A stretch of 35,555 nucleotides of DNA from Actinomycetota bacterium. GTDB taxonomy: Bacteria > Actinomycetota > Geothermincolia > Geothermincolales > RBG-13-55-18. Position numbers and translations under genes: made by a program. Location: contig JABLXL010000037.1 of assembly GCA_013178005.1 (NCBI GenBank), forward strand, positions 1 to 35,555. The letters are read 5' to 3'. A model generated the notes under the pieces. The model had not been told where the DNA came from. It was given only the letters and a program-made list of their open reading frames with translations, and made no database searches. This document shows positions 1 to 35,555 of the stretch, piece by piece; position 1 is the stretch's first letter; each line of letters opens with the position of its first letter.

Positions 1-49
1 GCATGACCCATGCCCTGATGGCCCAGAAAGGATGATGCCTCTGGATGAT

Positions 50-126
50 GAAAACAGGTAATTTCCCTTGCTCACGATAGGGAATTCTATTTGCTGAAAA
101 CAGGGAATTTTACTTGACGAAAAACA
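50..126. repeat. 23-bp imperfect tandem repeats, probable end of an IS21-like element
   Basis: Three and a half contiguous 23-bp units lie at 50-72, 73-95, 96-118 and from 119 on, built on GAAAACAGGGAATTTTACTTG. The second unit is degenerate at its start. Known of the family: IS21-type elements carry several tandem terminal repeats that bind the transposase and end in TG...CA. Read on the minus strand, the right edge begins TGTTTTTCG at position 126, which fits such an end with the element body to the left of the window. The homology of the neighbouring ISL3 transposase stops at this point, so the inference is that the insertion truncated it. Confidence 0.55.
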
Positions 127-1121
127 GGGTGGGTGGCCCACCAGATCCACTGGTCCAGATAGCTCTCCGCCCAGGCGGGGTAGGTATAATCCCAGAAGGC
201 CCTGAACGCCTCCTTCAATAGATAAGCCCGGTTGATCTTGAGGTTCAGTTTCTCCAATTCAGAAAGCCTCGCGCGCTGGCCCCGGGTCAGGTTCTCGGGG
301 TTTTTCAAGAAGATGTAGCGTGTCTTCTTCAGCACCTCGGGGTCTCTGCCCTTGAGCTCCCGTGCCTCCTCCCTCCTCACCTCGTCCACCGCGCCCAAAA
401 GGTGCCTTACCAGGTGGAACTTGTCGAAGACCAAGGTGGCCCCCGGCACCTCCTCCTCCACCACGTCCAGGTAGGGGCGCCACATATCGCAGCAGATCAC
501 CTCGATCGCCTCTTTCTCCTCCTTGCTCAGGCAAGAGAAGAAGGCGCGCAGGGCCGCCTTGTCCCTGCCTTCTCCGCACCACAAAAGGCGCATGTGAGAA
601 AGGTCGTAGACCATGGTCATGTACTTGTGGCCCTTTCTCCTTGCGATCTCGTCTATGCCGATCACGGTGATCCCTCCTGTGTCGCGGTGGGCGAGCCCGA
701 AGGAAACCGCCTGGGCGACGGCCGACCTCACCGTGTTCCAGTGGCAGGAGAAGAGCCTGGCCACTTCCTCGAAAGGCAGGATCCTGGCGTAGGTGGCGAG
801 CAGGACGATGAGCGGCACCGATAGGGAACTCTTGCCCTGGGACCAGGGCATCTTCTCCACCACCACGCCGCATCTCTTACACCTTCCCCTGCGGGGGCGG
901 TAGGTGAGGGTCACCGGTATCCACCACAAAGGGACGTGCCTCCACGATCGTTCCCTTAAGGTGTCGTAGCCGGGCATCTTTCTGCCACAGGAAGAACAGA
1001 TGGGCCTGGATCCCTTTCTGGCCTCTAGCTGGGCCTTGATCTCCCTGTCATCCATGGTCACCTTCTTGACCTTGTGGCCCTTGAGTCCGAGCGTCCTGCG
1101 TAGTAGGCTTGAGATGTGCAT
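87..1121 (-). pseudogene. ISL3-family transposase, C-terminally truncated
   Basis: This encodes an ISL3-type DDE transposase. The N-terminal zinc-binding part has two CxxC pairs (CSSC about residue 41, CKRC about residue 80) followed by a helix-turn-helix region. The catalytic core shows the first Asp in the GIDEIARRKGHKY block and the second in CCDMWRPY. The protein runs in family register up to WWATHP, then reads about a dozen foreign residues encoded by the adjoining 23-bp repeats and stops. The C-terminal block carrying the catalytic Glu is missing, so the enzyme should be inactive. I chose the ATG at 1121 because GGGAGAG sits just upstream; an upstream ATG at 1160 would add 13 residues. 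No inverted repeat of the element was identified. Confidence 0.85.
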
Positions 1122-1235
1122 TTCTCTCCCTTCTTTTTGGCGTTCTTTTACAACAACCAAAAATTAGGGGGAGAATGCCTTTATTACAATGTTTGCTTGG
1201 GTTCAGCTACCCACAAATTCTTGCGGGGACCCAGA

Positions 1236-1469
1236 ATGATATTAAACAATTTCCCAATGCTTGTAGATACGACTAGAGATAGATCGACAGCCGATCCGTG
1301 GGTAATAGCACATGCGATAACCGAAAAGGCCGTTGTCGTTACAAAAGAGAGTTTCGCTCCAAGAAAGATCAAAATCCCAGATGTTTGTAAGGCGTTGTCA
1401 GTTGAATGTATCGATGATCATCAATTGGTTAAAGAATTAGGCATTCGTTTTACTGCCTCTTTGCCATAA
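1236..1469 (+). pseudogene. C-terminal remnant of a DUF4411 PIN-like toxin
   Basis: The frame from about 1236 encodes the end of a DUF4411 protein, a PIN-fold family usually paired with an antitoxin. Visible blocks are STADPWVIAHA, AVVVTKES, KIPDVCKAL and a final ELGIRF. The N-terminal half, which carries the first acidic metal ligands of a PIN nuclease, is absent, and the open frame upstream runs into sequence beside the ISL3 transposase. No antitoxin gene is nearby. Base composition from about 1150 to 1560 is clearly more AT-rich than the rest of the window, consistent with acquired DNA. The 5' part was probably lost when the transposon inserted. Confidence 0.7.
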
Positions 1470-1571
1470 ATGATGATACTCAGACAAGTCCCCGGGGTCT
1501 GATAAGATTTACTGTAAAAACCTATGGTCTTCTTATGATGAACACCGGATAGTAAGTTCGGAGGCCCAGTT

Positions 1572-2600
1572 ATGCCTTTGTACAATTATACTCTAGCAAA
1601 TGGCGAGCGCCGCTACAGGGTCCAGATCCGTCGGCGCGGCCACCGGCACCAGAAAGATGGTTTCCGGTCCCGGGAGGCGGCCAAGGCGTACGAGCGCCGC
1701 TACCTGGACGCCCTGTACGCCCGCCTTGCCGGCACCGACCTGGCGGTGACCGTGCAGGAGCTCGCCGAGCACTGGCTCGAGCACATGAGGCCGCGGCTCA
1801 AGCCCTCGACCTGGAGGGATTACGAATCATCCCTTAGGCTGAGGATCCTCCCGGACCTCGGGCACCTGCAGATCCGCGAGGTCACGCCGTTGCTAGTCCT
1901 GGCCCTCAACGACAAGCTTGCCCGGGACCGCACGCCCAGGACCGTCAACAAGACCGTGGCGCCCCTCCGGGCCACGTTCCGCCAGGCCGTCGCCTGGGGG
2001 ATCCTCACCTATAACCCGACGGCCGACGTCCGCAGGGTGCCGGAGCGCCGGCGGGAGATCGACTGCCTCTCGGAGGAGGAGGTGGCACGGCTTCTGGAGG
2101 CCTCCGAGGGTAGGGACCGGACCCTGATCGCCGTCGCCCTGGGGACGGGCCTGCGCCAGGGCGAGATCCTGGCGCTCAGGTGGGGGGACATCGACTGGTT
2201 CCGGGACGTCATACATGTCCGCAGAACCTGGCTGAACGGAGAATACCACGATCCGAAGATGCACTTCTCCCGCCGGGACGTGGTAATGTCCTCCTGGTTG
2301 AGAGGGGAGCTCGCTGGTCATTTCGACTCGGAAGGTCGGCCGGGCCCGGACCGATTGGTATTTCCATCCCGGACCGACACGCCCCTGGCGCGAGCAAACG
2401 TCAATCGAAGGATCCTCAATCCGGCGCTCGACCGGGCGAAGCTCCGCAAAGTCTCCTTCCACAGCTCACGCCACACCTATGCCAGCGTTCTGCTCTCGAG
2501 GGGCGCCGACGTGCTTTTCGTGTCGCGATAACTCAGCCACTCAACCGTCAGGATCACCCTGGATCTATACGGCCATCTTATGCACGATCCCGGGACTTAA
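1572..2600 (+). pseudogene. Tyrosine recombinase (phage-type integrase) broken by one in-frame stop
   Basis: A GGAGG at 1560 precedes the ATG. The product has an Arm/SAM-like N-terminal core-binding domain (about residues 55-150) and a C-terminal catalytic domain with Arg in TGLRQGEILALRW and the HSSRH box. The frame hits TAA at 2529-2531. Past it, in the same frame, translation continues with LSHSTVRITLDLYGHLMHD and ends at 2600, which restores the conserved second His and the nucleophilic Tyr. A single nonsense change (CAA to TAA fits the family's RQLGH pattern) therefore inactivated an otherwise intact recombinase. The 319-residue product without Tyr cannot recombine DNA. It lies about 100 bp from a tRNA-Phe gene, a usual integration site, so it is likely the last piece of an integrated element. 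Confidence 0.9.
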
Positions 2601-2661
2601 AAAGACACTTTGGGCGTTTCGTTTACGGGGTATTTACGGGGCGAAAATCCGGCCGAAGAGG

Positions 2662-2685
2662 AAGGCCCCTCGGAAAAGGGGCCTT
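2662..2685 (-). terminator. Hairpin downstream of tRNA-Phe
   Basis: AAGGCCCCT and AGGGGCCTT form a 9-bp stem around a 6-nt loop, 15 nt past the encoded CCA of tRNA-Phe in its direction of transcription. It is followed by a pyrimidine-rich stretch (TCCTCTTC) rather than a pure T run. The same hairpin with its flanks occurs after tRNA-Lys. Confidence 0.65.
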
Positions 2686-2700
2686 GACCTGGTCTTTTGC

Positions 2701-2776
2701 TGGTGGCGAGAGAGGGATTTGAACCCCCGACGCCAGGATTTTCAGTCCTGCGCTCTACCAACTGAGCTATCTCGCC
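2701..2776 (-). tRNA. tRNA-Phe (GAA)
   Basis: A 76-nt cloverleaf with a GGCGAGA/TCTCGCC acceptor stem, anticodon loop CTGAAAA (anticodon GAA), a GGTTCAAATCC T-arm and an encoded CCA. It is the closest of three minus-strand tRNA genes to the broken integrase and a likely former attachment site. Confidence 0.97.
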
Positions 2777-2806
2777 GTATATCTCAACTCCCGAAGGAGT
2801 TACCGG

Positions 2807-2884
2807 TGGCGGAACCGACGGGATTTGAACCCGCGATCTCCGGCTTGACAGGCCGGCGTGTTAACCTGGCTACACCACGGCTCC
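2807..2884 (-). tRNA. tRNA-Asp (GTC)
   Basis: A 78-nt cloverleaf including CCA. The acceptor GGAGCCG pairs with CGGTTCC using one G-U pair. The anticodon stem GGCCT/AAGCC region holds loop CTGTCAA (anticodon GTC). It lies 30 nt upstream of tRNA-Phe in the direction of transcription, probably in one transcript. Confidence 0.96.
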
Positions 2885-3021
2885 TCGTAACGCGCGCCGC
2901 TCCCGGCTTCGCGCGCATATAATATTATAGTAACTTTCCCGCGCGGACAATCGCGCCTCTTGTTCCCGCCCCGAAGGCGCGGCGGGTCTATCCTCAATCC
3001 CCGCTGAACGGGTTTGAATTC

Positions 3022-3097
3022 TGGTGCCCCCAGCGGAATTCGAATCCGCGTCACCGCCTTGAAAGGGCGATATCCTAGGCCTCTAGACGATGGGGGC
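3022..3097 (-). tRNA. tRNA-Glu (TTC)
   Basis: A 76-nt cloverleaf including CCA. The acceptor GCCCCCA pairs with TGGGGGC, and the anticodon loop CTTTCAA gives anticodon TTC. It is first of the Glu-Asp-Phe series on the minus strand, separated from tRNA-Asp by about 137 nt. Confidence 0.96.
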
Positions 3098-3099
3098 AC

Positions 3100-3464
3100 G
3101 AAACCAGAGTCCCTGGCCCTAAAGGCCGCGTGCATACCTTTATCATACCATCGACACGCAAAGAAGCCCTGATAAGGGCCATAAAGATTTAAGCACTTCC
3201 CCCGGACCATATCAATCCCCACGCCCTCGTTTCTTATATCAAATCCAACCCCAGATGGTTCGAGCCAGAAAATCTGTGGCTGGGATGTTCCGGCACAAGA
3301 TATCCCCGCTCCGGTTTCGTCAGCGACCGCAGGCCTCTCCGTTCAATGTCACCCCGCGCTACACCGATAATGGTTTTATGGAACGGGATGTTTCTTTCAC
3401 GTTCATGTGCCAGGGAGGACAGCCCGGATCCCGGGCGACCTGAGGCACGCGGGGGTAATAACAC
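3100..3464. other. Gene-free stretch upstream of the HEAT-repeat gene
   Basis: About 365 bp with no convincing coding frame. It should hold the promoters of the minus-strand tRNA genes and of the plus-strand HEAT/HD-GYP operon, but I see no near-consensus -35/-10 pair in either direction. Confidence 0.5.
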
Positions 3465-5621
3465 ATGGAACAACTCGGAGATCGCAGCGTTGAGATCCAG
3501 GGGAGCGAGAGCGCGGACGCCTCGCGCCTCAAGCCCGTGGTGGACATCTTCTCGCGCCTCTCGGTGGCCTGCAAGTCCCGCTCCCTCTACTCCGCAGACC
3601 ATCCCGCCGCCAGGGACGCGGTCATGCTGCTGCACGCGGTGATGGTGGATTCCCTGGTGGACATGCCGCGCATCGGCGTGCAGGTGGTCAAGGACAGCCT
3701 GGTCTTCGAGGGCCAGGTAGTGGGAAGCGGGTCGGAGAGCCTTCGCCGCCTCGCTTCCCGCATACGCTTCCTGAACATCCAGGAGATCTCCATCGCGGCG
3801 GGAGCATCCCTCGAGGAAGCCGAGGCCCTGGTGGAACTGTTGGTGGCCGACCCGGAAGCGGTGGAGGAGGCCGGTGGAGCGGAGACTTTCCTCATGGCCA
3901 GGGGAGCCGCCAACATTGCGGTGGTGGAAAGCGCTTCCACCAGGACGGAAGAGGAGGAAGCGCCGGCGGAGGGCCTTCCCCCCATCCCGGACTCGGAGAT
4001 AAGCGAAGAGGCTCCCGCCGCGCTCCCCGAGGAGGTGGAGGACCTGCTCGAGCTGCTCCTCTACCCCGAGGAGCTGGGGCGCAAGCTCATGGGGTTGAGC
4101 GGGGAGGACGGTTCCCCGCTCTCCGGGATCGCCCTTTCCGACGCCATATATGCCTTCCTGGAAAGCTCCCTGGCCATGGTGAGCAGGGGCTTCCCCCAGT
4201 TGGAGGCAACTTGCCTTCGCAGCGTCGCGGAGTCCATCCTTTTCCTGCACACCGAGGTCCGCAACCTGCTCCTGGTGAGGAACATGCTCCCGAGGCTGGG
4301 CACGGGCACCATGAGCTCGGCGGTGCTGGTGCAATTCAGCCCCCAGGAGATCGCCGACATGCTCAGCCATTTCTTCCCCACCGTGCCGGAGCTGACCCCG
4401 AAGGCCGGGGCCATACTGAAGGCCGTGGGCTTCCGCGAAAGCGAGGTCGGGCTGGCGCTGCGCCTGTTGCGCGACCGGCTGGTAGATCTTGGCCAGGTGC
4501 CGCCGGAGCTGCTCCCCGCGCTGCCGGGGTCGAGGGACGCCGGGAAGGAAGGGCCCGGCGAGCGGCTACCCGACCTCGAGGAGATGCGAGCCCTCCTCGC
4601 GGATTACCGGGAAGAGGAGCTGGAGGAGATAAAGGCCATCTCGCATTTCGACCCCATGGCGGACATGCCGGCCGAGACAGCCCCCATGCTCGTCGACCTC
4701 CTGCGGCGGGGGGGCAACCTGCTTAACCCGGGCAAGGCCGCAGAACTCCTGCAGCAGGATTTCTGGTCCCTCACCATGTCCGGCCGCCTGGAGCTGGCGG
4801 CCATGGTGCTCCAGGGCGTGAGCGAGGTCCTCAGCCACGGCGACCCGGCGCTGGATCCCTACCGTCCCGACCTCCGGCGCATGATCGAGGAGGCGGCCGC
4901 AGACAGGGTCATGCAGCGCGTGATACAGATCGCCTGCGATAAACGGAGCGACCCCCGCTCCCTGGAGGGCCTCAAGGACTACATGGCGGTGCTGGGCGAA
5001 AAGGGCATCTCGGCCATGGTGGAAGCCCTGGGGGCAGAGGAGGATATGTCGGTGCGCAAGTTCATCATCGACACCCTCACCGCGCTGTGCCGCGACCGCG
5101 TCGCCCTCCTGGGGGCGCACATCAACGACCCTCGATGGTTCCTGGTGCGCAACCTGGTCACCATCATGGCCCGCCTGCACAGCCAGGAAACCCTACCCTT
5201 TCTGCGCACCACCCTCGAGCACCCCAACCCCAAGGTGAAGCACGAGACCATCCGCGCCCTGGGATTGACCGGCGGACGGGAGGCGGCGGACCTGCTCATA
5301 AGGGGCCTGGGCGACGCGGACGAAAAGGCGCGCGTCCTCTGCATACGCTGGCTGGGCAGGTTGCAAGAGGTCAGGGCAGTGGGGACCCTGGTGAGGATGC
5401 TTGAGGACCGCGACCCCGGCGCGGAGAGCCCGGCGGTCAAGAAGGAGATAGTCATCAGCCTGGGGGAGATCGAGGCGCCCGAAGCCTACGAGGTGCTGAA
5501 GAAATACCGCTCCAAGCAGAAGCTGCTGAACCGCGCCGAATGGCTCGAGGTGAACCAGGCGGCCGCCGAGGCCACGGAGCGCCTGAAGGCGAAGTTCCCG
5601 CACCTGGGGAGGATGGCATGA
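3465..5621 (+). CDS. HEAT-repeat protein with a conserved N-terminal module
   Basis: The 718-residue protein has no signal peptide or membrane segment and is probably cytoplasmic. Residues about 22-150 form a module that aligns with the start of the next gene product. Shared points are a Y-x3-H site, VVKDSLVFEGQVVG, an EISIAAGASLEEAE strand-helix and a closing GG-x9-GAANI. An acidic Ala/Glu-rich linker follows. The C-terminal part (about 470-718) is helical, with HEAT-like repeats such as LRTTLEHPNPKVKHETIRA and LIRGLGDADEKARVLCIRW. HEAT arrays usually act as protein-binding scaffolds. The gene ends in ATGA overlap with an HD-GYP gene, so the two are translationally coupled and probably work together in signalling. 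The exact role is unknown. Confidence 0.85.
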   Translation: MEQLGDRSVEIQGSESADASRLKPVVDIFSRLSVACKSRSLYSADHPAARDAVMLLHAVMVDSLVDMPRIGVQVVKDSLVFEGQVVGSGSESLRRLASRIRFLNIQEISIAAGASLEEAEALVELLVADPEAVEEAGGAETFLMARGAANIAVVESASTRTEEEEAPAEGLPPIPDSEISEEAPAALPEEVEDLLELLLYPEELGRKLMGLSGEDGSPLSGIALSDAIYAFLESSLAMVSRGFPQLEATCLRSVAESILFLHTEVRNLLLVRNMLPRLGTGTMSSAVLVQFSPQEIADMLSHFFPTVPELTPKAGAILKAVGFRESEVGLALRLLRDRLVDLGQVPPELLPALPGSRDAGKEGPGERLPDLEEMRALLADYREEELEEIKAISHFDPMADMPAETAPMLVDLLRRGGNLLNPGKAAELLQQDFWSLTMSGRLELAAMVLQGVSEVLSHGDPALDPYRPDLRRMIEEAAADRVMQRVIQIACDKRSDPRSLEGLKDYMAVLGEKGISAMVEALGAEEDMSVRKFIIDTLTALCRDRVALLGAHINDPRWFLVRNLVTIMARLHSQETLPFLRTTLEHPNPKVKHETIRALGLTGGREAADLLIRGLGDADEKARVLCIRWLGRLQEVRAVGTLVRMLEDRDPGAESPAVKKEIVISLGEIEAPEAYEVLKKYRSKQKLLNRAEWLEVNQAAAEATERLKAKFPHLGRMA

Positions 5622-7054
5622 ACGAGGAGACGACGCGAGACGAAGGTTCCCTCAAGGAAGGGGCGCTGGATTACTTCCATTACCGCGGAAGCGTGGAAAG
5701 GGCACGGGAGGTGTTGAGGCTCTTCCAGGCCGCCAAGAAGGCCGTCGCCATCTACCCCCTCAACCACGAGATCTGCCTCAATTCCTTCGCCGAGTTCATG
5801 AACGGGTTCCGCGATTTCCTGGCGCGCAGGGACGCTTTCTCCCTGCACGTGGTGGGGGACGAGTTCTTCTTCGAGGGACGGCTGATGGCCAGGGAAAGCG
5901 TCCTCTACTACCAACTCGTCAAGGAATTCCAGGCTAAGGAAATAGGCGGGCTGAACATCTCCGCCGGGCTGGAGCCAGGAGAGTTCGCGGAATTCCTATA
6001 CCAGCTCAACCGCAGCGCCGAGGAATTGCGGGCGCTGGGCGGGTTGAAGCAGGTCATGGCGGCCAGCGGGATCGCCAATATCACCATAGACGAGCCCGGC
6101 ACCTGGAAGGAAAAACCGCCCGAGGCCAGGGAGCCTTCCACGGCGCGGGAGGAATACTACGACGCCGTGAACGTCATCCGCGAGCTCGCGGACCAGGTGG
6201 TGAGCGACAGGCGCCTCTCCACGGGCAAGGCCAACCGCGTGGTGGGCGTGATGCTCAACCGCGTGGGCGAAAACCGCTCCGCCGTCCTGGGCCTCGCCAC
6301 CATCAAGAGCTACGACGAGTACACTTCCTTCCATTCCGTGAACGTGCTCATCCTCTCCCTCGCCCTGGGTTCCATGCTTCCCCTCGACCGCAGCGCCCTG
6401 ATGATCCTGGGCACGGGAGCCCTGCTGCATGACCTGGGAAAGATAACCATTCCCCAGGGGGTGCTCACCAAGACCGGTCCCCTCACCGCGCAGGAGTGGG
6501 AGATGATGCGGGACCACCCGGCCAGGGGCGCGGACATCCTGCTGGCCCAGCCCGGCGTGCACCCCCTCTCGGTGATGATCGCCTACGAGCACCACGCGCG
6601 CTACGACATGACGGGGTATCCGAGGATAGCCAACAAGAAGCTGCCCGGCCTGTTTTCGCGCATCGTGCAGGTGTGCGACGTCTACGACGCCATGACCACC
6701 ACCCGCCCGTACCAGAGAGCTCGCACCCCCGACCAGGCTATGCGCGTGCTGGTGAAGGAGATGGGATCCACCTTCGACCCCCTGCTGGTGAAGGTCTTCA
6801 TCGACATGATGGGGATATACCCCGTGGGCACCCTGGTGCGCCTGGCGAGCGGCGAGACGGCGGTGGTATACGAGGTTTCGGGGGACCCCGCCTGGCCCCG
6901 CGTGAAGGTGATAAGGGACGCGGAGGGCGGGGAAGTTGAGCCTTACCTGGTGGACCTGGCGCGCCTGGCGGAAAAGGTGGGTGAGGGAGGGCGCGCGATC
7001 ATGCATTCCATCCACCCCGAGGACGCCGGCATCGACCCCCAGGACTATCTGTGA
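5618..7054 (+). CDS. HD-GYP domain phosphohydrolase with N-terminal sensor-like module
   Basis: The 478-residue protein starts at the ATG that overlaps the preceding stop. Residues about 18-155 repeat the module of the upstream protein (HVVGDEFFFEGRLMA, GLNISAGLEPGEFAEFL, GIANITI). The HD-GYP domain spans about 230-420. A His is present in YTSFHSVNV, the HD pair is His271-Asp272 in ALLHDLGKI, and further metal ligands occur in RDHP, EHHARYDMTGYP and CDVYDAMTTTRPY. HD-GYP enzymes typically hydrolyse cyclic di-GMP; activity here is inferred from the complete motif set. The usual HHE before the GYP loop reads HHA, a mild deviation. A short beta-rich tail (about 420-478) resembles the C-terminal extension common in this family. 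Confidence 0.9.
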   Translation: MNEETTRDEGSLKEGALDYFHYRGSVERAREVLRLFQAAKKAVAIYPLNHEICLNSFAEFMNGFRDFLARRDAFSLHVVGDEFFFEGRLMARESVLYYQLVKEFQAKEIGGLNISAGLEPGEFAEFLYQLNRSAEELRALGGLKQVMAASGIANITIDEPGTWKEKPPEAREPSTAREEYYDAVNVIRELADQVVSDRRLSTGKANRVVGVMLNRVGENRSAVLGLATIKSYDEYTSFHSVNVLILSLALGSMLPLDRSALMILGTGALLHDLGKITIPQGVLTKTGPLTAQEWEMMRDHPARGADILLAQPGVHPLSVMIAYEHHARYDMTGYPRIANKKLPGLFSRIVQVCDVYDAMTTTRPYQRARTPDQAMRVLVKEMGSTFDPLLVKVFIDMMGIYPVGTLVRLASGETAVVYEVSGDPAWPRVKVIRDAEGGEVEPYLVDLARLAEKVGEGGRAIMHSIHPEDAGIDPQDYL

Positions 7055-7100
7055 CCATGGGAGCATCCCTGGACATGGGATTCTTACGTTAGCGTTCGGC

Positions 7101-8528
7101 TCACTCCGGCTCGCGCCATACGATGCGCACCCGCGCGAAGGGGAGGGCGGATATGGCCACGCAAACCATGGCCATCACCCATGCCCCGGTATAACTTCCC
7201 GCGTGATCGAAGATGAAGCCGGTCAGGTAGGGACCCGCCGCCCCTCCCAGCGCCCCCCCGGTGGTCACCGCCCCGAAGATGGCGCCCATGTTGGCCTTCC
7301 CGAACACCTCGGCGCAGACGGCGGGAATCACCGGGCCATAGGCGGCGAACCCGAACCCGAAGACGGCGGCGAAAAGCATCAGCGACCACGTGTTGCGCAC
7401 CAGCATCAGTATCCCCAAGCCGAGGAAAAGGAAGGCCACGGAAGGGTAAAGCGCCGCCTTCTTTTCCCGCGTGCGGTCCGCGAGCCACCCGAAGAAGAAC
7501 CTGCCGAATATGGAGGTGGCTCCGAACAACGTCACCGACCACAGCGCCCATCCCCTGTCGATGCCGCGGTCGGTGGCGTAGGGAACCTGGTGAAACTGCA
7601 CCCCGTAGAGGGCTACCACGATGAGCACGAAACCCCAGAAAAGAAGCCAGAAGGAGTTGGTGCGCAACGCCTCCCTCAAGGAAAGTCCCTTGGGGATATC
7701 GGCCTTGACGCAAGGTTCCTCCGCTTCCTCTACCCCTGCCTCCTTGCCCGCGTCTCCGTCATTGATGCCTTCGTTTGCGCCCTCTCCTCCACCGTCGGGG
7801 CGGTTCGAAACTCCTGACACGATTTCATCGACGCTCCCGCTACGCTGCGTGGCGGCCTTTTCCCCTTTCCGCGCGGATCTGACGCTTTCGGCTCTCGGCT
7901 CCTCTCCCTCGCATTCCCCGGGAGTCCCGCCGCGTAAAAGAAGCGCGGCGGGCACCGCCAGGGCAAAGGCGATATATCCCAGGAACTGGAAAGCTCCCCT
8001 CCACCCCCAGTGCGACTGCACCATCCCGGTCAGGCGGGGAAGGGCCATGGTCCCCACGCCGATCCCCACCGTGGCGACTCCCAGTGCCGTCCCCAACCTG
8101 CGCCGGAACCACATGGCCACCGAGGTGTTGGAGGGGACCAGGCCGATGCCGTTCCCGCCCACGCCGAACACCACCCCGAACCAGAACACCAGGGCGGCGA
8201 GGCTGCCGGCACGTGAGCACATCCATAGCCCCACCCCCGAGACCAGCGCGCCCCCGGCCATCACCCAGCGGGGTCCGTACCTGTCCACCAGCCTGCCCGT
8301 AAACGGCGCCAGCAGGGCGTAGATCATGATGCAGACCAGGAAGGGCAGGGACACCGCGCCGCGCCCTATGTCGAGATCCGCCGCCACCTCCTTGACGAAG
8401 ATGGTCTGGGTGCCGCGCACGCCGTAGTTGACGAACATCACCAGGAAGGCGACGCCCACCACCACCCAGCCGTAATAGACGCCTTTGCGGATCTTGCCCA
8501 AACCCTTTCCCCTTGAACGACGGCTCAC
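7101..8528 (-). CDS. MFS transporter, oxalate/formate antiporter-like (OFA) family
   Basis: The 475-residue membrane protein has 12 predicted helices and starts with the OFA-typical YYGWVVVGVAFLVMFVNYG. The MFS loop motif between helices 2 and 3 is GRLVDRYGPRWVM, and the second half has a related FGWLADRTREKK. The family moves small carboxylates; the substrate here cannot be read from sequence. A hydrophilic insert of about 75 residues (about 205-285), rich in Glu, Gly and Lys, forms an unusually long central cytoplasmic loop. The gene is convergent with the HD-GYP gene, 46 bp apart. It and the next gene (also minus) are about 78 bp apart and could be co-transcribed, linking carboxylate uptake to CoA activation. 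Confidence 0.85.
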   Translation of the reverse strand: MSRRSRGKGLGKIRKGVYYGWVVVGVAFLVMFVNYGVRGTQTIFVKEVAADLDIGRGAVSLPFLVCIMIYALLAPFTGRLVDRYGPRWVMAGGALVSGVGLWMCSRAGSLAALVFWFGVVFGVGGNGIGLVPSNTSVAMWFRRRLGTALGVATVGIGVGTMALPRLTGMVQSHWGWRGAFQFLGYIAFALAVPAALLLRGGTPGECEGEEPRAESVRSARKGEKAATQRSGSVDEIVSGVSNRPDGGGEGANEGINDGDAGKEAGVEEAEEPCVKADIPKGLSLREALRTNSFWLLFWGFVLIVVALYGVQFHQVPYATDRGIDRGWALWSVTLFGATSIFGRFFFGWLADRTREKKAALYPSVAFLFLGLGILMLVRNTWSLMLFAAVFGFGFAAYGPVIPAVCAEVFGKANMGAIFGAVTTGGALGGAAGPYLTGFIFDHAGSYTGAWVMAMVCVAISALPFARVRIVWREPE

Positions 8529-8606
8529 CTAAACGCACCCCCAATATGGGCGGCTCAGGTTCGCGCGCTTGATGTCAGGATATTCCACCCGCGGTTCACC
8601 GGCGGT

Positions 8607-9986
8607 TCACCTCGCCCGGCGCAGGCTGAAATCGCGCAGCGCCGCGGCGGCGTCCACCGCTTCCTCGGCGTCGTCGAAGATGGGGAGGCTCACCATGCGC
8701 CTGGCGCCGTGGCGCACCTCCGAGACGGCAAGGAGGCTGAACACCAGGGGCTTGTCATGTTTGCGGACCAGGGCCTCGAGGTCGGGAAGGATGTTTTTCT
8801 GTAGGCCGTGTATGCCCCCCGTGCTCACCTCGCCCGAGGCCATGCGCGAGATCAGTAGCATGATGACGCCGTCGATGAACTCCTGTTCCATCAAGCGGTC
8901 CACGATATACACCCTGGCCTCGGCGTCGTGAACGTCGCCGAGGTCGACGGGGTTGGAGATGTTTATGACCCCCGCCCTGAGGTGGTTTTTTATATCCTCC
9001 ACCAGGGATGCGGGCAGGGGCGGGAAGACGAAGCCGCGTCGCGCGCACTGGTCCGAGGCCAGCACCAGTATGCCCCCCGTGGGCGAGACCAGGGCGACGC
9101 GGTTGCCGCGCAGGGGCGGGAGGGAAAACACCTTGGCGTATCCCGCCAGCTCGGCCAGGCGCCCCACGCGCATGATCCCCGCCTGGCGCAGGGCCCCGTC
9201 CAGCACCGCGTCGTCGTTGGCCAGTGCGGCGGTATGCGACTGGGCGCTCTCCCGGGCCAGCGGCTCCACGTTCGCCTTGTAGAGCAGGATGGGCTTGTCG
9301 ATGCCGCGCGCCGCTTCCATGAGCGCCCTCCCCCGCTCCACGTCCTCCAGGTACATGCATATGACCCCGGTGGCGGGGTCGCGCCCCAGGTACTCCAGGT
9401 AGTCCACCTCGTCCAGGTCCGTCTTGTTGCCGATGCTGACGAACTTGGCGAACCCCGTGTTCTCATCTTTCAGGCGGGCGAGGAAATCCAGGCCTATGCC
9501 TCCGCTCTGGGCCACGATGCTCACGGCGCCGCGCGGAAGGTCGGGAGGGATGGGGACGAAGGGGAGGCAGAGCCCGGTATGCGCGTTGATCACCGTGAGG
9601 CAGTTGGGGCCCACGAAACGGATGCCGTGCCTGCGCGCCGCCGCCACCAGCGCGTCCCGCAGTTCGCGGCCTCCGGAGTCGAACTCCTCGAAGCCGCCCG
9701 AGGGTATGGCCAGGCGGGCGATGCCCTTGCGGCCGCACTCGTCCACTATGCCGGGGACCGCCGGCGCGGGCACGATGATCACCCCCAGGTCCACCGGCCC
9801 CGGGAGGTCCGATACGGAAGTGTAGAGGCGGTGGCCGAAGGCCTCGCCTCCCTTGGGGTTGACGCAGTATACGCGTCCTTCGTACCCCCACGCCATGAGG
9901 TTCTTGAGGATATAGCCCCCGAGGTTGCCGGGGCGTTCGGAAACTCCGACGATGGCTACGCTTTCCGCCTCGAATATCCTTTCCAT
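8607..9986 (-). CDS. NDP-forming acyl-CoA synthetase, alpha-type subunit
   Basis: The 459-residue protein has a Rossmann CoA-binding domain (SVAIVGVSERPGNLGGYILKN) followed by two succinyl-CoA-ligase-like flavodoxin domains (VSIVAQSGGIGLDF and ALVSPTGGILVLAS). The phosphohistidine region reads SAQSHTAALAND, against the usual SHTGALAG, so the His is kept but the flanking Gly is Ala. The ATP-grasp beta domain is not fused and no beta subunit gene lies alongside, so the partner must be elsewhere. Such enzymes interconvert acyl-CoA + NDP + Pi with acid + NTP. I chose the ATG at 9986 over one at 10019 because a promoter -10 lies between them. Confidence 0.85.
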   Translation of the reverse strand: MERIFEAESVAIVGVSERPGNLGGYILKNLMAWGYEGRVYCVNPKGGEAFGHRLYTSVSDLPGPVDLGVIIVPAPAVPGIVDECGRKGIARLAIPSGGFEEFDSGGRELRDALVAAARRHGIRFVGPNCLTVINAHTGLCLPFVPIPPDLPRGAVSIVAQSGGIGLDFLARLKDENTGFAKFVSIGNKTDLDEVDYLEYLGRDPATGVICMYLEDVERGRALMEAARGIDKPILLYKANVEPLARESAQSHTAALANDDAVLDGALRQAGIMRVGRLAELAGYAKVFSLPPLRGNRVALVSPTGGILVLASDQCARRGFVFPPLPASLVEDIKNHLRAGVINISNPVDLGDVHDAEARVYIVDRLMEQEFIDGVIMLLISRMASGEVSTGGIHGLQKNILPDLEALVRKHDKPLVFSLLAVSEVRHGARRMVSLPIFDDAEEAVDAAAALRDFSLRRAR

Positions 9987-9995
9987 GGCGGGATA

Positions 9996-10004
9996 ATTAT
10001 AGCA
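9996..10004 (-). promoter_or_regulatory. Extended -10 promoter, probable leaderless start
   Basis: On the minus strand TGC-TATAAT (extended -10, TG at 10003-10004, hexamer 9996-10001) lies 9 nt upstream of the ATG at 9986. Transcription would start about 3-4 nt before the ATG, leaving no room for a ribosome binding site, and none is visible. A leaderless mRNA is inferred. Confidence 0.6.
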
Positions 10005-10084
10005 CCGGCGAGACGGCATACGCGGGCGCTTCCGTATGCCCCAGTCTATTAAACGCGATTATTGGTATTTAGATAACGCAACCA

Positions 10085-10135
10085 AACAGGAGGGCCCATT
10101 GCGATAGCGTCGCATCGTTATCGCAGCAACCTGTT
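10085..10135. repeat. Imperfect inverted repeat in the intergenic region
   Basis: Outer arms AACAGG and CCTGTT enclose inner arms GCGATAGCG and CGTTATCGC (8 of 9 complementary). It lies between the acyl-CoA synthetase promoter and tRNA-Lys. It could be an operator or a small hairpin RNA element; nothing else in 10020-10280 is recognisable. Confidence 0.35.
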
Positions 10136-10284
10136 AAAGGACGGGGACGGGCGCCGTTCCCGTAAAAGTCACCCGCGGCGATCAGGCTTCCCGCCGACCT
10201 CACGGCCATGCTTCCGCGGCCACATAAATCGTGGCGAGCTGAACCGATCCCGTAAATCGCCTTTCTCGCCCATCCCACCGGTTA

Positions 10285-10290
10285 TATAAT
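10285..10290 (+). promoter_or_regulatory. -10 box of tRNA-Lys
   Basis: TATAAT ends 7 nt before the mature 5' end of tRNA-Lys. The matching -35 region (about 10262) has only a weak TTTCTC. Confidence 0.6.
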
Positions 10291-10296
10291 GTCTCT

Positions 10297-10372
10297 GGGC
10301 CGTTAGCTCAGTCGGTAGAGCACCGGACTTTTAATCCGGGTGTCCTGGGTTCGATTCCCAGACGGCTCACCA
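10297..10372 (+). tRNA. tRNA-Lys (TTT)
   Basis: A 76-nt cloverleaf with GGGCCGT/ACGGCTC acceptor stem (one G-U), anticodon loop CTTTTAA (anticodon TTT), GGTTCGATTCC T-arm and an encoded CCA. Its 3' flank closely matches that of tRNA-Phe. Confidence 0.97.
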
Positions 10373-10388
10373 GCAAAAGACCAGGTCA

Positions 10389-10417
10389 AGGCCCCTTTCC
10401 CGAGGGGCCTCCCTCTT
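10389..10417 (+). terminator. Hairpin downstream of tRNA-Lys
   Basis: AGGCCCCT and AGGGGCCT form an 8-bp stem followed by CCCTCTTT. It is homologous to the hairpin after tRNA-Phe, in the same position relative to the tRNA. Confidence 0.65.
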
Positions 10418-10521
10418 TGCCCTGATTTTCGCGACGAGAATACGCCGCAAACATTCCGTCTAGAACCGATTGGTGGGCATCCCGGTCGTGCAGCAGATGG
10501 CCTTAGGAATCCGTGGTGTAT

Positions 10522-10592
10522 GGGTTCAGGTCCCGAATATCGAGTATTATTCCATATATGGGTTGGTTTCCCGATATTCGAGGTCTGAACCC
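10522..10592. repeat. Palindromic REP/MITE-like element, copy 1
   Basis: 21-nt arms GGGTTCAGGTCCCGAATATCG and a complementary right arm (3 mismatches) enclose a 29-nt loop beginning AGTATTATT and ending GGTTGGTTTCC. Arms and loop are both related to the copy at 11273-11339, so this is a dispersed element and not a simple terminator. It ends 5 nt before the Shine-Dalgarno of the next gene. Confidence 0.75.
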
Positions 10593-10607
10593 TATCCAGG
10601 AGGAAGC

Positions 10608-10832
10608 GTGGAGTGCCGTAAGTGCGGTGCTTGCTGCATAGCCCTTTCCATCTCTTCCCTTGACAAACCGGCGGGGCGGAGGTGTAAACATCTCACGGAG
10701 GAAAACCTTTGCGCCCTGTGGGGAAAGCCTGAGAGACCCGAGGTATGTTCCGCATACCGCCCGGACCCCCTTTTCTGCGGGAGCAGCTTCGAGGAGGCGC
10801 TGGAACTGATGAGGGCGGTGGAGGAAGAATAA
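10608..10832 (+). CDS. Small YkgJ-like cysteine-cluster protein
   Basis: The 74-residue protein starts at GTG 10608, chosen because CAGGAGGAAGC lies just upstream and the family motif starts at residue 3. Longer in-frame starts would run through the palindromic repeat. The motif CRKCGACC and later Cys residues (RRCKHL, LCALWG, VCSAY, LFC) match the YkgJ/UPF0153 family, thought to bind a metal or iron-sulfur cluster. The family is often over 100 residues, so this is a short member. No function is established. It may be transcribed with the TIGR04076 gene 125 bp downstream. Confidence 0.75.
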   Translation: MECRKCGACCIALSISSLDKPAGRRCKHLTEENLCALWGKPERPEVCSAYRPDPLFCGSSFEEALELMRAVEEE

Positions 10833-10957
10833 GGAGCGGCGCAGAGAGGGGACGGCGATGGGCGCGGAGTTTGCAGCGGACCGCGGACCGGCCTTTGTCG
10901 CCCCTGTAAGATAATCTATGGACATGGGCATCGGCGGGATACGGAAGGAGGAACGAG

Positions 10958-11239
10958 ATGGCGGAACCGGAACCTCTCGGCTACCGTGTGGTCGGGACCA
11001 TTAAGAGCGTGAAGGGGGAGTGCGGAGCAGGGCACAAGGAAGGGGACCAGCTGGAGATCAGCGGTTACAGCTCGGGGGGGCTGTGTGGCTTCTTCTACCA
11101 CGACATCTTCCCATACATCGTCATGCTCCAGTTCGGCGGCGGCTTTCCCGAGGAATGGGGCGACCCGGAGGTGGTGGAGCTGGGCTGCGTGGACAAGACG
11201 AACATGGTGACCATCGAGCTCAGGCGCATAAGAGAATGA
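10958..11239 (+). CDS. TIGR04076 family protein
   Basis: The 93-residue protein has a clear GGAAGGAGG ribosome site before the ATG. It matches the small TIGR04076 family in layout: a beta strand YRVVGTIKSVKG, then CGAGHKEGDQLEI, a central GLCGFFYHDIFPYIVMLQFGG, a Cys in VELGCVDKTNMV and a final beta strand TIELRRI. The conserved Cys residues hint at metal or redox chemistry, but the family has no assigned function. The gene is bracketed by the two palindromic elements. Confidence 0.75.
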   Translation: MAEPEPLGYRVVGTIKSVKGECGAGHKEGDQLEISGYSSGGLCGFFYHDIFPYIVMLQFGGGFPEEWGDPEVVELGCVDKTNMVTIELRRIRE

Positions 11240-11272
11240 GCAATCTTTGCTGCCAAAGATGAGTTGTTGCAA

Positions 11273-11339
11273 GGGGTGAGGTCGTGAATATAGAGTATTA
11301 TTCTGCCGGTTGGTTTCTCTATATTCGAGACTTGACCCC
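11273..11339. repeat. Palindromic REP/MITE-like element, copy 2
   Basis: Left arm GGGGTGAGGTCGTGAATATAGAG and a complementary right arm ending CTTGACCCC enclose a loop with AGTATTATTCTGCCGGTTGG. It shares GAATAT, AGTATTATT and GGTTGGTTTC with copy 1. The pairing inside each arm is kept where the two copies differ (ATATCG/CGATAT against ATATAG/CTATAT), which is compensatory change. Confidence 0.75.
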
Positions 11340-11480
11340 TATCTCATCCCTATCTCATTGAATTGCCTGCCATTTTATGGTTGTAAGTTTAAATATAAAG
11401 GAGTGACCCTTTTGCTTTCGGTATAAATAGCAAGCCCCGTTTTTTCGATAATCAACAACGCAGCCGGCGATTAGCGCAAG

Positions 11481-12347
11481 GTGGTGATGCTAGTGGCGGG
11501 AACGTTCGAGCGGAGCATGCAGATATTCAGGGAGAGCTGGGGGGTGCTCAAGCAGGACAAGGAAATGGTGCTCTTTCCCATCATTTCCTCGCTGGTCATC
11601 CTGGTTCTCACGGCGTCTTTCTTCGTGCCCGCGGTACTGCTGTCCGGGTTGCGGAACGGCGACTTCGACAGCGCCAATCCCCTATATTACGTGCTTTTCT
11701 TCCTCTTCTACCTCGTGGGGTACTTCGTGGTCATCTTTTTCAACACGGGCCTTATCGCCTGTGCCCACATCCGCCTCAACGGCGGCGATCCCAAGTTCAG
11801 CGACGGCATGCGCTACGCCACCGGGAACCTGGGCAAGATAGCCGGATGGTCCCTCATCTCGGCCACCGTGGGCATGATCTTGCAGGCCATCCGCGAACGC
11901 GGCGGCATCATCGGGAGGATCGCCGCCGGCATCTTCGGCCTGGCCTGGAACCTGCTAACCTTCTTCGTTATCCCCATTATGATCTTCGAGGGCCTGGGGG
12001 TGATAGACTCCATCAAGGGTTCGGCGGCCCTGTTCAAGAAGACCTGGGGAGAGAACGTGGTCCTGAGGTTCTCCCTGGGCCTGGTCATGTTCCTGCTGGG
12101 GCTGGCGGGCATAGTCCCCATCCTGCTTGCGGCATTGACGAAATCCGCCGCGGTTATCATCGTCGTGGCCGCGGCGGTGGTGCTGTACTGGTTCACCCTG
12201 GGCATCCTCGGCGCCAGCCTGACCGGGATCTTCGCCGCCGCCCTCTACAACTACGCCCGCACCGGCACCGTGCCCCAGGGCTTCAGCCCCGGGGTCATCG
12301 CGGGCGCCTTCGAGCCCAAGGCCGCAAGGGGCCTCTTTTCACGTTGA
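11481..12347 (+). CDS. DUF6159-like integral membrane protein
   Basis: The protein of about 288 residues opens with a short amphipathic segment (FERSMQIFRESWGVLKQDKEM), then about six membrane segments near residues 30-50, 68-95, 118-138, 145-172, 195-220 and 222-256. The N-terminal pattern of a -SW-vLk-DKE- segment followed by hydrophobic helices is that of DUF6159 proteins; the function is unknown. The start is ambiguous (GTG 11481, GTG 11484 or ATG 11487) with only a weak AAGG upstream. It stands alone, with no close operon partner. Confidence 0.7.
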   Translation: MVMLVAGTFERSMQIFRESWGVLKQDKEMVLFPIISSLVILVLTASFFVPAVLLSGLRNGDFDSANPLYYVLFFLFYLVGYFVVIFFNTGLIACAHIRLNGGDPKFSDGMRYATGNLGKIAGWSLISATVGMILQAIRERGGIIGRIAAGIFGLAWNLLTFFVIPIMIFEGLGVIDSIKGSAALFKKTWGENVVLRFSLGLVMFLLGLAGIVPILLAALTKSAAVIIVVAAAVVLYWFTLGILGASLTGIFAAALYNYARTGTVPQGFSPGVIAGAFEPKAARGLFSR

Positions 12348-12530
12348 ATCGCGCGGCCGAGGGAGCGCTCCAGGGGCGCCCAATCACGCGCGAAACATAT
12401 GGAATGCGGGACGACGTTTTAGGGTAGATCTCAATCCATCGAAGGGAGGTTGCCGGGCATCGATTCGCATGAACGAGCTTCCGGCTTACGGGTAAGGCCC
12501 ATGGGCCTATCGTTGGAAGGAGGAAACGAC

Positions 12531-12899
12531 ATGTCCAGAGTCAAGGGAAGGACGATCAGGGATTTCCAGGCGGGTGCCGACCTCTGGCTGATCCTGGACG
12601 ATTGGGCGCAGCGTAACGGGTACAACCTGATAGCCCAGGACCAGTATTCCAGGCTCTACCAAAGAGGCATCGGTTTCTTAACGGCCCCGCAAAGGCTGCA
12701 AATGACTTTCACGGGAACCGGTTACCGTCTAGAGGCCTACGTGTGGACTCCGCTTATCAACCGCATACTTACCCTGATGCTCATGCCGGAGGAGATGAGG
12801 CTCGAATCGGGCGGTTTCCTGGGCGCCATTCCCCGCGGCAAGGCGCGCAAGCAGGTGAACCTGTTGCTACAATCCCTGGGGCAACCGCCCATCCCCTAG
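12531..12899 (+). CDS. Hypothetical protein, 122 residues
   Basis: GGAAGGAGGAAACGAC precedes the ATG. The protein has no membrane span or signal. It looks like a small alpha/beta fold: helix DLWLILDDWAQRNGYNLIAQ, strands RLYQRGIGFLT and QRLQMTFTGTGYRLEAYVW, then a Met-rich segment and a basic C-terminal helix (GKARKQVNLLLQSLG). I do not recognise a family with certainty. The predicted topology and 'WxxxNGY..I' start resemble small proteins often found beside membrane proteins, but no function can be given. Confidence 0.75.
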   Translation: MSRVKGRTIRDFQAGADLWLILDDWAQRNGYNLIAQDQYSRLYQRGIGFLTAPQRLQMTFTGTGYRLEAYVWTPLINRILTLMLMPEEMRLESGGFLGAIPRGKARKQVNLLLQSLGQPPIP

Positions 12900-13540
12900 C
12901 CCTTCCTTCTGAGCGCTGTGGCGCTCAAGGGCTTAATAAATATCGAGGTTATGCAGGGATTCCCTGGAAACCCTGCATCGTCTTATCCTTGTCTCAGGTT
13001 GGTCGAGCATGCGTGATTCGGGTTCCTCAGGCGCGGATGTCCGAGCCCCAAGGTCCAGGGAGAACCACGGCGGCAGCAACGGTATCGGGGCTCAACGGAC
13101 ACCTTAAACCCTCGCCAACAGGGAACATCCTCTCCATCATGTGCTTCCTTTATCCGGAAAGGGAGCTTGATGGACTTCTTTCAGCTCGCTCCAGGGAGGA
13201 CCTCCGGGAACCTCTTGCCTTGCCCTTCGCTCAGGTCCGACCTCCATCGCCAGGCGAGGCTTGACACTCAGGCATGGGGCGAGGGCCGTCCCAAAATACC
13301 TAAGGGAAGGCGGAAAAAGCCTTTTTCTCACAGAGCGGAACGCCGTCCCTATATGCCCGGGGGAAAGGCTGTTCCTATGGAGGTGGCATATGCTGGCACC
13401 CTGTATTATCATCCAGGTTATACCGTAACACGGTTTTCAGCTACGCTCGCACCCCTGCTTCACGACAGCGACGCCACACTATCGATTACGGGTATTCGTC
13501 ACTCCGCTATGAGGCGGAGCCATCGGAAGGGAGGGGATCG
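12900..13540. other. Gene-free region of about 640 bp
   Basis: No frame here shows the high third-position GC of its neighbours, and no ribosome site fits an ORF. A short inverted repeat (AGCGCTGTGGCGCT, about 12913) follows the preceding stop. The rest may be a decayed gene or a long leader of the acyl-CoA ligase gene. I recognise nothing specific. Confidence 0.45.
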
Positions 13541-15406
13541 ATGGGAGTCATGGCCGAGAAGAGCCTGTCGGGATTGTTGAAATCGCTGCCGACTTCCCTG
13601 CGCATGGAGGAGGCCAAGGGCTTGGGGCGCACCTTTAAATATCAGTGGGGAGGTGGACGCAATACCTGGGCGATCGTTTGGAAGATATTCTCCGGCGGGC
13701 AGGGACTGCTGAAGAACCTTCGCGACCTGGGAAAGGTGAAGGTGGGAAAGATCGTGCCCAACTGGTCCCTGGCCATGTGGGAAGTGTTCGGGGACCGCGA
13801 GGCCGCGGTCGACGGCGAGAGGCGTTATACCTACCGGGAGCTGAAGGACCGCGTGCTCAGGCTGGGCAACGCCCTGCAGGACTTGGGCGTACGGCCCAAG
13901 GACCGTGTCGCGGTGATGATCCACAACGGCGCCCCCTTCCTGGAGATACTCAACGCCACTAGTCTAATAGGTACCCCCATGCCCTTCGTGAACTGGCACC
14001 TCAAGGGCGAGGAGCTGCTCAAGACCATCAACCTCAGGAGTCCCAGGGTCTTCATCTTCGACGCCGATTTCCTGGAGGACGTGCAGAGCATCCGGGATGG
14101 ACTTGAGGGGACGGAACACTTGGTGATCATAGGAAGCGAGGGCTCGCCACCGGAGGGTATGCTCTCCTACGAGGACCTTATCGCGAGCCACCCCTCCACG
14201 CGGCCGGAGGTAAACTTCCTGGCCTCCCTCAATCCTTACACCGGAGGCACCACCGGCATCCCCAAGAGCTCCAACCTCTACGACAGCTTGAGCTACGCCC
14301 TCTCGGACCTTGCGGAGGCGCCGCGCGAGACCTTCGAGAACTTCCTCCCCTACTCCTTCCGGGCCTTCAGCTATTTCTACTGGTTCGGAGGGGACCGCAT
14401 CCGCGACCCGATCAGTGAAAACATAAGAACCCTCATCGTCACACCCGTCTACCACGCGGGCACCGCCGCCGGGTGGGCGCCCTGCTTCATGCTGGGGGCC
14501 ACGGGGGTGTTCATGCGCCGCTTCGATGCCGAGGAATGGCTGCGCCTGATAGAGAAGGAGCGCATCAACTGGGCCTTCGTCGCGCCCACCATATTACAAA
14601 GGGTCCTCGCCCTGCCAGACGGGGTGAAGCGCAAGTACGACCTCTCGTACATGCGCTCTCTCATCTGCGCAGCCGCTCCCTGCCCTCCCCAGGTCAAGCG
14701 CGACATCAACGCCCTTTTCCAGGAACAGGGAGCGCCGGGGCCCGTGTTCAGCGAGTACTACGGGAGCTCGGAGACCGCCATCATAACCATCCTCGTGCCC
14801 GAGGACTACACGGAGAAGCCCCAGCGCATCAACAGCGTGGGCAAGGCGCGCTGCGGGGACCTGGGAATATACATCGAGGAGGAGGGCCGTTGGGCGCGCC
14901 CCCACGAGATAGGAAAGGTCATGGGACGCACCGCCTCCACCCTCTCCCTGCGCTACCCGGGTTCCGAGGACCGGCTGCACGAGTCCTTGCGTATCATCGA
15001 CGGTCGCGAATGGTACGACGACGGCCTCCTGGGCTACCTGGACGAGGACGGCTTTCTCTACCTAACGGGCAGGCTCAAGGAGATGATCATCACCGGAGGG
15101 GTGAACATCTACCCCCTGGAAATAGAGGGGGTGCTGTTGCGCCACCCCGCCGTCTTCGACGCAGCGGTGGTGAGCATGCCCCATCCCGACCTGGGCGAGG
15201 TCCCCGTGGCCTGCGTGCAGCTGCACCGGGGAGCCGAGGTGAGCGAGGAGGAGATACTGTCCTTCTGTCGCGAACAGGGGCTTCACGGATACCTCCTGCC
15301 GGCGAAGGTGGAGATACTGGAGGAGCTGCCGCGCCACATAGACGGGAAGATCATCAAGCGGGAGCTGGAGAAACGCTACTGGAAGGACGTGGAAAGGAAG
15401 GGTTGA
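13541..15406 (+). CDS. AMP-dependent acyl-CoA synthetase/ligase
   Basis: The 621-residue ANL-superfamily enzyme activates a carboxylic acid to acyl-CoA through an acyl-AMP. The phosphate-binding loop is YTGGTTGIPK at about residue 233 (usually TSGTTG). YYGSSET marks the adenine-binding A5 motif, GYLDEDGFLYLTGR the A7-A8 hinge, KEMIITGGVNIYPLEIE the A8 region, and the catalytic A10 lysine lies in IDGKIIKREL near the C-terminus. An N-terminal extension of about 80 residues precedes the usual TYREL start of the core. The acyl specificity is not readable, though a thiolase 370 bp downstream suggests fatty or branched acyl-CoA metabolism. GGGAGGGGATCG precedes the ATG. Its last ~90 bp are duplicated downstream. 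Confidence 0.9.
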   Translation: MGVMAEKSLSGLLKSLPTSLRMEEAKGLGRTFKYQWGGGRNTWAIVWKIFSGGQGLLKNLRDLGKVKVGKIVPNWSLAMWEVFGDREAAVDGERRYTYRELKDRVLRLGNALQDLGVRPKDRVAVMIHNGAPFLEILNATSLIGTPMPFVNWHLKGEELLKTINLRSPRVFIFDADFLEDVQSIRDGLEGTEHLVIIGSEGSPPEGMLSYEDLIASHPSTRPEVNFLASLNPYTGGTTGIPKSSNLYDSLSYALSDLAEAPRETFENFLPYSFRAFSYFYWFGGDRIRDPISENIRTLIVTPVYHAGTAAGWAPCFMLGATGVFMRRFDAEEWLRLIEKERINWAFVAPTILQRVLALPDGVKRKYDLSYMRSLICAAAPCPPQVKRDINALFQEQGAPGPVFSEYYGSSETAIITILVPEDYTEKPQRINSVGKARCGDLGIYIEEEGRWARPHEIGKVMGRTASTLSLRYPGSEDRLHESLRIIDGREWYDDGLLGYLDEDGFLYLTGRLKEMIITGGVNIYPLEIEGVLLRHPAVFDAAVVSMPHPDLGEVPVACVQLHRGAEVSEEEILSFCREQGLHGYLLPAKVEILEELPRHIDGKIIKRELEKRYWKDVERKG

Positions 15407-15550
15407 GGCTGCGGGGGAGCGGCGAGGTTCATAACACTGGAGGAGCTGCCGCGCCACATAGACGGGAAGATCATCGTGCGGGAGCTGGAGAAACGCTACT
15501 GGAAGGACGTGGAAAGGAAGGGTTGAGGCTGCGGGGGAGCGGCGAGGCTC
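15316..15550. repeat. Tandem duplication of the acyl-CoA ligase 3' end
   Basis: Copy 1 is 15316-15430 and covers the last 91 bp of the ligase gene plus 24 bp after the stop. Copy 2 is 15436-15550, offset by exactly 120 bp. Only three differences are visible: AA to GT (Lys to Val in the A10 tail, leaving the GK lysine intact) and one T to C. Copy 2 has no start codon and should be untranslated. Confidence 0.95.
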
Positions 15551-15775
15551 CAAGCGCGGAGTCGCGGGAGCTGGGATTCTATAGGGCGGGTGTCCAACCC
15601 GCGGCACGGAGGCACGGGTAACGCAGTCGGTAAACGAGGAAAGCAGCAATCCTCGGCTGGATGCCGTACCTGCCCTGCCTGGCGACGGATATCTCGATTT
15701 GGACCCCTCCTTCACCACGCGGCAGGTAACGGAAGTTGTAGGTAGAGTGAATAGGGCACCGGAAAAGGAGGTTCC
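15551..15775. other. Intergenic region before the thiolase
   Basis: Beyond the duplicated ligase tail this stretch holds no coding frame. It ends in AAAAGGAGG, the ribosome site of the thiolase. No strong promoter or terminator hairpin was seen. Confidence 0.4.
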
Positions 15776-17014
15776 ATGGAGCTCAAGGAAGTCGTGGCTG
15801 TGGAGGCGGTGCGCACGCCCACCGGAAGGTCCGGGTGGGCCGGCGCGGCCAAGGGCGGGGTTTTCTCCAACGTTTCCGCCCAGCACCTGCTGGCTACGGC
15901 CTTGAGAGGCTTGGTGGACCGCGTGAAAGAGCGGGCGCCTGCCTTCGAGGAGAAGTGCATCGAGGACGTGGCGGTGGGTTGCCTGAGCCAGATCGGGGAG
16001 CAAGGGCTGAACGTGGGGCGCATCGGGGTATTGGCCGCTGACCTGCCCGAGGAGGTGGCGGGGTGGACCTGCAACCGCTACTGCAACGCCGGCCTGCAGG
16101 CCATCAACTCCCAGGCCCACGCTCTCATGTGCGGCGCCGGCGACATTGCCATCGCCGCGGGCGTGGAGAGCATGAGCCACTACGGCATGGGATCCGATTT
16201 CCAGGTGGCGCTTCAGGCAGGCCTGCCGGTTTCCATTCACCCCCGTGCGATGGAGCGCGCCGCCCTGGCCCCCATGGGCGTGAGCGCCCAGATGCTCGCC
16301 GACCGCTATGACCTCGCACGCGAGGACATGGACCGCTTCGCCCTCTGGAGCCACCAGAAAGCGGTGCTGGCCATGCGCGACGAGGACGAGTACCGCAAGC
16401 GCGTCATCCCGGTGGAGGTCGAGGGCGAGGGTGGCGAGAGGCGCCTGGTGGAATTCGACGAGCCGCCCCGGGCCCAGGCGGTGGATGACCCCGAGGCCGC
16501 CCTTGAGAAGATACGCTCCCTGCCCCCGCGCTTCCGCGACGACGGCACCGTCACCGCCGCCACCTCGTCCGCCATCGTGGACGGGGCGGCGGCCGTCATG
16601 CTCATGACCGCGGAGAAGGCCGAGGAGCTTGGACTCGAGCCCATGGCGCGTATCGTGTCCACCGCCGTCGCCGGATCGGAGCCCCTGATCATGCTCCTGG
16701 GCCCGGTGCCCGCAATGCGCAAGGCCCTTGAGCGCGCGGGGATCACCATGGACGACGTGGGGGTGTTCGAGCCCAACGAGGCGTTCGTCTCTCCCGTGCT
16801 CGCCTTCTGCATCGAGTTCGGCCTGGATTTCGACGACCCGCGCATCAACCCCACGGGGGGCGCCTGCGCCATCGGCCACCCCATAGGGTGCACGGGAGTG
16901 CTCTACTTCACGGAGATGGTGCACTATATGCGACGACAAGGGGTGAAATACGGGCTCCAGACCCTGTGCGGAGGGGGAGGCGTGGGCATCGCCACGGTGG
17001 TGGAACGGCCATAG
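15776..17014 (+). CDS. Thiolase (acetyl-CoA C-acyltransferase)
   Basis: The 412-residue protein has a full-length thiolase fold. The nucleophile is Cys103 (NRYCNAGLQAI). NEAF marks the oxyanion-site region, His368 is in GGACAIGHPIGCTG, and the second active-site Cys398 lies in TLCGGGGVG. It therefore should catalyse reversible acetyl transfer between acyl-CoAs, either the last step of beta-oxidation or acetoacetyl-CoA formation. The N-terminus VAVEAVRTPTGRSG fits degradative or broad-range thiolases. AAAAGGAGGTTCC precedes the ATG. With the acyl-CoA ligase upstream it suggests a fatty or aromatic acid route, but no dehydrogenase or hydratase is in the window. Confidence 0.93.
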   Translation: MELKEVVAVEAVRTPTGRSGWAGAAKGGVFSNVSAQHLLATALRGLVDRVKERAPAFEEKCIEDVAVGCLSQIGEQGLNVGRIGVLAADLPEEVAGWTCNRYCNAGLQAINSQAHALMCGAGDIAIAAGVESMSHYGMGSDFQVALQAGLPVSIHPRAMERAALAPMGVSAQMLADRYDLAREDMDRFALWSHQKAVLAMRDEDEYRKRVIPVEVEGEGGERRLVEFDEPPRAQAVDDPEAALEKIRSLPPRFRDDGTVTAATSSAIVDGAAAVMLMTAEKAEELGLEPMARIVSTAVAGSEPLIMLLGPVPAMRKALERAGITMDDVGVFEPNEAFVSPVLAFCIEFGLDFDDPRINPTGGACAIGHPIGCTGVLYFTEMVHYMRRQGVKYGLQTLCGGGGVGIATVVERP

Positions 17015-17021
17015 GACCCCC

Positions 17022-17357
17022 TTAAAACTCGAAGTGGTGAAAAGTGCAGGAAAAGGTGGGCATATCGTCCCCTCCCCCCGAGGAGATGATGTATGACCCC
17101 GAGCGGTTTGCCGGACAGACCGGTATCTGCTGCAGGTAATCGGGATATAGGTCGGAAACCGAGGTGGGGTACGATTCGAAGGACGCGCCGTAGACGTTGG
17201 CGGCGGACTTCATCGTCCTGAGATTGGCCTGGCAGACCTTCTCCTCGCTGCTGGAGCGCGCGCTAATGAAAACGGGCACAGCTATGCCTACCAGGATGCC
17301 GACGATCAGGATGACGATCATCAGCTCCACCAGCGTAAAGGCATTTTCCCTATTCAT
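17022..17357 (-). CDS. Type IV pilin-like / pseudopilin protein
   Basis: The 111-residue protein has the prepilin signal NRENAFTLVELMIVILIVGILVGIAVPVF; cleavage would fall before Phe of FTLVE, with the conserved Glu at position +5. The usual Gly at -1 is Ala here, which prepilin peptidases tolerate. The segment after the hydrophobic helix (ANLRTMKSAANVYG and YPDYLQQIPVCPANRSGSY) follows the GspG-like pattern, with a Cys pair near the C-terminus. ATG 17357 gives the standard short leader, while an in-frame start 12 nt upstream is also possible. It is convergent with the thiolase and divergent from the trp promoter, with no assembly genes nearby. Confidence 0.85.
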   Translation of the reverse strand: MNRENAFTLVELMIVILIVGILVGIAVPVFISARSSSEEKVCQANLRTMKSAANVYGASFESYPTSVSDLYPDYLQQIPVCPANRSGSYIISSGGGDDMPTFSCTFHHFEF

Positions 17358-17430
17358 ATGCGTTTGCAAGCGGCAGAAAGCTTGCCCATCGAGTTATTTA
17401 TTCATATCGGCAACTGCGCCCCGGGAGTGA

Positions 17431-17464
17431 AGACCGTTCCCTCCCATTTGTACGGGAAGACCGT
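17431..17464. promoter_or_regulatory. Repeat just upstream of the trp promoter
   Basis: AGACCGT occurs at 17431-17437 and again at 17458-17464, with TTCCC and GGGAA facing each other between them. The position directly before the -35 box suggests a regulator site, but no consensus is recognised. Confidence 0.3.
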
Positions 17465-17467
17465 CTA

Positions 17468-17496
17468 TTGACAGGCGCCTTTTCTTGCCTTAAAAT
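17468..17496 (+). promoter_or_regulatory. trp operon promoter
   Basis: TTGACA (17468-17473), a 17-nt spacer and TAAAAT (17491-17496) form a near-perfect sigma-70-type promoter. The start site would be about 17503, so the leader ORF at 17507 begins only a few nucleotides into the transcript. Confidence 0.88.
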
Positions 17497-17506
17497 CCCA
17501 ACCACT

Positions 17507-17554
17507 ATGAAAGGATCGACGCGCAGTCTTCGATGGTGGTGGAGCCCCTCATAG
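17507..17554 (+). CDS. trpL: trp operon leader peptide
   Basis: The 15-codon ORF MKGSTRSLRWWWSPS has three consecutive Trp codons at 17534-17542 and a TAG stop. It starts about 4 nt after the predicted transcription start with no ribosome site, so it is probably translated leaderless. Its stop codon lies inside sequence that can pair with the downstream hairpin loop. The Trp triplet, the position in front of a terminator and the trpE gene beyond identify it as the sensor of charged tRNA-Trp in an attenuator. Confidence 0.9.
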   Translation: MKGSTRSLRWWWSPS

Positions 17555-17629
17555 AGAGGGCTCCGGTCACCGCGCGTAGGTTCCCACGAGAAAAGAAGGC
17601 CGTGAATCCTCTCTAAGGGTCGCGGCCTT
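17541..17629 (+). promoter_or_regulatory. trp attenuator: alternative RNA hairpins
   Basis: Stem 1 pairs GGAGCCC (17541-17547) with GGGCTCC (17558-17564). Stem 2 pairs AAGGCCGTGA (17596-17605) with TCGCGGCCTT (17620-17629). The second arm of stem 2 can instead pair with the first arm of the terminator (17647-17656; 10 pairs, two of them G-U). TAGAGAGG (17552-17559) is exactly complementary to CCTCTCTA (17608-17615) in the loop of stem 2. Proposed logic: a ribosome stalled on the Trp codons frees 17552-17559 to invade stem 2, which releases its second arm to block the terminator. A ribosome at the stop codon covers that segment, so the terminator forms. Confidence 0.75.
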
Positions 17630-17646
17630 GTTCTTTCCCACCCTCA

Positions 17647-17684
17647 CGAGGCCGTGTACCCGGGGTGCACGGCCTCGAATTTTT
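17647..17684 (+). terminator. Intrinsic terminator of the trp attenuator
   Basis: CGAGGCCGTG and CACGGCCTCG form a perfect 10-bp stem that extends inward by several pairs, followed by AATTTTT. It lies 6 nt before the trpE ribosome site (AAGGAGGT). Confidence 0.93.
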
Positions 17685-17704
17685 CGCAAGGAGGTCTTAA
17701 AGCG

Positions 17705-19258
17705 ATGGATGAAAATGGATCCCGGCGTGGCAAGGGAAGCGGCAGGGGCATCTACCGCCCCGGCGAGGAGGATTTCCTCGACCTGGCGCGCCGCCACAGG
17801 CTGGTGACGGTGTCCCGGGCGGTGAGCGCTGACACCGAGACGCCGGTAACGGCGTTCCTCAAGCTGGCCCGGGGAGATTACGCCTTCCTCCTGGAGAGCG
17901 CGGAGGGCGGGGAACGCTGGGGCCGTTATTCCTTCATCGGCTGCGACCCCCAGGCGGTGATCGGCTTCCGGGATGGCGTCCTCGACCACCTGCCCGGGGA
18001 GGTTCCGTACCCAAAGGACCTGAACCCGGTCTCCTATCTGTGCGAGCTCATGGAAAGCTTCGCCCCCGCATGTTGCGGAGAGGACCTCCCCTTTTACGGG
18101 GGCGCGGTGGGCTATCTCGCCTACGACCTCCTTCCCTACCTGGAGGACATAGAGCTCCACGCGCCAGGCGGGCTGGATATCCCCGCGATGATGTTCATGC
18201 TCACGCGAAGGTGCGCGGCCTTCGACCACCTCGCGGGGCGGTTGATCCTCATGTGCAACGTGATGATATCCGAAGGCATCCCGGATGGCGGACTGCGCGA
18301 GGAATACCGCCGCGCCATCTCGGACATCGAATCCATGGCGCGGGATCTGGGCGACGGGCTTCCCGGCGGCGGCACGGCGGACGTATATTTCCTCTCCGAG
18401 GAGGCCGACTTCCAGGGCGCAAGCTGCAACTTCTCCCGCGAAGAGTACGAGGCTGCGGTGGAGCGGGCGCATGAATATATCCACGCTGGAGATGCCTTCC
18501 AGGTGGTGCCTTCCCAGCGCTTCACCGTCCCCCTGCGCTGCCACCCCTTCTCCGTCTACCGCAGCCTGAGGTCGGAAAACCCCTCGCCCTACATGTTCTA
18601 CCTTCGCTTCCGCGACCTGCACCTCGTGGGCTCATCCCCCGAGCCCATGGTGCGCCGTCGCGGCAGCCGGGCGGTCATCCGTCCCATCGCGGGCACCAGG
18701 CCCCGGGGCGCCACGCCCGAGGAGGACCTCCGCCTGGAAGAGGAGCTGCTGCGCGACGAGAAGGAGCGGGCGGAGCACATCATGCTCGTGGACCTCGCCC
18801 GCAACGACCTGGGGAGGGTATGCGTCCCCGGTTCGGTGCGCGTGGAACGCATGATGGCGGTGGAGAGGTTCTCCCACGTCATGCACCTGGTGAGCGAGGT
18901 GAGCGGGCAGCTCCGCCCGGGTTGCGGCAACTTCGAGCTGCTGAGGTCCACCTTCCCAGCGGGCACGGTTTCCGGGGCCCCCAAGATACGCGCCTGCCAG
19001 ATCATCGACGAGCTGGAGAAGGAGCGGCGCGGTCCTTACGCGGGAGCGGTCGGGTACATCTCGTACGGCGGCGACATGGACACCTGCATCGCCATACGCA
19101 CCATCGTGGCCAAGGACGGCCTTGCCCACGTTCAGGCGGGGGGTGGGGTGGTGGCGGACTCCGTCCCCGCCAGGGAATACGAGGAGAGCCGCAATAAGGC
19201 CCGCGCGCTGCTTCGCGCCGTGCGCCTCGCCGAGGCGAGAGAGGGGGTGCGGGTATGA
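17705..19258 (+). CDS. trpE: Anthranilate synthase component I
   Basis: The 517-residue protein converts chorismate plus ammonia, supplied by TrpG, to anthranilate. LLES near residue 60 is part of the tryptophan feedback site and separates TrpE from PabB. The chorismate-binding core shows PIAGTRPRGATPEED, DLARNDLGRV, FSHVMHLVSEV, TFPAGTVSGAPKIRA and the final IAIRT and QAGGGVVADS blocks. The ATG at 17705 follows AAGGAGGTCTTAAAGCG and is preferred over an upstream in-frame start that lies inside the terminator. The gene overlaps trpG by ATGA. Confidence 0.97.
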   Translation: MDENGSRRGKGSGRGIYRPGEEDFLDLARRHRLVTVSRAVSADTETPVTAFLKLARGDYAFLLESAEGGERWGRYSFIGCDPQAVIGFRDGVLDHLPGEVPYPKDLNPVSYLCELMESFAPACCGEDLPFYGGAVGYLAYDLLPYLEDIELHAPGGLDIPAMMFMLTRRCAAFDHLAGRLILMCNVMISEGIPDGGLREEYRRAISDIESMARDLGDGLPGGGTADVYFLSEEADFQGASCNFSREEYEAAVERAHEYIHAGDAFQVVPSQRFTVPLRCHPFSVYRSLRSENPSPYMFYLRFRDLHLVGSSPEPMVRRRGSRAVIRPIAGTRPRGATPEEDLRLEEELLRDEKERAEHIMLVDLARNDLGRVCVPGSVRVERMMAVERFSHVMHLVSEVSGQLRPGCGNFELLRSTFPAGTVSGAPKIRACQIIDELEKERRGPYAGAVGYISYGGDMDTCIAIRTIVAKDGLAHVQAGGGVVADSVPAREYEESRNKARALLRAVRLAEAREGVRV

Positions 19259-19833
19259 CCAGGGTGCTCCTGGTGGACAACTACGATTCCTTCACCTACA
19301 ACCTCGCCCAGGCCCTGCAGGTGCTGGGGGCGGAGGTGATCACGGTACGCAACGACGCCCTGCCTGCCGGGGCGCTCTTATCCCTCTCCCCCACCCACCT
19401 GGTCATCTCCCCCGGACCGGGGACGCCCGCGGAATCCGGCGTCACCCTGGAATCGGTGCGTATCTTCGCGGGAAAGATACCCGTGCTGGGGGTATGCCTG
19501 GGCCACCAGGCCATAGGACAGTGTTTCGGCGCGCGCCTGGTGCGGGCCCCCAGGCCGGTTCACGGCAAGGTGTCGAGCATCGCGCACGACGGGGAAACCA
19601 TATTCCAGGGATTGGAAAACCCCTTCCAGGCCACGCGCTACCATTCGCTGACGCTGGTCGACGTGCGCCCGCCCCTCGAGGTGAGCGCCCGCTCGGAGGA
19701 CGGCCTGGTCATGGGGGTACGGTACCGCGGCCTCGGCGTCGAGGGGGTGCAGTTCCATCCCGAGTCCATTCTCACCGCGGAGGGAGAGAAACTCCTGGCC
19801 AATTTCATTTCCATGGAGGTGAACGGAAGATGA
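19255..19833 (+). CDS. trpG: Anthranilate synthase component II, glutamine amidotransferase
   Basis: The 192-residue class I glutamine amidotransferase releases ammonia for TrpE. Motifs are VDNYDSFTYNLAQ at the start, ISPGPGTP, the nucleophile elbow GVCLGHQAIGQ and the catalytic His-Glu in GVQFHPESI. The length is that of a stand-alone TrpG, not fused to TrpD. It overlaps both trpE and trpD by ATGA, so the three are translationally coupled. It could also serve p-aminobenzoate synthesis, as in some bacteria, but its place in the operon favours tryptophan. Confidence 0.97.
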   Translation: MTRVLLVDNYDSFTYNLAQALQVLGAEVITVRNDALPAGALLSLSPTHLVISPGPGTPAESGVTLESVRIFAGKIPVLGVCLGHQAIGQCFGARLVRAPRPVHGKVSSIAHDGETIFQGLENPFQATRYHSLTLVDVRPPLEVSARSEDGLVMGVRYRGLGVEGVQFHPESILTAEGEKLLANFISMEVNGR

Positions 19834-20867
19834 TCGGTGAAGCCATCGCCAAGGTGGCGGCGGGCGAGTGCCTGAGCCGCGAGGAGGCGCATGCCGCCAT
19901 GCTCCACCTCATGCGGGGAGAGGCGAGCGACGCCCAGATCGCCGCGCTCCTCACCGCCCTGCGCATGCGCGGCGAGACGGCCCAGGAGATCGCGGGCTTC
20001 GCTCGGGCCATGCGCGATTCCGCCACCACCATCAGCCCATCCGTAGCCCCGCTGGTGGATACCTGCGGCACCGGGGGGGACGGGCTCTCCACCTTCAACA
20101 TCTCCACCGCGGCGGCGCTGGTGGCGGCGGGGGCGGGGGTTTACGTGGCCAAGCACGGGAACCGCGGCGTCTCCTCCGCCTGCGGGAGCGCCGACGTGCT
20201 GGAGGCCCTGGGGGTGAACATCGAGATGGAGCCGGGAGACGTGGAGGAATGCATCGAAAAGGTGGGGATCGGCTTCCTGTTCGCTCCCCGCTTTCACCCC
20301 GCCATGCGCCACGTGATGCGCGCCCGCCGCGAGATGGGCATCCCCACCGCCTTCAACCTCCTCGGGCCGCTCGCCAATCCCGCGGGTGTGCGCTCGCAGG
20401 TCCTGGGAGTGGGGATGGCGGGGAAAGCCCCCCTTCTAGCGGAGGCGCTGGCGGAAATGGGAGTGGAGAGGGCCATGGTGGTGCGGGGAGAGGACGGCAT
20501 GGACGAGCTTTCCCTCACCTCCCCTTCCGCTATCTGGGAGGTTAAGGGAGGAGAGGTGAGCCGTTACGTCCTCGATCCCGGGGAGCTGGGGATGCGGCAC
20601 GCCACCCTGGCGGACCTGGCGGGGGGCACCGCCCTGGAGAACGCCCGCATCATCAGGGACGAGATCCTGGCCGGGGCGGCGGGGCCCCGGCGGGACGCCA
20701 CGGTGCTGAACGCGGCGGCGGCGCTGGCGGTCGCGGGCAAGGCCTCGGACCTGCGCGAGGGCGTGGAGATGGCGCGGCGGTCCATCGACTCGGGGGCGGC
20801 CCTCCGCGTGCTCGAGGAATGGGTGGAGTTCAGCGAGGAAAGGACGGGCGCCCATGCGGGAGCGTGA
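19830..20867 (+). CDS. trpD: Anthranilate phosphoribosyltransferase
   Basis: The 345-residue protein transfers phosphoribose from PRPP to anthranilate. Motifs are DTCGTGGDGLSTFNIST (diphosphate site), KHGNRGVSSACGSADVLEALG, and FAPRFHPAMRHVMRARREMGIPTAFNLLGPLANP, all as in the family; MVVRGEDGMDE follows. The start is fixed by ATGA overlap with trpG. The last 99 bp of the gene (coding from MARRSID to the stop) are repeated exactly just downstream. Confidence 0.97.
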   Translation: MIGEAIAKVAAGECLSREEAHAAMLHLMRGEASDAQIAALLTALRMRGETAQEIAGFARAMRDSATTISPSVAPLVDTCGTGGDGLSTFNISTAAALVAAGAGVYVAKHGNRGVSSACGSADVLEALGVNIEMEPGDVEECIEKVGIGFLFAPRFHPAMRHVMRARREMGIPTAFNLLGPLANPAGVRSQVLGVGMAGKAPLLAEALAEMGVERAMVVRGEDGMDELSLTSPSAIWEVKGGEVSRYVLDPGELGMRHATLADLAGGTALENARIIRDEILAGAAGPRRDATVLNAAAALAVAGKASDLREGVEMARRSIDSGAALRVLEEWVEFSEERTGAHAGA

Positions 20868-20978
20868 GGGCGAGGATATGGCGCGGCGGTCCATCGACTC
20901 GGGGGCGGCCCTCCGCGTGCTCGAGGAATGGGTGGAGTTCAGCGAGGAAAGGACGGGCGCCCATGCGGGAGCGTGAGG
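20769..20978. repeat. Exact tandem duplication of the trpD 3' end
   Basis: 20769-20869 and 20878-20978 are identical over 101 bp, separated by 8 bp. Copy 1 is the end of trpD with its stop. Copy 2 begins with the in-frame ATG of MARRS and could encode a 32-residue peptide, but it has no clear ribosome site. Identity implies a recent event or an assembly error. Confidence 0.97.
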
Positions 20979-21213
20979 ATATCCGGAATCGCAGGCGGCG
21001 GGCTTCACGGCACGCGATGCCGGACTGCTTGAGCCGTGCAGGCGGTTCCCTCCTGGGGACGCAACCAGAGGACGGTCAGCGGGGTTCGTTTCCCGCCGAG
21101 GAGACGGGGCCAGGCCGCACCCCTTGCGGCTCTCCACGCCTCCACTCGCACATGCGGCGGCAAGAGCCCGGGCGGCAGCCTGCCCCCGGTCCCGAGCCGG
21201 AAAGGAGAGGGTG
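20979..21213. other. Untranslated stretch inside the trp operon
   Basis: About 235 bp between the trpD duplication and trpC, the largest break in an otherwise tightly coupled operon. It has no coding frame with the local codon bias, no clear promoter and no T-tailed hairpin. It ends in AAAGGAGAGG for trpC. Confidence 0.45.
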
Positions 21214-22050
21214 ATGTTCCTGGACCAGGTAGCCGCGCTCACCAGGGAGCGCGTGGAACGCGCCATGAGGGAGTTCCCCCCGTACCTGTTGCGGGAGGCA
21301 TGCCGGAAAACCGCGGACCCACCTTCATTTGCCGCCGCGCTGAGGGGACAAAGGGGCGACGGCGTGGGGGTCATAGCGGAGATAAAGCGATCCTCTCCGT
21401 CCAGGGGACCCATAAGGCCGGAGCTGGTGGTGGAAGAACTGGTCGTCGCCTACGAGAGAGGCGGAGCCTGCGCCCTTTCGGTGCTTACCGAACCCGCCTT
21501 TTTCTCGGGGAGCATGGAGGACCTGCGGCAGGCGGCGCGCGCGACTCGCTTGCCGGTGATGCGCAAGGATTTCATCCTGCATCCCTACCAACTACTGGAA
21601 GCGCGCGCGGCGGGGGCCAGCGCCGTGCTCCTCCTCGTGGCCCTCCTGGGGGAAGGGGGGCTCGCCTTCATGCTGGGCGAGGCCAGGCGCGCGGGGCTGG
21701 AGGCGCTGGTGGAGGTGCACGACGAGGAGGAGGTCGAGATCGCTTTACGCGCGGGCGCGGACGTCCTGGGGATAAATAACCGCGACCTGCGCACCCTTCA
21801 CGTGGACCTGGACACCACGCGCAGGCTGGCGCGCATAGTGCCCGGCGAGATGGTTCTGGTAAGCGAGAGCGGCTACTCGAGGGCGGAGGACCTGGCGGGG
21901 CTGAAGGCGCTGGGAGTGGACGCGGTGCTGGTGGGCGGACACCTGTCGGGAAGTGACGACCCCGAGGCAGCGCTGCGGGAGCTCGTGCGCCACGCGCGTC
22001 CGGAGCAGGCAGCAGGCGCTTGCCGCGCCCGGGAAAGCGGGAAAGGATGA
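21214..22050 (+). CDS. trpC: Indole-3-glycerol-phosphate synthase
   Basis: The 278-residue TIM-barrel enzyme closes the indole ring from CdRP. Glu56 and Lys58 sit in VIAEIKRSSPSRG, followed by LSVLTEPAFF, MRKDFILHPYQL, LGINNRDLRTL and the phosphate-binding LVSESGYS. All catalytic positions appear conserved. The ATG at 21214 follows AAAGGAGAGGGTG; longer in-frame starts lack the family sequence. A tail of about 20 residues (ARPEQAAGACRARESG) exceeds the usual end. Confidence 0.96.
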   Translation: MFLDQVAALTRERVERAMREFPPYLLREACRKTADPPSFAAALRGQRGDGVGVIAEIKRSSPSRGPIRPELVVEELVVAYERGGACALSVLTEPAFFSGSMEDLRQAARATRLPVMRKDFILHPYQLLEARAAGASAVLLLVALLGEGGLAFMLGEARRAGLEALVEVHDEEEVEIALRAGADVLGINNRDLRTLHVDLDTTRRLARIVPGEMVLVSESGYSRAEDLAGLKALGVDAVLVGGHLSGSDDPEAALRELVRHARPEQAAGACRARESGKG

Positions 22051-22162
22051 TCCGCGTGGCTTACGTCGAACATCCCGTGCCTTTTCCGCGGGTTGATAGG
22101 AAGGACCGGACGATCTCGGGTCGTATGGAAAAACGGCGAGAGAGCGACGGGAGGGATCGCGC

Positions 22163-22969
22163 ATGAGTTCGGGGCTGATAAAGGCCTGTGGCATGACCCG
22201 CGTCGAGGACGCCCTGGCGGCGGTGGAGGCGGGTTTCGACGCCGTGGGGCTGGTCTTCGCCGAGAGCCCTCGCCGCGTAAACCCGCGCACGGCCCGCGAG
22301 ATCTGCTCGCTCCTGCCCTCCTCGGTCCTCAGGGTGGGGGTCTTCCTGGGACAGACGCAAGCGGAGATCCGGGGGCTCATGGAGTACTGCGGGCTCGACC
22401 TTGCCCAGTTGCATGAGGCGGGAGGCACCGGGCTCGCGGAGGCATTCGGCGGACGGGCGCTGGTGGCGATCCGCCCGCGCCTCCCGAAAGATCTGGACGG
22501 CCTGGACGGGTACCGCGGAGCCTTCGCGTTGCTCATCGACGCCTGGCACCCTGAGAAGGCGGGAGGCACCGGCATCACCTGCGACTGGACCCTCGCCGCC
22601 CGAGCCGCGCGCGCGTCGAGGGTCATCCTCGCCGGGGGGTTGAGTCCGGACAACGTCGCCGAGGCCATAAACCGCGTGCGCCCCTTCGGGGTGGACGTCT
22701 CCAGCGGGGTGGAAGCGGCGCCGGGCATAAAGGACCCCGCGCTCCTGAGGCGGTTCGCGCGCGCCGCCAAGGCAGCCTTTGAGAGCCTTCGAGGGGACGC
22801 GGGGATAAGCTTCAAGGAACAAGCGGAAACGGAAGGCGCAAGCTGCGTCGGGGCGACGCCGATGAACGGATACACGGTAGCGCATGGAAAGCGTGCCGAG
22901 GCAGCGGGCGGAAACCATCCCCTCGCGGGGGCGGACGGGGACACAAAGGAAATGGTGTCGGAGAGATGA
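22163..22969 (+). CDS. trpF: Phosphoribosylanthranilate isomerase with C-terminal extension
   Basis: The 268-residue protein isomerises PRA to CdRP. Cys9 in IKACGMTR is the general base, and the general acid is the Asp of GVDVSSGVE. Other marks are [27 protein letters not shown] and [11 protein letters not shown]. The barrel ends near residue 215, where most TrpF proteins stop. Here about 55 more residues follow, of low complexity (Gly, Ala, Glu, Lys) and without a recognised domain, up to the ATGA overlap with trpB. The tail may simply keep translational coupling. Confidence 0.94.
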
Positions 22970-24198
22970 AGATGCGGGAAAAGAAAGCTATACCTGTGGA
23001 AGACAAGGGCATGGGCGCGCCTCCGTCGGACGGCCGCTTCGGGGATTTCGGGGGGAGGTTTGTGCCGGAGACGCTGGTGGCGCCGCTGGCGGAGCTCGAG
23101 GAAGCGTACGCTGAGGCCGCGGGCGACCCGGCTTTCAGGCGGGAGCTGGAGCACTACCTGGGCCATTATGCCGGAAGGCCCACCCCCCTCTACGAGGCGC
23201 GGCGCCTGTCGGCGGAGCTGGGAGGAGCTACCATTTTCCTAAAGCGCGAGGACCTGTGCCATACCGGCTCCCACAAGATTAACAACACCCTGGGACAGTG
23301 CCTGCTCGCCCGCCGCATGGGAAAGCGCAGGGTCATCGCGGAGACGGGGGCGGGCCAGCACGGTGTGGCCACCGCCACCGCCGCCGCCCTCATGGGCCTG
23401 GAGTGCGAGGTCTTCATGGGCGAGACGGACATGGCGCGACAGGAGCTCAACGTCTTCCGCATGGAGCTGCTGGGCGCCGGGGTGGTGCCGGTGCGCACGG
23501 GCTCGCGCACCCTCAAGGACGCGGTCAACGAGGCATTGCGCGACTGGGTGGCGACCTCCGACCACACCCACTATTGCATGGGGTCGGTGGTGGGCCCGCA
23601 CCCCTTCCCCACCATGGTGCGCGACTTCCAGTCGGTGATCGGTCGCGAGGCGCGCGCCCAGCACCTGGAGCTGACCGGCCGCCTGCCCGACTGCCTCGTC
23701 GCCTGCGTGGGAGGGGGCAGCAACTCCATGGGGCTCTTCCACCCCTTCCTGGCGGACGGCGTGCGCATGGTGGGGGTGGAGGCGGGAGGCACCGGCCCCG
23801 AGCCCGGGAGGCACGGCAGCACCCTCTGCCTCGGCTCTCCCGGGGTACTGCACGGGGCGCGCTCCTACCTGCTGCAGGACGACGACGGCCAGATCCTGGA
23901 AACACATTCCATCTCGGCGGGGCTGGACTATCCCGGCGTGGGGCCGGAGCATTCGTTCCTCAAGGAGAGCGGGAGGGCGGAATACGTGAACGTGGGGGAC
24001 AGTGAAGCGCTGCTCGCCGTGGAGCTCCTGTGCCGCAGCGAGGGCATCCTCCCCGCCCTGGAGAGCGCCCACGCCGTGGCCTGCGCGGCCAAGATCGCGG
24101 CGACGATGCCCCGGGGTTCGTCGATGGTGGTCTGCCTCTCCGGACGCGGCGACAAGGACGTGGGGACGCTCATGGCGGCGAGGAGGACGGCGAGATGA
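22966..24198 (+). CDS. trpB: Tryptophan synthase beta chain
   Basis: The 410-residue PLP enzyme condenses indole with serine. Lys104 in HTGSHKINN forms the Schiff base. [12 protein letters not shown], the phosphate loop [26 protein letters not shown] and the C-terminal CLSGRGDKD are as in TrpB1. The first ~20 residues are a variable extension before the family start at [16 protein letters not shown], so a later start is possible, but the ATGA overlap with trpF supports 22966. It forms a complex with TrpA, encoded next with a second ATGA overlap. Confidence 0.97.
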
Positions 24199-24992
24199 AC
24201 CGCGTCGACAGGGCCTTCCATGGCCAAGACGGGGCAGGCACCCTGCTTATTGGGTACGCCACGGCGGGTTTTCCCGACCCCGAGACATCGGCGCGCGTCG
24301 CCGCCGCCCTGCTCGAGCACTGCGACCTCCTTGAGCTCGGCCTGCCCTTCTCCGACCCCGTGCTCGACGGACCGGTGATCCAGGAATCCTCCCGCCGCGC
24401 CCTGGAGGCGGGCTTCCGGATAAGCGAGGTCTTCGATCTGGCGGCCGACCTGCGCGTGAAAACGGAGAAACCCCTCCTGCTCATGACCTACTACAACCCC
24501 GTGCACCGCGTGGGAGAGAGCGCGTTCGCGAGGATGGCCGCCACGGCCGGCTTCGACGGCCTGCTCGTGCCCGACCTGCCCCTGGAGGAATCCGGTTCCC
24601 TGCGGGCGGAAGCCGCTTCCCACGGTATCGCCGCGGTGCTCTTCGCTTCCATGACCACGCCGGACGAGCGCCTCGGCGCCATCGCGGAGGCGACGCGAGG
24701 CTTCCTCTACTGCTTCGCAGTAAAGGGAACCACGGGACTGCGGGCCAGCCTGGCCGGGGACCTCGCGCCCTTCATGGCCAGGGTCAGGTCCCGCTGCCGC
24801 GTCCCCCTTGCCCTCGGCCTGGGCATCTCCAACCCCGGACAGTGCCGGGAGGCGGGAAAGCTCGCGGACGCGGTGGTGGTGGGAAGCGCCCTGGTGAAAG
24901 CCAGCATGGACGCCCTGGACGGCGGCGGGGATCCCGCGGAAGCCGCGGGGGAACTGGCCGCATCCCTGCGCGCCTCCCTGAGGAATCGATAA
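24195..24992 (+). CDS. trpA: Tryptophan synthase alpha chain
   Basis: The 265-residue TIM-barrel protein cleaves indole-3-glycerol phosphate to indole, channelled to TrpB. Glu47 ([11 protein letters not shown]) and Asp58 ([14 protein letters not shown]) correspond to the two catalytic acids. [17 protein letters not shown] and LGLGISNP are kept in family positions. Some normally strict blocks vary: GYATAGFPD for PYLTAGDP, and CFAVKGTTG for the usual VSVTGVTG. It closes the trp operon; no T-tailed hairpin follows before the next gene. Confidence 0.95.
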
Positions 24993-25076
24993 CAGGCGTA
25001 GACAGAATCACCGGTGTTGCCGTAACCTTTCGGCAGAAGCCTATGAAAAAGGCCGGAGGGGAAGGGGGCGACAGCG

Positions 25077-26153
25077 ATGGACGGCCAGGTCCTGGGCGTG
25101 GGGATCATAGGATGCGGGCGCATCTTCGACCTGCACATGCGCGGCTACCAGGAGCGGGAGGACGCGGCGGTGCTCGCGGTGGCCGACGTCTCGGAGGAAA
25201 GGCGGGCCGCGCGCCAGGGGGAGTACGGCATCCCGCGCGCCTACGCCGACTACCGCGAGATGCTGGACGATCCTTCCATACAACTGGTGGAGATACTCAC
25301 GCCGCACCACTTGCACCGCGAGATGGCCATAGCGGCGGCGGAAGCGGGGAAACACGTCTCGCTGCAGAAACCTCCCGCCCTCGACCTGGGCGAGATGGAC
25401 GAGATAACCGCGGCGGCGGAGGCAGCGGGCGTGGTGCTGCGGGTGTACGAGAACTTCGTCTTCTACCCGCCCATAGTCAGGGCGAAGATGCTGATCGACG
25501 AAGGGGCCATCGGCCAACCCCTGAACATACGCATGCGCACCCTGTCGGGCTCCGCGGCGGGCGGATGGGAGGTTCCCCTGGAGGCGTGGGCGTGGAGGGT
25601 GGACGAGAGGACCTGTGGGGGAGGGCCCTTCGTCTTCGACGACGGATACCACAAGTTCTCCATGGCCCTTTTCCTCCTGGGGGACGTGGAGAGGGTGTTC
25701 TGCTGGATGGAATCGCTGCCGTTGGGAGAGGGCCTTTGCGTGGACGCCCCCAGCATCTGTATCTGGAAATATAAGGATGCGAACATCTTCGGCAGCATAG
25801 ACTTCACCTGGGCCTATGACCTCTACATCAAGTCCGACTATTACGCCGCCGACGACCGCGTCGAGATCACGGGCACGGAGGGCGTCATCTGGGTCACGCG
25901 CGGCCACGGCAACATGCTGGATATCCCTCCCCTGCTCCTTTACCGCGAGGGCAAGCTCACCGCCTTCACCGACCTGGAAACGGACTGGGGAGCGAGTTTT
26001 CGCGACTCCACCCGGCACCTCCTGGACGCCCTCCGCGAGGGGACTCCGCCCCGGCTGACGCCGGCCGAGGGACGCAGGGTGCTGCAATTCGCGCTCGCCG
26101 CCATCGCCTCGGCGCGCGAGGGCAGGCCGGTGAGGTTGGACGACGTCACCTAG
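25077..26153 (+). CDS. Gfo/Idh/MocA-family oxidoreductase
   Basis: The 358-residue protein has an N-terminal Rossmann fold (VGIIGCGRIFDLHMRGY) with strand VLAVADVSEERR, the ILTPHHLHREMAIAAAEAGKHVSLQKP block (the Lys-Pro of the usual EKP motif kept, with Gln for Glu), and a C-terminal beta-sheet domain with a conserved HK in DDGYHKFSMALFLLG. The family oxidises or reduces sugars and related compounds with NAD(P). The substrate is unknown. It lies 84 bp after trpA on the same strand and may be read through from the trp operon, although nothing ties it to tryptophan. Confidence 0.88.
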   Translation: MDGQVLGVGIIGCGRIFDLHMRGYQEREDAAVLAVADVSEERRAARQGEYGIPRAYADYREMLDDPSIQLVEILTPHHLHREMAIAAAEAGKHVSLQKPPALDLGEMDEITAAAEAAGVVLRVYENFVFYPPIVRAKMLIDEGAIGQPLNIRMRTLSGSAAGGWEVPLEAWAWRVDERTCGGGPFVFDDGYHKFSMALFLLGDVERVFCWMESLPLGEGLCVDAPSICIWKYKDANIFGSIDFTWAYDLYIKSDYYAADDRVEITGTEGVIWVTRGHGNMLDIPPLLLYREGKLTAFTDLETDWGASFRDSTRHLLDALREGTPPRLTPAEGRRVLQFALAAIASAREGRPVRLDDVT

Positions 26154-26516
26154 GCGGGGGGGCAGACCGAGCAACCGTTATGCTCACGCCGCCGCCCTCC
26201 AAAGCCACCCAGGTGAGAGGGAACAGGTGATCCACGATCACGACGGCAAGGCCACGATAAGGGGAGGGTTAGCCTGTGATCACGTAGGGGTCAGCACGAG
26301 AGAGGCGGCGGCGGCGATCCGGGTCGATGATGGCGGTCCCGCGCGAAAGCCAAGACACAGCGAAGTTGCTACGGATACAGGCAGGGCAGCCGTGGAAGAC
26401 CCAGACGGGCGAACGCTGCCGGCGAGTTCCGGATTTGCCGCGCCGGAAGGAGGGACGGCAAAGGCCGGCGAAAGCGAGAATGAAGTGCACGGCCTTTATC
26501 TCGCGGGAGGCGGAAA
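26154..26516. other. Intergenic region of about 360 bp
   Basis: An open frame at 26227-26520 overlaps the next ATG by ATGA, but its codon third positions lack the local G+C bias and the peptide is low complexity, so I do not call it a gene. No promoter or terminator was recognised. Confidence 0.4.
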
Positions 26517-26960
26517 ATGAACAAGACCTTTTACTACCTGCTGGCTTTCGTGGTGGGCATGATCATCGCGGCTCACCTGGCCATGAACGCCGACGTCGGC
26601 GAGAAGATCGAAAACGCCCGCGCCGCCAACGCCGCCTTCTGGGTGATCGGCGCCGTGGTGGCGGTGATCATATGGCTGGCCAGCCCCGGCCGTTCCGCCG
26701 TCTCCAGGCTCAAGGACGTAAACCCCCTGCTCCTTCTGGCAGGGGCCATGGGGGCCGCCCTGGTGCTCGCCATAGCCGTCATCATACCGCGCATAGGAGC
26801 GGGGGCAACCAACGTCCTTCAGCTCACGGGGCAGGTGATCGCGGGCATACTCATCAGCCAGTTCGCGCTGTGGAGCTCTCCCCAGGAATCCATAACCGCG
26901 CTCAAGGTGGTGGGCGTCGTGGTGATGGTGGGGGGAGCTTACATGGCGGTGACGCTTTGA
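26517..26960 (+). CDS. DUF606/YdcZ-like small membrane protein (DMT superfamily)
   Basis: The 147-residue protein has five hydrophobic segments (about 5-22, 42-60, 70-90, 98-120 and 127-145). The segment NVLQLTGQVIAGILISQFALW matches the conserved stretch of DUF606, which usually reads LxGQxxxxLxIDxFGLxG. Such half-size transporters often work as pairs. Here there is only one, and a charged loop (EKIENARAANA) splits the first two helices. GGGAGGCGGAAA precedes the ATG. The substrate is unknown. Confidence 0.7.
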   Translation: MNKTFYYLLAFVVGMIIAAHLAMNADVGEKIENARAANAAFWVIGAVVAVIIWLASPGRSAVSRLKDVNPLLLLAGAMGAALVLAIAVIIPRIGAGATNVLQLTGQVIAGILISQFALWSSPQESITALKVVGVVVMVGGAYMAVTL

Positions 26961-26998
26961 CCCGAGGAGAATGCCCGGACTGTCCTTGCCCGCCCGAA

Positions 26999-27234
26999 AG
27001 CCTGCATCGCGTAAGCGATTGCGCCGAGCGGAGCGAGGCGCAACGGTGCCGGCGCGACGCGTCATGAAACGATGCAAGGCCTGGCACGCATACGGCCGGA
27101 TTGATCGCGGGCATTCCCACCCCCGTCCGACAGCCTGCATCGCGTAAGCGATTGCGCCGAGCGGGGCGAGGCGCAACGGTGCCGGCGCGACGCGTCATGA
27201 AACGATGCAAGGCCTGGCACGCATACGCCCGGAT
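26999..27234. repeat. Tandem 103-bp structured repeat, two copies
   Basis: 26999-27101 and 27132-27234 match with two differences, separated by 30 bp. Each contains GCCTGCATCG facing CGATGCAAGGC as an outer stem, TTGCGCC facing GGCGCAA as an inner stem, and further GC-rich complementarity. This is a REP/BIME-like element or an RNA structure. It lies directly after the DUF606 gene. Confidence 0.9.
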
Positions 27235-27427
27235 AAGGGGTCGGGAAGGAAAAGGCGCTCGCGGCGTTCAATAAATAGATGAATCCTTGGGATTCGGGTG
27301 CAGGTGGCTTATGGCGCCGCGGACGGCGGTCCGGCCCCAAGCGCGTTATGGCGGGAAAGATGAGGCGGGCAGGCGCCGTTCCAAAGGCCGGCTTCGGGGT
27401 AGCCGTCAGATTTCAAGGGGGAAGGGG

Positions 27428-28738
27428 ATGAACGAGAAAGCTGGGGACCAGGAGTACAGGGCTTACGGATATCGGTGGGTGGTGCTGCTGGCCTTCGGCC
27501 TGGTCCTCTGCGTGCAGGCCTTCCTGTGGATCAGCTTCGCCCCCATCGAGAGCAGCGTGGAGAAGGTCTTCGGGGTAGGTTCGGGGCTGGTCAGGTTGCT
27601 GGCCCTGGTGGGGCCGCTCATGTTCGTGTTTCTCGGCTCCCTGGCCGGAGACATGGCCGACAAGCGCGGCTTCAAGTTCACCGTGTCGCTGGGCGCGGTG
27701 GTGATAAGCCTGGCGGGGATCTTCAGGGCGGTGGTTCCTCATCTCAGCATCTCGGGAAAGTCGCAGTACTGGATAATACTGGTATGCCAGGCGGTGATCG
27801 GGGGAGGGGCGGTTTTCATCCTCGTGAACATGTCCAAGATGCCCATAAAGTGGTTCCTGGAGGAAGCTCGGGCCACCGCCATCGGCATCACCACGGTCTT
27901 TTTCTACCTGGGGTCCGCCGTCGGCATCCCCCTGGTCACGGCCATCGCCGGCATTCCCGAGGGCACCACGGACCTCGCCCTGATGACCAACGGCGTGAAC
28001 CGCGTGCTCAACGTCTTCGCCATCATCATGGCCGCCTCGACGGCACTTTTCATCGCCCTCGCCCGCGAGAACCCTCCCACCCCATCCGGCCCCGTACCCG
28101 AGGAGGCGAAGCTCGGGGTGTTCGTCGCGCTGAAGCGCTTCCTCGCCGCACCCACCTTCCAGGCGCTGGCCCTGGTCTCCCTCATCGGATACGGCGCCTT
28201 CGTGGGGCTGACGGTGACCATGGAGAAGATAATCGGTTACCACGGGTTTTCCTCCAGCTTCGCCTCCTTCGTCGCCAGCGCCCTCATCGTCGGCGGCATC
28301 ATCGGAGCGGGCATTCTTCCCGGGCTCTCCGAGAAAATCGGCCTGCGCAAGCCCTTCCTTATCCTCGCCGCCCTGGTTACGGTGCCCATGGGATTCCTCA
28401 TCGGTTTCGTGGGCGTAAAGGCGCTCAACCTGGCGGGAGCTTTCCTGCTCGGCTTCTTCCTACTCTCCGCCCTGCCCGTGACCTTCACCATCGTGAGCGA
28501 GATGGAGGAGATCGGTCCCGTCTTCGCGGGTTCGGCGGTAGGGACCCTGATGGCCCTGGGAAATATTGGTTCGCTGATCATACCCCTGGCCATGGAGGCC
28601 CTGAAGCGCGGCGGCGCGGAGAACCCTGACTACCGTGTTTCGCTGTTGATGCTCTTCGCCCTCGCTATCCTGGGTATGTTGGTGGTCATATGGAGGGTGA
28701 AGGAGACCGGTCCCCGCGCCAAGGGCGCCAAGGGATAG
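27428..28738 (+). CDS. MFS transporter
   Basis: The 436-residue membrane protein has 12 predicted helices. The loop between helices 2 and 3 reads GSLAGDMADKRGFKF, the MFS A-motif, and the second half has GLSEKIGLRKPF in the matching place. The N-terminal YRWVVLLAFGLVLCVQAFLWISFAPI resembles the FLVCR-like or nitrate/sugar-phosphate branches, and the substrate is not assignable. ATG 27428 follows GGGGGAAGGGG. It is unlike the other MFS protein in the window and is probably not its paralogue. Confidence 0.85.
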   Translation: MNEKAGDQEYRAYGYRWVVLLAFGLVLCVQAFLWISFAPIESSVEKVFGVGSGLVRLLALVGPLMFVFLGSLAGDMADKRGFKFTVSLGAVVISLAGIFRAVVPHLSISGKSQYWIILVCQAVIGGGAVFILVNMSKMPIKWFLEEARATAIGITTVFFYLGSAVGIPLVTAIAGIPEGTTDLALMTNGVNRVLNVFAIIMAASTALFIALARENPPTPSGPVPEEAKLGVFVALKRFLAAPTFQALALVSLIGYGAFVGLTVTMEKIIGYHGFSSSFASFVASALIVGGIIGAGILPGLSEKIGLRKPFLILAALVTVPMGFLIGFVGVKALNLAGAFLLGFFLLSALPVTFTIVSEMEEIGPVFAGSAVGTLMALGNIGSLIIPLAMEALKRGGAENPDYRVSLLMLFALAILGMLVVIWRVKETGPRAKGAKG

Positions 28739-28967
28739 ACTATCCTGGACGCCACCCAGCACAAAATTGTCACGCCTTCCCAAGCCCGCCGGGACGAAAG
28801 CCAACGGGGCGCCGGAAACCGGCAGGCAACTCAAACACATCCGTCTTTCATGGAGATCGCATGGTACTGGAAAGCGCTCGAAGCCTCTCCCCGTCATGCT
28901 CGCCCATATCGGGGAGTTCATTATAGGGTCATGCCCTTTTGGCGGTTTCGTGAAATTCGACTTCTTA

Positions 28968-29438
28968 TCAGCCGCCCAGATATTCCAGGTATTCCTCCGG
29001 GGTGCGGACGAGGCGGAAGGTGGCCTGGGCCACCAGCGTGCCGGCGGCGTCGAACACCTTGAGGTCCATCGCCTTGTCCGCCCTGCCCTCGCGCTCGAAC
29101 TCCTCGAGCAGTGCTAGCGCCTCCCCCTCCCCCACCCGCGCCGTGCACCTGAGCTCCCCACGCGGGGGGTGCACGAAACGGATGTTCAGCACCGTGTTGA
29201 GGACCATCACCTTGCGGGGATCCAGGTGTCGCATGACGGCCATGCCCCCCGCCGTCTCCGCCAGCCCGCATATCGCGCCGGCATGCACCAGGCCGAAGGC
29301 GTTGAGGTTGGAGGGGTTGTCCTCCATGACCAAGGTGACGCGGCCCTCCCCCTCGTCCACCTCCCGCAGGCGCATACGCGACTCCCGCGCGAAGGGACAG
29401 GCCTGCTCGACCATAACGGTAATCATCTCTTTCTCCAT
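28968..29438 (-). CDS. Hotdog-fold thioesterase, PaaI/DUF4442-like
   Basis: The 156-residue single-domain hotdog protein has the characteristic helix NAFGLVHAGAICGLAETAGGMAV (hotdog helix with the HAG motif), followed by strands VLNTVLNIRFVHPPRGELRCTARV and ATFRLVRTPEEY. It should cleave an acyl-CoA thioester, or bind one if the catalytic acid differs; the acidic residue in the helix is the Glu of GLAET. With acyl-CoA ligases in the window it may recycle CoA. It stands alone on the minus strand. Confidence 0.8.
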   Translation of the reverse strand: MEKEMITVMVEQACPFARESRMRLREVDEGEGRVTLVMEDNPSNLNAFGLVHAGAICGLAETAGGMAVMRHLDPRKVMVLNTVLNIRFVHPPRGELRCTARVGEGEALALLEEFEREGRADKAMDLKVFDAAGTLVAQATFRLVRTPEEYLEYLGG

Positions 29439-29938
29439 TTGTCCGCAAATCCTTTCCGCTCAAAGACCATTGTTTACCCCTATTTTTCCCCTTGCATCGC
29501 TTTTCATACGCATCCCGGAGGGATATCAACCCGAACGTGGCCTGTAAACGAAAAACGCGCGTTACATCTGACGGGGCCCCAGGATCATCCGGACCGTCGT
29601 TTTCGGATCGAACGAGGAGGAGCTCGCGTATTCCATGCCGGGGATTGAAACGGCGTGTACGGCGCGCGGGGCGGGCCGGCGCACGGAAGGCCGGGTGCTT
29701 ACTGGACGCGGGATTTTCCGCCGCCCTCGCCGTTGAGGAGGCCGGCTGTTTCCGGGGCCGGCAGCGTCCATACCTCCCACCGGGTCAGCCGGTTTCGCGT
29801 CACGATGCGACACCTTCCATCGCAGGAGGTGCGATATTGCGCCAGTGGCCGTCACGGGCATCGATTCGGCTCCGGTGTCCCCATCGACGAGCCGGGCTGG
29901 CACGCCCGTGCCCTCCCGAGGCCGCCTGCCGCGCCGTT
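29439..29938. other. Intergenic region of about 500 bp
   Basis: It lies between two minus-strand genes. No frame has convincing coding character on either strand, although GC remains high. It should contain the promoter of the thioesterase gene, near the AT-rich 29465-29510. Nothing else is recognised. Confidence 0.4.
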
Positions 29939-30715
29939 TCACGCCGGCTCGATGGACATCATGTACTGGAAGCGCGCCGCCAAGATGAGGAGGTAATAGG
30001 CGAGGTGGAGGAAGAAATCCGCCGGCTCGGTGGCGCTCATCATGCCCACGAGGCGGATGTGGGCGGTCAGCACGGTCTGGACCATGATGCATACCAGGGC
30101 CAGCGAGATGAAGAGAAACGGGCGGCCCGCCTCGCCTTTTCCGATGGTGATGGCCATGAAGGCCACCACGCACAGGGCGGCTACCTGCACCACCAGGGCA
30201 AAGATATCGGAGACCCTGACTCCCATGGGGATATCGCTCGACGCCATGGGGACGATGAGCACGAACAGGGTCACGCAGGCGAAGACGACCAGGGAGGGCA
30301 GCACGGTGGTCATGGCCGCGCGGGCGAAATCGAAACCCTGCCTCTTGAAACCGAAATAGAGGCTGCCGATCACCACCAGCACCGGGATAAAGACCAGGAT
30401 GAAGAAGACGAAGATGAGGTCCGGGGAGAACACTTTCCTCCCGGCGAATGCATTGACGGTCTCCATGACCACCGGGATGACGTTTATTCCCACCGCCGCG
30501 GTTATCCAGGACCACAGCTTCCTGGGCAGCGTGCCCCTGCCCAGCTTGGGAAGAAGCACGGCCGTCGAGCCGAGGAGGATGAGGATGAGCGCCAGGCGCG
30601 CCGAGAAAACGGGTCCCCCCAGCGCCTCCCCCGTCCAGAAGCTTGCCAGGTACATCGCGGCGGCCGCCACCAGCACCACGGCCGCCAGCCCGACCAGCAT
30701 GCGCATCGCTCTCAA
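29939..30715 (-). CDS. Multi-pass membrane protein of unknown function
   Basis: The 258-residue protein has about eight predicted helices spread evenly over its length, with short loops (for example FKRQGFDFARAAM and GKGEAGRPF). It starts with a helix MLVGLAAVVLVAAAAMYLASFW that could also be a signal anchor. No catalytic or transport motif is visible. The general layout recalls membrane sensor domains of the 7TM type, but no output domain follows. I do not recognise a family. Confidence 0.75.
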   Translation of the reverse strand: MRAMRMLVGLAAVVLVAAAAMYLASFWTGEALGGPVFSARLALILILLGSTAVLLPKLGRGTLPRKLWSWITAAVGINVIPVVMETVNAFAGRKVFSPDLIFVFFILVFIPVLVVIGSLYFGFKRQGFDFARAAMTTVLPSLVVFACVTLFVLIVPMASSDIPMGVRVSDIFALVVQVAALCVVAFMAITIGKGEAGRPFLFISLALVCIMVQTVLTAHIRLVGMMSATEPADFFLHLAYYLLILAARFQYMMSIEPA

Positions 30716-30807
30716 TCCAACTCCTCCTCGACGATCGCCATAGCCTGAGCCATACCCTTCCGCGTTCTCTCGGCCTCCGCGGAAGGCGTGGCCATCGACT
30801 CGGTAGT

Positions 30808-31067
30808 TTATCGGGTATGACCATGTTTTCCTACAGCAATCCAGGCTGTATCCATTGCCCGGAGGGTTTAAAGAAAATACTGCATGGTGCCGTCGGGGAT
30901 GACCGCTGGAAACGGGTCAAGGGGCTCTTTCCCATCACCCTTTGCAGCCTTAGCCATTGACCTTGATTTTACCGGGTACGTGCATGTTTTCCTGCAGCAA
31001 TCCAGGCTGTATCCATTGTCCGGAGGGTTCAAAGAAAATACTGCATGGTGCCGTCGGGGATGACCGC
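30808..31067. repeat. Diverged tandem copy of the larA 3' end
   Basis: 30808-30906 (outside the gene) matches 30969-31067 with roughly eight differences over 99 bp. The second copy covers the last 39 bp of the larA-like gene (coding VIPDGTMQYFL and stop) plus 60 bp beyond. In the outer copy the stop reads TAA instead of TGA, and the codons before it are unchanged. Confidence 0.93.
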
Positions 31068-32255
31068 CACGGAGGCCTCGCCCGGGAACTCCTCTTCCAG
31101 CAACGCGAGGGTCTCCTCCCAGGCGCGGGCCACCGCCACGCATTCCGCGGGGGCGAAGAGGTCGCACATGGTCTTGTCGGGATAGCGCGAGCAGACGATG
31201 ATCTTAAGCCCCTCCGGTGGCGGGCCCATCCTCATGTAGTACTCCCCGCCGTATTCCTTCCCGAAACTGCGGATTAGGTAATGGCAGACCTGCCCTTCCG
31301 GGCTGTTGACCAGCAACACGATGACCCCCCGGGAGAAATTCGCGCTCATCATGGACATGAGCATGCAGATGGCCATCTCGCTGCACTTGGCGTAGGCGTT
31401 GGTCACCACGATGTCCTTGCCCGGAGCCGGCCTGGTGCCGTAATGCTCCCTGGCCGCCTCCACCCCGGCACGGTACTCCTCCAAGTGATCCCCCACAAAG
31501 AGGTCGGTTATCTCTCCGCGGGCGTTGATGAGGGCGTCCACCTTCACCGCCAGACCGGACATCCTCGTCACCTCCGCGATCTCCGCGTACATGACGTTGT
31601 TCTCCGTCTTGCCCAGCCCCATGGTCTCAGGTCCCCTTAAGGCCACGTCGCGGTGAAAGGCCTTGATGGTCCGCACCCCGCTTATGCCGGGAAGCACGAT
31701 CTTCCCCCCACCGCCGAAACCCACGTGCACGTGGGGGGTTATGCAGCCGACGCCGATACGCAGGTCGCAGTACATGAACTCGCGGTTGATGTAAACGGGC
31801 ACGCCGCTGGGACTTTCTCCCAGATAATCACAGTTCTCGTAGGGGTTGTGATTGTAGACCGGGAACCTCTCCACCACCTCGTCGCCGAGTTTTTTGCGGA
31901 AGTCGATGTTGTTCATGGCCCCGTGCATCCCCAGGGCGGGTATGAAGCGCACGTTGGAGTCGGGGATCCCCGCTTCCCTCAAGGCCTCGAGGATGAAGGG
32001 GAGCACCACCTTGACCGGGGTGGGGCGGGTCATGTCGTCGAAAACGATGGCCACCTCTTTCGCGCTTCCCGCCAGCTCCCGCAGGTCGGGAACGCCGATG
32101 GGGTTTTCGAAGGCCCGGGCCATGCCCTCCGCGTTCAGTGCCGGCTTCCCGAATCCCGGCGGCTCCAGCACCTCCACCTCCCAGCGGTCGGGGAAAAATA
32201 TCTCGGCCGGCTCGTTGCCGTGCCACAACATACCGGGCACTTTAACCGTCTTCAA
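31029..32255 (-). CDS. LarA-like protein (DUF2088), nickel-pincer racemase family
   Basis: The 408-residue protein resembles lactate racemase LarA and its relatives. The N-terminal domain has VFDDMTRPTP (family: SDxTRPxP). The lysine site that binds the pyridinium-dithiocarboxylic nickel cofactor in LarA sits in CITPHVHVGFGGGGKIVLPGIS; its His and Lys are present. The general-base loop of LarA, GTHRP, reads GMHGA here. The family includes racemases and epimerases of several 2-hydroxy acids, so lactate is not assured. No larB, larC or larE is in the window. The 3' end is duplicated downstream. Confidence 0.8.
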   Translation of the reverse strand: MKTVKVPGMLWHGNEPAEIFFPDRWEVEVLEPPGFGKPALNAEGMARAFENPIGVPDLRELAGSAKEVAIVFDDMTRPTPVKVVLPFILEALREAGIPDSNVRFIPALGMHGAMNNIDFRKKLGDEVVERFPVYNHNPYENCDYLGESPSGVPVYINREFMYCDLRIGVGCITPHVHVGFGGGGKIVLPGISGVRTIKAFHRDVALRGPETMGLGKTENNVMYAEIAEVTRMSGLAVKVDALINARGEITDLFVGDHLEEYRAGVEAAREHYGTRPAPGKDIVVTNAYAKCSEMAICMLMSMMSANFSRGVIVLLVNSPEGQVCHYLIRSFGKEYGGEYYMRMGPPPEGLKIIVCSRYPDKTMCDLFAPAECVAVARAWEETLALLEEEFPGEASVAVIPDGTMQYFL

Positions 32256-32364
32256 GCCGTTTGCCCCCTCGACAGCTCAACGCCGAAGATACAGGAAAAA
32301 AGGCCGAGGTCACGATAATGCCTTCAAGCCCGGCAACCTCGCCTGCCAGATGGACGCCTTGCTG

Positions 32365-32673
32365 TCACTGCCAGGGTATTCTCTCTCCGCCGCCTTCCGC
32401 CGGCTTGGCCGTCTTTTTCCTTCCCGCGCGCACCTGGTGGTATTCGAAGAGGATGGATGCCAGAACCAAGAAGATTCCCAATACGACCAAGGCCACGAGC
32501 AGCGCGGTGGTGTATCCGGCGGGCTTGGAGCGCTGGTACTGTTCGTAGATCTCGCCGCCGTTGTACGCCGCCTCGGTCTTCTCGTGGTTGGCGATGCCCC
32601 AGAACACCGCCGCAAGGAGAACCAGCAGCGCCAACAGGATGACGATGCGCACGGCCAGAAAGAATCTGCTCAT
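32365..32673 (-). CDS. Small membrane protein with two helices
   Basis: The 102-residue protein has helices at about 7-27 and 54-76, an acidic/polar loop with NHEKTEAAYNGGEIYEQYQRSK between them, and a basic tail (RAGRKKTAKPAEGGGE). No family is recognised. It is on the same strand as purH, 109 bp away, so it could be the tail of the pur transcript. Confidence 0.65.
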   Translation of the reverse strand: MSRFFLAVRIVILLALLVLLAAVFWGIANHEKTEAAYNGGEIYEQYQRSKPAGYTTALLVALVVLGIFLVLASILFEYHQVRAGRKKTAKPAEGGGERIPWQ

Positions 32674-32756
32674 AACCCCATGTTACCTCATGGGGCTCGA
32701 GGGATGCACCTCGTGCAAGCCCGAGGGCTTGGAACCTCAGAGCTTATGCTTGGAGC

Positions 32757-32777
32757 AGGGATCAGGGCTTGATCCCT
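32757..32777 (-). terminator. Hairpin after purH
   Basis: AGGGATCA and TGATCCCT form a perfect 8-bp stem around a 5-nt loop, 5 nt past the purH stop. It has no T-run, so it may act in mRNA stability rather than termination. Confidence 0.4.
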
Positions 32778-32782
32778 CGGCC

Positions 32783-34327
32783 TCAGTGGCGGAAGTGGCG
32801 CTTGCCGGTGAGAACCATGACCAGGCCGCGGCGCTTTATCTCCTCGAAGGTCTCCTCGTCCCGCATGGAGCCCCCGGGCTGGATGAAGGCCTCCACCCCC
32901 GCGTCCGCGGCCATGACCACCGAGTCAGGGAAAGGGAAAAAGGCGTCGGAGGCGCATACCGATCCGCTCGCCTTTGCTCCCGCCTTGCGCAGGGCGAGGT
33001 GCGTGGAGTCGAGGCGGCTCATCTGTCCCGCCCCGATGCCCACCGTCGCTCCATCCCTGGCCAGCACTATGGCATTGGACCGCGTATGCTTGGCCACCTT
33101 CCAGGCGAAGACCAGGTCCTCCCATTGCCTCTCGTCGGGCTTGCGGTCCCCGACGTAGGTCACGTTGCTCAAGTCGTCCTCGCCGGCGTCGTAGTCCTGC
33201 ACCAGCAGTCCCCCGTCCACCCTCTTCAGGTCCTTTAACAGATTGAAGGGCTCCCTTTCAAGGGGCAGGCGCAGGAGGCGTATGTCTTCCTTGCGCTGCA
33301 GGATCTTGCGCGCATCCTCCTGATACTCCGGGGCTATCACCACCTCCACGAAGATGGAGTTGATTAGCTCGGCCGTTTCCTCGTCCACCGGGCGGTTCAA
33401 GGCCATGACGCTGCCGAAGGCGCTGACCTCGTCGCATTCGTAAGCTCTCCTCCAGGCATCGGACAGCCGTTCGGCGACCGCCACCCCACAGGGATTGTTG
33501 TGCTTTATCATCACCACGGCGGGGCGCGGGAATTCTTTCACCAACGACCAGGCCGAGTCGGTATCCAAAACGTTATTGAAGGAGAGCTCCTTGCCGTGCA
33601 GTTGCTCGGCGAAGACCAGAGCCGTGGAGGGGGCGCCCACTTCCTGGTAAAGGGCTCCCCTCTGGTGGGGGTTCTCGCCGTAGCGCAGCATGGACTGTCT
33701 CTTGAAGACCAGGTTCAGGGTGTCCGGGAACTCCTCGAAGGCGCCGGACAAGTAGGCGTAGATGGCGGCGTCATAGGCGGCGGTATGGCGAAATCCCTCC
33801 GCCGCCAGGGACTTGCGCGTCTCCTCGGAAAGGCCTCCGCCGTTGCGGCGCATCTCCAGGAGCAATGAGGAATAGCGCTTGGGGTTGGTGACCACGGCCA
33901 CGCTGGAGAAGTTCTTGGCCGCGGCCCGGATGAGGGTCACTCCCCCTATGTCTATCTGCTCCACCGCCTGCTCCAGGGTGGTGCCGGGCTGCGCGATGGT
34001 CTCGGCGAAGGGATAAAGGTTCACCACCACCAGGTCTATGGGCTTGATGCCTTTCTCCTTGAGCTGTCTCATATGCTCGGGGTTGGAGCGATCGGCGAGG
34101 AGGGCGGCGTGGATATGGGGGTGAAGGGTTTTGACCCTTCCGTCGAGCATCTCCGGGAAGCCGGTGACATCGGATATGGGGACCACGTCGATGCCTTCTC
34201 CGCGCAGCTTGGTCTCGGTGCCCCCGGTGGAGATGATCTCCACACCCATCTCCCGCAGCTCCCTGGCCAGCCCCACGATACCAGCCTTGTTCGACACGCT
34301 GAGAAGCGCCCTCTCGATCTTGGCCAT
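32783..34327 (-). CDS. purH: Bifunctional AICAR formyltransferase / IMP cyclohydrolase
   Basis: The 514-residue protein carries out the last two steps of IMP synthesis. The N-terminal MGS-like cyclohydrolase domain (about 1-195) has LLSVSNKAG, ISTGGTE and MLDGRVKTLHPHIHAALL. The C-terminal formyltransferase domain has MLRYGENPHQ, FNNVLDTDSAW, MIKHNNPCGVA, ECDEVSAFGSV and QPGGSMRDEE. Length and motif order are normal. It is downstream of purN with a 218-bp gap, which includes the palindrome GAGTAATTACTC. Confidence 0.97.
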   Translation of the reverse strand: MAKIERALLSVSNKAGIVGLARELREMGVEIISTGGTETKLRGEGIDVVPISDVTGFPEMLDGRVKTLHPHIHAALLADRSNPEHMRQLKEKGIKPIDLVVVNLYPFAETIAQPGTTLEQAVEQIDIGGVTLIRAAAKNFSSVAVVTNPKRYSSLLLEMRRNGGGLSEETRKSLAAEGFRHTAAYDAAIYAYLSGAFEEFPDTLNLVFKRQSMLRYGENPHQRGALYQEVGAPSTALVFAEQLHGKELSFNNVLDTDSAWSLVKEFPRPAVVMIKHNNPCGVAVAERLSDAWRRAYECDEVSAFGSVMALNRPVDEETAELINSIFVEVVIAPEYQEDARKILQRKEDIRLLRLPLEREPFNLLKDLKRVDGGLLVQDYDAGEDDLSNVTYVGDRKPDERQWEDLVFAWKVAKHTRSNAIVLARDGATVGIGAGQMSRLDSTHLALRKAGAKASGSVCASDAFFPFPDSVVMAADAGVEAFIQPGGSMRDEETFEEIKRRGLVMVLTGKRHFRH

Positions 34328-34456
34328 CGACCATACCCCCTACCTTCGTTCTTCGCCGAAAACGGCCCTCCTAACATCTGATCACGTCACTGCGCCATCT
34401 AATCTCCGGCTTGGGCGCGCTCCGCTCGCACGCCGGCAAGCCCGCGCGAACCGTTT

Positions 34457-34468
34457 GAGTAATTACTC
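34457..34468. promoter_or_regulatory. 12-bp perfect palindrome between purN and purH
   Basis: GAGTAATTACTC sits in an AT-rich patch of the otherwise GC-rich 218-bp gap and is a plausible operator for an internal purH promoter. No regulator consensus is matched. Confidence 0.35.
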
Positions 34469-34545
34469 CCATAAAATGGAAGTCCCGCAAAGGCTTCTTG
34501 CGCCTCACCTACCCCATGCCGGAACTTCCAGTCCCGGGTAATACA

Positions 34546-35169
34546 TCACTCAAGGATCTCCACCCGCCTGCCCACGATCCTCAGCCTGCCCTCGCAGAAA
34601 GCGCGTATGGCCTCCGGGTAGAGCCGGTACTCGACCTCGTGGATACGCTGGTGCAGCGTCTCCTCGTCATCCCCCGGCAGCACGGGTACGGCTTCCTGCA
34701 GGATGATGGGCCCGGTGTCCAGGCCTTCGTCCACGAAGTGCACGGTCACTCCGGTCACCTTCACCCCGTAAGCCAGGGCGTCGGCCACCCCCGAGGTGCC
34801 CGGAAAGGAAGGGAGCAACGCGGGATGGATGTTCATGATCCGCTCGCGGAACGCCGACACGAACTCCGGTCCCACCAACTTCATGTACCCCGCCAACACC
34901 ACCAGGTCCACGCCGCGCTCCGCCAGCATCCGGATGAGCTCGCGGTCGTAGGAGGAGCGGTCGGGAAAGGAGCGGGGATCGATGAAGACGGCTTCAAGGC
35001 CCATGCGCCGGGCGCGCACCAATCCGTAGGCTTCCTCCACGTCGCTTATCACTATGGCTATGCGTCCCGGGATGAAACCCTCCTCGACGCGCAGCGCGAT
35101 GTTCTCCAGGTTGGTGCCGGAGCCGGAAACAAGCACCCCGATTACGCATGGCCCGGACATGCGCTTCAC
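34546..35169 (-). CDS. purN: Phosphoribosylglycinamide formyltransferase
   Basis: The 207-residue protein formylates GAR using 10-formyl-THF. GSGTNLE is the phosphate-binding loop. Catalytic Asn and His lie in MNIHPALLPSFPG, and the Asp in VHFVDEGLDTGPII. The start may be GTG 35169 or ATG 35160 (MSGPCVIGVLVSG), which has AGGGG at a good distance; either leaves a full enzyme. It follows purM by about 10 nt, so they are co-transcribed. Confidence 0.96.
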   Translation of the reverse strand: MKRMSGPCVIGVLVSGSGTNLENIALRVEEGFIPGRIAIVISDVEEAYGLVRARRMGLEAVFIDPRSFPDRSSYDRELIRMLAERGVDLVVLAGYMKLVGPEFVSAFRERIMNIHPALLPSFPGTSGVADALAYGVKVTGVTVHFVDEGLDTGPIILQEAVPVLPGDDEETLHQRIHEVEYRLYPEAIRAFCEGRLRIVGRRVEILE

Positions 35170-35179
35170 CCCTATCCCG

Positions 35180-35555
35180 TCAACAGGTCAACCTGATACC
35201 GCCGTTTCCCTCGTGTATTTCCCCAATGCGCCTGGCGCGGTACCCTTCCAGGCCGAGCAGGTGGATGGCCTGGCGGAAATCACCCAGGTCCACTATCACC
35301 GCCATGCCTATGCCCATATTGAAGGTGCGGAACATCTCCACCTCGTCGATCCCGCCCATATCCTTGATGATCTTGAATATGCTTTGCGGGTGCCAGGTGG
35401 TTATGTCTATGGCCGCGTCCACGCCCGGGGGCAGCACGCGCGGCACGTTCTCGATGAGGCCTCCGCCCGTTACGTGCACGATGCCCTTGACCTCCATCTC
35501 GCGCACCAGGCGCATCACGCCCGGGGCGTAGATCTCGGTGGGGGTGAGCAGCTCC
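35180..35555 (-). CDS. purM: Phosphoribosylformylglycinamidine cyclo-ligase, 3' part
   Basis: This frame runs off the right edge and holds the last ~125 residues. It starts ELLTPTEIYAP, the PurM block before the second domain, then HVTGGGLIENVPRVLP, FRTFNMGIGMAVIV and a final GEIHEGNGGIRLT. PurM makes AIR from FGAM. The 5' two-thirds lie outside the window. Confidence 0.96.
   Translation of the reverse strand, partial: ELLTPTEIYAPGVMRLVREMEVKGIVHVTGGGLIENVPRVLPPGVDAAIDITTWHPQSIFKIIKDMGGIDEVEMFRTFNMGIGMAVIVDLGDFRQAIHLLGLEGYRARRIGEIHEGNGGIRLTC

Follow-up and report, generated by a model that had tools for sequence, protein, structure and literature searches.

The question raised by the region upstream of trpE in the window, i.e. 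the whole 35,555-nt stretch of DNA analysed here, is how a short reading frame rich in Trp codons could govern a terminator lying well downstream of its own stop codon. A promoter, a 15-codon ORF with three Trp codons, hairpins and a T-tailed terminator had been placed there by the original prediction and read as a trp attenuator: all these elements are real and correctly located (Table 1), and the identity is borne out by their anatomy. In all likelihood, transcription of the entire trp operon is attenuated here by way of a ribosome that translates a leaderless leader peptide, the signal being passed on through a relay of two steps.

The trpEGDCFBA operon is complete downstream of the leader, with trpE, G, D, C, F, B and A recognized by Pfam in this order, while the pilin-like gene on the other side points the opposite way; an intergenic start is therefore expected for the trp transcript. 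The source organism groups with Ca. Solincola (Actinomycetota), its closest match in named records being Ca. Solincola daggyaiensis (TrpE identity 84%). Its class, Geothermincolia, comprises 31 genomes: 25 of them carry this trpE and, spread over six families, form the set used for leader comparison. In every one, a leader peptide with WW or WWW near its stop codon is present. In the window, an intrinsic terminator lies between ORF and trpE, and computation yields a mutually exclusive antiterminator, dependent on the position of the ribosome.

Table 1. Features of the trp leader and of its surroundings (window coordinates)
Feature	Position	Strand	Details
Pilin-like gene	17022-17369	-	divergent, upstream of the trp leader; Pfam/ORF
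Sigma-70-type promoter	17468-17496	+	-35 TTGACA 17468-17473, 17-nt spacer, -10 TAAAAT 17491-17496
Leader peptide ORF, predicted leaderless	17507-17554	+	MKGSTRSLRWWWSPS*; 15 codons, ATG to TAG; Trp codons 17534-17542; stop 17552-17554
P0 outer helix, 5' strand	17519-17524	+	ACGCGC; folding, shuffle test
Segment A	17541-17547	+	GGAGCCC; hairpin 1 5' arm, overlaps third Trp codon
Segment B	17552-17564	+	stop codon and hairpin 1 3' arm; UAGAGAGG pairs with C
P0 outer helix, 3' strand	17572-17577	+	GCGCGU; folding, shuffle test
Hairpin 2	17596-17629	+	5' arm AAGGCCGUGA 17596-17605
Segment C	17608-17615	+	CCUCUCUA; lies in the upper part or loop of hairpin 2, complement of B
Segment D	17617-17628	+	GGGUCGCGGCCU; hairpin 2 3' side, pairs in hairpin 2 or with E
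Intrinsic terminator	17647-17684	+	hairpin E:F 17647-17677, AAUUUUU tract 17678-17684 (U5)
Segment E	17649-17661	+	AGGCCGUGUACCC; terminator 5' side, pairs with D or with F
Segment F	17663-17677	+	pairs with E in the terminator
trpE	17705-19258	+	Shine-Dalgarno AAGGAGG 17688-17694; first gene of trpEGDCFBA
trpG, trpD, trpC, trpF, trpB, trpA	19255-24992	+	Pfam; remainder of the regulated operon

The leader as a whole is much more stable than its shuffled versions (z = -6.07), and two sets of pairings compete within it. In one, A pairs with the GGGCUCC part of B (17558-17564) to form hairpin 1, with a probability of 0.97 when no ribosome is present, D is held within hairpin 2 and E pairs with F in the terminator. 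In the other, the first eight bases of B match C exactly (UAGAGAGG, 17552-17559, with CCUCUCUA, 17608-17615; 8 bp), and D pairs with E over 12 bp with one bulge. When tryptophan is abundant, or by default, B would be hidden by hairpin 1 or by a terminating ribosome: hairpin 2 would then form and retain D, the E:F terminator would follow, and RNA polymerase would stop before trpE. When tryptophan is scarce, a ribosome stalled on the UGG codons would cover A and free B, which would pair with C inside hairpin 2 and open it; D, once released, would pair with E, blocking the terminator and allowing transcription of the operon.

The B:C match had been taken originally for a strand-invasion design departing from the 1:2/2:3/3:4 logic of simple attenuators. 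The pairing is real, but it does not replace the classical scheme, being the first of two linked alternative pairings; the second link, D:E, which joins the 3' side of hairpin 2 to the 5' side of the terminator, is a classical antiterminator. Besides D:E, a further element now added to the picture is the outer helix P0, conserved and long-range, which in 17 of the 25 leaders outscores 97% of shuffles or more. It pairs early leader codons with the stretch just after hairpin 1; the sister families have a UCAGGC/GCCUGA version of it. P0 and hairpin 1 together suggest, as we infer, a pause-type structure holding RNA polymerase until a ribosome loads on the leaderless end.

Dependence on ribosome position was evaluated by masking, codon by codon, the RNA that the ribosome covers together with everything 5' of it, the leading edge being placed 15 nt beyond the first P-site base. 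The pairing flips between a ribosome at the Trp codons and one at Pro14 or the stop. In transcripts that end at 17661-17663, with Trp1, Trp2 or Trp3 in the A site, B:C has a probability of 0.98 and D:E of 0.98-0.99, hairpin 2 being reduced to 0.00; a stall at Ser13 gives intermediate values, 0.71-0.77. When the A site is occupied by Pro14 or the stop codon, hairpin 2 reaches 0.94, while both B:C and D:E fall to 0: a ribosome with the stop codon in its A site covers B, because B begins at that codon. When the same calculation was run on all leaders, the same flip was found in 22 of the 25 species and, in part, in two more (L015 and L011); the L025 leader showed none. These values describe equilibrium folding, not kinetics. 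In the same equilibrium terms E:F wins at any ribosome position once F has been made, and the switch must therefore operate while F has yet to emerge. RNA that is not being translated favours D:E for a short stretch (0.68-0.76 at 17661-17663), which makes the default without translation less clean than the stop-codon state.

Conservation of the two alternative pairings was measured on the 25 leaders, as a covariation search in the trp leaders of relatives had been suggested at the outset. The 7-nt blocks used for covariation were placed by complementarity, a choice which favours structure and inflates raw percentages, so that swap controls are a fairer measure than the raw values. Over 14 distinct sequences, 98.0% of B:C cells are paired, as compared to 75.3% in shuffles; both sides have changed in 6 of the 7 pairs, with 22 double-change cells against 6.0 in shuffles (none of 500 as high), and the signal collapses when the partner is slid by one column. 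Both features whose absence from relatives would have told against the original prediction, the Trp codons and this compensatory pairing, are kept. For D:E, the joint MAFFT alignment of the two blocks slipped between clades, and cells were counted by script: 97.0% are paired, versus 59.2% with partners swapped and 89.5% with partners swapped only inside each of the two clades (0 of 2000 in both controls). E:F and the lower stem of hairpin 2 are paired in 99.4% and 92.3% of cells, respectively; the hairpin arms were set by hand before scoring, as the automatic finder frequently picked D:E, the antiterminator, in place of hairpins 2 and 3. For the sister families the pairing of D with E (98.6%) exceeds that of D with its hairpin 2 partner (88.6%), and the same preference is seen individually in L018, L022, L025 and L028; D:E, then, does not seem to be explained simply by the resemblance of the two hairpins.

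Of the other readings of these pairings, the one that survives best, improbable as we hold it to be, is a pseudoknot, in which B:C would form with hairpin 2 intact: hairpin 2 plus B would be a stable block, and antitermination would be reached by another route. C does sit within the 14-nt top of hairpin 2, with 2 nt before and 4 nt after it, and the folding program models no pseudoknots, so that B:C on an intact hairpin 2 receives no score. An 8-bp B:C helix, however, would have to be bridged by only 4 nt on its 3' side, a tight fit, and part of C is already engaged in the upper stem. Moreover, B:C reaches 11 bp in one group of relatives (g4), and in L010 it extends into the upper stem of hairpin 2, while the covarying D:E needs hairpin 2 to be open.

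An ordinary four-segment attenuator is less probable still. Only D:E and E:F would matter, a couple which by itself does resemble a classical antiterminator/terminator pair; B:C would be a by-product of GA-rich sequence and hairpin 2 a spacer or a pause hairpin. The compensatory changes found in B:C across the class speak against a by-product, and without B:C nothing upstream of D would lie under the ribosome, because the distance from the first base of the stop codon to the beginning of hairpin 2 is 44 nt: a stall could not then be communicated to the terminator.

The leader peptide is predicted to be leaderless from promoter geometry. The promoter matches the consensus at 11 of 12 positions and is the sole promoter-like site in 17370-17720 (0.0 expected in shuffles); it is common to all 25 loci, with a TTGAC-type -35, a spacer of 16-18 nt and a -10 of the TANNNT type. 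The leader ATG sits 10 nt past the -10 in the window and 6-10 nt past it in the 25 loci of the six families. Placing the start 5-7 nt past the -10, we infer that transcription begins at about A17504, 3 nt before the ATG, and no Shine-Dalgarno sequence could then precede the leader peptide. Transcription starts mapped in Streptomyces lividans lie on average 6.3 nt past the -10 (PMC8079986); by this spacing the ATG should be at, or a few bases from, the 5' end in every locus. The peptide is thus very probably leaderless, as originally proposed, and leaderless translation, given the closeness of the ATG to the -10 in all 25 loci, is probably ancestral in the class. The original qualification of this arrangement as unusual does not hold, leaderless trp leader peptides being already known in S. 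lividans (TrpL1, PMC8079986) and Sinorhizobium meliloti (peTrpL, PMC7298713). In the window's own genome, a number of long ORFs, some of them regulator-like, likewise follow such a promoter-ATG arrangement, which fits a wider use of leaderless mRNAs. Elsewhere in this genome (locus L131, contig C34) a consensus promoter is followed, a few nt on, by a 21-codon ORF and then by a T-box-like sequence.

Least probable of all is a leadered transcript, starting upstream and translating the peptide from a longer 5' region: the start site is placed here by its distance from the -10, and an in-frame TTG codon does exist upstream within the window, but this TTG falls inside the promoter itself, the upstream gene is divergent, a second promoter-like site is missing from 17370-17720 and the geometry from promoter to ATG is identical in kind throughout the six families. 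T-box or riboswitch control was rejected, since Rfam leader, T-box and riboswitch families gave nothing above the gathering threshold at the leader, the only matches in the window being tRNAs.

Six segments are also found in the enteric his attenuator, where A:B, C:D and E:F form when the amino acid is plentiful, B:C and D:E when it is scarce. The same mutual exclusion was computed for the leader of the window. The his leader peptide, however, contains His codons and is led by a Shine-Dalgarno sequence, whereas here Trp codons precede trp genes; unlike in his, C is located in the loop and upper stem of the middle hairpin, which in sister genomes also has a U-tract. The window's leader works like the his device, but is not a his attenuator.

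Within the phylum, Corynebacterium and Streptomyces have trp attenuators of the classical type (Seliverstov et al. 2005, PMC1262725). Compared by description, they share with the window the regulated gene, 2-3 tandem Trp codons and a GC-rich terminator with a U-tract; what is described is a classical antiterminator/terminator with a gGCC-rGCy-GGCC triple. Neither a relay hairpin nor tandem terminators appear in the available descriptions of these attenuators (PMC1262725, PMC8079986). S. lividans TrpL1 (MFAHSTRNWWWTAHPAAH) is, like the peptide predicted here, transcribed leaderless (PMC8079986). The S. meliloti trpL-trpE(G) leader similarly encodes a leaderless Trp peptide, of 14 amino acids, from an RNA whose 5' end starts at the ATG, but it belongs to another phylum, and its small RNA and peptide act in trans (PMC7298713). 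The ilvBNC leader of C. glutamicum is another actinobacterial leader-peptide attenuator with anti-antiterminator, antiterminator and terminator, in that case tested by mutation; it consists of a single chain of three overlapping hairpins, without a second relay step (PMC11857589).

A literature search ranked no paper naming this class together with attenuation. What is new is the combination, in a deep actinobacterial class, of leaderless translation with a six-segment relay, along with natural compensatory variants and a tandem-terminator version: leader-peptide attenuation with leaderless translation is thereby extended to a deep-branching, uncultured class, and the compensatory changes among the 25 natural variants open the relay to direct tests by mutation.

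The tandem-terminator version is found in ten sister genomes (families f4-f6), where 5-8 U come directly after hairpin 2, while most copies of hairpin 3 have a U-rich tract of their own. These leaders appear to contain two tandem terminators, and a single stall may disarm both. In the window's lineage hairpin 2 has no clean U-tract. A natural single-terminator version is seen in L009 (Ca. Solincola sediminis), where hairpin 2 has a U-tract and hairpin 3 is absent, while L014 has U-tracts after both hairpins. The TrpE tree makes L009 basal within the window's family and puts L014 in an adjacent family; this placement fits an ancestral terminator at hairpin 2, lost once or more often. We tentatively propose, as a possibility somewhat short of an even chance, a domino attenuator: a stall in the sister families would disarm terminator 1 through B:C and next terminator 2, through the pairing of the freed D with E, and the window's lineage would be derived from this state by loss of the first U-tract, terminator 1 becoming a pure relay hairpin. 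By their example, the relatives with tandem terminators suggest that a six-segment relay of the his type could arise step by step from an attenuator with a single terminator.

Outside the class, 19 sampled genomes of the phylum gave no leader with neighbouring Trp codons upstream of trpE. The leader element looks class-specific in this sample, though trp leaders are known from Streptomyces and Corynebacterium. One of the 19 (L124) may encode a leader peptide with W-S-W (MIRVPTTWSWSGGSRSPEPARV*) upstream of trpE.

Elsewhere in the window, the stretch 1572-3097 holds an integrase-like ORF next to three clustered tRNA genes of the minus strand; a transposase-like ORF (87-1160, minus strand) is nearby, and the site looks like one of mobile-element insertion. 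Three pairs of direct repeats were also seen: a 120-nt unit present twice in tandem (15300-15539, copies 93% identical) about the 3' end of the acyl-CoA ligase-like ORF 13541-15406, two 113-nt copies, 96% identical and spaced 133 nt, apparently intergenic (26989-27234), and two 100-nt copies, 93% identical and spaced 161 nt (30807-31067), the second of which overlaps the 3' end of a minus-strand ORF (31029-32255).
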